Assembly: GCF_019468465.1 (NCBI RefSeq)
Contig: NZ_CP080519.1
Coordinates: 2,619,001 to 2,683,000 of the forward strand
DNA from: Amycolatopsis sp. DSM 110486
GTDB taxonomy: Bacteria > Actinomycetota > Actinomycetes > Mycobacteriales > Pseudonocardiaceae
Direction: 5' to 3'
DNA length: 64,000 nucleotides
This document shows, one piece after another, positions 1 through 64,000 of the stretch. The notes beneath the pieces were generated by a model. It had not been told where the DNA came from. It searched no databases and worked only from the letters and a program-made list of their open reading frames with translations. Each line of letters starts with the position of its first letter. The stretch's first letter is position 1. Both the position numbers and the translations under genes were made by a program.

Positions 1-329
1 GAGTCGTTGTCGAAGCGGTAGATCGTCATCCCGGCGCCGTTGATCACGACCGGGTTCAGGTTGCCCGCCTTGCCGGCTCGCAGCGACACCCACTTGGTGC
101 GCACGTCCGCGGGCGCGCCGGCCGGTGCGAGGTCGCCGGTGTCACGAGCGGCGTTGTTGCTGCGGGCGGTGCCGCTCAGCAGGTCGAGACCACCGGCGTT
201 GCCGGCGTCCACCGCGGCGCCGGCCGGGGCCGCACTCGGGGTGCCGTCCGTCTGGCCGCCGCAGGCCGACAGCAGGGCCGCGCCCGCCGTCACGAAGGCA
301 GCGAAAAACAGGGCGTGCTTGCGGAACAT
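1..329 (-). CDS. Secreted lipoprotein, Y-x4-D repeat (Lipoprotein_15) type, 3' end cut by window
   Basis: The gene reads leftward from ATG at 329 and leaves the window without a stop. Translation starts MFRKHALFFAAF, a charged N-terminus plus hydrophobic stretch ending in LLSACGG, a lipobox with the lipidated Cys near residue 23. A low-complexity Ala/Gly/Pro linker follows, then NLNPVVINGAGMTIYRFDND, which matches the start of the repeat unit (VV..G.G.T.Y.FD.D) seen in the COG4315/Lipoprotein_15 family of cell-surface actinobacterial lipoproteins. GGAG lies about 7 nt upstream of the ATG. It is divergent from the AfsR-like gene, sharing a 183-bp promoter region. The biochemical role of this family is not known to me; surface anchoring is inferred from the lipobox. 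Confidence 0.75.
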   Translation of the reverse strand, partial: MFRKHALFFAAFVTAGAALLSACGGQTDGTPSAAPAGAAVDAGNAGGLDLLSGTARSNNAARDTGDLAPAGAPADVRTKWVSLRAGKAGNLNPVVINGAGMTIYRFDND

Positions 330-464
330 GGGGGAACTCCAGGGGGTTCGACCGGGGCTCCTGGACCGTCCGGAGCCGCTCTTGCCCGTGACACGGGGCT
401 GGGGTCGAGTTCGGTTCACGTGAGTTCGAAAGTTTTTTGAGGAATCGGGAACTCGCAGGTCACG

Positions 465-475
465 CGGGATTCCCG
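465..475. promoter_or_regulatory. Short palindrome in the divergent lipoprotein/AfsR promoter region
   Basis: CGGGATTCCCG is a perfect 5-bp inverted repeat around one central base, about 37 bp upstream of the AfsR-like start. It could be an operator for either divergent gene. The call rests on symmetry and position only. Confidence 0.25.
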
Positions 476-512
476 GTCGCACGCCCCGGCCCGGTTGCGG
501 TAAGCATGGGCC

Positions 513-3227
513 ATGACCAAGGTCCGGTTCGGCTTGCTCGGCCCCGTGGAGGCGCACGTCGCCGGCGAGCCCGTCGACCTCGGGCACGCGCGGCAGCGCT
601 GGGTGCTGGCCGCGCTGCTCGCCGACGCCAACCGGCCCGTGTCCACGGAACGGCTCGTCGAGCGCGTGTGGGCGGACGAGCCGCCGTACCGCGCGCACCG
701 GCTGCTCGCCAGCTACCTCTCCCGGTTGCGCCGCACGCTCGCCGCGGCCGAGGGCGTCGAGATCAAGCACGGCCCGAGCGGCTACGTGCTCACCACACCA
801 CCCGGGAGCGTCGACGTGCTGCGGTTCCGTGCGCTCGTCGCGCAGGCGCGCGCGCAACGGCGGCCGGAGCTGTTCGACGAGGCCCTCGCTCTGTGGCGCG
901 ATGACGCCTTCGCCGGCCTCGACACCCCGTGGGCCGACGCGGTGCGCGACAAGCTCGCCGCCGAACGCCTGTCCGCGCAGCTCGATCGCACGGACCTCGC
1001 GCTGCAGCTCGGCGAGCACAACGCCGTGCTCGCCGACGCGGCCCAGCGCGCCGCGGCTTTCCCGCTCGACGAGCGGATCGCCGGCCAGCTGATGCTCGCC
1101 CGCTACCGCGCCGGGCGGCAGGCGGGCGCGCTCGAGGAGTTCGACCGGATCCGCCACCGGCTCGCCGACGAGTTCGGCGCCGACCCCGGACCCGCGCTGC
1201 GCGAGCTGCACCAGCGCATCCTCACCACCGACCCGGAGCTCAGCCCGCCGCGCGAGACGCCCGTGCCGCGTCAGCTGCCCGCGCCGCCGCGGTGGTTCGT
1301 CGGGCGCGACGCGGAGCTGGCCGAGCTCGACGCCGCGATGGCCGGCGGCTCGGGCACGGTCGCGATCTCCGCGATCGGCGGCGCCGGCGGGATCGGCAAG
1401 ACGTCGCTCGCACTGCGGTGGGCGCACCGGAATGTCGCGCGGTTCCCCGACGGCCAGCTGTACGTGAACCTGCGCGGCTTCGACCCGGCCGGTTCACCGC
1501 TGCGGCCCGAAGCCGTGGTGCGCCACTTCCTCGACGCGTTCGGCGTCGCGCCCGCGGCCGTGCCCGCCGAACCCGAAGGCGGTTTCGCGCTGTACCGCAG
1601 CCTTGTCGCGGGCCGGCGCCTGCTCGTGGTGCTCGACAACGCGCGCGACGCGGCGCAGGTCGAACCGCTGCTGCCAGGCAGTGAGACGTGCACCGTGATG
1701 ATCACCAGCCGGCACCGGCTCGGCGGCCTCGGCGTACGCGGCGCGCAGCTGCTCGACCTGGGCGAGCTGGCCGAACGCGAGGCGCGCGAGCTGCTCACGC
1801 GACACCTCGGCGACCAGCGCGTGGCCGCGGAGCCCGCGGCTGTCAACGACCTCGTGCGCTGGTGCGGCGGCCTGCCGCTGGCGATCAGCGTCGTCGCGAG
1901 CCGGGCCGGCGCGAACCCGCGCTTCCGCCTGGAGGTGCTGGCGCGCGAGCTCGCGGACGCGTCGGCGCGGCTCGACGCGCTGGACGCCGGCGACCTGGCC
2001 ACGAACGTCCGCGCGGTGTTCTCGTGGTCCTACGAAGCCCTCGACGCGGGAGCCCAGCGCGTGTTCCGGCTGCTCGGCGCCGTGCCGGGACCGGACGTGA
2101 GCCTCGCGGGCGCGGGTGCGCTGGCCGGTCTCGAGCGGCCCCGGGCGTTGCTGCGCCGCCTCGTCGACGCGCACCTGCTGCAGGAGCACCTGCCCGGCCG
2201 CTACCGGATGCACGACCTGCTGCGGCTGTACGCGGACGAGCTCGTCACCCCGCCGGAACGCGCCGAAGCACTGCGGCGCTTCACCGACTACCTGCTGCAC
2301 ACGGCCGGCGTCGCGAACCGGTTGCTGCGGCCGGAACGCCAGTCGATCGACCTCCCGGCGGCGAGCGCGCCCCCGCTGGCCGACCGCCGGGCCGCAACAC
2401 GCTGGTTCCACGACGAACAGCACAGCCTCCGCGCGACGCTGGATTCCGCGGTGCGGCGTGGCGCGCACGAGGATGTGTGGCGGCTCGCGTGGAGCGTCAG
2501 CGGTTACCACGTGATCCACGGCCGGCTCGTCGAAGACCTGACAGCGTGGCAGGCCGGGCTCGCGGCCGCCCGCGCCCTCCACGACCCGGAACCGCAGGCC
2601 ATCGCGGCGATGTACCTCGGCACGGCCTACACCCGCGCCGGGTCCCACGACCACGCCCTCCGACATCTGCGCGAAGCGCTTTCCCTTGCGCAGCAGGCGG
2701 ATCTCGCCGCCGACGCCGCCCGCGCCCTCGGCTGGGCGCTCGGCCAGAGCGGCGACTTCGACGGCGCCCTGCACCACACCGCCGTCGCGCTGGAGCACTA
2801 CCGCGCCACCGACAACGGCCTGCGCCAGGCCGACGCGCTGAACACCCTCGGCTGGTACTGCGCACAGCTCGGGTTCCTGGCCGAAGCCCGCGAGCACTGC
2901 GAACAAGCGCTCGTGCTGTGCCGCAAGCACAACCACCACCGCGCGGAGACCGTGACGCTCGACAGCCTCGGGTACATCGCCTCGGCGATGGGCGAGCGCG
3001 AGGAGGCGCTGGCGCACTACACCGCCGCCCTCGCACTCGCCCACGACACCGAAGACGCCTACGACGAGCCCGTGATCCTCGCCAACCTCGGCGACACCCA
3101 CGCCGCTCTCGGTGACCTGGCCGCCGCCCGCGACGTGTGGGCCCGGGCGCGCGAGCTGTTCCAGGCCCACGGCCGCACCGGCGACGTCGAGCGCATGGCC
3201 GCGAAGCTCGCGTCAGCCGAGCAGTGA
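513..3227 (+). CDS. AfsR/SARP-family transcriptional regulator with NB-ARC ATPase and TPR domains
   Basis: 904 aa, full length for the large AfsR-type SARPs. Order of parts: winged-helix OmpR-like DNA-binding domain (about 1-95, starting VRFGLLGPVEAH), bacterial transcriptional activation domain (about 100-240, ending FGADPGPALRELHQRIL), STAND-type NB-ARC ATPase (about 265-540) with P-loop GGAGGIGKTS near residue 290, Walker B-like LLVVLDNARD near 370 and GLPL near 453, then C-terminal TPR-like helices (about 620-900). Such proteins activate secondary metabolism or development and bind direct repeats near -35 boxes. No biosynthetic cluster is adjacent, so the target is unknown; the divergent lipoprotein gene is one candidate. 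The stop overlaps the convergent SRPBCC gene by 15 bp. ATG start chosen because it immediately precedes the DNA-binding domain. Confidence 0.93.
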   Translation: MTKVRFGLLGPVEAHVAGEPVDLGHARQRWVLAALLADANRPVSTERLVERVWADEPPYRAHRLLASYLSRLRRTLAAAEGVEIKHGPSGYVLTTPPGSVDVLRFRALVAQARAQRRPELFDEALALWRDDAFAGLDTPWADAVRDKLAAERLSAQLDRTDLALQLGEHNAVLADAAQRAAAFPLDERIAGQLMLARYRAGRQAGALEEFDRIRHRLADEFGADPGPALRELHQRILTTDPELSPPRETPVPRQLPAPPRWFVGRDAELAELDAAMAGGSGTVAISAIGGAGGIGKTSLALRWAHRNVARFPDGQLYVNLRGFDPAGSPLRPEAVVRHFLDAFGVAPAAVPAEPEGGFALYRSLVAGRRLLVVLDNARDAAQVEPLLPGSETCTVMITSRHRLGGLGVRGAQLLDLGELAEREARELLTRHLGDQRVAAEPAAVNDLVRWCGGLPLAISVVASRAGANPRFRLEVLARELADASARLDALDAGDLATNVRAVFSWSYEALDAGAQRVFRLLGAVPGPDVSLAGAGALAGLERPRALLRRLVDAHLLQEHLPGRYRMHDLLRLYADELVTPPERAEALRRFTDYLLHTAGVANRLLRPERQSIDLPAASAPPLADRRAATRWFHDEQHSLRATLDSAVRRGAHEDVWRLAWSVSGYHVIHGRLVEDLTAWQAGLAAARALHDPEPQAIAAMYLGTAYTRAGSHDHALRHLREALSLAQQADLAADAARALGWALGQSGDFDGALHHTAVALEHYRATDNGLRQADALNTLGWYCAQLGFLAEAREHCEQALVLCRKHNHHRAETVTLDSLGYIASAMGEREEALAHYTAALALAHDTEDAYDEPVILANLGDTHAALGDLAAARDVWARARELFQAHGRTGDVERMAAKLASAEQ

Positions 3228-3614
3228 CGCGAGGTTGTCCAGCGCCGCTTGGAAAGTCGCCTCGACGTACGGGCGCACGGCGTCGGGCGCGGTGAAGGTG
3301 CCCGTGTACTCCAGGACGGCGCCACCCTCCGGGGCGGCGTGGACGACGAACGTGCCGACGTAGTCGCGGATCGGCCCGTTGTCGCCGAGCACGCGCCAGC
3401 GAAGGGTGCGCGTGTCGGCGGAGGACTCGATGAGCTCCTCGAACACGACGGCACCGGTTTCGGTGGTCAGGCGGCGCGTGTCGATGAGACCCGGCGCCGG
3501 TTCGCTGAACTCGGTGGCGGGGAACCAGGTGTGGACGTTGTGGAAGTCCGCGATCCGCTCCCACACCACGGCCGGGTCGGCGGTCATCCGCTTGCGCAGC
3601 TGCACGGTGGTCAT
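3213..3614 (-). CDS. SRPBCC family protein (START/polyketide-cyclase-like fold)
   Basis: 133 aa from ATG at 3614. The frame is open far upstream, but MTTVQLRKRMTADPAVVWER is a typical SRPBCC beginning: beta strand, then a helix with Pro-Ala-x-x-Val-Trp. The rest (DYVGTFVVHAAPEGGAVLEY, then a C-terminal amphipathic helix) fits a ligand-binding helix-grip fold, family length 130-150 aa. Its ligand cannot be read from sequence. It lies 11 bp downstream of the luciferase-like oxidoreductase and is probably co-transcribed with it, so a role in handling a lipid or hydrophobic substrate of that enzyme is plausible but inferred. Its 3' end overlaps the AfsR-like gene. Confidence 0.85.
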   Translation of the reverse strand: MTTVQLRKRMTADPAVVWERIADFHNVHTWFPATEFSEPAPGLIDTRRLTTETGAVVFEELIESSADTRTLRWRVLGDNGPIRDYVGTFVVHAAPEGGAVLEYTGTFTAPDAVRPYVEATFQAALDNLASLLG

Positions 3615-3625
3615 GGCCGGTCCCT

Positions 3626-4453
3626 TCAGTACTTCGAGACGAACTCGGCCAGCTTGTCCAGCTCCACCAGCGACTCGTCGCGCGAGAGCGTGGGCAGGAT
3701 CAGGGCGACGCGCTCGACGCCGAGGTCCTCGTAGGCGTGGATCACCCCGGCGTCGGTCGGGGTGTAGGTGACGGTGACAGGCACCGGGCGGCCCGCGCGT
3801 TCGCGCAGGTCTTCGGTGTAGGCGCGCATGGCGTCGACGGGCAGGGGCGGCGCGAGCCAGCCGTCGCCGCGCTCGACGGTGCGGCGCGCGGCCGCCTTGC
3901 TCCAGCCGCCGATGTAGATCGGCGGGTGCGGCCGCTGCACGGGCTTGGGCCAGCTGTAGATCGGGTCGAAATCGACGTATTCGCCGTGGTACTCGGCCTT
4001 TTCCTGCGTCCACATCGCCTTCACGGCGTCGATGCGCTCGTCGAGGACCTTGCCGCGCTCGGCCGGGGCGACGCCGTGGTTCTGCAGCTCGTCGAGCACG
4101 TTGCCCGCGCCGACGCCGACGATCAGGCGGCCGCCGGACAGCTCGTCGAGCGTCGCGGCTTCCTTCGCGAAGACGATCGGTTCGCGCTGCACCAGCAGCG
4201 TCACCGCGAGGATGAGCTTGAGCCGCTCCGTCACCGCGGCCACCGCGCCGAGCGAGACGAACGGGTCGGGCATGCGGAACCACGTCGGGTCCATCTCGGC
4301 GCCGTTGCCGTCGAGTCGCGGGCCGTCGGTGACCGGAAGGTGCGTGTGCTCGGGGACGAGCAGCGACTCGAAGTCCCGCTCCTCCAACGCCCGGCCGAGC
4401 TCCGGGTAGGTGATGCCGCCGGTGTTGATGACCGTCCAGATGCCGAATTTCAC
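3626..4453 (-). CDS. LLM-class (luciferase-like) F420-dependent oxidoreductase
   Basis: 275 aa from GTG at 4453. GAGGGG sits about 6 nt upstream of this GTG, and MKFGIWTVINTGGITYPEL is a standard luciferase-like beta/alpha-barrel start, so the longer open frame upstream is ignored. Family features: LLVPEHTHLP near residue 36, an LAVTLLVQREPIVFAKEAATL segment split across the flavin-site region (about 82-105), LSGGRLIVGVGAGN near 106, and the C-terminal PPIYIGGWSKAAARR region. Members reduce or oxidise substrates with F420 or FMN. The substrate is not predictable. First gene of a two-gene unit with the SRPBCC protein. Confidence 0.88.
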   Translation of the reverse strand: MKFGIWTVINTGGITYPELGRALEERDFESLLVPEHTHLPVTDGPRLDGNGAEMDPTWFRMPDPFVSLGAVAAVTERLKLILAVTLLVQREPIVFAKEAATLDELSGGRLIVGVGAGNVLDELQNHGVAPAERGKVLDERIDAVKAMWTQEKAEYHGEYVDFDPIYSWPKPVQRPHPPIYIGGWSKAAARRTVERGDGWLAPPLPVDAMRAYTEDLRERAGRPVPVTVTYTPTDAGVIHAYEDLGVERVALILPTLSRDESLVELDKLAEFVSKY

Positions 4454-4601
4454 GCCAGACCCCTCGTGTGCCGTCGAAGATCGTTCGTGATCAACGCTGA
4501 CACGAGGGGACACCCCAGACCTGCCCCTGAGGTGGGTACCCGCAAGGCCCTGGCACGAGGGAAAACCGGGCAACCCGGGCGCGTGATCCCCGTCTCTTCG
4601 G

Positions 4602-5426
4602 CTACAGGTTGCGCGTCGCCAGGTGGCGCCGGCGACGCAGGGTCGATCGGGGCCGGACGACGCACGTCGCGGGGGCGACGCGGGGTGCCGGGCGAGCGGC
4701 GGCGCGGTGGGCGCTGTGCAGCCACAGGACGTCGCGGCCGAAGGAACACACGAGCGTGACCAGGGCGGCCATCGTGACGGCCAGGCCCGCCAGGTGCGGC
4801 AGCAGGCCCGAGCCCGCGGCCACCAGCAGCACACCCTGCAGCGCGGCGACCACCTTGCGCGCCCGGCTGGGCGGCAGCGCGCCGTTGAGCCACGGCAGGG
4901 CCCAGGACGCCGCGACGAACGCGTAGCGCATCAGGCCGATGGCGAGGACCCAGTAGCCGAACGTCTCCGCGGCCAGCACGCTGAGCACCAGGATGAGGAA
5001 CGCGTCGGACTCCATGTCGAACCGCGCACCGAGCGCCGAGGACGTGCCGGTGCGGCGCGCGACCTGCCCGTCGACGGCGTCCAGCGCCAGTGCGACGGAC
5101 GCCAGCGGCACGAGCACCGCGAGCGGCACTCCCCCGTTCAGGTGGTCTGCGACCAGCGCCGTGACGCCGCCGATGAGGATGGCGCGGGTGAGCGTGACGT
5201 GGTCGGCGGGGCCCAGTGACCGGGCTCCGGCTTTGCGCGCGGCGCCCGCGAGCAGGGCCCACAGGCCGACGGTGTACGCCAGGCCCGCGGCCCAGCCGGC
5301 GGCGCCGAGGCCGACGGTCAGGGCGAGCACGCCCAGCAGCGCCACCTGGGCTCCGGCACCCGCGGCCTGCTGCCGAACGAGTGAACCCACGGTGGAACGT
5401 GATCGTGTAGTGGTGGTGACAGCCAT
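4602..5426 (-). CDS. CDP-alcohol phosphatidyltransferase family membrane protein
   Basis: 274 aa from ATG at 5426. The signature DxxDGxxAR, then G, D and D at the family spacing, is complete: DAVDGQVAR near 133-141, G at 150, and Asp in FDMESD. These residues bind Mg2+ and the CDP-alcohol. Several hydrophobic segments flank it, as expected for a polytopic enzyme joining a CDP-activated alcohol or lipid to an acceptor hydroxyl. The acceptor is unknown. It is divergent from the dehydrogenase at 5460 with only 33 bp between start codons, so the two probably share regulation and pathway. The frame remains open upstream to 6827, but that extension is antisense shadow of the next two genes. Confidence 0.88.
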   Translation of the reverse strand: MAVTTTTRSRSTVGSLVRQQAAGAGAQVALLGVLALTVGLGAAGWAAGLAYTVGLWALLAGAARKAGARSLGPADHVTLTRAILIGGVTALVADHLNGGVPLAVLVPLASVALALDAVDGQVARRTGTSSALGARFDMESDAFLILVLSVLAAETFGYWVLAIGLMRYAFVAASWALPWLNGALPPSRARKVVAALQGVLLVAAGSGLLPHLAGLAVTMAALVTLVCSFGRDVLWLHSAHRAAARPAPRVAPATCVVRPRSTLRRRRHLATRNL

Positions 5427-5459
5427 ATCGCCTCGATCTCGCGGCAGAGGAGGACGACC

Positions 5460-6434
5460 ATGACACGTACGGGACAGGCCTTCTGGTTCAAATCCGCCGG
5501 AACCGGTGAGATCCGGGCGGCGGAGATTCCGGAGCCGGGACCGGACGAAGTGCTGGTCAGGACCCTGTTTTCCGGCATGAGCCGTGGCACCGAAAGTTTG
5601 GTGCTGCGCGGCGGCGTGCCCGAGAGCCAGCGCGAGGTGATGCGCGCGCCGTTCCAGGAGGGCGACTTCCCGTTCCCGGTGAAGTACGGCTACCTGAACG
5701 TCGGGCGCGTCGAAGCCGGGCCGGGTGAGCTGGTGGGGCGGACGGTGTTCAGCCTCTTCCCGCACCAGACCGAGTTCGTGGTGCCGGCCTCGGCGGTCAC
5801 GGTGGTGCCGGACGACGTGCCGGCCGCGCGGGCGATCCTCGCGGGCACCGTGGAGACGGCCGTGAACGCGCTGTGGGACGCCGCGCCGCTGGTCGGCGAC
5901 CGGATCGCCGTGGTGGGGGCCGGGATGGTCGGCAGCAGCGTCGCCGGGCTGCTTTCCCGCTTCCCGGGAGTGGACGTCCAGCTCGTGGACACCGATCCGG
6001 CTCGGGAGAAGGTCGCGGCGGCGTTCGGCATCCGCTACGTGCGGCCGGAGGACGCCGAGGGCGATCTCGACCTCGTGGTGCACGCGAGCGCGACCGACGC
6101 GGGGCTCGCGCGGTCGCTGGAGCTGCTGGGCCGCGAGGCGACGGTGGTGGACCTGAGCTGGTACGGCGACCGGCGCGTGAGCGTGCCGCTGGGCGAGAAC
6201 TTCCACTCGCGGCGGCTGACGATCCGCAGCAGCCAGGTGGGCACGGTCTCCCCCGCCCGGTCCGCGCGGCGCACCTACGGTGACCGCATGGCCACGGCGC
6301 TGCGGCTGCTGGCCGATCCGGCGTTCGACGTGCTCGTGACCGGCGAGACCGCGTTCGAAGATCTGCCGAACCTGATCTCCCGCCTGGCCGGCGGGGACCT
6401 GCCGGGGCTCGCGCACCGGATCGTTTACCCGTAA
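5460..6434 (+). CDS. Zinc-independent medium-chain dehydrogenase/reductase
   Basis: 324 aa, ATG preceded by GAGGAGG. N-terminal GroES-like part (EIPEPGPDEVLVRTLFSGMSRG split by its glycine loop) and Rossmann part with VVGAGMVGSSVAGLL (near 159-173), where GxGxxG binds NAD(P). The catalytic-zinc motif GHExxGxV of MDR alcohol dehydrogenases is replaced by a KYGYLNVGRVE-like segment and the protein has no cysteine at all, so neither catalytic nor structural zinc is expected. This type is often labelled zinc-binding dehydrogenase in genomes, which looks wrong here. First gene of a three-gene rightward unit with the pterin-synthase homologue and methyltransferase. It likely oxidises or reduces an intermediate of that unknown pathway. 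Confidence 0.85.
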   Translation: MTRTGQAFWFKSAGTGEIRAAEIPEPGPDEVLVRTLFSGMSRGTESLVLRGGVPESQREVMRAPFQEGDFPFPVKYGYLNVGRVEAGPGELVGRTVFSLFPHQTEFVVPASAVTVVPDDVPAARAILAGTVETAVNALWDAAPLVGDRIAVVGAGMVGSSVAGLLSRFPGVDVQLVDTDPAREKVAAAFGIRYVRPEDAEGDLDLVVHASATDAGLARSLELLGREATVVDLSWYGDRRVSVPLGENFHSRRLTIRSSQVGTVSPARSARRTYGDRMATALRLLADPAFDVLVTGETAFEDLPNLISRLAGGDLPGLAHRIVYP

Positions 6435-6449
6435 GTTCTTGTGATTCCT

Positions 6450-6455
6450 AAGGAG
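6450..6455 (+). promoter_or_regulatory. Shine-Dalgarno AAGGAG fixing a TTG start at 6462
   Basis: AAGGAG lies 6 nt before TTG at 6462. The in-frame GTG at 6441 would place this ribosome site inside the coding region, so TTG 6462 is the better start. Confidence 0.8.
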
Positions 6456-6461
6456 AAAACC

Positions 6462-6860
6462 TTGTTCAGCGTCACCGTCCGCGACCACATCATGGTCGCC
6501 CACAGCTTCCGCGGTGAGGTCTTCGGTCCGGCGCAGAAGCTGCACGGCGCCACGTTCGTCGTCGACGCCACGTTCCGCCGCACCGACCTCGACGCCGACA
6601 ACATCGTGGTCGACATCGGCCTCGCGACGCAGAAGCTGGGCTCCGTGCTTGCCGACCTCAACTACCGCAACCTCGACGACGACCCGGCGTTCGAGGGCAT
6701 CAACACTTCCACGGAGTACCTGGCGAAGGTGATCGCCGACCGGCTGGCCGACGCCGTGCACGCCGGGGAGCTCGGCGAAGGTGCCCGCGGGCTGTCGGGG
6801 ATTTCGGTGACGTTGCACGAGTCGCACGTCGCTTCGGCCGGGTACGAGCGTTCGCTTTGA
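6462..6860 (+). CDS. 6-pyruvoyl-tetrahydropterin synthase / QueD-family homologue with altered active site
   Basis: 132 aa from TTG at 6462. The fold is recognisable: [26 protein letters not shown], then [15 protein letters not shown] (family NPT-x-E region) and VTLHESHV near the end. The canonical enzyme has three zinc His (one in the first strand, two in HGH), a catalytic Cys four residues before HGH, and an Asp-His pair. Here H14 and H28 remain, but HGH has become HGA (A30), the Cys position is A24, and the Asp-His of LDHxxLN aligns with Asn-Tyr in a LNYRNLD segment. Standard dihydroneopterin triphosphate chemistry is therefore unlikely. It sits between a dehydrogenase and a methyltransferase that overlaps it by 4 bp, implying a dedicated pathway. 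Assignment of the fold is confident; the function is not known. Confidence 0.85.
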
Positions 6861-7600
6861 CCGAGGTGGATCCGTCCGGCTACGCGCCGGAGTGGTTGCG
6901 GCTGCGGGAAGGCGCCGATTCCGTCGCGCGGGCTGCGTCCCTTGTGGACTCGCTCGCGTTGGCCGCGCCGGTCGTGGTCCGAGATCTGGGCTGTGGCACC
7001 GGTTCCATGAGCCGCTGGCTCACGGGCCGGTTGCCGCAGCCGCAGCGGTGGATCCTGCACGACCAGGATCCGGGGCTGGTGCGGCTGGCTGTCGCGGGTG
7101 TTCAGAATGCGACAGGCGAGGTTCGGGATGTCACACGGCTGACGGCGGCGGATCTTTCGGGAACGTCGCTGGTGACCGCGTCGGCGTTGCTGGACCTGTT
7201 CACGGCCGAGGAGATCCGGCGGTTGGTCGACGCTTGCGCAGGGGCGCGGGTGCCGGCTTTGCTGACGTTGTCGGTGGTCGGGCGGGTCGCGCTCACTCCG
7301 GCCGACCCGCGCGACGAGGCGGTGGGGGCGGCGTTCAACGCCCACCAGCGCCGGGAGGATCGGCTGGGGCCGGAGGCGGTGGCGTTCGCGGCTGCCGAGT
7401 TCGCTGCGCGCGGGTTCACGGTGAAGCGGGCGGCGACGCCGTGGCGGCTGGGAGCCGGGGATGCGGCATTGATCGAGACGTGGTTCTCGGGCTGGGTTTC
7501 CGCGGCGGCAGAGGAGAATCCGTCGTTGGACTTGTCGGGGTATCGCCGGGTGCTCGACACGGTGGTTGTGGAGCACGAGGACTTGCTGGCTCTGCCTTAG
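6857..7600 (+). CDS. Class I SAM-dependent methyltransferase
   Basis: 247 aa starting at TTG 6857, overlapping the preceding stop as TTGA, which implies translational coupling. Motif I is [14 protein letters not shown] near residues 42-55, followed by [11 protein letters not shown] (acidic loop binding the SAM ribose) and [10 protein letters not shown] near motif IV. The N-terminal [13 protein letters not shown] segment is a family-typical cap. As the last gene of the three-gene pterin-like unit, it probably methylates the product of that pathway; the substrate cannot be inferred. Homologues I recall sit beside the same degenerate pterin-synthase gene, but this needs a neighbourhood search. 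Confidence 0.87.
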
Positions 7601-7622
7601 TTGTCTTAGCTGCCTGGCTGCC

Positions 7623-8582
7623 TCAGCCGTCGGCCTCGCGGCGGGCTTTGGCTCGCCGTTTGCCCTCGTGCATCGCGGCGACGCGGGCGATCGGAATGGT
7701 GTGGCCTTCGGCGACGAGGTCGTCCGGAAGTGCCTGCGGTGCGGGCATTTCCGTCGCCCACGGGTCGGTGTCGCCGAGGAGGTCGAGTGCCGTGTGGACG
7801 GTGAAGTCGCGCGGAGTCACGTCGTCGGCCGCGGCCCACGGGATCGGGAACGACACGGTCAGGCCGGGCCGCACGCGCGGGCTGTAGGCGGCGACCACGG
7901 TGGCGCCGCCGGCGCGGGTGGAGTCGAGGAACACCTTGCCGTGGCGGTCTTCGCGGATGAACGCGGTGGTGGCGAGCTCCGGGTCGAGGCGTTCGGCGCG
8001 GGCGGCGATCGCGCGGGTGGCGGCGGCGACGTCTTCGTGGGCCTGGCCGGGCTTCAGGGGTACGAAGACGTGGACGCCCTTGGAACCGCTGGTTTTCAAC
8101 GCGCCGGCCAGCCCGGCGTCGGCGAGAGCTTGACGGACCAGGCGCGCACCCGCGACGGCCAGTCCGAACGGCGCGCCCTCGGGTGGGTCCAGGTCCATGA
8201 TCAGGTGGGTCGGACCTTGGGTGTGTTCGAAAAGCGTCAACGTGGGGTGGTATTCGATCGCGCGCTGGTTGCCGAACCACAGAAGCGTGGGGCGATCGTT
8301 GCACAACGCGTAGGAAACTTCCCGCTTCGAACTCTCGGCCCACAGCTTCACGCGCGGCACCCACTCGGGCGTGTACTTCGGCAGGTTCTTCTGCATGAAC
8401 GCGTCCTGCCCGCGCAGCACGCGCACGACCGACAGCGGCCGGTCGTGCAGCACCGGCAGCAGCCGCTCCGAGACGCCGTCGAGGTAGTCGAGCAGGTCGC
8501 GTTTGGTCGCACCGGCGTCGGCGAACAGCGGCTGGTCGAGATTGGTCAGTTTGACACCCTCGCGTACGTCGTCGCTGCTCAT
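7623..8582 (-). CDS. Stand-alone LigD-type polymerase/primase domain (NHEJ)
   Basis: 319 aa from ATG at 8582 with GAAGG about 7 nt upstream. Archaeo-eukaryotic primase-like fold of the LigD POL domain: KLTNLDQPLF at the N-terminus, catalytic metal-binding Asp130 and Asp132 in LIMDLDPPEG, TSGSKGVHVFVPL near 164-176 (nucleotide binding), and third Asp220 in KVFLDSTRAGG. Such enzymes add ribonucleotides and fill gaps at broken ends. Here the domain is a separate protein without ligase or nuclease domain, common in actinobacteria where Ku and ligase lie elsewhere. No Ku gene is visible in this window. Downstream of the MpaB-family gene by 41 bp; possibly co-transcribed without a functional link. 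Confidence 0.9.
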   Translation of the reverse strand: MSSDDVREGVKLTNLDQPLFADAGATKRDLLDYLDGVSERLLPVLHDRPLSVVRVLRGQDAFMQKNLPKYTPEWVPRVKLWAESSKREVSYALCNDRPTLLWFGNQRAIEYHPTLTLFEHTQGPTHLIMDLDPPEGAPFGLAVAGARLVRQALADAGLAGALKTSGSKGVHVFVPLKPGQAHEDVAAATRAIAARAERLDPELATTAFIREDRHGKVFLDSTRAGGATVVAAYSPRVRPGLTVSFPIPWAAADDVTPRDFTVHTALDLLGDTDPWATEMPAPQALPDDLVAEGHTIPIARVAAMHEGKRRAKARREADG

Positions 8583-8623
8583 CGGCCTACCTTCGCCCAC
8601 CACGCGGGCGCCGGTCAACCGCT

Positions 8624-9421
8624 TCACACGAGCGGACGGCCCTCGCGGTAGCGCTTGCGGAGGTCGCGCAGGTACGCGTTGTAGGGGAACCGCTGCACGC
8701 TGCGCGGGAGGCGCCGCACGACGTGTCCGATGCCGCGCATGAGACGTTCGAATGTGCGCTGATCGTATTCGGTCCACGACAGCCGCATGTGCTCGCGGAA
8801 ACACGCGGGCAGGAACCCGGTCGTCACGAACCGGTGGAACCGCCCGAACACCAGCGCGACCGGCCGCGGCAGGAACCGCAGGTCGACGAGGTCCCCGAGG
8901 TACGCGCGGGTGCGGTCGTCGAAGGTGACGCGTTGGAGCCCCTCGGCCCAGTACTTCGCGAACGCCTCGCGGTCCTCGGGCCACATCTCCGGCCGCACCT
9001 GCAACGTCGTGCCGAGCACCACGGCCTCGGCGTACAGCTCCTCGGGCGCGGCGCCACCGAAGAACGCCACGTGGACGTCCTCGAGTCCCTTGTAGAGACA
9101 CGCGGCAACCCAGAGCTGCAGCTCCGGATCGAAGGCGTTGTAACCGACGGGGCTGTCCTTTGTGGATCTGACGTGCCGATGAGACCCGTTGACCGCCCTG
9201 CGGTACGCCTTGCGCTCGTCGTCGGTCCCGAACGTCGCGACCGCCAAATAGGTCCCCGTGGTGCGCGCGCGTTTGACCGGGTGCCTGAACAGGTTCCCGC
9301 TCTCGACACTGCTCTCCATCACCCCGTACCCCACCGGGGCCCGCCCGAGCTGCATGATCACGTTGGCGCTGCCGGCCATCAGCCCCATTCCGACCATGGC
9401 CTTCTTGAGCGCGTCACCCAT
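8624..9421 (-). CDS. Oxygenase MpaB family protein (DUF2236)
   Basis: 265 aa from ATG at 9421 with GGGAGG about 6 nt upstream; the in-frame TTG at 9442 is less likely. All-helical family including fungal MpaB and rubber-degrading latex clearing protein, several of which bind haem b. Typical parts: NLFRHPVKRARTTGTYLAVA near 49-68, GTDDERKAYRRAVNGSHRHV (about 71-90), a conserved Arg/His-rich core, and ELQLWVAACLYKGL near 106. The C-terminal FERLMRGIGHVVRRLP segment is also typical. Substrate unknown; oxidative cleavage of a lipid or isoprenoid is a guess from the family. Confidence 0.85.
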   Translation of the reverse strand: MGDALKKAMVGMGLMAGSANVIMQLGRAPVGYGVMESSVESGNLFRHPVKRARTTGTYLAVATFGTDDERKAYRRAVNGSHRHVRSTKDSPVGYNAFDPELQLWVAACLYKGLEDVHVAFFGGAAPEELYAEAVVLGTTLQVRPEMWPEDREAFAKYWAEGLQRVTFDDRTRAYLGDLVDLRFLPRPVALVFGRFHRFVTTGFLPACFREHMRLSWTEYDQRTFERLMRGIGHVVRRLPRSVQRFPYNAYLRDLRKRYREGRPLV

Positions 9422-9733
9422 GGCGCCTCCCGTCGGGATCAAGGAAACGCGACTGTTTACGTCGAGTCAAGAGCCGCCCGAGCCGCGTCCACGCTCCCGA
9501 GCCATCAGCCGAGGTGATCCCCGCCGCACTCGACCGGGGAGGTCGCGGCCACGCGGTTCACGCTGATCTAACGTGAGGCCCCGAGTCGCCAGTGAGGGCG
9601 GCCCGCTCCCGCGGACGGGTTGGGCGGCGCCCCGCGGTGGCCGCCGGGCTGGAGAAGCCGGGGGTGAAACCCCAGGCGCGTCGGCGGCGCGTCCCAGCGA
9701 GTCAGGGCGTGTGGCGTGCCGAAGGTGTTCCGA
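9422..9733. other. Intergenic region between divergent MpaB-family and SulP genes
   Basis: About 310 bp of promoter-side DNA. I find no ORF with family character on either strand, no strong hairpin and no clear -10/-35 pair. The short ORFs here have Arg/Pro/Gly-rich translations typical of shadow frames. Confidence 0.5.
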
Positions 9734-11194
9734 ATGGCCCGGCCGGCGTGGTTGTCGCCGAAGGTGGCGCGGGTGGAGGTGCTCGGCGGGCTCGTCGTGG
9801 CGCTCGCGCTGATCCCCGAGGCGATCTCGTTCTCGATCATCGCCGGCGTCGACCCGCGGGTGGGGCTGTGCGCCTCGTTCACGATGGCCGTGGTGATCTC
9901 GATCGTGGGCGGGCGCCCGGCGATGATCTCGGCCGCGACGGGGGCGATCGCGCTGGTCGTGGCGCCGCTGGCGCGTGAGTACGGGTTCGGCTACCTCATC
10001 GCGACGGTGATCCTCGGTGGTCTGATCCAGATCCTGCTCGGCGCGCTCGGCGTGGCCAAGCTGATGCGGTTCGTGCCGCGCAGCGTGATGGTCGGGTTCG
10101 TCAACGCGCTGGCCATCCTGATCTTCCTGGCGCAGCTGCCGTCGCTGATCGACGTGCCGTGGCCGGTCTACCCGCTCTTCGCCGGCGGCCTGCTGCTGAT
10201 GGTCTTCCTGCCCCGGCTCACCAAGGTCGTGCCGGCGCCGCTGATCTCGATCGTCGTCCTCACCGCGCTCACGATCGGCGCCGGCATCACCGTGCCGACC
10301 GTCGGCGACAAGGGCGCGCTGCCGTCCTCGCTGCCCGTGCCCGGGGTGCCCGACGTGCCGTTCACGATGAACACCCTCACCCTGCTCGCGCCGTACGCGA
10401 TCGCGTTCGCGCTGGTCGGGCTCATGGAATCGATGATGACGGCCCAGCTCGTCGACGACATCACCGACACCCCGTCGAGCAAGACCCGCGAGGCCATCGG
10501 CCAGGGCATCGCCAACGTCGTCACCGGCATCTTCGGCGGAATGGGCGGCTGCGCGATGATCGGGCAGACCATGATCAACGTCAGGACCGCCGGCTCCCGC
10601 ACGCGCCTGTCGACGTTCCTGGCCGGCACGTTCCTGATCATCCTGTGCATCGTCTTCGGCCCGCTCGTCTCGCGGATCCCGATGGCCGCGCTCGTGGCCG
10701 TGATGGTGCTCGTCGCGTTCGGCACGTTCGACTGGCACAGCGTCGCCCCCGCCACGCTCAAGCGGATGCCCGCCGGCGAGATCACGGTCATGGTGATCAC
10801 CGTCGCCGTCGTGGTGGCCACCAGCAACCTCGCGATCGGCGTGGTCGTCGGCACGATCACCGCGATGGTCATCTTCGCGCGCCGCGTCGCGCGGCTGCTC
10901 GACGTGACCGCCGCCGTGGACCCGGACGGCAACCAGGTCGTCTACGCGGTCACCGGCGAGCTGTTCTTCGCCTCCAGCAACGACCTCGTCTCCCGCTTCG
11001 ACTACTTCGGCGACCCCGCCCACGTCGTCCTCGACCTCACCGACGCCCACATCTGGGACGCCTCCACCGTCGCCGCGCTCGACGCCATCACCACGAAGTA
11101 CGCCGCACGCGGCAAAACCGTCGAGATCGTCGGCCTCAACTCCCCGAGCGCCCGCATGCACGACCGGCTCACCGGCGAGCTCACGGCGCACTAG
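9734..11194 (+). CDS. SulP-family anion transporter with C-terminal STAS domain
   Basis: 486 aa from ATG at 9734, chosen because GAAGG lies 8 nt upstream; in-frame GTG at 9716 would add six residues. Membrane part with about 11-12 hydrophobic segments starting LGGLVVALALIPEAISFSI, the SulP signature region (GVDPRVGLCASF) and conserved GLMESMMTAQLVDDITD (near 235-250). It ends in a cytoplasmic STAS domain (about 395-480) with VLDLTDAHIWDASTVAALD. SulP proteins import sulfate, bicarbonate or carboxylates; short bacterial ones are hard to split by substrate. The stop codon shares the CTAG palindrome with the convergent LysR gene (4-bp overlap). Confidence 0.9.
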   Translation: MARPAWLSPKVARVEVLGGLVVALALIPEAISFSIIAGVDPRVGLCASFTMAVVISIVGGRPAMISAATGAIALVVAPLAREYGFGYLIATVILGGLIQILLGALGVAKLMRFVPRSVMVGFVNALAILIFLAQLPSLIDVPWPVYPLFAGGLLLMVFLPRLTKVVPAPLISIVVLTALTIGAGITVPTVGDKGALPSSLPVPGVPDVPFTMNTLTLLAPYAIAFALVGLMESMMTAQLVDDITDTPSSKTREAIGQGIANVVTGIFGGMGGCAMIGQTMINVRTAGSRTRLSTFLAGTFLIILCIVFGPLVSRIPMAALVAVMVLVAFGTFDWHSVAPATLKRMPAGEITVMVITVAVVVATSNLAIGVVVGTITAMVIFARRVARLLDVTAAVDPDGNQVVYAVTGELFFASSNDLVSRFDYFGDPAHVVLDLTDAHIWDASTVAALDAITTKYAARGKTVEIVGLNSPSARMHDRLTGELTAH

Positions 11195-12072
11195 AGCACC
11201 GATCGCGCGAACTCGATCAATGTGCGCGCGGCGGGACCACTCGGACCGTCGGCCCGCCACGCCAACGCGAGCTGACCGCGCAGCCGCGGCCGCAGCTGCA
11301 GCGTGTGGAGCTCGGTGGCGTAGTACCGCGCAAGGGATTCCGGCACGATCGCCACGCCGAGGCCGCGGATCGCCAGCTGTGCCAGCACGTTCGGGTCGCT
11401 GGCCTCGATCGTCACGCGCGGGAGGACCCCCGCCGTCGCGAAGCCGCGGTCGAGGACCCCGCGCACGCCCGTACCCTTCGGCAGGCAGATCAGGCCGCGG
11501 CCGGCCAGGTCGGCCAACGTGACCTCCGAACGGGCGGCCAGATCGTCGGAGACAGCGGTAACGGCGACGACGGCCTCGTCGAGCACCACCTGCGCGGCGA
11601 GACCCGCGGGCACGCCGTCGGCGAGGCCGATCACGGCGACGTCGAGGCGGCCTTCGCGCAGCGCTTCGACCATCACGTCGGAGTTGGCCTCGCCCAGGGT
11701 GATCTCGACGCCCGGGTAGCGCTCGGCGAAACCGGCGAGGAAGTCCGGCAACGCGACCGGCCCCGCCGACGTCACGATCCCCATCGCCACCTGCCCGCGG
11801 ACGAGGCCCTCGTGCTCGGCCACCGTCTCGCGCACGGCGGCCACCGCGGCGAGCGCGGCACGGGCGTGGGGCAACGCGGCGGCGCCGACGTCGGTGAGCC
11901 GCACCGCGCGCGCCGACCGGTCGAACAACGGCTGCCCCAGCTCGCGTTCCAGGCGCCGGATCTGCGCACTGACGCCCGGCTGCGCGACGTGCATCCGGGC
12001 CGCGGCGCGCGTGAAGTTGGCTTCTTCGGCGACGGCCACGAAGTACTCGAGCTGGTGCAGTTCCATAAGCAT
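11191..12072 (-). CDS. LysR-family transcriptional regulator
   Basis: 293 aa from ATG 12072, where AGGA lies 9 nt upstream; a second ATG at 12066 begins MELHQLEYFVAVAEE, the common family start, so either may be used. Winged helix-turn-helix at residues 3-62 (NFTRAAARMHVAQPGVSAQIRRLE split by the turn), then a periplasmic-binding-like effector domain from about 90 (GIVTSAGPVALPDFLAGF). It is divergent from the FAD-dependent oxidoreductase at 12137 with 64 bp between the starts, the classical LysR arrangement, so it very likely controls that gene. The effector is unknown. Confidence 0.92.
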   Translation of the reverse strand: MLMELHQLEYFVAVAEEANFTRAAARMHVAQPGVSAQIRRLERELGQPLFDRSARAVRLTDVGAAALPHARAALAAVAAVRETVAEHEGLVRGQVAMGIVTSAGPVALPDFLAGFAERYPGVEITLGEANSDVMVEALREGRLDVAVIGLADGVPAGLAAQVVLDEAVVAVTAVSDDLAARSEVTLADLAGRGLICLPKGTGVRGVLDRGFATAGVLPRVTIEASDPNVLAQLAIRGLGVAIVPESLARYYATELHTLQLRPRLRGQLALAWRADGPSGPAARTLIEFARSVL

Positions 12073-12113
12073 TGATTCTAGTCCTGGGAAGCACTATCTC
12101 TTGGACTTCTCAA
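12072..12113. promoter_or_regulatory. Imperfect inverted repeat in the LysR/oxidoreductase promoter
   Basis: TTGA-N4-AGTCC (12072-12084) faces GGACT-N2-TCAA (12103-12113): the inner arms match exactly and the outer ones are offset by two bases. Size and place suit a LysR regulatory site, but the symmetry is weak. Confidence 0.3.
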
Positions 12114-12136
12114 AGGCCCCGAGCCACGCTGGAGTC

Positions 12137-13279
12137 ATGCAAACCTGCACCCCTGGCCAGGACGGCTATCGCGAGGAAATCGCCGGTTTCCAGACCGGCA
12201 TCGAGTCGGCGCCGAAGCTGGTCGTCGCCGCCGCGACGGCCGCCGACGTCGCCGAGGCCGTGGGCAACGCCGCGACCCGCGACCTGCCCGTGGCCGTCCA
12301 GGCGACCGGCCACGGCCTGCGCGCCCCGGCCGACGGGGTGCTGATCTCGACGCGGCGTATGACCAACGTCGAGATCGACCCGGCCGACGCCGTCGCCCGG
12401 GTCGGGGCCGGCACCACCTGGGGCAAGGTGCTCGAGGCCGCCGCCGAGCACGGGCTCGCGCCGCTCAGCGGTTCGGCTCCCGGCGTCGGCGTGGTCGGCT
12501 ACACGCTCGGCGGCGGCTTCAGCCTGCTCGGGCGCCGCTACGGCCTCGCCGCCGACCACGTGCGCTCCGCCGAAGTCGTGACCGCCGACGGCAGGATCGA
12601 ACGCACCACCGACCTCGGCGCCGGCGTGATCACCGCGTTGGAGTTCGGCCTCGTCCCGGTGACCAGCCTGTACGGCGGCGGCCTCTACTTCGACACCCCG
12701 AAGGTGCCGGACGTCCTGCGCACCTGGCGTGACTGGACCGCCGATCTCCCCGACACGCTCACCACGTCACTCGCCCTGATCCCCTACCCGGACCTGCCGA
12801 TGGTGCCGGAACCGTTGCGCGGCAGGCACATCGCCCATGTCCGCGTCGCCCACCTCGGCGACGACGGCCCGCGGCTCGTCGCACCTCTGCACGCGCTGGG
12901 ACCGCTCGTGGACACGCTCAAGACCATGCCGTTCACCGACTCCGGCTCCATCGCCGCCGAGCCGCCGCACCCCCACGCGTACCTCGGCGACAACCGCGTC
13001 GTCGCGCAGCTGCCCGACACCACGATCGACGCGATCCTGGAGCACGCCGGCCCTGGCGCGCCCGTGCCGACCGTGCTGATCGTCGACCTCCTCGGCGGCG
13101 CCTACGCCCACGCGAAGGCCCCGGACTTCACCCCCGACTCGCGCTACACGATCCGCGTTCTGTCCGTTTTGGACGAATCCGGACCGGACCCGGTACGCGC
13201 GGCCCACGCCAAACTGTTTGTCCCACTCACCGCGACAGGCCGGTTGCGCAGTTTCGTGTACGGGCAGCCGCTCTCCTAA
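12137..13279 (+). CDS. FAD-binding (PCMH/BBE-type) oxidoreductase
   Basis: 380 aa from ATG at 12137. The PCMH flavin domain is clear: LVVAAATAADVAEAV near 35-50, LPVAVQATGHG (about 56-66, the His/Gly loop touching FAD), VARVGAGTTWGKVLEAA, and SGSAPGVGVVGYTLGGGFSLLGRRYG (split around residues 113-138) covering the flavin phosphate loop. The usual His-Cys double linkage seen in berberine-bridge enzymes is absent: the second motif has no Cys, and the protein is shorter than the usual 450 aa and lacks a clear BBE C-terminus. Under control of the divergent LysR gene. Substrate unknown. Confidence 0.85.
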   Translation: MQTCTPGQDGYREEIAGFQTGIESAPKLVVAAATAADVAEAVGNAATRDLPVAVQATGHGLRAPADGVLISTRRMTNVEIDPADAVARVGAGTTWGKVLEAAAEHGLAPLSGSAPGVGVVGYTLGGGFSLLGRRYGLAADHVRSAEVVTADGRIERTTDLGAGVITALEFGLVPVTSLYGGGLYFDTPKVPDVLRTWRDWTADLPDTLTTSLALIPYPDLPMVPEPLRGRHIAHVRVAHLGDDGPRLVAPLHALGPLVDTLKTMPFTDSGSIAAEPPHPHAYLGDNRVVAQLPDTTIDAILEHAGPGAPVPTVLIVDLLGGAYAHAKAPDFTPDSRYTIRVLSVLDESGPDPVRAAHAKLFVPLTATGRLRSFVYGQPLS

Positions 13280-13389
13280 GTCGATCTTAAGTTTTCACCG
13301 GAGCTCTCGACGCCCGCGGCGCGCTGAGTACATTTGCGCCAGGCCAGTCGAATTCTGGGGGCTGGCACTACTGGGAAGGTTCACCGCGA

Positions 13390-13818
13390 ATGGGTATTCA
13401 GGATTCTTCGCGCCGTTTTTCCCGGCTGGGCGCGGTCGTCGCGGCGACCGCGGTCGCCGGGGGCGTGCTGCTCACCGGCGCCACGGCCGAGGCGGCACCG
13501 CAGTCGGCCAACGCGTGTTCGGGCACCCACCAGGCGGGCGGCGCGCCGCAGGTCTGGAGCAAGGCGTCGCACTCGGGCTGCAGCGTGTTCGGCTCGCCGG
13601 GCCGCAAGCAGGGCTACAGCTTCACCGTGACGAACAACCAGACCGCCTGCGTGCAGGGCTGGGGATTCGACTCGGCGCACCCGAAGGGCGGCTGGTTCGA
13701 CATCGGCTGCGGCGTTTCCGGGCACATGACCGTGCCGTGGGGAAATGTGCTGGGCGAACCGCAGGTGCGGGTGAAGAGCGTTTCCCTCCTGCCGACGCTG
13801 CTCGACTGGTACAACTGA
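13390..13818 (+). CDS. Small secreted protein with four cysteines, unknown function
   Basis: 142 aa; ATG preceded by GGAAGG at 9 nt. N-terminal SRRFSRLGAVVAATAVAGGV and an AEAAPQS cleavage region (near residue 36) make a Sec-type signal peptide. The mature part of about 105 aa has four Cys (in NACSG, SGCSV, TACVQ, IGCGV), enough for two disulfides, and many Gly, Trp and aromatic residues, suggesting a compact beta-rich extracellular domain. I do not recognise the family. It is monocistronic: no close upstream gene, and a perfect terminator 14 bp after the stop. Secretion is inferred from the signal peptide. Confidence 0.75.
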   Translation: MGIQDSSRRFSRLGAVVAATAVAGGVLLTGATAEAAPQSANACSGTHQAGGAPQVWSKASHSGCSVFGSPGRKQGYSFTVTNNQTACVQGWGFDSAHPKGGWFDIGCGVSGHMTVPWGNVLGEPQVRVKSVSLLPTLLDWYN

Positions 13819-13831
13819 TTTTCTGAAACCG

Positions 13832-13877
13832 CGGCCGGCGAATTCATTTCCCCGATGAATTCGCCGGCCGTTTCTTT
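13832..13877 (+). terminator. Strong intrinsic terminator of the secreted-protein gene
   Basis: A perfect 16-bp stem (CGGCCGGCGAATTCAT, 13832-13847, against 13855-13870), 7-nt loop and downstream TTTCTTT. It begins 14 bp after the stop codon at 13818. Confidence 0.92.
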
Positions 13878-14096
13878 CACTTCTCACCCCCGGCGGTTGC
13901 CCTTTCTCCACTCGCTCCGCACGCCCGCCAACGCCTGACCACAACTGGGCGTTTTGTGCGGTTTCGGGGCACTTCGCGCGGTCTCGTGGGACCGTCTGCC
14001 CTCAACCGTCGGCCGCCTGCCAGTGACCGCTCCGCAGGTGTTCACGCGGCGTTGGTGTCGGCTGGATTGGATGGACGGTCGACACCACCCCCGCGT

Positions 14097-14102
14097 GAGG
14101 AG
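14097..14102 (+). promoter_or_regulatory. Shine-Dalgarno GAGGAG fixing the TTG start of phospholipase C
   Basis: GAGGAG is 7 nt upstream of TTG 14110. In-frame GTG 14095 overlaps this site and the frame is open back to 13954, so the ribosome site decides the start. Confidence 0.75.
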
Positions 14103-14109
14103 TTTTGCC

Positions 14110-16149
14110 TTGTCCGCCGACCCCACCACCCCCACCCCCGAGCCCGACTCCGGCACCACCCGCCGCCGGTTCCTGCAGGGCGCGGGCGTCGCCGCCGGAG
14201 CGCTGATGTTCGGCGGGATCGCCGACGCGGGCACCGCGGACGCCGCCACCCTGGGCAGCAACGGCCTGCCGCGAGGGTTCAAAGGCGACCTGTCCGACCT
14301 GAGACACGTCGTGATCCTGATGCAAGAGAACCGTTCGCTCGACCACTACTTCGGCACGTTCCCCGGTGTGCGCGGCTTCAATGACAAGCAGGCGCTGAAG
14401 TTCCAGGACGGCACCACCGTCTTCCAGCAGAAGGACAAGACCGGCGCCACCGTGACGCCGAAGGTCGACGACGGCATGTGGGGCAACGACCACGGCGCCT
14501 GGGGCGACGTCGCGCACCGCAGCTGGGACCAGTGGGTGCAGCACAACGGCGCGAGCTGCATGAACTACCACAGCGACGGCTACATGAGCTTCTACCACTC
14601 GGTGGCGGCCCAGTACACGATCGCCGACCAGAACTTCTGCTCCGAGTTCGGCCCGACCGACCCGAACCGCAAGTACCTGTGGAGCGGCACGTCCAACACC
14701 GAGACCGGCAACACGGACGAGTCGAACTACAGCCGCCCGTGGATCACCGTGCCCGAGCAGCTGCAGCAGGCCGGCATCGACTGGCGCCTCTACTCCGACA
14801 ACAGCGGCACCGGCCGCCAGGGCTACCTCAGCTCGTGGATCGGCGACTACGGCGACAACGAGCTCAAGTACTTCAAGGGTTTCGAACCCAACGGCCTGAG
14901 CCCGCTGGACCCGAAGCTGCAGCCCGGCACCGGCCTGATCTGGCGCGGCAACGCCACCTACTACGCCGGCAAGACCACGCCGAACGACGACTCCGACGCC
15001 AACCTGCGGGCCGTCCTCAAGGACTTGCGCGACGCCTGCCAGCCGGGCGCCGAGCACCCGCTGCCGGCCGTCTCGTGGATCGTCGCGCCCTACGGCTGGT
15101 CCGAGCACCCGGACGCCGACACGCTGCACGGCGAGCGCTACGTCAAAGAGGTGCTCGACATCCTGCAGGGCAACCCGGACATCTGGAACCACACGCTCTT
15201 CATCCTCAACTACGACGAGAACGACGGAAAGTTCGACCACGTGCTCCCGCCGTGGCCCGAGGCCGGCACCGCTGGCGAGTACACCGGCTCGTACCCGCTC
15301 GGCTTCGGCCCGCGCGTGCCGATGCTGCTCGTGTCGCCGTGGTCGCGCGGTGGCTACGTCGCTTCGGAGGTCTTCGACCACACGTCGACGATCAAGTTCC
15401 TGGAGAAGTGGGCGGCGCACCTCGGCAAGCCGTTCACCTGCCCCAACATCAGCGACTGGCGCCGCTCGATCGCCGGTGACCTGACGAGCGCGCTCGACTT
15501 CGCCCACCCGCAGACCGGGCCGGCGACGTTCGCGGACCCGGCGGCCGAGCAGCCGGTGAAGGTCGCGGCCGGCCACATGAAGCCGCGGCCGCTGAGCTTC
15601 CACCCGCACGCCACGGTCACGCAGGACCACAAGGGCAAGGTCACGGCGAAGATGACGCTGGCCGGCGGCGACAAGGGCAAGGCCGTGAGCTTCCAGGTCT
15701 TCCCGGACAAGCTCAAGCCGTTCACCAGCACGCCGTTCACGGTCACCGAGCGCAAGTCGCAGTCCTACACCTGGGACACCTCCGCCACCGGCGGTGAGTA
15801 CGCGTTCTCGATCTACGCCAACGACGGCTTCGTGCGTTCGTTCGCGGGCAAGGTCACCTCGTCCGGGCACGACCCGCGCGTGGACGCCGACCTGCTGCAG
15901 CCGACGGTGCTGGTGCGCGAGCAGCACGTGCGCTTCACGCTGCACAACGACAACCTGCTCAAGCCGATGCACTACAAGCTGACCGCGAACGACTTCAGCG
16001 GCGGGACCAAGACCGTCACGGTGCTCGGCCTGCTGCCGGCGATCGTGAACTGGCCGACCGAGAACGGCTACTACGACGTGGTCATCACGGTCGAGGGCGA
16101 CTCGACGTGGCAGCAGCGCTACGCCGGCCGGATCGGTGAGGACTGCTAG
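14110..16149 (+). CDS. Tat-exported phosphocholine-type phospholipase C
   Basis: 679 aa from TTG at 14110. A twin-arginine signal (TTRRRFLQGAGVAAGALMFG) directs folded export. The phosphoesterase domain (about 55-460) starts with HVVILMQENRSLDHYFGTF, whose Glu-Asn-Arg-Ser holds the catalytic nucleophile region of the PlcH/PlcN/acid phosphatase A superfamily. It continues through NFCSEFGPTDPNRKYLWSG and ends near NYDENDGKFDHVLPP. Two C-terminal DUF756 beta domains follow (about 490-590 and 595-675), as in the phosphocholine-specific enzymes. It would hydrolyse phosphatidylcholine or sphingomyelin outside the cell, for phosphate scavenging or attack on eukaryotic membranes. Monocistronic, with a terminator after it. 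Confidence 0.92.
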   Translation: MSADPTTPTPEPDSGTTRRRFLQGAGVAAGALMFGGIADAGTADAATLGSNGLPRGFKGDLSDLRHVVILMQENRSLDHYFGTFPGVRGFNDKQALKFQDGTTVFQQKDKTGATVTPKVDDGMWGNDHGAWGDVAHRSWDQWVQHNGASCMNYHSDGYMSFYHSVAAQYTIADQNFCSEFGPTDPNRKYLWSGTSNTETGNTDESNYSRPWITVPEQLQQAGIDWRLYSDNSGTGRQGYLSSWIGDYGDNELKYFKGFEPNGLSPLDPKLQPGTGLIWRGNATYYAGKTTPNDDSDANLRAVLKDLRDACQPGAEHPLPAVSWIVAPYGWSEHPDADTLHGERYVKEVLDILQGNPDIWNHTLFILNYDENDGKFDHVLPPWPEAGTAGEYTGSYPLGFGPRVPMLLVSPWSRGGYVASEVFDHTSTIKFLEKWAAHLGKPFTCPNISDWRRSIAGDLTSALDFAHPQTGPATFADPAAEQPVKVAAGHMKPRPLSFHPHATVTQDHKGKVTAKMTLAGGDKGKAVSFQVFPDKLKPFTSTPFTVTERKSQSYTWDTSATGGEYAFSIYANDGFVRSFAGKVTSSGHDPRVDADLLQPTVLVREQHVRFTLHNDNLLKPMHYKLTANDFSGGTKTVTVLGLLPAIVNWPTENGYYDVVITVEGDSTWQQRYAGRIGEDC

Positions 16150-16165
16150 TCCTGCTTCGCCGCAG

Positions 16166-16198
16166 CGGCCGGTGGATCCTTCACGGGTCCGCCGGCCG
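16166..16198. terminator. Bidirectional hairpin between phospholipase C and a convergent gene
   Basis: Arms CGGCCGGTGGATCC (16166-16179) and 16185-16198 pair over 14 bp with two G-U wobbles and a 5-nt loop. It abuts the stop codon of the leftward gene at 16199 and follows the phospholipase stop by 16 bp. There is no clear U tract. Confidence 0.6.
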
Positions 16199-16486
16199 TC
16201 AGCGTTTGTTCCGGCGGACGCGGTCGAGCCAGGAGAAGTCGCTGCTCTGGTAGCGCGCGAGCTCGGCGGCGTGGAAATCGCGGCGCGTCTCCTTGAGCGC
16301 GTCCCAGCCGTCTTCGGCGGCGCGACGGCCGCGTCGGCGTGCCCGGACGTCGAACATCGCCGCGGTCGCCACCACGACCACCACGGCTCCCACGAGGATC
16401 ACCAGCAACGTCACAGCCCCCACCACCCAGAGTAATTCGCAGGTCACGGGCGCGAACCCGCCGCGCGGGTGCCCGTGATCGTCCAC
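16199..16486 (-). CDS. Small single-pass membrane protein, unknown function
   Basis: 95 aa from GTG at 16486 with GGGAG 5 nt upstream; an internal GTG at 16447 would give 82 aa. One long hydrophobic segment (LLWVVGAVTLLVILVGAVVV, about 18-40) is followed by a cytoplasmic-type basic stretch RARRRGRR and a charged helical tail that may form a short coiled coil. No catalytic motif. Divergent from the acyltransferase with 48 bp between starts, and convergent with phospholipase C. I do not recognise the family; similar short anchors are common near actinobacterial envelope genes. Confidence 0.6.
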   Translation of the reverse strand: MDDHGHPRGGFAPVTCELLWVVGAVTLLVILVGAVVVVVATAAMFDVRARRRGRRAAEDGWDALKETRRDFHAAELARYQSSDFSWLDRVRRNKR

Positions 16487-16534
16487 CTATACTCCCACCG
16501 CAGCCAGGCGATTGGGGTCGATTTCTTGCGAACG

Positions 16535-17686
16535 ATGAGCCATGACGAGTACCTCGGCATGCGCAGGTTCCCCGGCCTCGACGGCCTGCGCGCCATCGCC
16601 GCGACGATCGTCGTGTTCTTCCACTTCGCCGGGCCGAAGTTCGTGTGGCCGTCGGGCTGGGTGGGCGTCTACATCTTCTTCGTGCTCTCGGGGTTCCTGA
16701 TCACGACGCTGCTGCTGCGCGAGCAGGACCGCACCGGGCGCATCTCGCTGAGCGGTTTCTACGTGCGGCGCGTGTTCCGGATCCTGCCGCCGTACCTGGT
16801 GATCCTCGGCGGGATCATCGCGTTCGTGCTGCTGCGCGGCGAGTTCCTCGCGCGCGACTTCCCCCACGCGCTGAAGTACTACCTGACCTTCCTCAACGAG
16901 TTCTTCCCCGGCTCGCACGGCAACGGCTCCGACAACTTCTTCTCCGGCTCGTGGACGCTGGGCATCGAGGAGAAGTTCTACCTGGTGTGGCCGTTCCTGC
17001 TGGTCGCGATCGGCATCGGCGCCGCGCGGCGCAAGCTCGCGCTGGTGCTCGCCGCGATGGCCGTGCTGCTGACGCTCGTGCCGCTGACCACGGGCGGCTG
17101 GCTGCTCGACTTCTCGCCGACGGCCATCTACCGCTCGAGCATCCACTACGCCATCCTGCTCGGCGGCTGCCTGCTCGCGATCCTGCTGCACTACCGGCGC
17201 AGCTTCGCCGTGCTGCGGCCGTTCACGCACCCACTGGCCGCGATCCCGATCGTCGCCGGGTTCCTCGCACTGCACGCGAACCTCGACCCGCTCTGGCGCG
17301 AGACGCGGCAGAACCTGCTGGTGCTGCTCGCGTACGCGGTGCTCACCATGCTGCTGCTGATCGTGCTGCTGTCACCGGGCCCCGCGCGCTGGCTGCTCTC
17401 GACGGCCCCGATGCGGTTCGTCGGCGAGCGGTCGTATTCGCTGTACCTGCTGCAGGGCCCGGTGCACTTCGTGGTGGTGCAGGCCGTGCCGGCGCTGGGT
17501 CACAACCGGCTGATCACGGCCGTGACGGTGTTCCTGGTCGACCTCGCGATCGCCGACCTGATCCACCGCTGGGTCGAACAGCCGATGATCGCGACCGGCA
17601 AGCGGCTGCTCACGCGCCGGCAGGCCCGCAAAGCCGCACGGGCCGCGGTTCCTGCCGACGCGTCGCCGGCGCCGGCGAGCGTTTGA
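16535..17686 (+). CDS. OafA/YrhL-type membrane acyltransferase
   Basis: 383 aa from ATG at 16535 (ATG at 16559, MRRFPGLDGLRA, is an alternative). The acyltransferase-3 domain spans nearly the whole protein with about ten transmembrane segments: FPGLDGLRAIAATIVVFFHF holds the conserved catalytic His of the first helix, and FFVLSGFLITTLLLRE, FYVRRVFRILPPYL and SWTLGIEEKFYLVWP are hallmark segments. No C-terminal SGNH domain. Such enzymes O-acylate polysaccharide, glycolipid or antibiotic acceptors at the membrane using acyl-CoA. The acceptor cannot be inferred from the neighbours. Confidence 0.9.
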   Translation: MSHDEYLGMRRFPGLDGLRAIAATIVVFFHFAGPKFVWPSGWVGVYIFFVLSGFLITTLLLREQDRTGRISLSGFYVRRVFRILPPYLVILGGIIAFVLLRGEFLARDFPHALKYYLTFLNEFFPGSHGNGSDNFFSGSWTLGIEEKFYLVWPFLLVAIGIGAARRKLALVLAAMAVLLTLVPLTTGGWLLDFSPTAIYRSSIHYAILLGGCLLAILLHYRRSFAVLRPFTHPLAAIPIVAGFLALHANLDPLWRETRQNLLVLLAYAVLTMLLLIVLLSPGPARWLLSTAPMRFVGERSYSLYLLQGPVHFVVVQAVPALGHNRLITAVTVFLVDLAIADLIHRWVEQPMIATGKRLLTRRQARKAARAAVPADASPAPASV

Positions 17687-17701
17687 GCGGTTGGGGCGCG
17701 C

Positions 17702-18106
17702 TCAGCGCTCCAGTACGAAGACCGGGATCAGGCGCGTGGTCTTCTTCTCGTAGTCGGCGAAGCCCGGCATGTGCGCGACCATGCCGGCGTAGAGGCGGTC
17801 ACGCTCGGCGCGGTCCTCGATCAGCTTGGCCGTGGCGTCGAACTTCTCGGTGCCGATCTCCAGCGCGACCTTCGGGTTGGCCACGAGGTTGTGGTACCAG
17901 TCCGGGTTGGTGTCCGCTCCGCCCTTGGACGCGGCGATGACGTAACGGTCGCCGTCGGTGGTGTAGACCAGGGGCGCGACGCGCTGGGTGCCGCTCTTCG
18001 CGCCGGTGTGGGTCACCAGGATCATGTTCGCGCCCTCGAACATCCCGCCGACCTTGCCCTCGTTGGCGCGGAACTCGTCGATGATCTGCTGGTTCCAGTC
18101 CGACAT
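17702..18106 (-). CDS. DDN-family deazaflavin (F420)-dependent nitroreductase/quinone reductase
   Basis: 134 aa, full length for the family. Split beta-barrel with the typical MILVTHTGAKSGTQRVAPLV motif (about 28-47), YVIAASKGGADTNPDWYHNL (about 55-74, the F420 phosphate loop) and C-terminal ADYEKKTTRLIPVFVLER. Mycobacterial Ddn relatives reduce quinones or nitroimidazoles with F420H2 and are thought to protect against oxidative stress. Divergent from a MarR regulator with a strong palindrome between them, so MarR-controlled induction by a small aromatic or quinone is likely. Confidence 0.92.
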   Translation of the reverse strand: MSDWNQQIIDEFRANEGKVGGMFEGANMILVTHTGAKSGTQRVAPLVYTTDGDRYVIAASKGGADTNPDWYHNLVANPKVALEIGTEKFDATAKLIEDRAERDRLYAGMVAHMPGFADYEKKTTRLIPVFVLER

Positions 18107-18129
18107 GGGGTGGTGTCCCTCCAGTTTGG

Positions 18130-18160
18130 TTTTGCGACCAAACTTACTTTGTTAGCAAAA
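18130..18160. promoter_or_regulatory. Palindromic operator between DDN reductase and MarR genes
   Basis: A 31-bp site centred on 18145 with 12 of 15 base pairs symmetric: each half reads TTTTGC-N-A-N-CAAA. A second, overlapping perfect repeat AGTTTGGT / ACCAAACT lies at 18123-18144. It is AT-rich against a GC-rich background. Most likely the MarR autoregulatory operator covering both divergent promoters. Confidence 0.7.
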
Positions 18161-18228
18161 CTGATGTCAATGCGAGGTACCCTCTTGCGCGACAAGGTGT
18201 TTTGCGTGGTTCTGGTCGAAGGAGCGGG

Positions 18229-18684
18229 ATGACCACCGGACCGAGCCTCGAGGACGGCGTGCGCGAATTGCTGCTGCTCATGCCCCGCCTGGCCGGCCGC
18301 GGCAAGCGCACCCCGGTGCCACCCGAGCTCGCGGACCTGTCGCTCGCGCCGCGCCACCTGTGCCTGCTGTCCATCTTGTTGTTCGACGGCCCCATGACCG
18401 TCACCGAACTCGCCGGCCGCCTCGAGATCGCCCCCACCACCGCCAGCCTCATGATCGGCGACCTCTCACGCCAGGGCGTGCTCGCCCGCGACGAAGACCC
18501 GGCCGACCGCCGCCGCACGATCGTCAGCATCAGCCCTTCGCAGCGCGCCGCCGTCGACGCCTGGCTGGCCCCGGGGGCGCGGGCCTGGGAGCGGGCGCTG
18601 GCGCCGTTGTCGCCGGTCGAGAGGGCGTTGGTGATCGACACCTTGAAGACCTATTCGGAGGAGTTCACGGACGGGTGCTGCTGA
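18229..18684 (+). CDS. MarR-family transcriptional regulator
   Basis: 151 aa from ATG at 18229, preceded by AAGGAG (4-nt spacing); an upstream in-frame TTG at 18202 is unlikely. Winged helix with LSLAPRHLCLLSILLF, then MTVTELAGRLEIAPTTASLM (recognition helix, about 61-80) and the wing RDEDPADRRRTIVSIS with the conserved Asp-x-Arg of MarR proteins. Probably represses itself and the divergent DDN reductase by binding the 18130-18160 palindrome. The 3' end overlaps the convergent P450-like gene by 20 bp. Confidence 0.9.
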   Translation: MTTGPSLEDGVRELLLLMPRLAGRGKRTPVPPELADLSLAPRHLCLLSILLFDGPMTVTELAGRLEIAPTTASLMIGDLSRQGVLARDEDPADRRRTIVSISPSQRAAVDAWLAPGARAWERALAPLSPVERALVIDTLKTYSEEFTDGCC

Positions 18685-19228
18685 TTCCTTCAGCGAGGGC
18701 CTTGGCGTGGGCTTCTCCGGGGCACGCGTGGGGGCCGGTTCCGAAGGGGAAATCCTTGAGATCGACGGTGACTTCGGTGCCGTCGACCCAGCGGCGGGTG
18801 CTGGGGACAGGTGGGCCTTGGGTGCTCTTGACCAGGCTCTCCGTGGCCGCGGACTGGACCAGTAGGCCGACTTTGGCGGCGGTTCGCTCGTCGGGTTGCC
18901 CCAGTGCTTCGACCAGCCGCGCTACGGCTTCGTCGGCCTCGGTGGTTTGGGGGAAGTGGGGCTGGTAGGCCTTCGCCACTTTGTCGACATCTCCGGGGTC
19001 GACCTCGAACCCGAGCACCTCGGCGAGTATCTCGACCGGTCCTCGGTCAGGGTTCGCTGCTTCTCTCAGCGCTCGCGGCTCCGCCCTGGCGAGCTCCTCG
19101 ATGACCAGCTCGCGTCGCCTGGCGTGATCCTCGCCGCTGCTGAACCTGGCGACCATCGCACGCAACCAGGCCATGTTCACGGCGACGGGCGGCACGGGCG
19201 CGTTGGTGAGGAGCTCGCGGGAATCCAT
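18665..19228 (-). CDS. Half-length cytochrome P450-like protein
   Basis: 187 aa from ATG at 19228, under half the usual 400 aa. The C-terminal haem-binding loop is intact: FPFGTGPHACPGEAHAKAL near 160-178, with the Cys thiolate ligand. A helix LVQSAATESLVKS (about 127-139) resembles helix I, and VARFSSGEDHARRR near 26-39 matches the early C-helix region of bacterial P450s. The region between them is strongly shortened, and I see no EXXR pair of helix K. The frame is uninterrupted with normal codon use, so it is either a maintained compact variant or a large internal deletion. No partner ferredoxin nearby. P450 catalysis is doubtful; haem binding is possible. Confidence 0.7.
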   Translation of the reverse strand: MDSRELLTNAPVPPVAVNMAWLRAMVARFSSGEDHARRRELVIEELARAEPRALREAANPDRGPVEILAEVLGFEVDPGDVDKVAKAYQPHFPQTTEADEAVARLVEALGQPDERTAAKVGLLVQSAATESLVKSTQGPPVPSTRRWVDGTEVTVDLKDFPFGTGPHACPGEAHAKALAEGISSTRP

Positions 19229-19277
19229 GCTGGGAACGGTAGGGCCGGGAAGCGTCGGTGCCGGCCGAAGTGTCACC

Positions 19278-19946
19278 TCAAAAAGCCAACCACTCCGCCT
19301 GCGGCCCCTCACACCGATGCGGCCGCGGCGCATCGTGCTGGTACCACCAAGCCTCGCTCACCCGCCCGTTCGGCAGCGTGTACCGAGGCGGCCCCGCGGC
19401 CCGACGCATCCCGGCGGCCTCCAGGGACCGACCGCTCGCCACATTCCCCACCTCAGCCCCGGCCCGGACCCGCGGCAGCCCGAGATGCGAGTGCGCCAGC
19501 ACCAACCCAGCCGTGAACAGATCCCGCCCCAGCGCGCGTCCGCGATACGCCGGCGCGAGGTACCCGCCCGTCTCCGGACCGCCGTTCTCCCCGGCGTGCA
19601 CGCTGACCAGCCCGGCGCACCGGTTCTCCCGCAGGTCGATGGCCACGATGTCGACGGACTGCGGATCCGGATAGGTCCAAGCCGGCCCGGTGCCGGGGGT
19701 CACGCGGAGGGCTTCGGACCGAAGGGGCTCGGCGATGACCGAATCCGCGAGCCAGCCGAGCCACCGCTGGGCGGCCGGATCGCTGCCGGAGGCCACCGCG
19801 GCGGCGTATTCCCAGGCAGTTGGGGTGCGGAAGAGGAACCGGCCGATGGCGAACGCGTGGCCCCTGCGGTCGCAGGTGCGTTTCGCCATGAGCCGGCCTC
19901 GGCGGGTCAACCGGCCGAACAGCGGTGCTTCACCCAGGTTCACCAT
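19278..19946 (-). CDS. GNAT-family N-acetyltransferase
   Basis: About 222 aa from ATG 19946; a GTG at 19973 is in frame and also lacks a ribosome site, so the start is uncertain. The N-terminal 90 residues are unlike a GNAT core. The core follows: VDIVAIDLRENRCAGLVSVH (beta strands), TGGYLAPAYRGRALGRDLF with the acetyl-CoA pyrophosphate loop (R-G-x-x-x-G, about 130-150), and VGNVASGRSLEAAGM near 175-190. The substrate is unknown. Divergent from the PaaX-like regulator with about 50 bp between starts and no Shine-Dalgarno on either side, so leaderless transcripts are possible. Confidence 0.8.
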   Translation of the reverse strand: MVNLGEAPLFGRLTRRGRLMAKRTCDRRGHAFAIGRFLFRTPTAWEYAAAVASGSDPAAQRWLGWLADSVIAEPLRSEALRVTPGTGPAWTYPDPQSVDIVAIDLRENRCAGLVSVHAGENGGPETGGYLAPAYRGRALGRDLFTAGLVLAHSHLGLPRVRAGAEVGNVASGRSLEAAGMRRAAGPPRYTLPNGRVSEAWWYQHDAPRPHRCEGPQAEWLAF

Positions 19947-19998
19947 CGCGCGCCAAATGGTACCCGCAGTCACGGCCCGCGGTTGTTATGGTGACCAG

Positions 19999-20847
19999 GT
20001 GACGGCCGTACCGGAGTCAACCGAGCTCGACGCCGGGCGTGCCGCCCAGCCTCGGCAGCTGATCGTGTCCGTATACGGCTTCTACCACCGCATCGAGGGT
20101 GGCTGGCTGTCCGTGGCGTCGCTCATCGACCTGCTCGCGGCGCTCGGCGTCGACGAGCCGGCGGTGCGCTCGTCGATCTCGCGCCTCAAGCGCCGGAGCA
20201 TCCTCGACGCCGTGCGGCGCGACGGGACCGCCGGCTACGAGCTGTCGGACACCGCGCTGGCGATCCTGCGCGAAGGCGACGACCGCATCTTCCGCCGCGA
20301 CCGCGCGACGCTGGCCGACGGCTGGTTGCTCGCCGTGTTCTCCGTGCCCGAGACCGAGCGCCACAAGCGCCACGTCCTGCGCACGCAGCTGGCGCGGCTC
20401 GGGTTCGGCACGGCGTCGTCCGGCGTGTGGATCGCGCCCGCGCACCTGCACCAGGTCACGGCCGAGGCGCTGACCCGCCTGGGCCTCGCGAGCTACGCCG
20501 ACCTGTTCCGCGCCGAACACCTGGCGTTCGGAAACGCACAGGACAAGGTCCGCGAGTGGTGGGACCTCGACCAGCTCGACGAGCTGTACACGGCGTTCCT
20601 CGACGAGCACGCCCCCGTGCTCGACCGCTGGAAGCGCCGCCGCACGGTGCCCGGCGACGAGGCGTTCGCCGACTACGTGCGCGTGCTCACCGGGTGGCGG
20701 CGCATGCCCTACCTCGACCCGGGGCTGCCTGCCGAACTGCTGCCCGCCGACTGGTCCGGCATCCGCGCCGCCGAGGTGTTCTTCGCGCTCCACGAACGCC
20801 TGGAAGCCCCGGCCCGCGAGTACCTGCTGCAGGTCCTCAGCGGCTGA
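19999..20847 (+). CDS. PaaX-family transcriptional regulator
   Basis: 282 aa from GTG at 19999 (the frame is open upstream, but the family begins near here; no ribosome site, so possibly leaderless). N-terminal winged helix: RQLIVSVYGFYHRI, VASLIDLLAALGVDEPAVRS (about 37-56) and SSISRLKRRSIL, the PaaX helix-turn-helix; then GYELSDTALAILREGDDRIF and the C-terminal PaaX domain with WLLAVFSVPETERHKRHVLR. PaaX proteins repress phenylacetyl-CoA or other aromatic-CoA catabolism and respond to the CoA thioester. The neighbouring salicylyl-CoA hydroxylase operon is the natural target. The 3' end overlaps RidA by 11 bp. Confidence 0.88.
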   Translation: MTAVPESTELDAGRAAQPRQLIVSVYGFYHRIEGGWLSVASLIDLLAALGVDEPAVRSSISRLKRRSILDAVRRDGTAGYELSDTALAILREGDDRIFRRDRATLADGWLLAVFSVPETERHKRHVLRTQLARLGFGTASSGVWIAPAHLHQVTAEALTRLGLASYADLFRAEHLAFGNAQDKVREWWDLDQLDELYTAFLDEHAPVLDRWKRRRTVPGDEAFADYVRVLTGWRRMPYLDPGLPAELLPADWSGIRAAEVFFALHERLEAPAREYLLQVLSG

Positions 20848-21229
20848 GCACCGCGAAGCCCTGCACCTCCACCAGAGCCTCGACGTCCCACAGCCGGCTC
20901 ACGCCGATGCCCGCCATCGCCGGGTACTCGGTGCCGGCGAGGCTCTTCCACACCTTGCCGATCTCGCGCGCGTGGGCCTTGTAGTCGTCCATGTCGACGA
21001 TGTAGATGGTCACGCTGCACAGGTCCGCGGGCTCACCGCCGGCCGCGCGCAGGGCCGTGAGCAGATTGCCCAGCGCCTGGGAGAACTGCTCGACCACGCC
21101 GTCGCCGACGATGCTGCCCTCGGCGTCGAGAGCGGTCTGTCCGGCGAGGAACACGAGCTGTCCGGTTGCGGACACGGCGTGGGAGAAACCGGACGGACGG
21201 CCCAGCTCGGGCGGGTTGATGCGCTCCAT
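20837..21229 (-). CDS. RidA/YjgF/YER057c/UK114-family protein
   Basis: 130 aa, complete. Family features: LVFLAGQTALDAEGSIVG (about 25-42), FSQALGNLLTALRAAGGEPADLCSV split across the central helix, and PAMAGIGVSRLWDVEALVEV where RidA usually has PAR-x-x-V; the conserved Arg that binds the imine carboxylate is replaced in this region (PAMAGIGV), so it may belong to a non-RidA (Rid1-7) subgroup. Members hydrolyse reactive enamine/imine or act in aromatic degradation. Divergent from the salicylyl-CoA hydroxylase with a shared promoter, which suggests a role in that catabolic block. Confidence 0.85.
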   Translation of the reverse strand: MERINPPELGRPSGFSHAVSATGQLVFLAGQTALDAEGSIVGDGVVEQFSQALGNLLTALRAAGGEPADLCSVTIYIVDMDDYKAHAREIGKVWKSLAGTEYPAMAGIGVSRLWDVEALVEVQGFAVLSR

Positions 21230-21260
21230 GTCGCGGAAGCCTAGCTCATGTATCGCATTC

Positions 21261-21290
21261 TTGACGATCGTATGTCAGACGACATATCCT
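21261..21290 (+). promoter_or_regulatory. Promoter with repressor-type palindrome for the salicylyl-CoA hydroxylase operon
   Basis: A -35-like TTGACG (21261-21266) and a -10-like TATCCT (21285-21290) are 18 bp apart. The spacer holds the perfect inverted repeat TATGTC-AGAC-GACATA (21271-21286). Expected transcription start is at or within a few bases of GTG 21298, which has no Shine-Dalgarno, suggesting a leaderless mRNA. Likely bound by the PaaX-like protein or another local repressor. Confidence 0.6.
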
Positions 21291-21297
21291 TGCTCTC

Positions 21298-23649
21298 GTG
21301 CGGATATCGGTTCTCGGCGGCGGCCCGGCGGGCCTGTACTTCGCCGCCCTCGCGAAGCAGCTCGGGCCAGGCCACGAGATCACGGTGTGGGAACGCAACG
21401 CGCCGGACGACACCTTCGGGTTCGGCGTGGTGTTCTCCGACGAGACGCTCGGCGGCATCGAGACCGCCGACGCGCAGGTCCACGAGGCCATGAGCCGCGA
21501 GTTCGCGCGCTGGGACGACATCGACGTGCACTATCGCGGCGAGGTCCACACGTCCGGCGGCCACGGGTTCGCCGCGATGAGCCGCAAGCGCCTGCTCGCG
21601 ATCCTGCAGGAACGCTGCCGCGAGCTGGGCGTCGACCTGCGCTTCCGCACCGAGGCCCCCGACCCGGAGCAGCTCTCGCGCGACTACGACCTCGTGATCG
21701 CCTCCGACGGCGTCAACTCGGGCGTGCGCCGGCGGTTCGCGGACTCGTTCCGCCCGACCCTCGAGTCGCGCCGCTGCCGCTACATCTGGCTCGGCACCGA
21801 CCTCGTCTTCGACGCCTTCAAGTTCCATGTGCTCGAGACGCCCCACGGGATCATGCAGATCCACGGCTACCCCTACGGCCGCGACGGCAGCACGTTCATC
21901 CTCGAGCTGCACGAGGACGTGTGGCAGCAGGCGTTCGCGCCGATCGCCGCCACCGACCTCGGGCCGGGCGAGAGCGACGAGAAGTCCATCGAGCTGATCC
22001 GCGAGCTGTGCGCCGACGTCCTCGGCGACCACCACGTGCTGGCCAACAACTCGAAGTGGAACACCTTCGGCACCGTCCGCTGCGAAAGCTGGGTGCACGA
22101 CAACGTGGTGCTGCTCGGCGACGCCGCCCACACCGCCCACTTCTCCATCGGCTCCGGCACGAAGCTGGCGATGGAGGACGCGCTGGCGCTGGTGGCGTGC
22201 CTGCACGAGCAGGACACCGTGCCCGACGCGCTGGCGGCGTACGAGGCCGAGCGCAAGCCGGTCGTCGAGTCGACGCAGCGCGCGGCGCAGGCGAGCCTGG
22301 AGTGGTTCGAGAACCTCGCGCAGTACACGCACCAGGAGCCGGAGCAGTTCGCGTTCAACCTGCTCACGCGCAGCCGCCGCGTCACCTACGACAACCTGAA
22401 GCTGCGCGACCCGGAGTTCGCCACGGAGCTCGACGAGTGGTTCGCGCGCTCGCTGGGCACGACACCCGCGCCGCCGATGTTCCAGCCCGTGAAGATCGGT
22501 GAGCTGGAGCTGCCCAACCGCGTGATCGTGTCGCCGATGGACATGTACGTGGCCGTCGACGGGGTGCCCGGCGAGTTCCACCTCGTGCACCTGGGCGGCA
22601 AGGCGCTCGGCGGCGCCGGCCTGGTGATGACGGAGATGATCTGCGTGTCGCCCGAGGCGCGGATCACGCCGGGCTGCCCCGGGCTGTACAACGACGAGCA
22701 GGAGCAGGCCTGGAAACGCATCGTCGACTTCGTGCACGGCAGCACGCCGGCGAAGATCGGCCTGCAGCTGGGCCATTCCGGGCGCAAGGGCTCGACGAAG
22801 CTCATGTGGGAGGGCATGGACGACCCGTTGCCGGACGGCAACTGGGAGGTCTGCGGACCGTCGCCGTTGCCGTACCGGCCGGACAGCCAGACGCCGCGTG
22901 AGCTGAGCGTCGAGGAGCTGGCGGAGATCCGTGAGCAGTTCGTGGCTTCGGCGCGCTCGGCGGCGCGGGCCGGGTTCGACCTGCTGGAGCTGCACTGTGC
23001 ACACGGGTATCTGCTGTCGTCGTTCATCTCGCCGCTCACGAACCAGCGGACCGACGAGTACGGCGGCTCGCTGGAGAACCGGCTGCGGTACCCCCTCGAG
23101 GTGTTCGACGCGGTGCGCGAGGTGTGGCCGGCCGAGCGGCCGATGACGGTCCGCATCTCGGCCAGCGACTGGTACGACGGCGGGATCGAGGCCGACGAGG
23201 CCGTCGCCATCGCGACGGCGTTCGCCGAGCACGGGGCCGCCGCGGTCGACGTGTCGACCGGGCAGGTGGTGAGCGAGGAGAAGCCGAAGTTCGGCCGCAG
23301 CTACCAGACGCCGTACGCCGACCGGATCCGCAACGAGGTGGGGCTCAAGTACGGCACGGCCGTGATCGCCGTCGGCGCGATCTCCTCGTACGACGACATG
23401 AACGCGCTCATCCTCGCCGGCCGCGCCGACCTGTGCGCACTCGGGCGCACGCACCTCTACGATCCACAGTGGACGTTGCACGCGGCGGCGGAGCAGGACT
23501 ACGTGATGCCGTGGCCGAAGCCGTGGGCGGCCGGGAAGCGCCGGCCGCAAACAGGGCGCACCGACGGGCCGGAGCCACGGCTGGAACTCGTACGCACCGG
23601 TGGGCACCAGACCGCGCACGCCCGCTGGCGACCGGAAAGGGATCGATGA
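21298..23649 (+). CDS. Bifunctional salicylyl-CoA 5-hydroxylase / NADH:flavin oxidoreductase
   Basis: 783 aa from GTG 21298. The N-terminal half (about 1-385) is an FAD-dependent aromatic hydroxylase: VLGGGPAGLYFAALAKQLG binds the FAD ADP part, and LLGDAAHTAHFSIGSGTKLA near 272-291 is the second FAD motif. The C-terminal half (about 395-765) is an old-yellow-enzyme TIM barrel: MFQPVKIGELELPNRVIVSP, IGLQLGHSGRKGS, ELHCAHGYLLSSFISP and ENRLRYPLEVFDAVRE. The natural fusion matches the enzyme hydroxylating salicylyl-CoA to gentisyl-CoA (SdgC-like) or a related aromatic-CoA epoxidase. It leads an operon, with acyl-CoA dehydrogenase overlapping by 4 bp. Confidence 0.88.
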   Translation: MRISVLGGGPAGLYFAALAKQLGPGHEITVWERNAPDDTFGFGVVFSDETLGGIETADAQVHEAMSREFARWDDIDVHYRGEVHTSGGHGFAAMSRKRLLAILQERCRELGVDLRFRTEAPDPEQLSRDYDLVIASDGVNSGVRRRFADSFRPTLESRRCRYIWLGTDLVFDAFKFHVLETPHGIMQIHGYPYGRDGSTFILELHEDVWQQAFAPIAATDLGPGESDEKSIELIRELCADVLGDHHVLANNSKWNTFGTVRCESWVHDNVVLLGDAAHTAHFSIGSGTKLAMEDALALVACLHEQDTVPDALAAYEAERKPVVESTQRAAQASLEWFENLAQYTHQEPEQFAFNLLTRSRRVTYDNLKLRDPEFATELDEWFARSLGTTPAPPMFQPVKIGELELPNRVIVSPMDMYVAVDGVPGEFHLVHLGGKALGGAGLVMTEMICVSPEARITPGCPGLYNDEQEQAWKRIVDFVHGSTPAKIGLQLGHSGRKGSTKLMWEGMDDPLPDGNWEVCGPSPLPYRPDSQTPRELSVEELAEIREQFVASARSAARAGFDLLELHCAHGYLLSSFISPLTNQRTDEYGGSLENRLRYPLEVFDAVREVWPAERPMTVRISASDWYDGGIEADEAVAIATAFAEHGAAAVDVSTGQVVSEEKPKFGRSYQTPYADRIRNEVGLKYGTAVIAVGAISSYDDMNALILAGRADLCALGRTHLYDPQWTLHAAAEQDYVMPWPKPWAAGKRRPQTGRTDGPEPRLELVRTGGHQTAHARWRPERDR

Positions 23650-24785
23650 ACGCCTTCGCACTGACGCCGGAACAGCAGGCTTTCACAGCGTCCGTTCGCA
23701 CCATCGCCACGGAACAGCTGCGACCGCTCGCCGAGGCCGGCGAAGAAGGCGCGGTGAACCGGCCGCTGCTCAAGGCGATGGGCTCGCACGGTCTGCTGGC
23801 GCGGCTGTTCCCCGGCGTCTCGGCGGGTAACCCGACGCGCCAGGCCGCGGCGTTCGACCTGTGCCTGCTGCGCGAAGCGCTGGCGACCGTGAACACCGAG
23901 GCCGAGACGGCGCTCGCGTTGCAGGGACTGGGAAGCTACCCCGTGCTGCAGTCCGGAAAGGACGAACAGGTCGCGCGCTGGCTGCCGGCCGTAGCAGCGG
24001 GCGACGCGGTGGCGGCGTTCGCGCTGACCGAGCCCGACGCCGGTTCCGACGCGGCCGCCCTGCAGCTGGCGGCCGAGCCCGACGGCGACGGCTGGCGGCT
24101 CACCGGACAGAAGATGTGGATCTCCAACGCACCCGAGGCCGACTTCTACACCGTCTTCGCGCGCACGACGCCGGACGCCGGCTCGCGGGGTGTGAGCGCG
24201 TTCGTCGTGCCGGGCGACCGCGCGGGCCTGTCCGGTGAGCACCTCGACCTGGTCAGCCCGCACCCGATCGGCACGCTGGAGTTCGACGGCGTGCGCGTGC
24301 ACCGCGACGAGCTGCTGGGCGAGGAGAACCGCGGCTTCGCCGTCGCGATGCGGACGCTGGACCTGTTCCGGCCGAGCGTCGGGGCGTTCGCGGTGGGGAT
24401 GGCGCAGGCCGCTCTAGACGCGACCGTGGAGTACACGGGCTCACGCATTGCTTTCGGTGGGCCGCTGGCGAAGCAGCAGACCGTGGCGCACACGCTCGCG
24501 GAGATGGCGACGCGGACGGAGGCGGCGCGGCTGTTGGTCTACGCCGCGGCTTCCGCGTACGACGCGGGCGAGACCGGCCTGGCCGGTCGGGCGGCGATGG
24601 CGAAGCTTTTCGCGACGGAGTCGGCGCAGTACGTCGTGGATTCCGCAGTGCAGCTGCACGGCGCGCGGGCGCTGCGGCGGGGGCACCTGCTGGAGCACCT
24701 CTACCGGGAGGTCCGGGCGCCGCGGATCTACGAAGGCGCGTCGGAGATCCAGCGGACGATCATCGCGCGGTCGCTGCGCTCCTGA
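23646..24785 (+). CDS. Acyl-CoA dehydrogenase family protein
   Basis: 379 aa, starting at ATG 23646 inside the ATGA overlap with the hydroxylase, so translationally coupled. Full domain set: N-terminal helices (LTPEQQAFTASVRTIATEQL), FAD/substrate region FALTEPDAGSDAAAL and GQKMWISNAPEADF, and C-terminal RIYEGASEIQRTIIARSL, with the Glu of YEG at the usual base position for this subgroup. Gene order points to oxidation of an alicyclic or aryl-acyl-CoA in the same aromatic pathway; exact substrate unknown. The next gene, a dienelactone hydrolase, begins 60 bp later. Confidence 0.9.
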   Translation: MNAFALTPEQQAFTASVRTIATEQLRPLAEAGEEGAVNRPLLKAMGSHGLLARLFPGVSAGNPTRQAAAFDLCLLREALATVNTEAETALALQGLGSYPVLQSGKDEQVARWLPAVAAGDAVAAFALTEPDAGSDAAALQLAAEPDGDGWRLTGQKMWISNAPEADFYTVFARTTPDAGSRGVSAFVVPGDRAGLSGEHLDLVSPHPIGTLEFDGVRVHRDELLGEENRGFAVAMRTLDLFRPSVGAFAVGMAQAALDATVEYTGSRIAFGGPLAKQQTVAHTLAEMATRTEAARLLVYAAASAYDAGETGLAGRAAMAKLFATESAQYVVDSAVQLHGARALRRGHLLEHLYREVRAPRIYEGASEIQRTIIARSLRS

Positions 24786-24845
24786 AGTTTCCGCTCAGCG
24801 CGATATCCGTGCTCCTGTTCCGGGGCGGCCGGTAGTTTTGGCGAC

Positions 24846-25577
24846 ATGTCGAGGATCGCGGTCACCATCACCACTCCGGACGGCCTCTGCACGGCCACAC
24901 TGCACACGCCGCTGAGCGCCGGCCCCGCGGTGATCCTGTACGCCGACGCGGCCGGGGTTCGCGAGACGTTCGCCGAGATGGCGGACCGGCTCTGCGCGCT
25001 CGGCTACGCCGTCCTCCTGCCGGACGGCTACTACCGCACGCCATACGCGCCATTCGACGTCACCACGGTGTTCAGCGTGCCCTCGGAACGCGAGCGGCTG
25101 ACGCAACTCGCGCGGAGCGTGACGGCGGAGATGGCGGTGCGCGACACGGGCGCGTACCTCGACTTCCTGTCCGGGCGCAGCGAAGTCGCAGGCTCGCTGG
25201 TGGGGACGACCGGGTACTGCATGGGAGGGCGGTTTTCGCTGTGGGCCGCCGCGCGTTTTCCGTCGCGCGTCGCGGCCGCCGCTTCGTTCCACGGCGGCAA
25301 CCTCGCCGCCGACGATCCCGACAGCCCCCACCTGCTGGCCGACCGGATCCGCGCGTCCGTGCTGGTCGCGGCGGCGCAGGACGACAGTGCGTTCCCTCCT
25401 GAGCAGTTCGAGCGGCTGCGTGGGGCGTTCGTCGGCGAGGGTGTTCGGCACACTCTGGAGACGTATCCCGCCAAGCACGGGTTCGCGGTGCCGGACAACG
25501 ACACGTACGACAGTGCCGCGGCGGAACGTCACTGGACCGCGCTGGCCGGGCTGTACGCGGAGAATTTGCCGCGCTAG
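24846..25577 (+). CDS. Dienelactone hydrolase family protein
   Basis: 243 aa alpha/beta hydrolase. Nucleophile elbow GTTGYCMGGRFS places Cys125 where dienelactone hydrolases have their catalytic Cys; the acid is probably the Asp in LVAAAQDDSAFP and the base the His in AKHGFAVPDN. N-terminal PAVILYADAAGVRE and YAVLLPDGYYRT are family typical. It probably hydrolyses a lactone or ester from ring cleavage, in keeping with the upstream aromatic-CoA genes, although a 60-bp gap leaves co-transcription open. Its last bases overlap the gene remnant at 25574. Confidence 0.88.
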   Translation: MSRIAVTITTPDGLCTATLHTPLSAGPAVILYADAAGVRETFAEMADRLCALGYAVLLPDGYYRTPYAPFDVTTVFSVPSERERLTQLARSVTAEMAVRDTGAYLDFLSGRSEVAGSLVGTTGYCMGGRFSLWAAARFPSRVAAAASFHGGNLAADDPDSPHLLADRIRASVLVAAAQDDSAFPPEQFERLRGAFVGEGVRHTLETYPAKHGFAVPDNDTYDSAAAERHWTALAGLYAENLPR

Positions 25578-25721
25578 GGGCGGAAAAGCGGACCGGCGTC
25601 CTTGGCGGTGGGCTGCGTTCCGACGAGCCGGACGGTCACCGGCAGGAGCGCGGCCTGCGCCAGCCGGGTGCGCGTCGTCCTCACCGGCGTTCCTGGTCGG
25701 GTAGAGCAGGCCGAGTCGCAT
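25574..25721 (-). pseudogene. Possible frameshifted remnant of an Asp/Glu racemase-like gene
   Basis: On the minus strand ATG 25721 begins MRLGLLYPTRNAGEDD, which resembles the N-terminus of Asp/Glu racemase or arylmalonate-decarboxylase-type proteins. After about 20 codons a sensible sequence continues only in another frame (LAQAALLPVTVRLVGTQPTA) to TAG at 25574. The normal length would be about 230 aa, so nearly the whole gene is missing. This is a weak call from the look of two short stretches. Confidence 0.25.
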
Positions 25722-25730
25722 GGGCCGAGG

Positions 25731-26444
25731 CTAGGCGGCGACGGCCTTCTTCGGCTTGCGCTCCAGCCACAGCTGGGCGCCGACCAGCGCGACCGTCCAG
25801 CTCACCCACGCGGCGATGGCCGCGACGGACTGCATGAACGCGACCTCGCTGCCGCCGAACGTGGTGGCCATCTGGGGTTCCAGGATGATGATCGCGATCG
25901 GCGAGATGAGCCGGTTGAGGATGATCGACATGGTCAGCGCGAAGCTGCGGATCATCCAGCGGCGGTGGTCACCGAAGCGACGGTCGCGGGCGGCGCGGTA
26001 GCCGGCCCAGGTGCAGCCGATCCAGATGACCGCGAGCATGACGTCACTGGCTCGCGTGGCGGGGCCGAAGGGGCTGGCCGCGCCGATCGTCAGGGCCATC
26101 ACGCCCGAGGGCAGCACGCCGCCGAAGACGTAGGCGCGGCCGGCGTAGCGGTGCACCACCGGGAAGCGGCGGCGGATCCACGGCCAGATCTGGACGACCG
26201 CGCAGATCATCGCGATCGAGCCGAACACCACGTGGCCCACGAGGAACCAGTAGTGCGCGCCGAACCCGGCCGGGGCCGGGACGCGCGACTGCGCCGGGTC
26301 GAGCGCGAGGTAGGGCGGCAGCGAGTACGCCAGGAAGGCCACCACGACCAGCCCCAGAACCCCGATCCACGGGCGGCGCTTCTTCGTCGTGCGCGGCTGC
26401 TGCGCCGGCACCCGCGGTGGTCGCAGATCCGTCCCCGCCGTCAT
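25731..26444 (-). CDS. DUF2306-type polytopic membrane protein
   Basis: 237 aa from ATG 26444, with GGGAG 7 nt upstream; GTG 26450 is a possible alternative. After a basic Pro-rich tail there are about six membrane segments: WIGVLGLVVVAFLAYSLPPY, HYWFLVGHVVFGSIAMICAV, VLPSGVMALTIGAAS, VMLAVIWIGCTWAGY, IIILEPQMATTF and the last near 200-220. HRYAGRAYVFGG (about 100-111) and GDHRRWMIRSFALT (about 158-171) with conserved His and Arg are the DUF2306 signature; family members resemble cytochrome-b-like helical bundles. Function unknown. Divergent from the luciferase-like gene at 26632. Confidence 0.82.
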   Translation of the reverse strand: MTAGTDLRPPRVPAQQPRTTKKRRPWIGVLGLVVVAFLAYSLPPYLALDPAQSRVPAPAGFGAHYWFLVGHVVFGSIAMICAVVQIWPWIRRRFPVVHRYAGRAYVFGGVLPSGVMALTIGAASPFGPATRASDVMLAVIWIGCTWAGYRAARDRRFGDHRRWMIRSFALTMSIILNRLISPIAIIILEPQMATTFGGSEVAFMQSVAAIAAWVSWTVALVGAQLWLERKPKKAVAA

Positions 26445-26631
26445 GGCCACTCTCCCTCGATCGTCACCTGATGCTCTACGAACGTAGGTCCGGCGGGGGT
26501 GGCTCAACCATGGTGCGCGCTGGCGTCGGCGGGGTGGGGACAGCCTTACCCTCGGCCGGGTGATCTTCGGACTTGCCTTGACGCGCAGGGCAACGTTTAG
26601 CGTCTCCGCCATCCACTCGAGCGGAGGCACG

Positions 26632-27471
26632 ATGCAGTTCGCGGTCAGCTACAACCCGGCGTTCCACGGGCTCGGGGGCCTCGTGGCCTTCGCGCGCCAC
26701 GCGGAGACGTGCGGCTTCGAGGGCCTCCTCCTGCCGGAACACCTGGCCTCGCGCCCGGGCGTCAAGCTCGGCGGGTGGGAGATCCCGCCGACGCTGCCCT
26801 ACGCCGACCCGCTCGAATGCCTCGCGCACGTCGCCGCGGTCACCGACCGGCTGCTGCTCGGGACCGGGGTGCTGCTGCTGCCGTACCACCAGCCGGTCGC
26901 GCTGGCCAAACGCCTGGCCACGCTCGATGTCCTGTCCGGCGGCCGACTGCGGCTGGTGACAGTCGGCGTTGGCGCGCTGCCACACGAGGCTTCGGCGGCC
27001 GGGGTGGACTACCGGACGCGAGGCCGTCGTGCGGACGAGGCGCTCGACGTTCTCCGTCTACTGTGGACGGGCGGCCCCGAAGGCGTGGGCCATCACGGCG
27101 AATTCGTCGAGTTCGACGACCTCTGCAGCTACCCCAAACCGGTCGGCACCATCCCGATTCGCGTGGGCGGGTCCAGCCACGCCGCCGCGCGCCGGGCCGG
27201 GTTGCGCGGTGACGGCTGGTTCCCGGGCGGCTCGCTCACCCCTGACGACCGCGTCGCCTTGTTCGACCTGGTCCGTGCGACCGCAGAGAAGGCAGGCCGC
27301 CGCACACCGGACTACACGCGCTGGGGCTCGACCGAGCTCACGTCAGAGGGCATCGACGCGCTGGCCGCCGAAGGCGTGACCCGCGTGGTCGTCTCGGCCG
27401 GGAGCGCCGATCCGCAGGAACGGCTCGACGAGCTGTCCGCGTTCGCCGAACGGTTCGCCCTTCACGCGTAA
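26632..27471 (+). CDS. LLM-class F420-dependent oxidoreductase
   Basis: 279 aa from ATG 26632, chosen by GGAGG 4-5 nt upstream; the frame is open 72 bp further but with no ribosome site. Starts MQFAVSYNPAFHGLGGLVAF, then GFEGLLLPEHLASRPG, LLLGTGVLLLPYHQPVALA (flavin region, about 73-92), LSGGRLRLVTVGVG and C-terminal RIP-type segment IPIRVGGSSHAAARRAG. This matches F420-dependent luciferase-like enzymes; the substrate is unknown. The 3' end overlaps the convergent NTF2-like gene by 10 bp. Confidence 0.88.
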   Translation: MQFAVSYNPAFHGLGGLVAFARHAETCGFEGLLLPEHLASRPGVKLGGWEIPPTLPYADPLECLAHVAAVTDRLLLGTGVLLLPYHQPVALAKRLATLDVLSGGRLRLVTVGVGALPHEASAAGVDYRTRGRRADEALDVLRLLWTGGPEGVGHHGEFVEFDDLCSYPKPVGTIPIRVGGSSHAAARRAGLRGDGWFPGGSLTPDDRVALFDLVRATAEKAGRRTPDYTRWGSTELTSEGIDALAAEGVTRVVVSAGSADPQERLDELSAFAERFALHA

Positions 27472-27815
27472 CTGGCGTGGGCGGCGATCACCCGCCAGCC
27501 GTCCGACGTGCGCAGCCACGTGCGGGTGTAGCGCATCCGCGCGGTGAACGGCTCACCGCCGAGCGAACCCGACAGACGGCCGAGAAACCACGTGACGCCG
27601 GTCGTCCCTTCCGAGAACACCCGCAGGTCTTCCTCCACGAGCTCGGTCAGGACCTCGCTGCCGCTGCGGTGACCAGCCAGGTCGTCGGCCTTCGAAGCGA
27701 CCGAGCCGAACGTGAAGATCAGGCGGTCGTCCAGGAGTTCGTCGAGCGCACCGACATCACCGGCCAGCTGCGCGGCCTGGAGGCGGTGTTCGGCGTCGAG
27801 CAAGGTCGGGTCCAC
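27462..27815 (-). CDS. NTF2-like / DUF4440 family protein
   Basis: 117 aa from GTG 27815, with AAGGAG 7 nt upstream. Cone-like alpha+beta fold: LDAEHRLQAAQLAGDVGALD, LLDDRLIFTFGSVASKADDL (about 27-46), then beta strands ending TARMRYTRTWLRTSDGWRVI. Members are small ligand-binding proteins or isomerase-like enzymes; no catalytic Asp-His pair can be assigned with confidence. Monocistronic as far as I can see, convergent with the luciferase-like gene. Confidence 0.82.
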   Translation of the reverse strand: MDPTLLDAEHRLQAAQLAGDVGALDELLDDRLIFTFGSVASKADDLAGHRSGSEVLTELVEEDLRVFSEGTTGVTWFLGRLSGSLGGEPFTARMRYTRTWLRTSDGWRVIAAHASYA

Positions 27816-27921
27816 GGGGCGGCTCCTTCATCGGGCGGGAGAACGCCATCGTGGCTTGGAAACCTGCCGCGCGAAGGGAAGTTCGCGCAGAGCCGAAGTC
27901 GTTCAGCCCCCAACCGCGGCG

Positions 27922-27958
27922 AAGGGCACCTCGACGAGAATCGAGGTGCCCTTCTCTT
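27922..27958. terminator. Intrinsic terminator at the end of the glycoside import operon
   Basis: Perfect 13-bp arms AAGGGCACCTCGA (27922-27934) and 27941-27953 with a 6-nt loop, about 20 bp beyond the stop of the GH1 gene. The plus strand shows TTCTCTTC after the stem; the minus strand has a weaker tract. Confidence 0.8.
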
Positions 27959-27973
27959 CACCCCCGGGGTGAG

Positions 27974-29380
27974 TCAGGAACCGCGGACCCGCCGCACCGT
28001 GTCGCGGTAGAACAGGCCGCTCTGCTTGATCGTGCGCACCTGCGTTTCGTAGTCGACGCGCACGAGGCCGAAGCGCTTGGCATAGCCGTACGCCCACTCG
28101 AAGTTGTCCAGCAGAGACCACGCGAAGTAGCCCCGGATGTCCGCGCCTTCCAAACGTGCGGCAGCCACCGCGGCCAGGTGCGAAGCCAGGTAGGCCGTGC
28201 GGCCCTCGTCGCGGACGAAACCGTCGGCGTCGGGCGCGTCGTCGAACGCGGAGCCGTTTTCGGTGATGTACAGGGGCAAACCGGGGTAGTCGCGGCCGAG
28301 GCGGGTGAGCAGCTCGGTGAACTTGCCCGGCAGGATCTCCCAGCCCATGGCCGTGGTCGGCTCGCCGAACGGCACCGCGCGCTGCACCGGGAAGCCGTCC
28401 TCGCCGACGGTGCGGCCCTGCTCGTCGATGCCGGAGTACTGCTGGCCGAAGTAGTAGTTCACGCCCAGGAAGTCCAGCGGGGTCGAGATGACCGCGAGGT
28501 CACCGTCCTCAATGGGCAGTGAAGAACCGCGAACCGCCAGGTCCGCAACAACATCCGCCGGGTACTCACCGCGCACCAAGGGATCGAGGTAGACCCGCAC
28601 GCCCATGCCGTCGGCGTTGCGCGCGGCCTCGCGGTCGAGCTCGCTGCCGGACGCGGCGTCGGACGTGCCCATGTTGAGCGTGATGCCGAACTGCGTACCC
28701 TCGGGTGCGGCCTCGCGCATGCGCTGCGTGGCCAGGCCGTGCCCGAGCAGCAGGTGGTGGATGGCCTTCATGCCGGCCGCGAAGTCGCGCCGGCCCGGGG
28801 CCATCACGCCGTGCACGTAGCCGTGCATCGCGGAGCACCACGGCTCGTTGAGCGTCGTCCAGTGGCGCACGCGGTCGGAAAGCCGGTCGAACACCAGCAT
28901 CGAGTAGTCGGCGAAGCGGTACGCGGTATCGCGCGCCGGCCAGCCGCCCGCGTCTTCGAGCTCCTGCGGCAGGTCCCAGTGGTACAGCGTGAGCCACGGC
29001 GCGAGGTCCTTGGCCAGCAGCTCGTCCACGAGCCGGTCGTAGAACCCGAGACCGGCCTCGTTGACCGGGCCCTTGCCGTGCGGCTGCACGCGCGGCCACG
29101 CGACGGAGAAGCGGTAGGTGTCGGCGCCGAGCTCCTTGACGAGCCCCACGTCCTCCGGCATGCGGTGGTAGTGGTCGCACGCGACGTCGCCGTTGTCGTT
29201 GTTGTCGATCGCCCACGGGACCTGGCAAAAGGTGTCCCAGATGGACGGTGTGCGCCCGTCTTCGGCCACCGCGCCCTCGATCTGGTACGCGGCCGTCGCC
29301 ACGCCCCACCGGAAGTCCGGCGGCAGCGAGTCGATCAGCGCCTGCTGCTCGCGGGTCGCAGCGTCGGTGGTCTCGGTCAA
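27974..29380 (-). CDS. GH1 family beta-glucosidase, cytoplasmic
   Basis: 468 aa from TTG 29380 with AAGGAG 5 nt upstream. Complete GH1 barrel: FRWGVATAAYQIEGA near 23-37, acid/base Glu179 in TLNEPW, nucleophile Glu374 in YITENG, and the aglycone region FAWSLLDNFEWAYGY. No signal peptide, so it acts inside the cell on imported beta-linked di- or oligosaccharides. Last gene of the six-gene leftward operon, 13 bp after the second ATPase gene. With the neighbouring GH16 and GH30 glucanases, the natural substrates are laminari-, gentio- or cello-oligosaccharides. Assignment to GH1 is certain; linkage preference is inferred. Confidence 0.95.
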   Translation of the reverse strand: MTETTDAATREQQALIDSLPPDFRWGVATAAYQIEGAVAEDGRTPSIWDTFCQVPWAIDNNDNGDVACDHYHRMPEDVGLVKELGADTYRFSVAWPRVQPHGKGPVNEAGLGFYDRLVDELLAKDLAPWLTLYHWDLPQELEDAGGWPARDTAYRFADYSMLVFDRLSDRVRHWTTLNEPWCSAMHGYVHGVMAPGRRDFAAGMKAIHHLLLGHGLATQRMREAAPEGTQFGITLNMGTSDAASGSELDREAARNADGMGVRVYLDPLVRGEYPADVVADLAVRGSSLPIEDGDLAVISTPLDFLGVNYYFGQQYSGIDEQGRTVGEDGFPVQRAVPFGEPTTAMGWEILPGKFTELLTRLGRDYPGLPLYITENGSAFDDAPDADGFVRDEGRTAYLASHLAAVAAARLEGADIRGYFAWSLLDNFEWAYGYAKRFGLVRVDYETQVRTIKQSGLFYRDTVRRVRGS

Positions 29381-29393
29381 GGGGTCTCCTTAT

Positions 29394-30406
<1,013 letters not shown>

Positions 30407-30410
<4 letters not shown>

Positions 30411-31405
30411 TGTTTCTCCCGGCCGAGCACAGGCGTGAAGCCGACACGCAGGCGCACCGTCTTGCCCTCGGCGTTCTTCGCCTTGGTCTTGCCGCTCGAC
30501 CGAAGCCGCGGGCTCACGAACTCGTCGATGCCGAAGTTCAGCAGCGACAATGCGGTGCCGAGGATCGCGATCGCGAGCCCCGCCGGCACGAACCACCACC
30601 ACGCGCCCTGCGCCAGCGCTTGCTGGCTCTGTGCCCAGAACAGGATCGTGCCCCAGTTCCACTCCGAGAAGCTCGAGACGCCGACGAACGCCAGCGTGAT
30701 CTCGGACATCACCGCGAACACCACCGTGCCCACGAAGCTCGACGCGATCACCGCGGTGAGGTTCGGCAGGATCTCGAAGAAGATGATCCGCCACGTTGAC
30801 TCGCCGCTCGCGCGGGAAGCCTCGACGTATTCGCGACGGCGCAAGGAAAGCGTCTGCGCTCGCAGGATCCGCGCGCCCCAAGCCCACGAGGTGAGGCCGA
30901 TGATCACGGCCACCAGGTAGTCGCCGCCGCTGGGCAGCGCCGTGCCGATGATGATGATCAGCGGCAGCGCCGGGATCACGAGGAACACATTGGACAATGC
31001 CGACAGGCCTTCACCCGGCGTCCCGCCGAGATACCCGGACGTGACACCGACGATCACGGCGAGGATCGTCGCCACGATGCCGGCCGTGAGCCCCACGAGC
31101 ATCACGCTGCGCGTGCCCACGATGACCTGGCTGAAGATGTCCTGACCGAGGTGCGTGGTGCCGAACCAGTGTTTGCCCGAAGGAGATTCGAGCAGGTCGT
31201 TGCTGCGCGCGGACGGGTCGAACGGCGCGATCCACGGCCCGATGATCGCGATGACCACGAAGAAGGCCAGCACCACGAGCCCGGTGATCGTCTTGCCGCC
31301 GGTCAGGAACCGGAAGCGACGGCGTTTGGCCGCGGGCCCGGCGATCGCGTCGGCCGGGAGCGGCTCGGGCGCGGCGGCCTTGAGGTCGGCTACGGGAAGT
31401 GCCAC
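30407..31405 (-). CDS. ABC transporter permease (DppC-type)
   Basis: 332 aa from GTG 31405. N-terminal cytoplasmic tail with basic KRRRFRF, a first membrane helix (ITGLVVLAFFVVIAIIGPWI, about 40-59), the periplasmic linker GKHWFGTTHLGQDIFSQV, then five helices carrying the EAA loop YVEASRASGESTWRIIFFEI (about 190-209), which contacts the ATPases. Length and order are standard for the C-type permease of peptide/oligosaccharide importers. A C-terminal charged extension is slightly longer than usual. It begins 4 bp after the partner permease. Confidence 0.93.
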
Positions 31406-31408
31406 GGC

Positions 31409-32385
31409 TCAGCCCTCCTTCCGGGTGCGCGGGTCGAGCACGAGGTAGGCGACGTCGGCGAGGAGATTCGCCACCAGCACCGAGAGCGTGATGATGAGGA
31501 AGATGCCCTGCATCAACGGGTAGTCCTGCGAACCGACGGCCTGGAACAGCTCGTAGCCGACGCCGGGGTAGGAGAACACGATCTCCACCAGCAGCGTGCC
31601 GCCCACGATGAAACCCAGCGCCAGCGCGAAACCCGACACGCTCGGCAGCAGCGCGTTGCGGGCGGCGTAGCTCACCATCACGCGGCGTTCCTTGAGGCCC
31701 TTGGCGTGCGCGACGGTGATGTAGTCCTCCGACGCGACGGTGACCATCATGTTGCGCATGCCGAGGATCCAGCTGCCCATGGAGCTGATGAGGATCGTGA
31801 TCGCCGGCAGCAGGCTGTGCTGGATCGCGCTGCCGATGAAGTCGCCGCCCCACCCGGGCACCAGGCCCGGGTCGTAGCCGCCGGACGCCGGGAAGAAGCT
31901 GCCCGGGCCGGCCAGCAGCGTGATCGCGATCAGACCGAGCCAGAAGTACGGGATGGACGACAGGAACGTGGTGACGGGCAGCAGACCGTCCACCCAGGAC
32001 CCGCGCCGCCAGCCGGCGACGACGCCGAGGCCGGTGCCGATCAGGAAGCCCACCACCGTGGTGAACCCGACGAGGATGATCGTCCACGGCAGACTGTCGC
32101 CGATCACCTCGGACACGGGCGAGGGGAAGAAGGTGAACGACAGCCCGAGGTCGCCGCGGAAGAGCTGTGCCCAGTAGTGGAAGTACTGGGTGATCAGGCT
32201 TTCGTTCTTGTCGAGTCCGAACAGGACGTACAGCGACTGGATCGCGTCCGCGCTGAGCGTGCCCTGGTTCTTCGTGATGAGCGACTGCACCGGGTCACCC
32301 GGGATCAGCCGCGGGATGAAGAAGTTGATCGTGACGGCGGCCCACGCGGTGAACAGGTAGAAGCCGAGCCGTTGGAGCAGGTACC

Positions 32386-32389
<4 letters not shown>
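31409..32389 (-). CDS. ABC transporter permease (DppB-type)
   Basis: 326 aa from GTG 32389, inside a GTGA overlap with the upstream ATPase; the frame is open further upstream, but [20 protein letters not shown] is the standard DppB start. Helices include ITINFF-like first segment, the conserved [11 protein letters not shown] near 26-36, [16 protein letters not shown], and the EAA loop [20 protein letters not shown] (about 218-237). Forms the channel with the C-type permease. Confidence 0.93.
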
Positions 32390-33507
<1,118 letters not shown>

Positions 33508-33510
33508 AGA

Positions 33511-35181
33511 TCAGGCCGCGGGCTTCAGGTGCATGACGATGTCCAGCGCGTTGCGCAGGGTCGGCTGCGCGGGGCCGTACGGGTTGGCTTCGTCGGGCCA
33601 GCCCGTCCAGTTCTTCGTGCTGTACTCGCCGCCGGAGTTGGCCGCCATGAGCGGAACCATCGGCTGCTGGTCGATCATGATCTGCTGCAACGTGTTCATC
33701 GCGGTGGCGCGGCTCGCGTCGTCGGCGGCGTTGGCGTAGGTCTCGAGTGCCTGGGTCGCCTGGTCGTTCTTGAAGCGGCCGTAGTTGCCGTTGATGCCGC
33801 CCTGGCCGGTCGGCTTGTAGCGGTTGCCGTCCATCACGTCGCGGTACAGGTCATACGGCGTGGCACCGTCGTTGGTCCAGTGCAGCAGACCCTCGAAGTC
33901 ACCCGTGTCGACGGACTTCGTCCACGCGTCCTGGTTCATCTTCTCGACCGTGGCGGTGATGCCGATCTGCGACAGGTTGTCCTTGATGATCTCGAGGTCG
34001 GTGATGTAGTCCGACCAGCCCGAGGGCACCGTGAGCTTGAGGGTCACCGGCTTGCCGCTCGGGTCCACGAGCTGGTTGCCGTTGTAGGAGAAGCCCGCGC
34101 CGGTGAGCAGCGACTTGGCGCCCGGCACGTCGACCTTCACGGTCTGGCCCTTGTACTGCGACGCGATGAACGAGTCGCCCGCCGGCGTCGGGATGCCGGT
34201 GACCTGGTCGTTCTTCGGGTAGAAGTAGCCGGCCTCGCCCTGGTTGAAGATGTCGTCGCGGTTGATGACCTTGTTGATCGCCTGGCGCAGCTTCGCGTTG
34301 TTCCACGGCGCCTTCTCGGTGTTGAACCACAGGCCGTGCACCGCGAGCTGGGCCGGGAACCACAGCTTGTAGTGCTGCGGGTCCTTGTTGACGTAGACGG
34401 TCTTGTAGTTCGGGATGAAGACGAAGCTCCACTCGGCCGCACCGCTGGTGAGAGCGGCGACCTGCGCGTTGTTGTCGTTGTAGGAGGTGTAACGGATCTC
34501 CTTGACCGCCGGCGCCTGCTGCCAATAGCCGGTGCGCTGGCTCACGGTGATCGTCTGCGGGGTGAACGACTTCAGCGTGAACGGGCCGGTGCCCACCGGG
34601 TTCTTCACGGTGTCGGTGGACGGGTCCTTGATCTGTGACCAGATGTGCTTGGGCACCACGATCGTCTGCAGGATCTTGACCTGGTTCACGAACTGCGAGG
34701 TGTCGAAGCCCAGGGTGACCTGGTTTCCGCTCGCGGTGATGTCCTTATAGGGCACCGAGTCGATGTTCAGCGCCTTGTTGTCGCGCAGCAGCTGGAACGT
34801 GTAGGCCACGTCGTCGCCGGTCATCGGCGTGCCGTCGGAGAACCTGACTCCGTCGCGGATGGTCAGGACCAGCTTCTTGTAGTTGTCCGACCAGTCCCAC
34901 TTCGTGGCCAGCCACGGCTTGCCGGCTTCCTGCGGCTTCACGCGGTTGAGCATCACGAGGGGCTCGTAGATCACGTAGCGGTACCCGAGCGACGCAGCCG
35001 CCGAGGTCTCCAGGAACGGGTTGTTGTTTTCGGCCTGCGGGCCGTTCGGCATGCCGACGTTCAGCACGGCCGCGGCGTTGCCGCCGCCACCCGCACTGCT
35101 CGAGCCGCCGCCACAAGCGGCGAGCACCGCGGCTGCCACCACGGCGACGAGCGCTGCGACGACGGAGCGCTTCACTCGCAT
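33511..35181 (-). CDS. Extracellular solute-binding lipoprotein, family 5 (oligosaccharide/peptide)
   Basis: 556 aa from ATG 35181 with GGAGG upstream. Type II signal ending in VLAACGGG, lipidated Cys23. Family 5 core: [30 protein letters not shown], then [20 protein letters not shown] (about 108-127), a strongly conserved strand-turn, and [14 protein letters not shown] segment [16 protein letters not shown]. Cell-surface receptor that delivers the ligand to the permeases. SBP family 5 proteins bind peptides or, in several thermophiles and actinobacteria, cello-/laminari-oligosaccharides; the operon context supports the latter. First gene of the operon; the AT-rich stretch at 35295-35335 upstream is the likely control region. 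Confidence 0.92.
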
Positions 35182-35358
35182 TCGTCCTCCTAGGTCCTGG
35201 TGCTGCGGATTCCGCCCGCGCTCGGAGAGCTCGGTCCGGCCGCGCGACAGGAGGGAGTCAACCCGGGTGACTCGGGTCACGTCAATAACACGGCGGTAAC
35301 ATTTTGTGCCTAAGTTTAAGTACTGAAAGAAAGGCTCACGCTCGGTGTCCGCCTGTCG

Positions 35359-35381
35359 ATCTCCTTGCGGGGCAAGGAGAT
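35359..35381 (-). terminator. Hairpin just after the ROK regulator stop codon
   Basis: Perfect 10-bp arms ATCTCCTTGC / GCAAGGAGAT with a 3-nt loop, directly beyond the leftward ROK gene stop at 35382. No U tract. A second palindrome, TTCAGCCGGCTGAA (35381-35394), covers the stop codon itself. Confidence 0.55.
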
Positions 35382-36578
35382 TCAGCCGGCTGAACGCCCG
35401 CCCGACGCCAGCAGCGCCGCGATCGGCAACGTCGCCGCACCCAGCGCGACGGCCTCCGGGCCCAGCTCCCCGAGCTCGACCACGGTCGCCTCGGCGAGGT
35501 ACCCGAGCGCGTGCCGGGCGGCGGCGTCGCGGACGTGCGGCAGGATCGCCGGGCCCATGATCGCTCCCGCCGAGCCTGCCAGCACAACCCGGTCGGGCGC
35601 CAGGAGGTTGATCAGATTGGCGATACCGATGCCCAGGTATTCACCCGTCGCGGCGAGTGTTTCGGCAGCTGGACCAGACCTTTCGGCCAGCGCGACGAGC
35701 CGGGCGAGCCGGCTCTCGCTGTCCGCGCCGGGCAGCGGCTGGGCGCCCGGGGTCTCGGCGTAGTGGCGGACCACGGCCTCGGTACCGACGTACGCCTCCA
35801 GGCACCCGCGCGAGCCGCAGCGGCAGGCGGCGCCCGCGGCCTGCACCACGGTGTGGCCCCACTCACTGGTCGTGATGCCGGGAAAAGACCCACCGTCGGT
35901 GACGAAAGCGGCACCGACGCCCACGCCGAGCAGCGCGATCACGGCGCGGTCGGCACCGCGGCCCGCGCCGAGCCACATTTCGGCCTGGCCGAGCGTGCGG
36001 GCGCGGTTGTCGAGGTGCAGCGGCGCGTCGGCGAACTGTGCGTGAGCGCGCAGCAGGTCGGCGAAGGCGACGCCGGCCCAGCCGAGCGTGGGGGCGTGCA
36101 CGATGCCGCCGTCACGCACCGCGCCGGGCACGCCGACGCCCACGCCGAGCACACGAGACGCACCGGCCGAAAGCACCTCGGCGACGCCGGCCCGCGCGAG
36201 CTCCACCACTTCCGCCGGGTCGGGGTTGCTGCCCGCGAGCGGGTGCTGCACGGTCGCGAGAGTCCCCAGCGCGCAGTCGAAGAGCCCGGCGCGCACGTGG
36301 GTCTCGCCGACGTCGACGCCCACGACCTGCCCGTACTCGGGCCGGACGCGCGGCAGCGTGCGTGGCCTGCCACCATCGGACTCGACGGAACCGGCCTCGG
36401 CCACCACACCGTCGCCGATGAGCTCCGCGACCACGTTCGTCACGGTCGCGGGACTGAGCCCGGACTCGGCGACGAGTTCGAGCCGGCTGACCGGCCCCCT
36501 CAGGTAGAGCGACGACAGGAGCGCCGCGCGGTTGTGCCGCCTCAGATCACGGGTTGTCTGCCGGAGCACCCTCGTCAC
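35382..36578 (-). CDS. ROK-family transcriptional regulator (XylR/NagC type)
   Basis: 398 aa from GTG 36578. N-terminal winged helix: DLRRHNRAALLSSLYLRGPV, then SRLELVAESGLSPATVTNVV (about 32-51). The ROK sugar-binding domain follows: VVGVDVGETHVRAGLFD (phosphate loop), SEWGHTVVQAAG (sugar-contacting Glu-x-Gly-His) and CRCGSRGCLEAY, whose Cys with the His bind zinc. Such proteins repress sugar-uptake operons and are released by the sugar. It lies between the import operon and a divergent ROK gene, so it probably controls one or both. The effector may be glucose, a beta-glucoside or GlcNAc. Confidence 0.92.
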   Translation of the reverse strand: MTRVLRQTTRDLRRHNRAALLSSLYLRGPVSRLELVAESGLSPATVTNVVAELIGDGVVAEAGSVESDGGRPRTLPRVRPEYGQVVGVDVGETHVRAGLFDCALGTLATVQHPLAGSNPDPAEVVELARAGVAEVLSAGASRVLGVGVGVPGAVRDGGIVHAPTLGWAGVAFADLLRAHAQFADAPLHLDNRARTLGQAEMWLGAGRGADRAVIALLGVGVGAAFVTDGGSFPGITTSEWGHTVVQAAGAACRCGSRGCLEAYVGTEAVVRHYAETPGAQPLPGADSESRLARLVALAERSGPAAETLAATGEYLGIGIANLINLLAPDRVVLAGSAGAIMGPAILPHVRDAAARHALGYLAEATVVELGELGPEAVALGAATLPIAALLASGGRSAG

Positions 36579-36610
36579 CTGGGGGATTCTGCCAGACGTC
36601 CATATGTTCG

Positions 36611-36633
36611 GGACTTAGTTCACTAGTTAATAC
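36611..36633. promoter_or_regulatory. AT-rich putative operator between the two divergent ROK genes
   Basis: ACTTAG (36613-36618) and ACTAGTTAA (36622-36630) form an AT-rich block in an otherwise GC-rich intergenic stretch. An ACTTAG-containing AT-rich tract also lies upstream of the solute-binding protein (minus strand, near 35309-35320). A shared ROK site is possible but not shown. Confidence 0.35.
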
Positions 36634-36699
36634 ATGGCCACAACTTACGGTGATCAGGCATCCTGGTGCCGGGAGAGTTCGAGGCCAGATGGGTGTCAC

Positions 36700-37950
36700 A
36701 TGGCGACCAAGCGCACGACCGTCCGAGATCTGCGGCGGCACAACCGTTCCCTGCTGCTGTCGAAACTGTACTTCGACGGCCCGCTGTCGCGGCACGAACT
36801 GAGCCAGCTCACCGGCCTTTCGGCGGCAACGGTCAGCAACGTGACCGCCGAGCTCGGCGAAGAGCGGCTCATCACCGAGGCCGGCCTGGTCGAATCCGAC
36901 GGCGGACGGCCGCGCGTGCTGCTGCGCGTGGACCCGGCGTACGGCTACGTCGCGGGCGTCGACATCGGTGAGACGGGCGTGCGCGTGGAGCTGTTCGACC
37001 TCGCGATGCAGCGGCTGGCCACGGTCGAACACGAGCTGTCACCGGCGCGTACCGAACCGGCCACGGTCGTCGCGGCCGTCGTCTCCGGGTTGCGCGAGGT
37101 GATCGCGTCCGCCGGGGCCGAGGAGTCGGCCGTGATCGGCGTGGGCGTCGGTGTGCCCGGCACGGTCGAGCAGGGCGAACGCGTGCTGGTGCACGCGCCC
37201 ACCGTCGGCTGGGATTCCGTCGCGCTGGCCGACGACCTGCGCGCGGCCGGCATCGAGCTGCCCGTGTTCGTCGACAACGGCGCCAAAACCCAGGGCCAGG
37301 CCGAGATGTGGTTCGGCGCCGGGCGCGGCGCGCGCCACGCGGTGATCGTGCTCATCGGCTCGGGCGTCGGCGCGGCCGTGATCGCCGACGGCGCCACCTA
37401 CCGCGGCTCCACCAGCAGCGCCGGCGAGTGGGGCCACACCACCATCGTCTACGGCGGGCAGGCCTGCCGCTGCGGTTCGCACGGCTGCCTCGAGGCCTAC
37501 ATCGGCGCCGAGGCCGTGCTCGCGCGTTACCGCCGCGCCCGCGGCAAGCCCGTGCCCGGCGAGACCGAGCAGGACCAGTTCGCCGCTCTCCTCGCGTCGG
37601 CCGACCGCTCGAAGTCGGCCCAGAAGGTGCTCGAGGAGACGGCCGGCTACCTCGGCGCCGGCATCGCGAACCTGATCAACCTGTTCAACCCCGAGCGCAT
37701 CGTCGTCGGCGGCTGGGCCGGCCTCGCCCTCGGCGAGCGCCTGCTGCCGCTGATCCGCTCCACCGCGTCGGCCCACGCGCTGAGCCACCCGTTCGGCGAG
37801 ACCACGATCCAGCTCGGGTACCTCGGTCTCGACGCCGTCGCGACGGGCGCCGCCACCCTGCCCGTCGCCGACCTGCTGGAACAGGGCGCCGATCCACGGC
37901 TTCTGGTCAAGCCGGCCCCCGTGATCCGCTCGGGCGCCGGCGCGGCCTAG
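36700..37950 (+). CDS. ROK-family transcriptional regulator, second copy
   Basis: 416 aa from ATG 36700; ATG 36634 is in frame but would put AT-rich operator-like DNA in or at the coding region. Same architecture as its divergent neighbour: TVRDLRRHNRSLLLSKLYFD, HELSQLTGLSAATVSNVTAE (about 32-51), VAGVDIGETGVRVELFD, GEWGHTTIVYGG and CRCGSHGCLEAY zinc motif. The pair is clearly paralogous and probably arose by local duplication and inversion. It faces the GH16 gene, from which it is separated by 363 bp, and so may control the secreted enzymes while its neighbour controls import; that split is inference. Confidence 0.92.
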   Translation: MATKRTTVRDLRRHNRSLLLSKLYFDGPLSRHELSQLTGLSAATVSNVTAELGEERLITEAGLVESDGGRPRVLLRVDPAYGYVAGVDIGETGVRVELFDLAMQRLATVEHELSPARTEPATVVAAVVSGLREVIASAGAEESAVIGVGVGVPGTVEQGERVLVHAPTVGWDSVALADDLRAAGIELPVFVDNGAKTQGQAEMWFGAGRGARHAVIVLIGSGVGAAVIADGATYRGSTSSAGEWGHTTIVYGGQACRCGSHGCLEAYIGAEAVLARYRRARGKPVPGETEQDQFAALLASADRSKSAQKVLEETAGYLGAGIANLINLFNPERIVVGGWAGLALGERLLPLIRSTASAHALSHPFGETTIQLGYLGLDAVATGAATLPVADLLEQGADPRLLVKPAPVIRSGAGAA

Positions 37951-38095
37951 GACCCCGCTGTCACCCAGCGAACACTTCCGAGAACCCCAGGTGACCGGCC
38001 GGTGATCACTGTCCGCGCCTCCGTCGATCACCTGGGCGGTAACCGGCGGCCCTTAATTCGGGTTGAAAAAATTCTCACATCCGCCATTGCCGCAG

Positions 38096-38107
38096 TGGTA
38101 CGGACCA
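38096..38107. promoter_or_regulatory. DasR-like TGGT-N4-ACCA site upstream of GH16
   Basis: TGGTACGGACCA has the outer half-sites of the DasR responsive element (core TGGTCTAGACCA) with a different centre. It is 206 bp upstream of the GH16 start. DasR is a GntR repressor of chitin and GlcNAc genes in streptomycetes, which fits the downstream chitosanase and chitinase. Confidence 0.45.
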
Positions 38108-38120
38108 TGCATACTGCTTT

Positions 38121-38147
38121 TACTTTGTTGCCAGGCACAACAAAGTA
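38121..38147. promoter_or_regulatory. Perfect 10-bp inverted repeat upstream of GH16
   Basis: TACTTTGTTG (38121-38130) and CAACAAAGTA (38138-38147) around a 7-bp spacer. The arms are AT-rich and there is no U tract, so an operator is more likely than a terminator. It is followed by a direct repeat AGTCCGA (38147-38153 and 38156-38162). The remaining 37951-38313 stretch holds no credible gene. Confidence 0.6.
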
Positions 38148-38313
38148 GTCCGATTAGTCCGACCCCTGCCGCCGCCCGCCTGCGGTCCACCTCCGGAGTG
38201 GACACGAAGCGCTCGGCCGAGAACCGCACGGTCCCCCGCCGTGCCCTCCTCCGCCCCACCGCGTTTTCGTGCTGCGCGTGAAAGCGCGGTCCCCTCCGCA
38301 AGAAGAGGTGACA

Positions 38314-39561
38314 ATGATGTCCATCTCACGTTCTCTGAGACGTTCCCGCTGGGCCGGGCTCTTCGCGGCCGCTTCACTGCTGGCCGTCGGAGTGCAGGCG
38401 ACGCCCGCCGTCTTCGCGCCCACAGAAGCCGCGGCGGCGACCAGCTTCACCGACGACTTCAACGGGTCCGCAGGCAGCCCCGCCGACGGTTCGAAGTGGA
38501 ACTATGAAACCGGCGACAACGTCAACAACCACGAGCGCCAGTACTACACGTCCGGCACGAACAACGCCGCACTCGACGGCCAGGGCCACCTCGTGATCAC
38601 GGCCAAGCGCGAGAACCCGGGCAACTACAACTGCTGGTACGGCCGCTGCGAGTACACGTCCGCGCGCCTCAACACCTCCGGCAAGTTCAGCCAGGCCTAC
38701 GGCCACTTCGAGACCCGCATGAAGCTCCCTCGCGGCCAGGGCATGTGGCCCGCGTTCTGGATGCTCGGCGGCGGCAACTGGCCGACCGACGGCGAGATCG
38801 ACGTGATGGAGAACGTCGGCTTCGAGCCCAACACCGTGCACGGCACCATCCACGGCCCCGGCTACTCGGGCGCGGGCGGCATCGGCGCCGGCTACAGCGG
38901 CCCCAACTTCTCCGACGACTTCCACACCTACGCCGTGGACTGGTCACCCAACAAGATCGTCTGGACGGTCGACGGCAACGTCTACCAGACCCGCACGCCG
39001 GCCGACCTCAACGGCAACCGCTGGGTCTACGACCACAACTTCTTCATCATCATGAACCTCGCCGTGGGCGGCTACTGGCCGGGCGACCCCAACGGCAGCA
39101 CGCAGTTCCCGCAGCAGCTGGTCGTCGACTACGTGCACGTGACCACGAGCACCGGCGGCGGCACCACGCCGCCGAGCGGGCGCACCGGCACGATCACCGG
39201 CATCGGCGGCAAGTGCGTCGACGTCGCGGGCGCCAGCAGCGCCAACAGCACACCGATCCAGATCACCGACTGCAACGGCAACGCCGCGCAGAACTGGACC
39301 GTCGGCAGCGACGGCACCCTGCGGGCGCTGGGCAAGTGCATGGACGTCACCGCCGCCGGCACGAACGACGGCACTCCCGTGCAGCTCTACGACTGCAACG
39401 GTTCCGGCGCCCAGCAGTGGGTGGTCACCGCGGCGCACGACATCGTGAACCCGGCCGCGAACAAGTGCCTCGACGCCACGGGCAACAGCTCGGCCAACGG
39501 CACCCGCCTGCAGATCTGGACCTGCACGGGCACGGCCAACCAGAAGTGGACCGCACCCTGA
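38314..39561 (+). CDS. Secreted GH16 endo-beta-glucanase with C-terminal ricin-type lectin
   Basis: 415 aa from ATG 38314 with GAGG upstream (ATG 38317 equally possible). Signal peptide: SRSLRRSRWAGLFAAASLLA to about residue 42 (AAAATS). GH16 jelly roll at about 45-275: nucleophile Glu161, Asp163 and acid/base Glu166 in GEIDVMENVG, and WPAFWMLGG before it, as in laminarinase-type beta-1,3-glucanases. A Gly-Thr-Pro linker leads to a ricin beta-trefoil (about 290-415) with three subdomains, each with QxW or a variant (AQNW, AQQW, NQKW). Exported to cut beta-1,3-glucan, the main fungal wall glucan; xyloglucan or carrageenan types are less likely. First of four lectin-tagged enzymes. Confidence 0.92.
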   Translation: MMSISRSLRRSRWAGLFAAASLLAVGVQATPAVFAPTEAAAATSFTDDFNGSAGSPADGSKWNYETGDNVNNHERQYYTSGTNNAALDGQGHLVITAKRENPGNYNCWYGRCEYTSARLNTSGKFSQAYGHFETRMKLPRGQGMWPAFWMLGGGNWPTDGEIDVMENVGFEPNTVHGTIHGPGYSGAGGIGAGYSGPNFSDDFHTYAVDWSPNKIVWTVDGNVYQTRTPADLNGNRWVYDHNFFIIMNLAVGGYWPGDPNGSTQFPQQLVVDYVHVTTSTGGGTTPPSGRTGTITGIGGKCVDVAGASSANSTPIQITDCNGNAAQNWTVGSDGTLRALGKCMDVTAAGTNDGTPVQLYDCNGSGAQQWVVTAAHDIVNPAANKCLDATGNSSANGTRLQIWTCTGTANQKWTAP

Positions 39562-39680
39562 TCCACTGACACCGGCGATACGCGTTGCGCCACAACGAGT
39601 TCCCGGTGCTTTGAAAGCCGCCGCGCGGGGCTGCTCGCCTCCTCTCCCTCCTCCGGCAGCCTCGCGCGGTGTTCCACTCG

Positions 39681-39842
39681 GGTCCCCACCGGCTCCCCCG
39701 TTCGCCCGGGTGACGTGATCCCGACCGGATCGCGTCACCCGGAGCCCCGGATCCCCACCGGCCCGCCTCCACCCGAGGCACCGCCGGGGCTTCCGCGAAC
39801 GCGCTCGGTCCGCCCGTTCCCCACTGGCCTGGTCCCCACCGG
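39681..39842 (+). repeat. Four short direct repeats, TCCCCACYGG
   Basis: Copies: GGTCCCCACCGG at 39681-39692, GGATCCCCACCGG at 39749-39761, TTCCCCACTGG at 39817-39827 and GGTCCCCACCGG at 39831-39842. Two copies also fit GGT-N4-ACC, the outer frame of a DasR site. Significance unknown. Confidence 0.5.
39706..39742 (+). terminator. Long hairpin downstream of GH16
   Basis: Arms CCGGGTGACGTGATCC (39706-39721) and 39727-39742 pair over 16 bp with one G-U wobble and a 5-nt loop. It is 145 bp after the GH16 stop and has no U tract, so termination is likely but unproven. Confidence 0.6.
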
Positions 39843-39962
39843 GCTTTTCTCCCCTCCCCAAAACCGCCCGACGACAGCCCCCGCCCTCCCAAGGGGGGCG
39901 TCCCCATCCCATTCTACCGGCGAGGTCTGACAAGAAGTGGCCAAGCGGTCACACAGGGTCAA

Positions 39963-39994
39963 GTTATCCACAACTCGCCTCGCCTGTGGACAAC
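39963..39994. promoter_or_regulatory. Inverted pair of DnaA-box-like sequences upstream of chitosanase
   Basis: TTATCCACA (39964-39972) and TGTGGACAA (39985-39993, reverse TTGTCCACA) are perfect matches to the E. coli and streptomycete DnaA boxes. They form an inverted repeat (10-bp arms, one mismatch, 12-bp gap). It lies 34 bp before the chitosanase GTG, so it overlaps the expected promoter. It may be a DnaA site or just an operator of this sequence. Confidence 0.5.
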
Positions 39995-40028
39995 CGAAAT
40001 CTCCCTTCCCCCCAAGGAGAACCCCACC

Positions 40029-41129
40029 GTGCGGCGATTCCTCGTCGCGTTGGCAGGCTGTTTCCTGCTGACGCTTTCCTTCCTGTCCGCAACCTCAGCC
40101 TCAGCGGCACCGGCGGCACCGGCGACACCGGCGGCTCCCGCTGCACTCGCCGCCGCGCCCACCGCGGCCCAGCTGCTCGCGAAGACCAACTCGTGCCAGC
40201 AGATCTCCAACGGCAAGTACAGCTACGACGAAGGCGGCGCGGCCACCGTGCCCGTCTGTCAGTCCAGTGGTGCGGTGTTCTTCAAGGCCGACATGGACAT
40301 CGACTGCGACGGCCAGCGGACGACGCAGTGCAACGAGAACACCGACTGCTGCTTCTACCCGGACACGGCCTTCCACACGTCCACCGACCAGCCGTTGAAC
40401 GCGGCGCAGCTGCCCTACATCGTGCTGCCGCAGCCAACGTCCACTTGGGACTACCGCCAGTACGGGATCGACGGTGGCTCGGTGGTCGCCGTCATCTACA
40501 ACAACAAAGTCACCTACGCGGTCGTCGGTGACACCGGCCCGACGAGCATCATCGGCGAGGCCTCCTACGCCACGGCCGTGAGCCTCGGCATCGACCCCGA
40601 CCCGAGCACCGGCGGCACCGAGGGCCCGGTCACCTACGTCGTGTTCCCGAACACGCACGTGAACCCGATCGAGAACCACAACACTGCGGTGAGCGTCGGC
40701 GAGTCGTCGGCGAGCACCTGGGTCGGCGGCGGCCAGACCGACCCGCCGACGGGCGGCGCCGGCCAGATCACCGGCCTCGGCGGCAAGTGCGTGGACATCG
40801 CGGCGGCCAACAGCGCCAATGGGACCGCCGTGCAGCTGTATGACTGCAACGGCACCACCGCACAGCAGTGGACCGTCGGCTCCGACGGCACGATCCGCGC
40901 GCTCGGCAAGTGCCTCGACGCCGCCGGCACCGCAAACGGCACCAAGGCCCAGATCTGGGACTGCACCGGCGGCGCGGTCCAGCGCTGGAGCCGGAACTCG
41001 ACCGGCAACCTCGTGAACGCCGCCTCCGGCAAGTGCCTCGACGCCACGGACAACAGCTCCGCCAACGGCACCCGCCTGCAGATCTGGACCTGCGCCGCCA
41101 CCGCCAACCAGAAGTGGACGGTGTCGTAG
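40029..41129 (+). CDS. Secreted GH75 chitosanase with C-terminal ricin-type lectin
   Basis: 366 aa from GTG 40029, with AAGGAG upstream. Signal peptide MRRFLVALAGCFLLTLSFLS cut near an Ala-Ser-Ala site (about 27), then an Ala/Pro-rich spacer. GH75 domain at about 45-235: GKYSYDEGGAATVPVCQSSG, FFKADMDIDCDG with the catalytic Asp region, and TYAVVGDTGPTSIIGEAS. This family, first known from fungi, hydrolyses chitosan. Cysteines in QCNENTDCCFYP probably form disulfides. Ricin lectin at about 243-366, very similar to the other three. Only 2 bp separate its stop from the GH30 start, so those two genes are one operon. Confidence 0.92.
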   Translation: MRRFLVALAGCFLLTLSFLSATSASAAPAAPATPAAPAALAAAPTAAQLLAKTNSCQQISNGKYSYDEGGAATVPVCQSSGAVFFKADMDIDCDGQRTTQCNENTDCCFYPDTAFHTSTDQPLNAAQLPYIVLPQPTSTWDYRQYGIDGGSVVAVIYNNKVTYAVVGDTGPTSIIGEASYATAVSLGIDPDPSTGGTEGPVTYVVFPNTHVNPIENHNTAVSVGESSASTWVGGGQTDPPTGGAGQITGLGGKCVDIAAANSANGTAVQLYDCNGTTAQQWTVGSDGTIRALGKCLDAAGTANGTKAQIWDCTGGAVQRWSRNSTGNLVNAASGKCLDATDNSSANGTRLQIWTCAATANQKWTVS

Positions 41130-41131
41130 GC

Positions 41132-43003
41132 ATGCGCAAACGCCACCTGCTCCCACTGCTCGGCGCGGCGGCCCTGACACTGTCCACAATGGCCGTCCCG
41201 ATCGCGCAAGCGGCCAACGAAACCGTGAACGTCTGGCTCACCACGACCGACGACTCCCGGGGCGTGAACGTGACCCGTGGCCTGCAGCAGCAGGCGCCGG
41301 TCTCGTTCTCGGCCGGCACGGGCAGCGGTCAGCAGACGATCAACGTCAACGAGAACACCACATACCAGCAGTTCGAAGGCGGCGGCGCGTCGTTCACCGA
41401 CACCGCGGCGTGGCTGATGAACTCCTCCGGCGCGCTGTCGGTGAGCACCCGCAGCTCGGTGATGCAGAAACTCTTCGACCCGAACAACGGGATCGGCCTG
41501 AGCTTCCTGCGCAACCCGATCGGCGCGTCGGACCTCGCCCGGTTCAGCTACACGTTCGACGACGTGCCCGCCGGACAGACCGACCCGAACCTCACCCACT
41601 TCTCGATCGCCCACGACCAGGCCGATGTGCTGCCGCTGACGCAGCAGGCCAAGCAGCTCAACCCGCAGATGAAAATCATGGTGTCGCCGTGGAGCGCGCC
41701 GCCCTGGATGAAGGACAACGACAGCTACAACCTCGGCTGGGTCGAGTCCCAGTACTACAACGCCTACGCCCAGTACTTCGTCAAGTACCTCCAGGCCTAC
41801 CGCAGCGCCGGCGTGCCGATCGACTACCTCTCCGTGTCGAATGAACCGACGTGCTGCAACGGCTACCCGTCCACGAACTGGAACGGCTCCGGCCTGGCCT
41901 TCTTCACGAAGAACAACCTGCTGCCGGCACTGCACACCGCGGGGCTGCCCACGAAGGTCCTCGCGCTCGACTGGAACTGGGACCAGTACCAGGCGTACGC
42001 GGCACCGACCATGGACGACGCCGCGATCCGCAACGATCCGAACTTCGGCGGCATGGCGTGGCACGGATACGGCGGCAACGTCGCGCAGCAGACGACCGTG
42101 CACAATCAGTACCCGAACGTGAACGCGTACTCGACCGAGCACTCCGGCGGCACCTGGATCGCCAACCAGCAGGCCGAGGACATGAACAACATCATCGACT
42201 ACACCCGCAACTGGAGCCGGTCGGTCACCAAGTGGAGCCTTGCCGTGGACCAGAACATGGGTCCGCACAACGGCGGCTGCGGCACGTGCACCGGGCTCAT
42301 CACCGTCCACAACGGAGACTCGCGCAACGGCCAGGTCGACTACACCGTCGAGTACTACACGATGGGCCACCTCACCAAGTTCGTGAAGCCGGGCGCCGTG
42401 CGGATCGACTCGAACGACAACGCCACCGTGCGCAACGTCGCATGGAAGAACCCGGACGGGTCCAAGGCACTCATCGCGTACAACTCGGGCACGGGCAACC
42501 AGAGCGTGCGCGTGAACTGGGGCGGGCAGTCGTTCACCTACACGCTGCCGGGACACACCTCGGCGACGTTCACGTGGAACGGCACGCAGGCGGGCGGGGG
42601 CACCACCACGCCGCCGACCGGCCGCACCGGCCAGATCACGGGGCTGGGCGGCAAGTGCCTCGACGTCGCGGGCGCCAACAGCGCCAACGGCACCGCCGTC
42701 GACCTCTACGACTGCAACGGCACGGGCGCACAGCAGTGGACCATCGGCTCCGACGGCACGATCCGGGCGCTGGGCAAGTGCCTCGACGTCAGCGCGGCGT
42801 CCACAACGGACGGTTCGAAAGTCCAGCTGTACGACTGCAACGGCACCGGCGCACAGCAATGGACGGCCAACTCGTCCCGCGACATCGTGAACACCGCCGC
42901 CAACAAGTGCCTCGACGCCACCGGAAACACCTCGGCCAACGGCACGCGCACGCAGATCTGGACGTGCACCGGCGCGGCCAACCAGAAGTGGACCGCACCG
43001 TAA
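41132..43003 (+). CDS. Secreted GH30 glycoside hydrolase with C-terminal ricin-type lectin
   Basis: 623 aa from ATG 41132. Signal peptide through AQAANE near residue 29. GH30 barrel plus beta side domain (about 65-490): YQQFEGGGASFTDTAAWL, LSFLRNPIGASDLARFSYTF, KIMVSPWSAPPWMKDN, acid/base Glu238 in LSVSNEPT, nucleophile Glu336 in YSTEHSGG. The Tyr-Thr-Phe-Asp-Asp and Trp-Met-Lys pattern looks most like the endo-beta-1,6-glucanase/glucosylceramidase side of GH30, which would suit fungal walls; subfamily assignment needs a tree. Ricin lectin at about 505-623. Translationally close to the chitosanase upstream (2 bp) and 19 bp from the chitinase. Confidence 0.9.
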   Translation: MRKRHLLPLLGAAALTLSTMAVPIAQAANETVNVWLTTTDDSRGVNVTRGLQQQAPVSFSAGTGSGQQTINVNENTTYQQFEGGGASFTDTAAWLMNSSGALSVSTRSSVMQKLFDPNNGIGLSFLRNPIGASDLARFSYTFDDVPAGQTDPNLTHFSIAHDQADVLPLTQQAKQLNPQMKIMVSPWSAPPWMKDNDSYNLGWVESQYYNAYAQYFVKYLQAYRSAGVPIDYLSVSNEPTCCNGYPSTNWNGSGLAFFTKNNLLPALHTAGLPTKVLALDWNWDQYQAYAAPTMDDAAIRNDPNFGGMAWHGYGGNVAQQTTVHNQYPNVNAYSTEHSGGTWIANQQAEDMNNIIDYTRNWSRSVTKWSLAVDQNMGPHNGGCGTCTGLITVHNGDSRNGQVDYTVEYYTMGHLTKFVKPGAVRIDSNDNATVRNVAWKNPDGSKALIAYNSGTGNQSVRVNWGGQSFTYTLPGHTSATFTWNGTQAGGGTTTPPTGRTGQITGLGGKCLDVAGANSANGTAVDLYDCNGTGAQQWTIGSDGTIRALGKCLDVSAASTTDGSKVQLYDCNGTGAQQWTANSSRDIVNTAANKCLDATGNTSANGTRTQIWTCTGAANQKWTAP

Positions 43004-43022
43004 CCCTCCCCAGGAGTCCCCG

Positions 43023-44387
43023 ATGAGAAGAAGAGTCCTCGCGGCGATCGGCGGCCTGCTCGCCGCCTCCGCCGTCACCCTGATCCCGGCCGACGCGCAG
43101 GCGGCGACCGGGCAGATCACCGGCCTCGGCGGCAAGTGCGTCGACGTCGCCGGCGCGAACAGCGCCAACGGTTCCGCCGTGCAGCTCTACGGCTGCAACG
43201 GAACCACGGCACAGCAGTGGAACGTCGGCTCCGACGGCACGATCCGGGCGCTCGGCAAATGCCTCGACGTGGCCTCGGCGGCCACCACCGACGGCGCCAA
43301 GGTGCAGCTGTACGACTGCAACGGCACCGGCGCGCAGCAGTGGACGGTCAGCGCCGCCCACGACATCGTGAACACGGCGGCCGACAAGTGTCTCGACGCC
43401 ACCGGCAACAGCTCCGCCGATGGCACCCGGCTGCAGATCTGGACGTGCACCGGCACCGCCAACCAGAAGTGGACCGCGCCATCTGGCGGCGGCGACACGA
43501 CCCCGCCGCCCTCCGCCGGCGCGATGGCCGTGGCCCCGTACATCTACAACGGCTGGGGCGCGCCTCCGAATCCGACCACGATCATGAACGCGACGGGCGT
43601 GAAGTGGTTCACGCTGGCGTTCGTGCTGTCCAACGGCTACTGCAACCCGCAGTGGGACGGCGCGCGTGCCCTCACCGGCGGCGTGGACCAGGGCACGATC
43701 AACACCGTGCGCGGCGCGGGCGGCGACGTGATCCCGTCGTTCGGCGGTTACAGCGGCAACAAGCTGGAGTCCTCGTGCGGCAGCGCGGGTGAGCTCGCGT
43801 CGGCGTACCAGAAGGTGATCAACGCCTACGGCCTCAAGGCGATCGACATCGACATCGAGGCCGACGCCTACAGCAACCCGACGGTGCAGCAGCGCACCGT
43901 CGACGCGCTGAAGACCGTGCGCGCCAACAATCCGGGCATCAAGATCTACGTCACGTTCGGCACGGGCACCAGCGGCCCGGACTCGAGCCTGGTCAACCGC
44001 GCGGCGCAGTCCGGCTTCGCGGCCGACGGCTGGGTCATCATGCCGTTCGACTTCGGCGGCGCCGGGCAGAACATGGGCACCCTCACCACGCGTGCGGCCG
44101 ACGGGCTGAAGAACGTCGTCAAGAACGCCTTCGGCTACACCGACGACAACGCCTACCGGCACATGGGCATCTCGTCCATGAACGGCATCACCGACCAGAA
44201 CGAAACGGTGACTGTGGCGGACTTCACCACCATCCTGGGTTACGCGAACCAGCACCACCTGTCGCGGCTGACGTTCTGGTCGGCCAACCGTGACCGGCCG
44301 TGCACGGGTGGTCCGGACGACAGCTGCTCGAAGGTCTCGCAGCAGCCGTGGGACTACACCAAGGTGTTCGCCCGGTACGCGGGCTGA
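43023..44387 (+). CDS. Secreted GH18 chitinase with N-terminal ricin-type lectin
   Basis: 454 aa from ATG 43023 with AGGAG upstream. Signal peptide cut near AQAATG (about 28). Here the ricin lectin comes first (about 29-152), then a short Gly/Thr/Pro linker and a GH18 barrel (about 165-454): KWFTLAFVLSNGYCNPQWDG, VIPSFGGYSG (SxGG strand) and the catalytic LKAIDIDIEAD, where DxDxE (Asp275, Asp277, Glu279) is kept although the first Asp of the long consensus is Lys. Family enzymes of this short type are bacterial chitinases or chitin-binding relatives. The reversed domain order shows the lectin has moved as a module. Last gene of the GH75-GH30-GH18 operon. Confidence 0.92.
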   Translation: MRRRVLAAIGGLLAASAVTLIPADAQAATGQITGLGGKCVDVAGANSANGSAVQLYGCNGTTAQQWNVGSDGTIRALGKCLDVASAATTDGAKVQLYDCNGTGAQQWTVSAAHDIVNTAADKCLDATGNSSADGTRLQIWTCTGTANQKWTAPSGGGDTTPPPSAGAMAVAPYIYNGWGAPPNPTTIMNATGVKWFTLAFVLSNGYCNPQWDGARALTGGVDQGTINTVRGAGGDVIPSFGGYSGNKLESSCGSAGELASAYQKVINAYGLKAIDIDIEADAYSNPTVQQRTVDALKTVRANNPGIKIYVTFGTGTSGPDSSLVNRAAQSGFAADGWVIMPFDFGGAGQNMGTLTTRAADGLKNVVKNAFGYTDDNAYRHMGISSMNGITDQNETVTVADFTTILGYANQHHLSRLTFWSANRDRPCTGGPDDSCSKVSQQPWDYTKVFARYAG

Positions 44388-44519
44388 GGATCCGAAGTGG
44401 ACTGACCCGCAGTTACTAATCCGGACAAAAGTAGGCCGACCCCCCGCGCGCCACGTAACCGTTGCTACGAAGCCATTCGGCCGTGACTGTGGTCGGATTG
44501 GTAACTATCGGCACAGTAC

Positions 44520-44567
44520 GCAACGGCGGACCGTGATCTCCCCCCGGGGACCACGGTTCGCCGTTGC
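44520..44567. terminator. Large hairpin after the glycoside hydrolase operon
   Basis: GCAACGGCGGACCGTG (44520-44535) pairs with 44552-44567 over 16 bp with one G-U wobble; the 16-nt loop contains CCCCGGGG, which could extend the structure. It is 132 bp after the chitinase stop. No U tract. Terminator or remnant of a mobile-element end. Confidence 0.5.
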
Positions 44568-44719
44568 TCCACCATCTCCACCATCTCCTGGCCACGCACG
44601 CCGGATCGGGCACTGGGGGCGACCATCCCGATTCGGTCTTCGCGAAGGCGCCCACACCCCGTCTGGGGGTTCCGGGGCCTGGGGTGCCATCGCTTCACGC
44701 GACCTGCTGAAGACGTTAA

Positions 44720-44905
44720 TCAGGTGTCCGCGATCTTGACACCACCCAGACTACGGACGACCCGAACGGCCACAATCGGGTGCCCATCCGCACGAAAGCA
44801 CGCTATGTAAGCAAGTGCTTCATCCCTTTTCCGACGGAAGTAGTGCCGTTCCTGCGTCGCGGACGCGCAACCCGTGGCAAACGTTTTCCATGGCGCAGCA
44901 CACAC
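44720..44905 (-). CDS. Small ORF, possible gene or remnant
   Basis: 61 codons from GTG 44905, with sequence such as ERHYFRRKRDEALAYIACFR and a C-terminal VAVRVVRSLGGVKIADT. The residue mix is more protein-like than the shadow frames around it and the GC content is lower than its neighbours. No ribosome site is clear, and I do not recognise a family. Either a horizontally acquired short gene, the end of a decayed gene, or chance. Confidence 0.25.
   Translation of the reverse strand: MCAAPWKTFATGCASATQERHYFRRKRDEALAYIACFRADGHPIVAVRVVRSLGGVKIADT
44875..44890. promoter_or_regulatory. LacI-type operator-like palindrome
   Basis: TGGCAAACGTTTTCCA is symmetric in 7 of 8 pairs and fits the AAACGTTT-centred LacI/GalR operator type. 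No LacI gene is near, and the position between convergent genes is odd. Confidence 0.3.
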
Positions 44906-44999
44906 TTTTCCGTTGGGTCATGGCGATTTTCGGGCCCCTGACACGGATCTCGCCCCGGCGCTAAACCGCGCGCAGTCCGGTTTGGACCACCACTGTGAG

Positions 45000-45707
45000 C
45001 TACAGACTCGCGCCGTCCGCCGAACGCTCCGAGTACGCCTCGACGAGCTGCGCTTCGGCGTCGGAGAGGTAAGCCGCGAGCAGTTTTTCCGCGCGCCGGC
45101 CGTCCCCTTCCCCGAGCGGCCCGAGCAGTTCGCGGTTGCGCGGCAGGTAGCGCTCGTGGAACCGCCGAGGGTCGGCCATCACGTGGAACACCAGCCGCAG
45201 CTCGGCCGTGAGGCCCTGCATGAGCTCGACCACGCGCTCGCTCCCGGTCAACGCGACGAGCTCACTGTGGAACCGGATGTTCGCCGTGCCGAGGTCCTGC
45301 CAACGGCCGGTTTCGGCCGCTTCGTCACCCTCGGCGACCGTGGCCGTGATCTTGTCGTAGGAGGTCGGCCGCTCGGTGATCCCGCGGACCGCGGCGCACT
45401 CGACGAGCTTGCGGACGCGGTAGATGTCGCGCACGTCGTCGACCGTCGGCACGCGGACGAAGACGCCGCGGTTGAGCTCGTGGGTGAGCAGCCGCTCGTG
45501 CGTGAGCAGGCGGAACGACTCGCGCAGCGTGTTGCGCGAGACGCCCAGCGCGTTGCCGATGTCCTGCTCCGACAGCCGGCTGCCGGGCAGGAAGAAGCCC
45601 TCGGCGATGCGCGTGCGCAGCACTGCGGCGACCCGCTCCGCTGTGCTCGTGCGGCTCAGCAGGCCGCGGTCGGCTTCCAGGCCCAGCGGGCTCTCGTCGG
45701 TGACCAC
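45000..45707 (-). CDS. GntR-family regulator, FCD (FadR) subfamily
   Basis: 235 aa from GTG 45707 (ribosome site weak). Winged helix at about 20-90: ERVAAVLRTRIAEGFFLPGS, RLSEQDIGNALGVSRNTLRE (recognition helix), LLTHELNRGVFV. The FCD all-helical effector domain (about 100-225) has DDVRDIYRVRKLVECAAVRG, NIRFHSELVALTGS with metal-binding Asn/His positions, and HVMADPRRFHERYL. It is divergent from the MFS-pxp operon with a clear palindrome between, so it probably represses that operon and responds to an organic acid such as 5-oxoproline. That link is inference. Confidence 0.9.
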   Translation of the reverse strand: MVTDESPLGLEADRGLLSRTSTAERVAAVLRTRIAEGFFLPGSRLSEQDIGNALGVSRNTLRESFRLLTHERLLTHELNRGVFVRVPTVDDVRDIYRVRKLVECAAVRGITERPTSYDKITATVAEGDEAAETGRWQDLGTANIRFHSELVALTGSERVVELMQGLTAELRLVFHVMADPRRFHERYLPRNRELLGPLGEGDGRRAEKLLAAYLSDAEAQLVEAYSERSADGASL

Positions 45708-45759
45708 GTCGCCCAGCGTAGCCGCAGGGTTGAGAACAATAAAATGAGAGACTTGTGGA

Positions 45760-45772
45760 ATTGTTCAACAAT
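45760..45772. promoter_or_regulatory. GntR-type operator upstream of the MFS-pxp operon
   Basis: ATTGTTCAACAAT is a perfect 6-bp inverted repeat around one base and has the TTGT...ACAA form common for FCD-type GntR sites. A degenerate second copy, TTGAGAACAAT, lies at 45730-45740. It is 59 bp upstream of the MFS ATG. Confidence 0.65.
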
Positions 45773-45830
45773 CCGTACGGTGACTGACATGTGACTCGTG
45801 CCACTATGAGACTCTCCCTGCGAGGTACCC

Positions 45831-47105
45831 ATGAACACGAACGTGACAGCAGGCACCACGAGTGCGGCCCGGCCGTTCGAGTGGTTCCGCTCCCTCGGAC
45901 CCAAGGGCAAGCGCGCCTTCTTCGCCGCCTTCGGCGGTTACGGGCTCGACTCCTTCGACTACCAGACCCTGCCGTTCGGTCTGGCCGCCATCACGGCGTA
46001 CTTCGGCATCTCCTCGGGCGAGGCCGGCCTGCTCAGCACGACCACGCTGGTCGTCTCCGCGATCGGCGGCATCGGCGCCGGCGTGCTGGCCGACCGCATC
46101 GGCCGTGTCCGCACGCTGCAGCTGACCATCGCGCTGTACACGGTCTTCACGGTGCTCTGCGGTTTCGCACCGAACTTCGAGACGCTGCTGGTGTTCCGCG
46201 GCCTGCAGGGCCTCGGCTTCGGTGGCGAGTGGGCCGTCGGCGCCGCGCTGGTCGCCGAGTACTGCTCGGCGCGCTACCGCGGCCGGACCGTCGCGTTCGT
46301 GCAGAGCGCGTGGGCCGTGGGCTGGGGCCTACTGGTGATCGTCTACACCGTGCTGTTCAGCGTGCTCGACGACGCCGTCGCGTGGCGCGTGCTGTTCTGG
46401 GTCGGTGCGCTGCCGGCGCTGCTGGTGCTGTGGGTGCGCCGCCGCGTGGCCGACGCCGAGCACGTGACCGAACGCCGCCTGACGACTCTGAAGATCAAGG
46501 CGCGCGGTTCGCTCGCGGGCATCTTTCGCCCCGGCCTGCTGCGCACCACGCTCTTCGCGGCGCTGCTCGCGACCGGTGTCCAGGGCGGGTACTACACGCT
46601 GTTCACGTGGATGCCCCAGTACCTCAAGACCTCCCGCGGCCTTTCCGTGGTCGGCACCGGCGGGTACTTCGCGCTGCTGATCCCCGGCGCGTTCATCGGC
46701 TACGTCTGCGGCGGGTACCTCGCGGACCTGTTGGGGCGCAAGCGAACCTTCCTGCTGTTCTCCGTGCTGTCGGCGGCGCTGATCGTGCTGTTCGTGCAAC
46801 TGCCCTACGGCGCCAACGGCCTCATGCTGCTGATCAGCTTCCCGCTGGGCTTCTCGACGTCGGCGATCTTCAGCGGCTTCGGCGCGTACCTCGCGGAGCT
46901 GTACCCGACCGAGGTCCGGGCGACGGGCCAGGGCTTCACGTACAACTTCGGGCGCGCGGTGGGCGCCGCGTTCCCCGCGGTGGTCGGGTTCATGGGCGCG
47001 GGCGGCGCGATCGCGCTCGGCGCCGTCGGGTACGCGATCGCCGCGCTCGCGTTGCTGGGCCTGCCCGAAACCCGCGGACGGGAACTGACCGGGATCGGGT
47101 CATGA
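45831..47105 (+). CDS. MFS transporter, aromatic/organic acid (AAHS-like) type
   Basis: 424 aa, 12 predicted membrane helices. Landmark loops: [12 protein letters not shown] between helices 2 and 3 (MFS signature D-R-x-G-R), [18 protein letters not shown] in helix 4 (typical of the sialate/aromatic acid H+ symporters), the central loop rich in Arg and Lys (about 190-225), and [13 protein letters not shown] in the second half. It begins the operon with a DUF1445 hydro-lyase and the pxpABC genes; overlap ATGA with the next gene. Cargo is probably 5-oxoproline or another dicarboxylate/amino-acid derivative; substrate inferred from context. Confidence 0.9.
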
Positions 47106-47896
47106 CCACGTTCCGCGACCCCGCCACGCTGACGCCCGCCGAGGCCCGCGCGCTCTTCCGCGCGGGCACCGAGCGACCGACCGAGGGCTGGGCGCGGGGC
47201 TACGCGCAGGCCAACCTGATCGCCGTGCCGCAGGACTGGGCCGAAGACGTACTGCTGTTCTGCGCGCGCAACCCGCGCGCGTGCCCGGTGCTCGACGTCA
47301 GCCGGCCCGGCGACCCAGGCTCGCGGCTCGCGCCAGGCGCCGACCTGCGCACCGATCTGCCGCGCTACCGCGTGTGGCACAACGGGGTGCTGACCGGCGA
47401 GGTCGGCGACGCGACGGGCCTGTGGCGCAGCGACATGGTGGCGTTCTCCATCGGCTGCACCTACTCGTTCGAGGCGCCGCTGGTCGCGGGCGGCGTGCCC
47501 CTGCGGAACCTGACACAGGGGCGCGGCGTCGCGATGTACGTGACCGACCGGCCGTGCACGCCGGCCGGGCGGCTGCACGGACCGTTGGTGGTGACGATGC
47601 GGCCGGTCCCGGCCGAACTGCTCGACGAGGCCGTGCGGATCACCTCCGCGTCGCCCTCGCTGCCCGGCGCCCCGGTGCACGTCGGCGATCCGGCCGCGCT
47701 GGGCATCGCGGACCTGGCGCGTCCCGACTTCGGCGACGCCGTGGACCTGGAACCCGGTGACGTGCCGGTGTTCTGGGCCTGCGGCGTCACCCCCCAGGCG
47801 GCGGTGATGGCTTCGCGGCCGCCGTTCGCCATCACGCACGCGCCGGGGTACATGTTCTTGACAGACCAGCGCGAGACGGGAGAGACATGGATCTGA
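47102..47896 (+). CDS. DUF1445 putative hydro-lyase / D-glutamate cyclase family
   Basis: 264 aa from ATG 47102, within the ATGA overlap after the transporter. Family pattern: [40 protein letters not shown] (about 36-55), [17 protein letters not shown] (about 115-131), MYVTDRPC and the C-terminal [29 protein letters not shown]. Mammalian and bacterial relatives include D-glutamate cyclase, which makes 5-oxo-D-proline from D-glutamate; this fits the oxoprolinase genes directly downstream. Overlaps pxpA by 10 bp. Confidence 0.9.
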
Positions 47897-48636
47897 ACAG
47901 CGACCTCGGCGAAGGCTTCGGTGCGTGGCGGATGGGCGACGACGAGGCGATGCTCGACATCGTGACCAGCGCGAACATCGCGTGCGGCTTCCACGCGGGC
48001 GACCCCGGCGTGATGCGGCGGGTGTGCGCCCGCGCGGCCGAGCGCGGCGTGACGATCGGGGCGCACGTGGGGTACCGCGACCTCGCCGGCTTCGGGCGGC
48101 GGGCGCTGGACATCTCGCCTGCGGATCTCACGGACGACGTGCTGTACCAAATCGGCGCGTTGGACGCGTTCGCGCGGGCGGCGGGGTCTTCGGTGAAGTA
48201 CGTGAAGGCGCACGGTGCGCTGTACAACACGGCGGCGGTGGATCCGGCGCAGGCGGCGGCGCTCGTGGAGGGCGTGCGGCAGTTCGGCACCGGGTTGGCG
48301 CTGTTGTGTCCCCCGGACTCGGAGATGCTGCGCGCGGCTTCGGCGGCCGGGGTGACCGGGTACGCGGAGGCGTTCGCGGACCGGGCTTACACGCCGGAGG
48401 GGCAGCTCGTGTCGCGCAAGCTGCCGGGTGCGGTGCTGCACGACGCCGACCAGGTCGCCGCACGGGCCACGGCCATGGCGACGACGGGTTCGGTGATCGA
48501 TGTGGCCGGCGGGAAGCTCGACCTACGGGCGGTTTCCCTTTGTGTGCACGGTGATACGCCGGGGGCCGTGGACATCGCGCGGCGGATTCGCGCTTCGTTG
48601 ACGGAGGCGGGGGTCACGGTGGAGTCGTTCGTGTGA
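47887..48636 (+). CDS. pxpA: 5-oxoprolinase subunit A (LamB/YcsF family)
   Basis: 249 aa. Starts [20 protein letters not shown], then [20 protein letters not shown] (about 27-46), [32 protein letters not shown] and [20 protein letters not shown], all strongly conserved in PxpA. With PxpB and PxpC it cleaves 5-oxoproline to glutamate using ATP. Start ATG overlaps the upstream gene by 10 bp, and the stop overlaps pxpB. Full length. Confidence 0.94.
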
Positions 48637-49235
48637 TGGCCGTGTTGCCGTACGGCGGTTCCGCGGTTCTCGTGGAGGCTCAGGACGTGCTCGGGTTGCA
48701 GGCGGCGTTGGAGTCGGATCTGCCGGCCGGGGTGGTGGAGCTGGTGCCGGCCGCGCAGACGCTGTTGGTGCGGTTCGATCCTGCGGTGGTGGAGGTGGCT
48801 TCGTTGACGCGGTTGTTGTCTTCGGTGTCCACTGTGGATGTTGTCACCGGCTCTTCGGGTGCTGTCACCGTGCCGGTGCGATACGACGGGGCGGATCTCG
48901 CCGATGTCGCGGAGGCTTCGGGGTTGTCGGTGCGGGAGGTCGTGTCCTTGCACAGCTCGGCTTCGTACGTGGTGTCGTTCTGCGGCTTCGCGCCGGGCTT
49001 CGCTTACTTGACGGGCCTGGATCCCGCACTGCACCTGCCGCGCCGTTCCGTGCCACGCACCCGCGTGCCCGCCGGTTCGGTCGCCATCGCGGGCGAGTAC
49101 TCGGCGGTCTACCCCCGCCCGTCCCCCGGTGGCTGGCACCTGGTGGGAACGACTTCGCTGCCGGTCTGGGACGTCGAGCGCGACCCGCCCAACCGGCTCA
49201 CACCGGGCACGCGCGTGCGGTTCGAGGCGGTGTGA
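48633..49235 (+). CDS. pxpB: 5-oxoprolinase subunit B (carboxyltransferase C/D domain 1)
   Basis: About 200 aa; start is GTG 48633 (GTGA overlap) or ATG 48636 (TGATG overlap). Cyclophilin-like fold typical of KipI/PxpB: VPVRYDGADLADVAEASGLS (about 80-99), VVSLHSSASYVVSFCGFAPG, FAYLTGLDPALHLPRR, PAGSVAIAGEYSAVYPRPSP and GGWHLVGTT. Forms the catalytic complex with PxpC. Gene order A-B-C is the common bacterial arrangement. Confidence 0.93.
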   Translation: MMAVLPYGGSAVLVEAQDVLGLQAALESDLPAGVVELVPAAQTLLVRFDPAVVEVASLTRLLSSVSTVDVVTGSSGAVTVPVRYDGADLADVAEASGLSVREVVSLHSSASYVVSFCGFAPGFAYLTGLDPALHLPRRSVPRTRVPAGSVAIAGEYSAVYPRPSPGGWHLVGTTSLPVWDVERDPPNRLTPGTRVRFEAV

Positions 49236-50425
49236 TGACCGGGAAGGTGGAACTGCTCGCGACCGGTCCCTTCGCGACCGTTCAAGACCTGGGCCGGCCC
49301 GGTCTCGCCGCCGTCGGGGTCGGGCGGTCGGGGGCGGCGGACCGTTCGTCGTTGCGGCTGGCGAACCGGCTGGTCGGCAATCCCGAGACGCACGCGGCCC
49401 TGGAAGTGACGCTCGGCGGGTTGCGGCTGAGGGTCTCCGAAGCCGCGTTGGTCGCCGTCACCGGGGCGGAGGTCGCGGTGCGGGCCGGGCGGCGGGCGGC
49501 CGCACCGAACGGACCTATCGTGCTGCGAGCCGGCGAGGAGCTGGTGGTGGGCACGGCCACCCGCGGCCTGCGCTGCTACGTCGCCGTCCGCGGCGGTTTC
49601 GACGTGCGGCCGGTGCTCGGCGCGCGGGCCACCGACACCATGGGCGGTCTCGGGCCGCCGCCCCTGGCTCCGGGCATGACCCTTCCGGTGGGGGACGTCG
49701 TCGCCGGGCAGCCGGTCGTCGACCTGGCTCCCCTGGCCCGGCTTTCGGAAGAACCGGTCCTGCGCGTCACCCCCGGGCCGCGCCTCGACTGGTTCACGCG
49801 GACCGCACTGTCCACTTTGGTCACCTCCCGCTACACGGTGACCGCCGACCTCGACCGCGTCGGCGTCCGCCTCGACGGGCCGCCGCTCGACCGCGCTCGC
49901 ACCGGCGAGCTGCCGCCGGAAGCCGCCGTGCCGGGCGCACTGCAGGTGCCACCCTCTGGCGTGCCGATCCTGTTCCTCGCCGACCACCCCGTGACCGGCG
50001 GTTATCCCGTGCCCGCCGTCGTCCGCGAACCCGACCTCGACGTCGCCGCGCAGCTGCGGCCCGGTCAGCGCGTGCGCTTCGCGCTGAGCCGCGAAGGCTG
50101 ACACCAGGCAGAACACCGCCAGTGACACCTCGAGCACCGCCATTGCCACCGACGCCGCGACGTCCGGCCCGGCCGTGGTCACGTCGAACCATGCATCGAC
50201 CAGCAGGAGCGCCCCCGTGGCGGCCGCAGGGACAGGCGCGCGGCGATCGCCGCGCAGCAGCCACCAGCCCGTGAGCAGCAGGCCGACCGACTCCAGCACG
50301 TCGAGCCCCACCCACGCGAGCCGCCAGTGCTGCGCCGCATACGTGTCGGGCAGAGTCGCGGCCAAGATTCCCAGCCACGGCAGCAATCCCGCTCCGGCGA
50401 GCGCCGGCACCCAACCCCGCTTCAT
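49109..50425 (-). CDS. Small four-helix membrane protein whose frame runs on antisense to pxpC
   Basis: From ATG 50425 (GGGGGAA upstream) the first about 112 codons (50425-50090) give a coherent four-helix membrane protein: KRGWVPALAGAGLLPWLGIL, WVGLDVLESVGLLLTGWWLL, AATGALLLVDAWFD and VAMAVLEVSLAVFCLVSAFA. Related actinobacterial proteins, as I recall, end about here. In this genome no stop occurs in frame until 49109, so 330 further codons of Arg/Gly/His-rich shadow sequence would be added, entirely antisense to pxpC. Either the stop was lost, a frameshift occurred, or the protein is made with a long disordered tail. Divergent from the ArsR-like regulator, which likely controls it. The coordinates given are those of the literal ORF. 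Confidence 0.55.
   Translation of the reverse strand: MKRGWVPALAGAGLLPWLGILAATLPDTYAAQHWRLAWVGLDVLESVGLLLTGWWLLRGDRRAPVPAAATGALLLVDAWFDVTTAGPDVAASVAMAVLEVSLAVFCLVSAFAAQREAHALTGPQLRGDVEVGFADDGGHGITAGHGVVGEEQDRHARGWHLQCARHGGFRRQLAGASAVERRPVEADADAVEVGGHRVAGGDQSGQCGPREPVEARPGGDAQDRFFRKPGQGSQVDDRLPGDDVPHRKGHARSQGRRPETAHGVGGPRAEHRPHVETAADGDVAAQAAGGRAHHQLLAGSQHDRSVRCGRPPPGPHRDLRPGDGDQRGFGDPQPQPAERHFQGRVRLGIADQPVRQPQRRTVRRPRPPDPDGGETGPAQVLNGREGTGREQFHLPGHHTASNRTRVPGVSRLGGSRSTSQTGSEVVPTRCQPPGDGRG
49232..50101 (+). CDS. pxpC: 5-oxoprolinase subunit C (biotin-dependent-carboxyltransferase-like)
   Basis: 289 aa from GTG 49232 (GTGATG, overlapping pxpB by 4 bp). Conserved PxpC/KipA segments: GPFATVQDLGRPGLAAVGVG (about 11-30), RSGAADRSSLRLANRLVGN, ALEVTLGGLRL, RCYVAVRGGFDVRPVLGARA and PSGVPILFLADHPVTGGYPV (about 243-262). 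Last gene of the operon. Its 3' half and more is covered on the opposite strand by the open frame of the convergent membrane-protein gene. Confidence 0.93.
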   Translation: MMTGKVELLATGPFATVQDLGRPGLAAVGVGRSGAADRSSLRLANRLVGNPETHAALEVTLGGLRLRVSEAALVAVTGAEVAVRAGRRAAAPNGPIVLRAGEELVVGTATRGLRCYVAVRGGFDVRPVLGARATDTMGGLGPPPLAPGMTLPVGDVVAGQPVVDLAPLARLSEEPVLRVTPGPRLDWFTRTALSTLVTSRYTVTADLDRVGVRLDGPPLDRARTGELPPEAAVPGALQVPPSGVPILFLADHPVTGGYPVPAVVREPDLDVAAQLRPGQRVRFALSREG

Positions 50426-50459
50426 GACTTCCCCCTTCGTCCCGGCCAGGCTAGTCAAT

Positions 50460-50502
50460 TGCAGAGACTTTTTGCAAACTTTTTCTGCAATGGTTCTCTG
50501 CA
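50460..50502. promoter_or_regulatory. TGCA-rich operator array between the ArsR-like and membrane-protein genes
   Basis: TGCAGAGA (50460-50467) and TCTCTGCA (50495-50502) are a perfect 8-bp inverted repeat. Between them lies the palindrome TTTGCAAA (50471-50478) and another TGCAA half-site. The block is AT-rich, 15 bp before the regulator ATG, and so suits autoregulation. Confidence 0.6.
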
Positions 50503-50516
50503 CTACGCTGAGTGGC

Positions 50517-51104
50517 ATGGCGGAACCACCGGAACAGCGGGTCCTCACCGGCCCCGACCTCAAGGCCCTCCAGAAGGCACTGGCCAACCCGGTGCGCCGC
50601 GACATCCTCGGCTACCTGGGCAAACACGGCGAAGCGAATTCGACGAGCGTCGCCAAGGCGCTCGGCGAGAGCACGGGCACCACGAGCTACCACCTGCGCA
50701 AGCTCGCCGAGCAGAAGCTGATCGCCGAGATCGAGGAGCGCTCGGCAGGCCGCGAACGGTGGTGGCGCTCGATGATGACCAACATCTACACCCCGCCCGG
50801 CCTCGAACTGACCGACGACGAGCGCACGGCCGCCACGCAGATCGGCGCGCTGAAGATGAGCCACGACCTCGACCTCGTCGTCCGCGCATACGCCGGCTAC
50901 GACAGTTCGGAAGGCTGGAACCAGATCTACCGGGCCGGACTCACGCTCACCAAAGACCAGGTGGAAGCGTTTGCGACCGACTTCCGGGCGCTGCTGTGGA
51001 AGTACACGATCGAAGCGGAGCCAGGCGCGCGGGACATGGCCATCCGGCTCGTCGTGCTCCCGGAGGACAACCTCACAAACCCGACACCCGCAACGTCAGA
51101 TTGA
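50517..51104 (+). CDS. ArsR-type winged-helix transcriptional regulator
   Basis: 195 aa from ATG 50517. Winged helix at about 14-95: LKALQKALANPVRRDILGYL, NSTSVAKALGESTGTTSYHL (recognition helix, about 42-61), RKLAEQKLIAEIEE, and ERWWRSMMTNIYTPP. The C-terminal 100 residues are helical and resemble the HTH_20/PadR-like helix-turn-helix regulators common in actinobacteria. No metal-binding Cys pair of classical ArsR. Divergent from the small membrane protein, likely its regulated partner. The 3' end overlaps AlkB by 32 bp. Confidence 0.88.
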   Translation: MAEPPEQRVLTGPDLKALQKALANPVRRDILGYLGKHGEANSTSVAKALGESTGTTSYHLRKLAEQKLIAEIEERSAGRERWWRSMMTNIYTPPGLELTDDERTAATQIGALKMSHDLDLVVRAYAGYDSSEGWNQIYRAGLTLTKDQVEAFATDFRALLWKYTIEAEPGARDMAIRLVVLPEDNLTNPTPATSD

Positions 51105-51702
51105 GCCGCCCCGTCAGGCCCAGCGCCGGGTCGGCCGTGCCGGGCAGGGTGCGCGGCACGCCGTGGTACGCCAGCCGCGAAGGGCCGCCGAAGACGAACA
51201 GGTCGCCGGAGCGCAGCTCGATGTCCGTGTAGGGCCGGTTGCGGTTCTCGGTGTTGCCGAAGCGGAAGACGCAGGTGTCGCCGAGGCTCAGGGACACGAC
51301 CGGCTCCAGGGAGCGCTCGTCCTTGTCCTGGTGCTGGCCCATTTTGGCCGCGGCGTCGTAGTAGTTCACGAGTGCGACGTCGGGGTCATAGCCGGCGTGG
51401 TCGCCGTACGCCGAGGCCACCGCGCGCCGGCCGAGGTCGCCGAGCCAGGGCGGGAACGGTTCCACCGGCGAGCCGTCCTCACGGGTGCGGGAGTAGCGGT
51501 ACGGGAGCCAGTGCCAGCCGAGGCAGACCATGCGGACGGACATCACGCCGCCACTGGGCAGGCGAGTCTGGCGGTAGCCGCGCCAGCCACGGCAGGACTC
51601 GATGAGCGAGCGCTGTTCGTCGAGGTCGAGCCAGTCGGGGACGTGGACCGCGCCAGGCGCGAGTTCGACCCGGGGACGTGGCAGCAGTTCCATCGCGAAC
51701 AT
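51073..51702 (-). CDS. alkB: AlkB-type alpha-ketoglutarate-dependent dioxygenase
   Basis: 209 aa from ATG 51702 (ATG 51693 is an alternative; neither has a ribosome site). Double-stranded beta helix with Fe(II) ligands His and Asp in MGQHQDKDE (HxD) and His in RLAYHGV; the 2-oxoglutarate Arg in GRLNLTLR near the C-terminus follows the AlkB Rx5R pattern region. DVALVNYYDAAAKMG and LSLGDTCVFRFG are conserved AlkB segments. Repairs alkylated DNA by oxidative demethylation. Proteobacterial-type and actinobacterial AlkB are close in this length class. Confidence 0.92.
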   Translation of the reverse strand: MFAMELLPRPRVELAPGAVHVPDWLDLDEQRSLIESCRGWRGYRQTRLPSGGVMSVRMVCLGWHWLPYRYSRTREDGSPVEPFPPWLGDLGRRAVASAYGDHAGYDPDVALVNYYDAAAKMGQHQDKDERSLEPVVSLSLGDTCVFRFGNTENRNRPYTDIELRSGDLFVFGGPSRLAYHGVPRTLPGTADPALGLTGRLNLTLRVSGL

Positions 51703-51881
51703 TGTCGCATCGCACAGGCAGGGCTCGGCAGACCGCAGGAGCTACCCGAAGGGTCCAGCCGGGTGCTCCTGCGGCGGTACCCCTCGCCGTAACCGCCGCC
51801 TCGACACTCCCACATTCATGTGTAACAGGCCAGGTGTCGATCAGCTACAAGATGGACACGTGACGCGACGGTCGAGGGTCA

Positions 51882-52961
51882 TCACCGTGCGTCGCCCGAA
51901 CTCGCCCGCCCGAACTCGACAACGGTCACGCCGGCTCGCGCGGGCACGGGGTCGTTCATCGCGACCAGTGCGGCCGGCACGTCGTCGAGGCCGATCCGGG
52001 TGCCGATCAGGCCCGCGAGGTCGATGCCCGACCGCTCGACCACGCTCAGCAACTCCGGGTACTCGTGCGCCTGCAGGCCATGGATGCCCACGATCTCCAA
52101 CTCGCCGCCGATCACGCGGTGCATCGGGATCGGCGCGACGCCCTGCGCGGGCGGCATCAGGCCCGCCTGCACGTGGCGGCCGCGTTTGCGCAGGCTGCCG
52201 ACCGACGCGGCGCAGGTGGCCGGCGAGCCCAGGCAGTCGAGTGACACGTGGGTGCCACCGCCGGTCAGCGACCGGACGTGCTCGGCCAGCGCCTCCGGCC
52301 CCTCGAACACGCCCGCGTCGACGCTCAGCACCGCACCCGACCGCTCCGCGAGCGCCCGCGCGGCCGGCGAGACGTCCACGGCCACGACCTTCGCGCCCGC
52401 AGCCGCGGCCAGCAGCACGGCGGAGATCCCGACGCCGCCGCAGCCGTACACGGAAACCCACTGGCCCGCACGCACACCGCCCTGCCGCAGCACCGCGCGG
52501 AACGCCGTGCCGAAGCGGCAGCCGAGCGCCGCGGCCTCCGCCGCCGACATCGCGTCCGGCAGCGCGACGAGGTTGGCCTGCGCGTGCTCGATCGCCACGA
52601 GCTCCGCGAACGACCCCCAATGGGTGGCTCCCGGCTGGAACTCGTCGTCGCAGATCTGCTGGTCACCGCGCGCACACTGCGCACAGCTACCGCACGCGCA
52701 CACGAACGGCACCGTCACCCGCGCGCCGACCTCCCAGCCGCGCACGCCCGCACCGATCGCCGCGATCCGCCCCGCCAGCTCGTGGCCGGCGACGTGCGGC
52801 AGCTTCACGGCCTCGTCGTGGCCCTGCCACGTGTGCCAGTCGCTGCGGCACACACCCGTGGCGTCCACCGCGATCACCACCCCACCGGGCGGCGCCACCG
52901 GATCCGGCACCTCGACCACCTGGGGCAGCACCCCGAATTGCTCGATCACGACCGCACGCAT
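51882..52961 (-). CDS. Zinc-dependent alcohol dehydrogenase family protein
   Basis: 359 aa from ATG 52961. All zinc features are present: catalytic Cys and His in TGVCRSDWHTW and AGHELAGRIAAIG, structural zinc Cys cluster CACGSCAQCARGDQQIC (about 98-114), and NAD(P)-binding VYGCGGVGISAVLLAAAAG (about 173-191). Oxidises a primary or secondary alcohol; substrate unknown. Between it and the XRE gene upstream lies a structured 218-bp intergenic region, so it has its own promoter. Confidence 0.92.
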   Translation of the reverse strand: MRAVVIEQFGVLPQVVEVPDPVAPPGGVVIAVDATGVCRSDWHTWQGHDEAVKLPHVAGHELAGRIAAIGAGVRGWEVGARVTVPFVCACGSCAQCARGDQQICDDEFQPGATHWGSFAELVAIEHAQANLVALPDAMSAAEAAALGCRFGTAFRAVLRQGGVRAGQWVSVYGCGGVGISAVLLAAAAGAKVVAVDVSPAARALAERSGAVLSVDAGVFEGPEALAEHVRSLTGGGTHVSLDCLGSPATCAASVGSLRKRGRHVQAGLMPPAQGVAPIPMHRVIGGELEIVGIHGLQAHEYPELLSVVERSGIDLAGLIGTRIGLDDVPAALVAMNDPVPARAGVTVVEFGRASSGDAR

Positions 52962-53061
52962 GGGATTGATCGTAGAGATCGACGACCCGCGCACTCACGC
53001 CCTGCTCGGATTGCTCCTGCCGCGCGCTTCCGCCCTGCCCCAACCCCTCAAACCCAGCCCC

Positions 53062-53114
53062 GGCGCGAGATCGATGCATCGTTGGCCTCGGCTCCGCCGA
53101 GGGGCGCGAGATCG
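53062..53114 (+). repeat. Direct repeat GGCGCGAGATCG flanking a hairpin
   Basis: Identical 12-bp copies at 53062-53073 and 53103-53114. Between them lie CGATGCATCG (53071-53080) and a stem CCTCGGC / GCCGAGG (53086-53102). Confidence 0.5.
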
Positions 53115-53133
53115 CCTTTGAGCGATCTCGCGC
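53104..53133. terminator. Hairpin terminator after the XRE gene
   Basis: Perfect 12-bp arms GCGCGAGATCGC / GCGATCTCGCGC with loop CTTTGA, 46 bp beyond the XRE stop (leftward). Strong stem, no clear U tract. Confidence 0.6.
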
Positions 53134-53179
53134 GTGGGTCAAGTCACGGCGGGCGGGTCGCTGTGTTCCAGCTGCGAAT

Positions 53180-53512
53180 TCAGCGGTGCAACTGCGCGCG
53201 CGAGCGTGGGGGCCCGAGCAACCTGCGCAGGGAATTTGGCGGCACCCCGACGATGTCTTCCAAATTCCTTAGGGCCTGCAACGATTCCGGCCGCTCCGGG
53301 CGGCACCGGCCCGACTGCCAGTGGCTCAATGTCGCGAGACTCAGGGAAGTTCCCCTGCCACGCAACCGATATCTGATCCTGTCCAGTCCCAGCCCCCTCG
53401 CCCTGATTGCCGCTCGCAGGGCGTCCGCGAACGGGCCGGCCTCGAGCAGCCGCCCGAGATCCCGTTCCGCCGTTTCCGCCCTGTCCATCGTCGACGTTCG
53501 CTGACCGGTCAT
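53180..53512 (-). CDS. XRE-type helix-turn-helix protein, short
   Basis: 110 aa from ATG 53512, with GGAG 8 nt upstream; the frame is open to 53683 without a better site. The HTH is at about 28-85: GPFADALRAAIRARGLGLDR, IRYRLRGRGTSLSLATLSHW, QSGRCRPERPESLQALRNLE, with the LSHWQSGRxRPE pattern seen in a large Pseudonocardiaceae/Mycobacteriales family. Many relatives carry an extra C-terminal domain of about 150-200 aa that is missing here, so this may be a truncated member. Target unknown. Confidence 0.82.
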   Translation of the reverse strand: MTGQRTSTMDRAETAERDLGRLLEAGPFADALRAAIRARGLGLDRIRYRLRGRGTSLSLATLSHWQSGRCRPERPESLQALRNLEDIVGVPPNSLRRLLGPPRSRAQLHR

Positions 53513-53586
53513 CGCACACGCTCCGAACCATGTCGCTTCCCGAAACCTCGGAGCGTAGGCCGGACTCCACATGATCGGAAGGGCAC

Positions 53587-54408
53587 TCACCCGCCTGCGG
53601 AGAGAGAACGAGCGATCTCCGCCAAGGGTTCTGCGTAGCCGGAATTCACGGTGACGTAGGAAATCCCCCACCGTTCGCGCCACCGGAGAAGAGTTTCCCT
53701 TGCCACACCAGGGTTTTCCGGCAGAACCGTGACGGCGCCGCGCTCGGCGAGCTCGGGAACATCCACTCCGGTGTACTTCGCGATGTGGGGTGCCGGCGCA
53801 TTTCCGACGGCTATCAGATTCACCGAAAGTTCGATCGCCCCGAATCGCGTGCCCGCCATTTCGTGAAAGTTGTCCACAATAGAATCGGCTTCGGATTCCG
53901 TGGTCCGGGGTGCCCAGGACAGAGTGACCACATCGGCCTCGCGCGCGGCGAGCGCGAGCATCTTCGGCCCGCCGCCGGCGAGCAGCAGGCGCGGCCGCTC
54001 GGGCGTCTCCTTCAGGAACGCGATGGTGTCGGCCAGGCGCGCGATGCGCTCACCCGGCGACGCGAACTCCCGGCCGAGGCCGCGTGCGAACGCACCGGCG
54101 CCGGGCCGCCCGACGCCCAGGCCGAGCTCGAACCGGCCGCCCGTCACGCGGTGCAACGTGGACACCTGCCAGCCTAGCTGGCGAGCGTCACGGAACGGGT
54201 CGGCGAGCACGAAGGTACCCAGCGTGAGGCGGCTGGTGACGGCAGCGGCCGCGGGCACGAGCGTGAGCGGGTCGGCGTCGCCGACGGGGTCGGTGGCAAG
54301 CAGGGTGTCGAGGCCGAGCTCCTCGATCCGGCGAGCCTGGTCGGTCCAGGCCTTGAGGTCGGGGGCGTACCCGGCGACGATCCCGAAGCGGAACGGTTTG
54401 ATGGTCAT
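53587..54408 (-). CDS. LLM-class F420-dependent oxidoreductase, third copy
   Basis: 273 aa from ATG 54408 (ATG 54417 also possible; no ribosome site). Starts MTIKPFRFGIVAGYAPDLKA; family segments LGLDTLLATDPVGDADPLTL, TLGTFVLADPFRDARQLGWQ, VTGGRFELGLGVGRPGAGAF and the short C-terminal part RPRLLLAGGGPKMLALAARE. Flavin or F420 binding is expected at the barrel mouth. Substrate unknown. Sits between the XRE gene and the DtxR-type gene, all leftward but with separate spacing. Confidence 0.87.
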   Translation of the reverse strand: MTIKPFRFGIVAGYAPDLKAWTDQARRIEELGLDTLLATDPVGDADPLTLVPAAAAVTSRLTLGTFVLADPFRDARQLGWQVSTLHRVTGGRFELGLGVGRPGAGAFARGLGREFASPGERIARLADTIAFLKETPERPRLLLAGGGPKMLALAAREADVVTLSWAPRTTESEADSIVDNFHEMAGTRFGAIELSVNLIAVGNAPAPHIAKYTGVDVPELAERGAVTVLPENPGVARETLLRWRERWGISYVTVNSGYAEPLAEIARSLSAGG

Positions 54409-54496
54409 GGCGACCATCGTCGGCGCCGGCGGGGGTAGCCCACATCCGCCGAGGAGCGACACCGGCGCGTACGCCCGTCAGCGCAGCGGCTCAGCC

Positions 54497-55180
54497 TCAG
54501 CGCACGGCGACGGACAGCGCTTGCGCGATCTCCTTGCCGATCGCGTGCGTCGCCGCGTCCGGCGGCTGGCCCACCTTCACGACCATCGGCCCGCCGAACG
54601 GCTGGCGCTCCACCACCTCGATGCGCTCACCCAGGCCGATGGCGTGCTCGGTGAGGTAGCGCAGCAGCTCCGGGTCCGTGTCCCACACGCGCACGATCTC
54701 GCCGACGGCGCCGGGCGGCAGGTCGTCCAGGATGCGCATCGGCACCTCCTCGACGCTGCCGTCGGGGGCCGGGATGGGGTCGCCGTGCGGGTCGCGCAGG
54801 GGGTTGCCGAGCTTGACGGCGATGCGCTCGACCAGCCGGTCGGACACCGCGTGCTCCAGCGCGTCGGCCTCCGAGTGGACCTCGTCCCAGGTGTAGCCCA
54901 GCTCGGAGACGAGGTAGGTCTCGATCAGCCGGTGCCGGCGCAACACCGAGCGCGCCAGCAGCCGCCCCTCGGCGGTCAGCTCGATACCCCGGTAGGGCAC
55001 GTGGGCCACCAGCCCGAGCTGCGAAAGCTTCGTGACCATGCCCGACGCCGACGACGGGCTCACCTCGAGCCGTCCCGCCAGCGTCGCGTTGGTCACGGCC
55101 TCACCGCGCTCGACGAGCCCGTAGATCACGCGCACGTAGTCCTCGACCGACGACGACCTCCGGACGGAACCATCTTCCAT
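54497..55180 (-). CDS. DtxR/MntR-family metal-dependent transcriptional regulator
   Basis: 227 aa. Winged helix at about 8-70: SSSVEDYVRVIYGLVERGEA, TLAGRLEVSPSSASGMVTKL, then the dimerisation/metal domain (about 75-140) with RRHRLIETYLVSELGYTWDE and EADALEHAVSDRLVERI holding the His/Glu metal ligands, and a C-terminal SH3-like FeoA domain (about 150-220). Regulates manganese or iron uptake. No Shine-Dalgarno; an imperfect palindrome CCGCATACGATACGG (55182-55196) touches the start codon and could be its own operator and -10 region, suggesting a leaderless message. Confidence 0.9.
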   Translation of the reverse strand: MEDGSVRRSSSVEDYVRVIYGLVERGEAVTNATLAGRLEVSPSSASGMVTKLSQLGLVAHVPYRGIELTAEGRLLARSVLRRHRLIETYLVSELGYTWDEVHSEADALEHAVSDRLVERIAVKLGNPLRDPHGDPIPAPDGSVEEVPMRILDDLPPGAVGEIVRVWDTDPELLRYLTEHAIGLGERIEVVERQPFGGPMVVKVGQPPDAATHAIGKEIAQALSVAVR

Positions 55181-55259
55181 ACCGCATACGATACGGGCTC
55201 ACCCCTCACCGTCCGGACGCCGTGGGGCGCCCGAATGTGGTTCAACGCTGAACGACTCG

Positions 55260-55282
55260 GTCCGGACCAGCGTGGTCCGGAC
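55260..55282 (-). terminator. Perfect hairpin after the GNAT gene
   Basis: GTCCGGACCA / TGGTCCGGAC (10-bp perfect arms, loop GCG) lies 8 bp beyond the GNAT stop on the leftward strand. Lacks a U tract. Confidence 0.6.
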
Positions 55283-55290
55283 AGCGGCAC

Positions 55291-55731
55291 TCACGGCCGC
55301 CAGCGGTACCGGATCCAGCCTGGCACGGGCTCCGCGCCCAGCTGCGTGTAGAACGCCTCGGCCTTCTCGTTGCTCGCCTGCATGTCCCACTCGACGCGGC
55401 CGGTGGTGCGCGAACGCAGCTCGTCGAGCAGCTCGCGGCCCAGCCCGTGGCGGCGGTGTTCGGGGCGGATGAACAGGTCGTCGAGCCAGATCCCCGGCCG
55501 AGCTTCCCACGTCGAGAAGTTCCAGCTGCAGAACGCGAAGCCCGCGACCACGTCCGGGCGGTCCGGCAGCGTCGCGAGGACGACCCATGCCTTGGGCTCG
55601 GGCCCGAACAGGTACCCGCTCATCTCGGCGCGGTCGAGCTTCAGGTCGTGCTTGTCCTCGTACACGGCGTGCTCTTCGATGAGCGCGCAGATCTCTTCGG
55701 CGTCTTCGAAGACGGCGTCGCGGACGGGCAT
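55291..55731 (-). CDS. GNAT-family N-acetyltransferase
   Basis: 146 aa from ATG 55731. Typical spermidine/diamine-acetyltransferase-like set: RDAVFEDAEEICALIEEHAV, FAFCSWNFSTWEARPGIWLD (about 66-85), LDDLFIRPEHRRHGLGRELL with the CoA-binding R-x-x-G-x-G loop, and NEKAEAFYTQLGAEPV near the end. This resembles SSAT2/thialysine acetyltransferases; the small substrate is unconfirmed. Divergent from the TfoX-like gene with 45 bp between starts. Confidence 0.9.
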   Translation of the reverse strand: MPVRDAVFEDAEEICALIEEHAVYEDKHDLKLDRAEMSGYLFGPEPKAWVVLATLPDRPDVVAGFAFCSWNFSTWEARPGIWLDDLFIRPEHRRHGLGRELLDELRSRTTGRVEWDMQASNEKAEAFYTQLGAEPVPGWIRYRWRP

Positions 55732-55776
55732 GCGAGGAACCCCAATCTTGTCGGTGGTGGCGGTTACGGTGCGGAC

Positions 55777-56106
55777 ATGAGCCCCGAAGACCGATTCGAG
55801 GACCTGATCGACGAGCTGCTGGGCGGCGAAGACGCCGAGGGCGTCGAGCCGCCGCGGCCCGGAAGCGGGTTCGGGTCGAGTGCCCTGCGCGTGGACAACC
55901 GCATCTTCGCCATGCTCGTGCGCGGGCACCTCGTGGTAAAGCTGCCGAAGCGCCGCGTCGACGCGCTGGTGGCCGAGGGCCACGGCGTGCGGTTCGACGC
56001 GAACAAGGGCACGCCGATGAAGGAGTGGTTCACGCTCGACCAAGAGTCGTCGCTCGACTGGCCCGCGCTGGCGCGCGAAGCGTGTGCGTTCGTCGGCAAG
56101 CGATAG
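55777..56106 (+). CDS. TfoX/Sxy N-terminal-like (MmcQ/YjbR-type) protein
   Basis: 109 aa from ATG 55777. Short single-domain protein: EDRFEDLIDELLGGEDAEGV, GFGSSALRVDNRIFAMLVRG, then HLVVKLPKRRVDALVAEGHG, FDANKGTPMKEWFTL and a C-terminal helix. The V-V-K-L-P and K-G-x-P-M-K-E-W pattern is that of the TfoX N-terminal domain widely found in actinobacteria, where its job is unknown; it need not concern competence. The stop lies 1 bp before the convergent amidohydrolase stop. Confidence 0.82.
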   Translation: MSPEDRFEDLIDELLGGEDAEGVEPPRPGSGFGSSALRVDNRIFAMLVRGHLVVKLPKRRVDALVAEGHGVRFDANKGTPMKEWFTLDQESSLDWPALAREACAFVGKR

Positions 56107-56107
56107 G

Positions 56108-57724
56108 TCACGATGCCTCGTAGCGCAGTTCGCCGCCCACGGCGGTGGCGAGCACGCGGAGATCGTCCATAGTGTCCATAGTGGACAGCGGGTCACCCGA
56201 AAGGACTGCGAAGTCCGCCAGCTTGCCCGGATCCAGCGTGCCGAGGTCGTGTTCGGCGAAGGTCGCGTACGCCGAGCCGTAGGTGTACGCGCGCAGCGCC
56301 TCCTGCGGGGTGAGCGCTTCCTCGGGCGAGAACGGCGCGCCCGACGACGTGCGCCGGCGCACCATGTCGGCCAGGCCCAGCAGCGGCGCGCCGTCGACGA
56401 CCGGACGGTCGGAGCTCGCGGGCAGCACGCAGCCGGCGTCGAGGACGCTGCGCAGGCGGTAGCACCACGGCACCCGTGACTCGCCGAGCGCCGCGCGCAT
56501 GCCGTCGCCCAGCTCGTTCACGAACCGGCCCTGCGGCGACGCGATGAGCCCCAGCCGAGCCAGGCGCGCCAGCTCCGCCGGCTGAAGCACCGCGCAGTGC
56601 TCGACGCGGTGCCGGTGGTCCTCGCGCGGCGAAGCGGCCAACGCGGCTTCGTACGCGTCGAGCACCACGGTGATGGCGCGGTCGCCGATGGCGTGCGTCG
56701 CGATCTGCCAGCCGGCGTCGTGCGCAAGGCGGATCGTGCGGGCCAGCTCCTCCTCCGGCACCTGGAAGTAGCCGCGGTTGCCCGGCTCGCCGGCGAACGG
56801 CTCGTGCATCGCGCAGGTGCGCCCGACCAGGGAACCGTCGGCGAAGAGCTTCATCGGCCCGACGCGCAGCCACTCGTCGCCGAAGCCCGTGCGCAGGCCC
56901 AAGTCGAGGCCGAACCCGGCGCCGTCCGACAGGTCGTGGAGCACGCTCGCGGCCACCATCACCGTGCTCCGCACGCGCAGCACCCCGCGTTCGCGCGCCA
57001 GCTGGTACGCGGCCAGCTCGGCGGGCGTCTCCCCGACCAGCCCGCCGCCGATGCCGGCCTCCTGCACGCTCGTGATGCCCTCGGCCAGGAACTGCTCGCT
57101 CGCGCGGTCGAGGCCGCGGACCACGGCATCGATCGGCGCCGGGTAGGTCAGCGGTCGCAGCAGGAGCTGGGCCTGCTCGCGCAACAGCCCGGTCGGCGAC
57201 CCGGAAGCGTCGAGCACCACGTCGCCGCCCACCGGCACGTGCGCGAGGTCGAGCTGGTGCAGCACGGCGGAGTTGACCACGGTCATGTGCCCGGACGTGT
57301 GCTTGAGCCGCACGAGCATCCCGGGCGCGGCGCGGTCGAGGCCGTGGCGGTCGGGGTGCGCGCCGCCGGCCAGCTTGTTCTGGTCGTAACCGCTGCCGAT
57401 GACCCAGCTGCCGGCGGGCAGCTCCGCGGCCCGGCGCGCCACGGCGTCGTAGACCTCCTCGACGGTGCGGCAGTCGCTCAGCGCCACGTCGTCCAGGCCC
57501 ATGCCGAACCACGCCATGTGGTTGTGGGCGTCGTGGAACCCGGGCACCACGTACGCGCCGCCGAGGTCGATCCGCCGGCGCGCAGACAGCGCCTCGGCGT
57601 CCTCGCCCAGCGCCACGACCCGGCCATGCAGCACGGCGAGCGCACTGTCCCCGGTGGCGCTGTCCCCGATGGCGCTGTCCCCGGTGAGCAGCCGGGCGTT
57701 CTCGTACACCGCGTCGACCCGCAT
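56108..57724 (-). CDS. Amidohydrolase family protein (YtcJ-like, amidohydrolase_3)
   Basis: 538 aa from ATG 57724. Metal-dependent barrel: PGFHDAHNHMAWFG near 62-75 with the HxH ligands, GLLREQAQLLLRPLTY, SVQEAGIGGG, MKLFADGSLVGRT (about 290-302), QIATHAIGDRAITVVLDAYE and HRVEHCAVLQPAELARLARL. Conserved Asp in SSDRPVVDG near 440. Hydrolyses an amide or cyclic C-N bond; substrate unknown. A threefold repeat GDSAxGDSAxGDSA occupies residues 15-28. Divergent from the enoyl-CoA hydratase operon. Confidence 0.9.
   Translation of the reverse strand: MRVDAVYENARLLTGDSAIGDSATGDSALAVLHGRVVALGEDAEALSARRRIDLGGAYVVPGFHDAHNHMAWFGMGLDDVALSDCRTVEEVYDAVARRAAELPAGSWVIGSGYDQNKLAGGAHPDRHGLDRAAPGMLVRLKHTSGHMTVVNSAVLHQLDLAHVPVGGDVVLDASGSPTGLLREQAQLLLRPLTYPAPIDAVVRGLDRASEQFLAEGITSVQEAGIGGGLVGETPAELAAYQLARERGVLRVRSTVMVAASVLHDLSDGAGFGLDLGLRTGFGDEWLRVGPMKLFADGSLVGRTCAMHEPFAGEPGNRGYFQVPEEELARTIRLAHDAGWQIATHAIGDRAITVVLDAYEAALAASPREDHRHRVEHCAVLQPAELARLARLGLIASPQGRFVNELGDGMRAALGESRVPWCYRLRSVLDAGCVLPASSDRPVVDGAPLLGLADMVRRRTSSGAPFSPEEALTPQEALRAYTYGSAYATFAEHDLGTLDPGKLADFAVLSGDPLSTMDTMDDLRVLATAVGGELRYEAS
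57642..57686 (-). repeat. Three 15-bp tandem repeats within the amidohydrolase gene
   Basis: Units GCACTGTCCCCGGTG, GCGCTGTCCCCGATG and GCGCTGTCCCCGGTG run head to tail. They encode a repeated Gly-Asp-Ser-Ala-x segment, so the gain or loss of copies keeps the frame. Confidence 0.85.
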
Positions 57725-57737
57725 GAACGAGACCCTA

Positions 57738-57753
57738 TCGATCGATCGATCGA
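57738..57753. promoter_or_regulatory. 16-bp perfect palindrome between amidohydrolase and enoyl-CoA hydratase
   Basis: TCGATCGATCGATCGA, four ATCG units, sits between the divergent starts at 57724 and 57772. A TetR gene ends the rightward operon, and its operator could be here. As a simple repeat it could also vary in length. Confidence 0.5.
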
Positions 57754-57771
57754 ACGTCTAGGCTCGCTGCC

Positions 57772-58515
57772 ATGAGCACCGTGGACCTCGCCGTCGAGGG
57801 CGGCATCGCACACATCCGGCTGAACCGCCCCGAGCGGCTGAACGCCGTGGCGCCCGTTCTGGTGGACGACTTCCTGACCGCGCTGGACGGCGTCGCGCGC
57901 AGCACCGCCCGCGTGGTTCTGCTGTCCGGCAACGGCCGCGCCTTCTGCGCCGGCCACGACCTCAAGGAGCCGACGTCGGAAGGCGACTCGCGGGCCCGGC
58001 TCGACCGGCTGCAGGACGTGACTCGCAGGCTGCGCGCGCTGCCGCAGCCGGTGATCGCCGCCGTGCACGGCTACGCGCTCGGCGCCGGCGCGGAGTTCGC
58101 ACTCGGCTGCGACCTGGTACTGGCCGCCGACGACGCCGTGTTCGGCTTCCCCGAGGTCTCGCTCGGGCTGAGCGTGACGGGCGCGGCCTCGCGCCTGCTG
58201 CCGCTGCTCGTCGGGCCCATGAAGGCCAAGGAACTGCTCCTGCTCGGCGAGCGCTTCGACGGCCTGCGCGCCCACGACCTGGGTCTGGTCAACGCCGCCG
58301 TGCCCGCCGCCGAGCTCATGACACTGGCGCTGGGCTGGGCCGAGAAGATCGCGCACCACCCCGCCGAGGCCGCCACCATGGCCAAGCGGGCGCTCGACTC
58401 CGGCATCGACCACGCACTGGAATCGGCCCTGGAGCTGGAGGTCAGCCACGCGCTGATCACCGAGCACTCGGCCGCCGTGCGCGAGTCCACCGAGGCGTTC
58501 CGGAGCCGTGCGTGA
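57772..58515 (+). CDS. Enoyl-CoA hydratase/isomerase family protein
   Basis: 247 aa crotonase fold. IAHIRLNRPERLNAVAPVLV near 13-32, FCAGHDLKEP (oxyanion-hole backbone, about 60-69), VIAAVHGYALGAGAEFALGC (second oxyanion Gly), and FGFPEVSLGL with Glu at the usual catalytic position. Hydrates or isomerises an enoyl-CoA made by the ligase encoded next, which it overlaps by 4 bp. Part of a three-gene operon ending in TetR. Confidence 0.9.
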   Translation: MSTVDLAVEGGIAHIRLNRPERLNAVAPVLVDDFLTALDGVARSTARVVLLSGNGRAFCAGHDLKEPTSEGDSRARLDRLQDVTRRLRALPQPVIAAVHGYALGAGAEFALGCDLVLAADDAVFGFPEVSLGLSVTGAASRLLPLLVGPMKAKELLLLGERFDGLRAHDLGLVNAAVPAAELMTLALGWAEKIAHHPAEAATMAKRALDSGIDHALESALELEVSHALITEHSAAVRESTEAFRSRA

Positions 58516-60044
58516 AGACCCTGCAGCAGGCCGACACCCTCGTGGCGCTGCTCGACCGCGCCGCGCAGCTGTGGCCGGAGCGCACCGCGTGGGTCTTCGA
58601 CGCGACGGGCGAGCGGTTCACCTTCGCCGACGTCGACGAGCGCAGCGGCCGGTTCGCCGCCGCGTTGCACGAGCTGGGCGTGCGGCCCGGCGACCGCGTG
58701 GCCGTGATGCTGCGCAACCAGCCGGAGTTCCCGCTGCTGTGGCTCGCGCTGGCGAAACTCGGCGCGGTGCTGGTGCCGGTGAACACGAACTACCGCGAGT
58801 TCGACGGCGCCCACGTGCTGCGCCACTCCGGCGCGCGGTTCGCCGTGGCGGCCGACGAGTTCGTGGAGCTGCTGGAGAAGATCGCGCCGGACACCGCCGT
58901 GGAGCGGGTGCTGACGCCGGCGGATCTGCGGGCTTCGGACGCGAAGCCGGTCACGAACGTCGTCGCCGAGCAGCCCGTGAACATCCAGTACACCTCCGGC
59001 ACCACCGGCGCCCCCAAGGGCTGTGTACTGCCGCACCGGTACTGGACCACGCTCGCCGTCAGCCTCGCCACGGAATTCCCCGCCGTCGGCGAAGAAGACA
59101 TCCTCCTGACCGCCCAGCCGTTCCACTACATCGATCCACAGTGGAACGTCGCGTTGGGACTCGCGAGCGGCGCGACACTCGTGGTGCTCGACCGCTTCCA
59201 CCCGTCCACGTTCTGGGCCAAGGTGCGCGAGTACGGCGTCACGTGGTTCTACTGCCTCGGCCTGATGCCGACACTCCTGCTGCGCCAGCCGCCGCACGAA
59301 AACGACCGCAACCACCGCGTCCGCGCGATCTGCGCGTCGGCCATCCCGCGCGAGCTGCACGCCGAGCTGGAACAGCGGTGGGGCGCGCCGTGGTACGAGG
59401 CGTTCGGCATGACGGAGACCGGCGGCGACATCCGCGTGCCAGAGGCCGACCACGACGTCGCCGTGGGCACCGGCTGCATCGGCCGGCCCAGCCGCGACCG
59501 CGAGGTGCTGATCGCCGACGAGCACGGGAAACCCCTGCCGCGCGGGGAAACCGGCGAGCTGCTCATCCGTGGTATCGGCCTGATGCACGGCTACCACGAC
59601 GACGCGCAAGCCACCGCGCGCGCGTTCGCCGGCGGCTGGTTCCACACGGGCGACCTCGCGAGCATGGACGCCGAGGGCCGCGTGTTCTTCGCAGGCCGCA
59701 CCAAGGACATGATCCGGCGCAGCGGCGAGAACGTCTCGGCCGACGAGGTGGAACGCGCGCTGCTGCTGCACCCCGCTGTGTGCCTGGCGGCCGTGCTCGC
59801 GGTGCCCGACGAGCTGCGCGGCGAAGAGGTGAAGGCCTACGTCGTCTGCGAAGGCGAGGTGGCGCCCGAAGAGCTCGCCGAGTTCTGCGCCGAGAAGCTG
59901 GCGTACTTCAAGGTGCCGCGCTTCTGGGCGTTCGCCGACGGACTGCCGCGCACCCCGTCCGAACGCATCGCGAAGGGCGAGCTGCGCAAGGTGGCGGACC
60001 TGCGCGCGGGCGCATGGGACCGGACCACGGGGACGTGGCTGTGA
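58512..60044 (+). CDS. AMP-forming acyl-CoA ligase
   Basis: 510 aa from GTG 58512 (GTGA overlap). ANL superfamily motifs: P-loop IQYTSGTTGAPKGC near 158-171, A5 YEAFGMTETGG near 297, A7 FHTGDLASMDAEGRVFFAGR (about 378-397), A8 TKDMIRRSGENVSADEVE, and A10 Lys in RTPSERIAKGELRK. Activates a carboxylic acid (short or aryl acid) as the CoA thioester for the hydratase. Closest in appearance to crotonobetaine/carnitine- or benzoate-type ligases; substrate not decided. Confidence 0.92.
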   Translation: MKTLQQADTLVALLDRAAQLWPERTAWVFDATGERFTFADVDERSGRFAAALHELGVRPGDRVAVMLRNQPEFPLLWLALAKLGAVLVPVNTNYREFDGAHVLRHSGARFAVAADEFVELLEKIAPDTAVERVLTPADLRASDAKPVTNVVAEQPVNIQYTSGTTGAPKGCVLPHRYWTTLAVSLATEFPAVGEEDILLTAQPFHYIDPQWNVALGLASGATLVVLDRFHPSTFWAKVREYGVTWFYCLGLMPTLLLRQPPHENDRNHRVRAICASAIPRELHAELEQRWGAPWYEAFGMTETGGDIRVPEADHDVAVGTGCIGRPSRDREVLIADEHGKPLPRGETGELLIRGIGLMHGYHDDAQATARAFAGGWFHTGDLASMDAEGRVFFAGRTKDMIRRSGENVSADEVERALLLHPAVCLAAVLAVPDELRGEEVKAYVVCEGEVAPEELAEFCAEKLAYFKVPRFWAFADGLPRTPSERIAKGELRKVADLRAGAWDRTTGTWL

Positions 60045-60688
60045 GCAGCGGCGAGCGTGTGCGCGCGGCGGCGGTGAAACTGTTCGCCGCCAAGGGTTTC
60101 CACGGCACGGGCATCCGCGACCTCGCGAGCGAGGCCGAGCTGTCGTCGGCGAGCTTGTACCACTACATGGGCACCAAGGAGGACCTGCTCGTCGAGATCA
60201 TGACCACCGCGTTGCGGCGGCTGCTCGACGCGGCGGACAAGGCCACCGCCGGCGCGGCCGATCCCGTGGCGCGCCTGCGTTCGCTCGTCGCGCTGCACGT
60301 GCTCGCCCACGCCGCGCGGCCCGCCGAAACCCGCGTGGTGGACAACGAAGTCGACGCGCTTTCGGATGCCGCGCGTACGCGAGTCGTCGCTCTGCGGGAC
60401 GAATACGAGGGTCTGTGGGCGCAGGCGATCTCCGACGGCGTGGCGGCGGGCGTGTTCCACACCGCCCACCCGGCTGTGACGCGCCTGGCACTGCTGGAGA
60501 TGTGCAGCGGGGTGGCGCGCTGGTACTCGCCGCTGGGGCCGTTGTCGCTCGAAGGGCTGGCCACGCACTACGCGGAGCTGGCGCTGGGCGCACTCGGCCA
60601 CCCCATTGCCGTAGCTGTTCCCGATCTGCGACAGTGCCTGGAAGTGGTCGCCCAGGTGTGGGACATGCCTGTTCAGCCGGGGTTTTAG
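60041..60688 (+). CDS. TetR-family transcriptional regulator
   Basis: 215 aa from GTG 60041 (GTGA overlap with the ligase). HTH at about 6-52: RVRAAAVKLFAAKGFHGTGI, RDLASEAELSSASLYHYMGT, KEDLLVEIMTTALRRLLD. The C-terminal ligand domain (about 75-205) is the TetR_C type common in fatty-acid and acyl-CoA control. It probably represses its own operon; the palindrome at 57738-57753 is a candidate site. Translational coupling to the ligase ties its level to the pathway. Confidence 0.9.
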   Translation: MSSGERVRAAAVKLFAAKGFHGTGIRDLASEAELSSASLYHYMGTKEDLLVEIMTTALRRLLDAADKATAGAADPVARLRSLVALHVLAHAARPAETRVVDNEVDALSDAARTRVVALRDEYEGLWAQAISDGVAAGVFHTAHPAVTRLALLEMCSGVARWYSPLGPLSLEGLATHYAELALGALGHPIAVAVPDLRQCLEVVAQVWDMPVQPGF

Positions 60689-60734
60689 CGACCTACGCCT
60701 TGCTGATTGGGCGAACGTGGGGGACGCTCGAAGG

Positions 60735-61058
60735 GTGACTGAGCAAACGATCCAACTGGAACTGGACGACTCGGGTCTCGCACCTAGCCTGCCCGCTCCA
60801 ACAAACCCCCGCGACCAGGTACAGGATGTGCCGTATCGCCCGGTCGAGTTCCGTGACGACGATCTGCCGACCGCACTCGAACGCTGTGCCGTGTGGCTGC
60901 GTCAAGCTCAGGAGTGGCTCGGTGAACCGCTCGACGTGCTGGCGATTCACCTCGACTACGACGACCGCCAAGGTTCTCCCTACTACGACGTGAAGGTGCT
61001 CTGCAACGAAGAGGACTTGGCCGGCGTCCCCATCGCCCTCCGCAACAGCAGCAAGTGA
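60735..61058 (+). CDS. Small hypothetical protein
   Basis: 107 aa from GTG 60735; GTG 60717 would add six residues. It has a low-complexity N-terminus and a cytoplasmic-type core: PVEFRDDDLPTALERCAVWL, RQAQEWLGEPLDVLAIHLDY, DDRQGSPYYDVKVLCNEEDL. The mixed alpha/beta pattern without catalytic motifs is like small actinobacterial DUF proteins. I do not recognise it. Followed by a perfect terminator, so a single-gene unit or the end of the TetR operon. Confidence 0.6.
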   Translation: MTEQTIQLELDDSGLAPSLPAPTNPRDQVQDVPYRPVEFRDDDLPTALERCAVWLRQAQEWLGEPLDVLAIHLDYDDRQGSPYYDVKVLCNEEDLAGVPIALRNSSK

Positions 61059-61083
61059 TTCGCTGAGAACACCATTCATCCCC

Positions 61084-61135
61084 TGAAGGCCTCGTGGCCG
61101 GACCGCGCGTCCCACCACGAGGCCTTCACGGTTTT
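61084..61135 (+). terminator. Intrinsic terminator after the small hypothetical gene
   Basis: TGAAGGCCTCGTGG (61084-61097) pairs perfectly with 61115-61128 (14 bp, 17-nt loop) and is followed by CGGTTTT. It starts 25 bp after the stop codon at 61058. Confidence 0.85.
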
Positions 61136-61164
61136 CATGCCGTTTTCACACTCGGCTTTACGGC

Positions 61165-62334
61165 TCAGCCGAGCGCGCCGCCGACCTTCACGTGGCCCTT
61201 GAGGAGGTTGCGCGCGATGGTGCGGCGCTGGATCTCGTCGGTGCCTTCGTAGATGCGCAGCAGCCGCAGCTCGCGGTACCAGCGCTCCACCGGCAGCTCG
61301 CGCGTGTAGCCCATGCCGCCGTGGATCTGCAGCACGCGGTCCACGATCTCGTTGGCCTTCTGGCCGCCGTAGAGCTTCGCCATCGACTGCGCGTGGCGCG
61401 AGTCCATCTTCTGGTCGACCTGCCACGCGGCGTGCAGCACGAGCCAGCGCAACGCTTCGAGCTCCACCCCGGAGTCGGCGATCATCCACTGGATCGCCTG
61501 GCGTTCGGCGATCTTCTGCCCGAACGTCTCGCGCGTGTTGGCGTGCTCGATGGCCATGGAGATCAGGCGCTCGCACGAACCGATCGCGCGGGCGGGCAGC
61601 AGGTAGCGGCCCTGGCCGATCCACTGCATCGCCAGTTCGAAGCCGCGGCCCTCCTCACCGAGGATCTGCGACTCGGGCACGCGCACGTCCTGGAACACCA
61701 GCGCCGCCGGGCCCCACTCGCCCATCGTGTCGATGTACTCGGACTTCCAGCCCATCTCGCGGTCGACGAGGAAGCAGGTGACGCCGCCGTTGGCACCCTT
61801 TTCCGGGTCGGTGATGGCGAAGACCATCACGAAGTCGGCTTCGTTGCCGCCGGTGATGAAGGTCTTCTCGCCGTTGATGACCCAGTCGGAGCCGTCCTTG
61901 CGCGCGGTGGTGCGGATGGCCTTCGCGTCGGAGCCGGCGCCGGGTTCGGTGATGGCGAAGCACGACTTGCGCTCGCCGGAGATCGTCGGCAGCAGGTAGG
62001 TCTGCTTCTGCTCCTCGTTGGCGTGGAACAGGATGTTGTCCGCGGCGCCGCCGAAGCGGAACGGCACGAAGGTGCGACCCAGTTCGGCCTCCAGCAGCGC
62101 GGCCATCACGGCCGAGAGCCCCATGCCGCCGTACTCCTCCGGCGTGAGCACGCCCCAGAAGCCGGATTCCTTGGCCTTGAGCTGCAGCTCCGTCAGCTCC
62201 TCGGCCGTAACCCCCGGCCGGCCGGCGCGCTCGCGGCGAAGCACCTCCTGCTCACGCGGCACGAGCTCGCGCTGCACGAACGTGCGCACCCAGTCGCGCA
62301 CTTCGCGTTCTTCGGTGCTCAGGGTGAAATCCAT
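61165..62334 (-). CDS. Acyl-CoA dehydrogenase family protein
   Basis: 389 aa from ATG 62334 (MDFTLSTEEREVRDWVRTFV). Segments: ESGFWGVLTPEEYGGMGLSA, FAITEPGAGSDAKAIRTTAR (FAD/substrate), VINGEKTFITGGNEADF, YLLPARAIGSCERLISMAI, LQIHGGMGYTRELPVERWYR and RIYEGTDEIQRRTIARNLLK. The Glu in YEG is the likely base. Probably acts on medium- or branched-chain acyl-CoA. The TetR-type repeat directly upstream (62359-62380) is a well-placed operator for acyl-CoA-responsive control; the regulator is not adjacent. Confidence 0.93.
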   Translation of the reverse strand: MDFTLSTEEREVRDWVRTFVQRELVPREQEVLRRERAGRPGVTAEELTELQLKAKESGFWGVLTPEEYGGMGLSAVMAALLEAELGRTFVPFRFGGAADNILFHANEEQKQTYLLPTISGERKSCFAITEPGAGSDAKAIRTTARKDGSDWVINGEKTFITGGNEADFVMVFAITDPEKGANGGVTCFLVDREMGWKSEYIDTMGEWGPAALVFQDVRVPESQILGEEGRGFELAMQWIGQGRYLLPARAIGSCERLISMAIEHANTRETFGQKIAERQAIQWMIADSGVELEALRWLVLHAAWQVDQKMDSRHAQSMAKLYGGQKANEIVDRVLQIHGGMGYTRELPVERWYRELRLLRIYEGTDEIQRRTIARNLLKGHVKVGGALG

Positions 62335-62358
62335 CGAGTCGTCCCTTTCCAAGCCGTC

Positions 62359-62380
62359 CGGCTAAGCGCTTGCTTAGCCG
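62359..62380. promoter_or_regulatory. TetR-type operator upstream of acyl-CoA dehydrogenase
   Basis: CGGCTAAGC-GCTT-GCTTAGCCG: perfect 9-bp arms. The TAAGC/GCTTA half-sites are a frequent pattern for actinobacterial TetR repressors of fatty-acid and acyl-CoA genes. It lies 24 bp upstream of the ATG, inside the promoter. Confidence 0.65.
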
Positions 62381-62481
62381 AGGGTACCGCGTGGTCTTGG
62401 GGTCCCCCTAGTACCTGGCCGGTTACCGTGACAACGCGCCCCGGCGCCGGGAAGATCGAGGGTGGACGAGGAGGGTGCCAG

Positions 62482-63171
62482 GTGACGCAGATCGTGGTCC
62501 GGTGGTCGGAGCCGCTCGAAGCGGAGGACCGCTTCCTTCGGCTGCTCGACGAGCTCGAGCGCGGCCGCTTCGAGGCCTACCGGCTGGAGCTGGACAAGCG
62601 CCGTTTCCTGACCGGCCGCGTACTGGCGAAGACGCTCACGGCGGCGCGCCTGGGCGTGCCGGTGGAGTCCGTGGTCTTCGACGCCACCTGCGAGGACTGC
62701 GGCAAGCCCCACGGCCGGCCCCGCGTGCCCGGCTCGGACCTGACGTTGTCCATTTCGCACTCGGGCCAGCTGATCGGTGTGGCGGCCACGGACGGCGTGC
62801 CGGTGGGGCTGGACGTCGAGACCTCTTCGCGCCGGGCCGACAAGTCGCTCATCGAGTACGCCCTGAGCCCGGCCGAACAGCAGGCCGTGGCGGAGCTGCC
62901 CGAAGCCTCGCGATCCGCTGCCTTCTTCGTTTACTGGACCCGCAAGGAGGCCGTCATGAAGGCCACCGGCAAGGGCCTGAAGATCCCGCTGCAGAGCATC
63001 ACGTTCTCGCCCTACGACGCACCGGCCGAGCTCGTGTCCTCCGGCGACCCGGCGCTGGACCCGGCTCGCACCCGGCTGGCGGACCTCAAGGCGGCCGAGG
63101 GCCACCGCGCGGCCGTGGCTGCCCTCACCACGGAGGCGCTGGAGGTCACCGAGGAGCACTGGCTCCCCTGA
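62482..63171 (+). CDS. 4'-phosphopantetheinyl transferase (Sfp-type)
   Basis: 229 aa from GTG 62482, preceded by GAGGAGG. Sfp-type motifs: P1-like RPRVPGSDLTLSISHSGQLI (about 79-98), P2 VGLDVETSSRRAD with metal-binding Asp111 and Glu113, and P3 YWTRKEAVMKATGKGL near 151-166 with Lys155/Glu156. Transfers phosphopantetheine from CoA to carrier proteins of NRPS, PKS or siderophore systems. The neighbouring isochorismate synthase supports a catecholate or salicylate siderophore, though the broad specificity of Sfp types allows a cell-wide role. Confidence 0.93.
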   Translation: MTQIVVRWSEPLEAEDRFLRLLDELERGRFEAYRLELDKRRFLTGRVLAKTLTAARLGVPVESVVFDATCEDCGKPHGRPRVPGSDLTLSISHSGQLIGVAATDGVPVGLDVETSSRRADKSLIEYALSPAEQQAVAELPEASRSAAFFVYWTRKEAVMKATGKGLKIPLQSITFSPYDAPAELVSSGDPALDPARTRLADLKAAEGHRAAVAALTTEALEVTEEHWLP

Positions 63172-63202
63172 GTGCCCCGAGCAGGCGGTGGGGTGGGGTG
63201 AG

Positions 63203-64000
63203 TCAGTCGAGACCCATCGCGCCCAGCAGGGTCCGGAACTTCGCGATCGTCTCGTCGAACTCCGCCTGCGGGTCCGACGCCGGCACGATCCCGCCGCCCG
63301 CGTACAGCCGCATCGACGTGTCCGCCACCTCCGCGCAGCGGATCGCCACGGCCCACTCGCCGTCGCCCACCGCGTCGACCCAGCCGACGCTGCCGGCGTA
63401 GTAGCCGCGGTCGAAGGGCTCCAGCTCTTGGACCAGGTCGCGCGCGGCAGCGGTCGGGGTGCCGCAGATGGCGGGCGTCGGGTGCAAGGCCGCGGCGAGG
63501 TCGAGGGCGGTGACGGCGCGGTCGACGAGCTCGCCGGTGATGGCCGTGCGCAGGTGCCAGATGGCGGGCGTCGACACGAGCTCCGGGGCCGGCGGCACGT
63601 CGAGCTTGCGGCAGAACGGCCGCAGGGCCTCCACGACGTAGTCGATCACCACGGCGTGCTCTTCCTGGTCCTTCGCGGACGCCAGGAGGGCCTCGCCGTT
63701 GGCGCGGTCCGCGACGGGATCCGCCGAGCGCGGCATGGACCCCGCGTGCGGGGTCGTGAACACGGAGTCGCCGGCGCGGGAGAGCAGCAGCTCGGGCGTG
63801 GCGCCCACGAGCGTGCGCCCGCCGGGCAGCTCGGCGGCGTAGGTGAAGTGGCGCGGGTTGCCGCGGGCCAGGTTGCGCACGATCTTCTCGACCGGCACCG
63901 GCGAGGCGAACTCGAGCTCCAGGGCCCGGGCGAGCACGGCTTTGCGCAGGCCACGGTCGCGCAGGGCCGCCACGGCGGCCCGCACGTTGGCCTTGTGGCC
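63203..64000 (-). CDS. Isochorismate synthase, 5' end cut by window
   Basis: 266 codons seen; the frame continues beyond position 64000. Chorismate-binding fold: KAVLARALELEFASPVPVEK near the start of the visible part, FTYAAELPGGRTLVGATPEL, PHAGSMPRSADPVADRA, LVSTPAIWHLRTAITGELVD, LHPTPAICGTPTAAARDLVQ (conserved catalytic segment) and YAGGGIVPASDPQAEFDETI at the Mg-binding C-terminus. The P-A-I-C-G-T-P and G-G-I-V pattern is that of EntC/DhbC/isochorismate synthases. It converts chorismate to isochorismate for 2,3-dihydroxybenzoate, salicylate or menaquinone. Convergent with the phosphopantetheinyl transferase, 31 bp apart. Confidence 0.93.
   Translation of the reverse strand, partial: GHKANVRAAVAALRDRGLRKAVLARALELEFASPVPVEKIVRNLARGNPRHFTYAAELPGGRTLVGATPELLLSRAGDSVFTTPHAGSMPRSADPVADRANGEALLASAKDQEEHAVVIDYVVEALRPFCRKLDVPPAPELVSTPAIWHLRTAITGELVDRAVTALDLAAALHPTPAICGTPTAAARDLVQELEPFDRGYYAGSVGWVDAVGDGEWAVAIRCAEVADTSMRLYAGGGIVPASDPQAEFDETIAKFRTLLGAMGLD

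Follow-up and report, generated by a model that had tools for sequence, protein, structure and literature searches.

Four genes in a 64,000-nucleotide stretch of the Amycolatopsis sp. DSM 110486 genome (hereafter the window) are, with a probability that we put at roughly 60%, the core remnant of an actinobacterial PTPS-IV pathway that runs from GTP to product as outlined below. That the genes belong to a single pathway is well supported, and a front end that opens GTP is likely. From GTP, the complete set probably makes a pterin-like compound that bears a sugar and is handled at the membrane. The PTPS-IV group has already been named in print, and the gene set that surrounds it is widely conserved in actinobacteria. 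What the preliminary description of this locus had captured is a scattered version of that set, and a route from a GTP precursor was invisible to it because the front-end genes lie outside the window.

The locus and its gene products

The cluster begins with a reverse-strand gene for a membrane protein of the CDP-alcohol phosphotransferase family (4602..5426), separated by 33 bp (5427..5459) from a divergent, forward-strand gene for a medium-chain dehydrogenase/reductase-like (MDR) protein (5460..6434). Forward-strand genes for the PTPS homologue (6462..6860) and for a class I SAM-dependent methyltransferase-like protein (6857..7600) follow. These genes and their coordinates, as well as the 33-bp gap, were reconfirmed on the sequence. 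The short overlaps originally described hold for PTPS and the methyltransferase, which share 4 bp (6857-6860), but not for MDR and PTPS. The open reading frame list starts PTPS at GTG 6441; we favour TTG 6462 because a Shine-Dalgarno-like AAGGAG stands ahead of it on the same strand (6450..6455). This probable start would yield 132 amino acids, the length of most database relatives listed for the protein, and would therefore leave a 27-bp gap after the MDR stop codon.

The CDP-alcohol phosphotransferase scores 41.7 bits against PF01066 (cut-off 22). All 77 sequences compared carry D..DG..AR.{8}G...D...D, and we take DxxDGxxARx8GxxxDxxxD to be the catalytic motif of the family. The methyltransferase barely exceeds the PF13649 cut-off (27.4 versus 27 bits), and its DLGCGTGS motif is conserved. 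The predicted structure of the MDR protein has the MDR fold (pLDDT 88.2), with 2d8a as its best PDB match (TMq 0.77, 19% identity). This protein had been called cysteine-free, which is correct for the window copy; among 81 aligned rows (the window protein and 80 tblastn-matched stretches) it is the only one without Cys, so that this is a quirk of one copy and is ruled out as a family trait. The trait that does hold in the alignment is replacement of the usual zinc-ligand region. Residues S41, G43-T44-E45, G77 and Y78 are near-invariant at positions (41, 43-45, 77-78) that presumably correspond to the usual Cys and His ligand sites, and the ligands of zinc-dependent alcohol dehydrogenases thus appear to be absent.

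A T-fold enzyme with an altered active site

The PTPS homologue, which is the only PF01242 match in its genome (76.6 bits), has S. coelicolor SCO6650 (3d7j) as its nearest solved relative (E 1.8e-67). Its FGPAQ signature places it in the PTPS-IV subfamily of COG0720, which corresponds to AGeNNT cluster 62 (PMC5445326); FGPAQ occurs in 76 of 81 sequences and FGPA[QR] in all 81. PTPS-IV is present in 19 of 118 genomes of the class. No function for this group, which includes a member of solved structure, was found in the open-licence literature searched.

The proposal that this enzyme is catalytically altered is borne out. Equivalents of QueD Cys27, His33 and His71 are replaced in 81/81 PTPS-IV sequences. 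In the catalytic triad, His has become Tyr, the Asp70 equivalent has become Asn (76/81) and Cys is absent, while one His of the predicted zinc site has become Ala, with HGA replacing HGH throughout (81/81). The His31 equivalent is kept, and the pterin-binding Glu (Glu110 equivalent) is kept in every sequence (81/81). Neither the CxxxHGH motif of QueD and PTPS-I nor the triad and zinc site of PTPS-II (biopterin) is found in the PTPS-IV sequences, and the window protein reaches only 33.5 bits against the QueD model TIGR03367 (cut-off 89.25).

Conservation of the gene set

We compared 80 related loci, 62 of which extend at least 8 kb on each side of PTPS (full-flank loci). Locus counts are from tblastn; crude gene calling undercounts. 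The order is CDP-alcohol phosphotransferase, then MDR, PTPS, a GT4 glycosyltransferase (GT), the methyltransferase and a flippase-like protein, and frequent extra genes encode a creatininase homologue, GTP cyclohydrolase II and a RibD-type reductase. MDR is matched in 80/80 loci, the methyltransferase in 78/80 and the phosphotransferase in 76/80 (divergent neighbour of MDR in 69/80), and the GT lies directly 3' of PTPS in 78/80. In full-flank loci the corresponding counts are 62/62, 61/62 and 58/62 for the first three families, with 44/62 for cyclohydrolase II and 32/62 for RibD_C. As controls we took four genes that adjoin the cluster's surroundings in the window; they were found in 0, 2, 1 and 3 of these 62 loci, and a chance neighbourhood is ruled out by conservation so far above these counts. 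The four genes therefore do stay together across actinobacteria, as had been proposed, but the full set comprises some nine families, and the genes of several of these are found at other places in the window genome. Membrane or lipid handling by such a set is plausible.

Genes for QueC, QueE, FolE and lumazine synthase were found in none of the 80 loci; E. coli QueC and QueE queries also found no match in the window. The reductase part of RibD is present at 39/80 loci and its deaminase part at 1/80, with RibA (56/80) serving as a positive control.

Residue 105 of cyclohydrolase II and the creatininase homologue

Tyr105 is absent from 47 of the 55 readable PTPS-linked cyclohydrolase II copies. 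A creatininase homologue accompanies 46 of these 47 copies and none of the eight that have Tyr105, although both the residue-105 and the genus patterns track clades: the non-Tyr copies group in a single clade and those with Tyr belong to cyclohydrolase types outside it, and there might therefore have been only two or three independent events. The linked Amycolatopsis enzymes have 23 Met, 2 His, 1 Leu and no Tyr among the 26 read. By what is reported of Spoonamore's work of 2006, the S. coelicolor cyclohydrolase II paralogue SCO6655, which has Met at the Tyr105 site, stops at the formyl intermediate. Five loci have the creatininase gene with no cyclohydrolase in reach, and 19 have neither. The best model for the creatininase homologue is MftE (131.4 bits, cut-off 172); it falls far below the ArfB cut-off (NF033501; 40.7 versus 180 bits) and is not identified as ArfB by that model. 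A creatininase-family AFRPP formamidase, BrbF, is proven in S. meliloti (PMC9478397).

Dispersal in Amycolatopsis

Among 40 Amycolatopsis genomes, PTPS and the GT family each occur in 36 and the same four lack both (agreement 40/40), while the creatininase and the PTPS-linked cyclohydrolase occur in the same 27 (again 40/40). In the window genome, the GT and flippase-like (LPG_synthase_TM) genes adjoin each other 4.5 Mb from the PTPS locus. This GT is of a second type, found some 5 kb downstream of PTPS at five Amycolatopsis loci, and it is thereby ruled out as a displaced copy of the PTPS-adjacent gene. The window locus has no PF00925 or PF01872 gene, the matches in its own genome all being outside the window, and a search of that genome gave no close homologue of the creatininase. 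One Tyr-type cyclohydrolase (L101) is present in 9/9 genomes with unlinked genes but also in 11/27 and 1/4 of the others, which makes it a weak candidate for a specific replacement of the lost enzyme.

A proposed route from GTP

From the composition, conservation, co-occurrence and active-site losses described above, we infer the following reactions, order and product. GTP cyclohydrolase II with Met or His at Tyr105 would convert GTP to a formylaminopyrimidine nucleotide (AFRPP/FAPy), from which the creatininase-family formamidase would cleave off formate, leaving the 2,5-diamino-6-ribosylaminopyrimidine nucleotide. Cyclohydrolases that keep Tyr105 would reach the diaminopyrimidine unaided, and no formamidase accompanies them. 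The RibD-type reductase would probably reduce the ribosyl side chain. With the deaminase absent, the pterin-like 2-amino-4-oxo pattern should be retained, which would agree with the pterin-binding Glu that PTPS-IV conserves. The base might then be modified by PTPS-IV, whose chemistry would not depend on the usual triad of Cys and His, by the MDR protein that lacks zinc ligands and by the methyltransferase. The GT4 enzyme would attach a sugar, and the CDP-alcohol phosphotransferase and flippase-like protein might attach a phospho-alcohol, move the product across the membrane, or both. In this Amycolatopsis, the front end would probably be supplied by Tyr-type cyclohydrolases elsewhere in the genome, and the GT and flippase-like protein by the second locus.

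Several observations count against this scheme. The genus and residue-105 patterns track clades, the creatininase homologue stays below both the MftE and the ArfB cut-offs, and some loci have the creatininase with no cyclohydrolase in reach (five) or lack both (19). The RibD-type reductase is present in only 32 of the 62 full-flank loci, the GT of the window genome is not the PTPS-adjacent type, and the L101 cyclohydrolase is not confined to the window's clade.

More tentatively, at odds that we would place somewhat below even, the set might define an undescribed actinobacterial class of membrane-linked, glycosylated pterin-like molecules made from GTP. The first step would be taken by a cyclohydrolase II that has lost its deformylation half (Tyr105 to Met or His), a dedicated creatininase-family formamidase would take over, and the nucleotide would pass to a T-fold enzyme in which the zinc/Cys/His chemistry typical of the family has been lost. 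In the window's Amycolatopsis clade, the pathway would then have persisted even though this front end disappeared and the pathway genes were scattered.

Alternative explanations

The product might instead be a pterin or pyrimidine glycoside that is soluble and secreted, a specialised metabolite with no lipid part whose membrane genes just serve export. A GT with a flippase-like protein is compatible with export, and PMC2853524 lists SCO6655 among the S. coelicolor genes with the strongest negative correlation to predicted flux, a group described there as mostly rising in stationary phase. We regard this as unlikely, given a CDP-alcohol phosphotransferase that is almost as constant as PTPS (58/62).

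PTPS-IV might serve F420/Fo synthesis, with the cluster supplying ribityl-diaminopyrimidine to that cofactor. The front-end enzymes would yield Fo-type precursors, an F420-type LLM gene adjoins the cluster in the window, and a role of this kind for archaeal PTPS-IV is stated, as unpublished, by Zallot et al. 2016 (PMC5041015). We nevertheless consider it improbable. A uracil precursor would require the deaminase, which is found at 1/80 loci, the LLM neighbour is conserved in 0/62 full-flank loci, and PTPS-IV occurs in only 19/118 genomes of the class, while F420 is widespread in actinobacteria; the GT4 enzyme, CDP-alcohol phosphotransferase, flippase-like protein and methyltransferase would also be left unexplained.

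There is a similarly small chance of a parallel riboflavin or flavin branch, which might supply secreted flavins, for instance, and would split the route at AFRPP as S. meliloti does. Cyclohydrolase II, the creatininase homologue and the RibD-type reductase all belong to the set, and BrbF offers a precedent (PMC9478397). Against this, the deaminase (1/80) and lumazine synthase (0/80) are scarce or absent at the loci, although enzymes elsewhere in the genome could fill those steps, and PTPS, GT and the phosphotransferase find no explanation.

An ordinary QueD or 6-pyruvoyltetrahydropterin synthase (queuosine, folate or biopterin) with chance neighbours, as relatives annotated as 6-carboxytetrahydropterin or 6-pyruvoyl-tetrahydropterin synthase would imply, is in effect ruled out by the replaced residues, the model scores, the missing partner genes and the conserved neighbours, in keeping with what had been proposed at the outset.

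Comparison with known systems

The enzyme group itself is not new: PTPS-IV with two neighbours (PF00925 and PF01872) is described in two papers (PMC5445326, PMC5041015), and structure 3d7j exists. Our protein resembles the published group (AGeNNT cluster 62, PMC5445326; SCO6650, 3d7j) in FGPAQ and in its lost catalytic residues, and genes of the two published neighbour families lie at many loci of its relatives. In contrast, the window locus has neither, and its GT, flippase-like gene and cyclohydrolases are elsewhere. With QueD and PTPS-I it shares the family PF01242 and the His31 and Glu110 equivalents, but it differs in the replaced Cys27, His33 and His71 (81/81) and in having no QueC or QueE at the 80 loci. 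Met at the Tyr105 position is common to SCO6655 and many linked copies, whose formyl-stage product is predicted from this residue.

The gene set, its concordant presence and absence within one genus, and the association of residue 105 with the creatininase homologue are specific enough to permit cheap tests in laboratory streptomycetes, and might explain why these bacteria retain several copies of GTP cyclohydrolase II. The closest parallels to the proposed front end are ArfA with ArfB in archaea and BrbF in S. meliloti, which likewise place a creatininase-family protein beside a GTP-opening enzyme, with AFRPP as the predicted intermediate. The creatininase homologue falls under the ArfB model cut-off, and the presumed opener here is of the cyclohydrolase II type, with another residue in place of Tyr105, rather than a GTP cyclohydrolase III.

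Results

All four genes lie where the preliminary description had placed them: the CDP-alcohol phosphotransferase (CDP-AP) at 4602-5426 on the minus strand and, across the claimed 33-bp divergent gap, the medium-chain dehydrogenase/reductase-like protein (MDR, 5460-6434), the QueD/PTPS homologue (PTPS, 6441/6462-6860) and the methyltransferase (6857-7600) on the plus strand. The short overlaps also claimed hold only for PTPS and methyltransferase (4 bp); no other pair overlaps, and PTPS probably starts at TTG 6462, favoured because AAGGAG stands at 6450-6455, leaving 27 bp after the MDR stop.

One scan of genome contigs gave at least 238 PTPS relatives; the analysis used their best 80 loci, so the sample is biased towards close relatives. 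Among the 62 of these 80 with 8 kb on each side (full-flank loci), tblastn found the MDR in 62, the methyltransferase in 61 and CDP-AP in 58, with four window control genes in 0, 2, 1 and 3, which bears out the proposal that the four genes belong together. The same 62 loci carry a GT4 glycosyltransferase (GT, 61), a flippase-like LPG_synthase_TM protein (58), cyclohydrolase II (44), a creatininase homologue (42), a RibD-type reductase part (RibD_C, 32), a sulfatase-like protein (12) and an inositol monophosphatase-family protein (9), families being named by Pfam on representatives. Of the best 80 loci, 69 have CDP-AP and MDR as divergent neighbours, 6 have them co-directional, 1 has them far apart and 4 lack CDP-AP; the GT directly follows PTPS in 78, and the two exceptions are Amycolatopsis, as in the window. 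E. coli queries detected the RibD reductase part at 39 of the best 80 loci, RibA at 56, the RibD deaminase part at 1, and lumazine synthase, QueC, QueE and FolE at none.

Occasional members among the best 80 are the membrane sulfatase-like protein (PF00884; 17 loci, e.g. L011:6430-8241) and the inositol monophosphatase-family protein (12 loci, e.g. L015:13972-14748). The flanking window genes, for an F420-type LLM oxidoreductase, a LigD-type Prim-Pol and an MPAB-family protein, fall outside the conserved set (tblastn: 0, 2 and 1 of the 62 full-flank loci among the best 80). A stand-alone Prim-Pol gene and an MPAB-family gene follow the methyltransferase in the window (7623-9442, minus strand) and in one relative (L002:7357-9186); near PTPS, Prim-Pol occurs in 4 and MPAB in 2 of the best 80.

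The PTPS homologue is the sole PF01242 match of the 10.98-Mb genome and carries FGPAQ, the signature in print for PTPS-IV. Its closest solved structure is S. coelicolor SCO6650 (3d7j, E 1.8e-67); the structure reportedly lacks zinc and the triad, and the protein reportedly lacks PTPS activity. When 81 sequences are aligned to E. coli QueD, Cys27 falls in a Cys-free stretch (78 of 81 lack any Cys), His33 is Ala and His71 Tyr in all 81, Asp70 is Asn in 76, and equivalents of His31 and of Glu110, the pterin anchor, are retained in all 81. The first zinc His is ambiguous, H16 and H21 both being invariant. PTPS-IV occurs in 19 of 118 genomes of a class sample (E<=1e-30, window genome counted), and one genome, G048, has two copies (C134:2304-2699 and C111:14051-14440; 73% and 65% identity to the window protein).

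The window MDR has a predicted MDR fold (pLDDT 88.2; best PDB match 2d8a, TMq 0.77, 19% identity) with the zinc-site region replaced. The best NCBIfam match of the GT, MshA, reaches 103 of 462.5 bits and so does not fix donor and acceptor, and CDP-AP matches archaetidylinositol phosphate synthase weakly (24.2 of 180 bits), so that any part played by inositol is no more than a guess.

PTPS and GT (E<=1e-40; at most 50 first-look candidates scored per genome) are each present in 36 of 40 Amycolatopsis genomes and absent from the same four. The GT lies away from PTPS in 9 of the 36, six pairs being megabases apart on one contig and three on separate contigs of draft assemblies. Exactly the 27 genomes with GT beside PTPS have the creatininase homologue (27/40, E<=1e-40) and a PTPS-linked cyclohydrolase. 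The 40 genomes do not amount to 40 independent events, since presence and absence probably follow clades.

The best GT match of the window genome (60% to a Streptomyces query) stands beside its sole LPG_synthase_TM match at C1:7131660-7133782, 4.5 Mb from PTPS. In a tree of 46 of 83 GT rows it groups with second GT copies of Amycolatopsis clusters (support 100/99); the PTPS-adjacent type is therefore absent from this genome. Such second copies lie about 5 kb behind PTPS in Amycolatopsis loci L024, L033, L034, L044 and L075, and the window genome retains only this type. It also has six cyclohydrolase II matches (Tyr105, E. coli numbering, in all five aligned, one a stand-alone protein of the type seen in Micromonosporaceae clusters), RibD_C matches of 59 and 57% identity and only weak creatininase matches (33-40%), none of them inside the window.

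The best 80 loci include 56 linked cyclohydrolases, 55 of them readable at position 105 (Met 29, His 17, Gln 1, Tyr 8). The creatininase homologue accompanies 46 of 47 non-Tyr versus 0 of 8 Tyr copies (Fisher 7e-9), or 39/39 versus 0/4 in the full-flank subset (8e-6). In the sole non-Tyr exception, L073, the locus breaks off 0.9 kb after PTPS; three Tyr loci have only about 2 kb on the left, and in another, L030, the sequence stops 3.1 kb past the cyclohydrolase. Residue 105 was readable in 26 of the 27 linked Amycolatopsis copies (23 Met, 2 His, 1 Leu, 0 Tyr); the Leu, in L136 (G013), is a fourth replacement beside Met, His and Gln. In a tree, non-Tyr copies form one clade and Tyr copies belong to other cyclohydrolase types, with L030 on a long branch. 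The pattern therefore reflects perhaps two or three independent events of replacement or loss, and the Fisher values overstate the link.

Discussion

We are nearly certain (about 0.95) that the genes of the set serve one pathway. Its front end likely leads from GTP to a formylamino- or diaminopyrimidine; a membrane-linked glycosylated product is no more than plausible. The product that we favour would be GTP-derived and pterin-like; it would undergo methylation, redox adjustment and glycosylation and be handled at the membrane.

Under a proposed division of labour, the non-Tyr105 cyclohydrolase II would yield the formyl intermediate (AFRPP) and a creatininase-family formamidase would deformylate it. 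The Tyr105/creatininase pattern still agrees with this prediction. SCO6655 reportedly has Met at the Tyr105 position and stops at the formyl intermediate (work of Spoonamore in 2006). Altered activities have been reported for three Streptomyces cyclohydrolase isogenes (PMC3509567), and S. meliloti has a proven creatininase-family formamidase that acts on the formyl intermediate (PMC9478397). Against the division of labour, the creatininase homologue comes closer to the MftE model than to ArfB and stays below both cut-offs; it has no cyclohydrolase in reach at five of the best 80 loci, and 19 have neither. SCO6655 is also listed, at -0.61, with the genes that show the strongest anticorrelation to predicted flux, most of which are said to rise in stationary phase (PMC2853524); this would fit specialised metabolism.

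The wider set, the co-occurrence in the genus, the dispersal and the Tyr105/creatininase link were not found in the open-licence literature searched, with few subscription papers covered. AGeNNT gives 561 PTPS-IV sequences with PF00925 and PF01872 neighbours (PMC5445326), and Zallot et al. mention an unpublished link of PTPS-IV to archaeal F420 (PMC5041015). The former paper names PF00925 'GTP cyclohydrolase I / FolE2', a misnomer, as PF00925 in Pfam is GTP cyclohydrolase II. Given these two reports, PTPS-IV and some of its gene neighbourhood had been described before: what is already known is the subfamily together with two of its neighbours.
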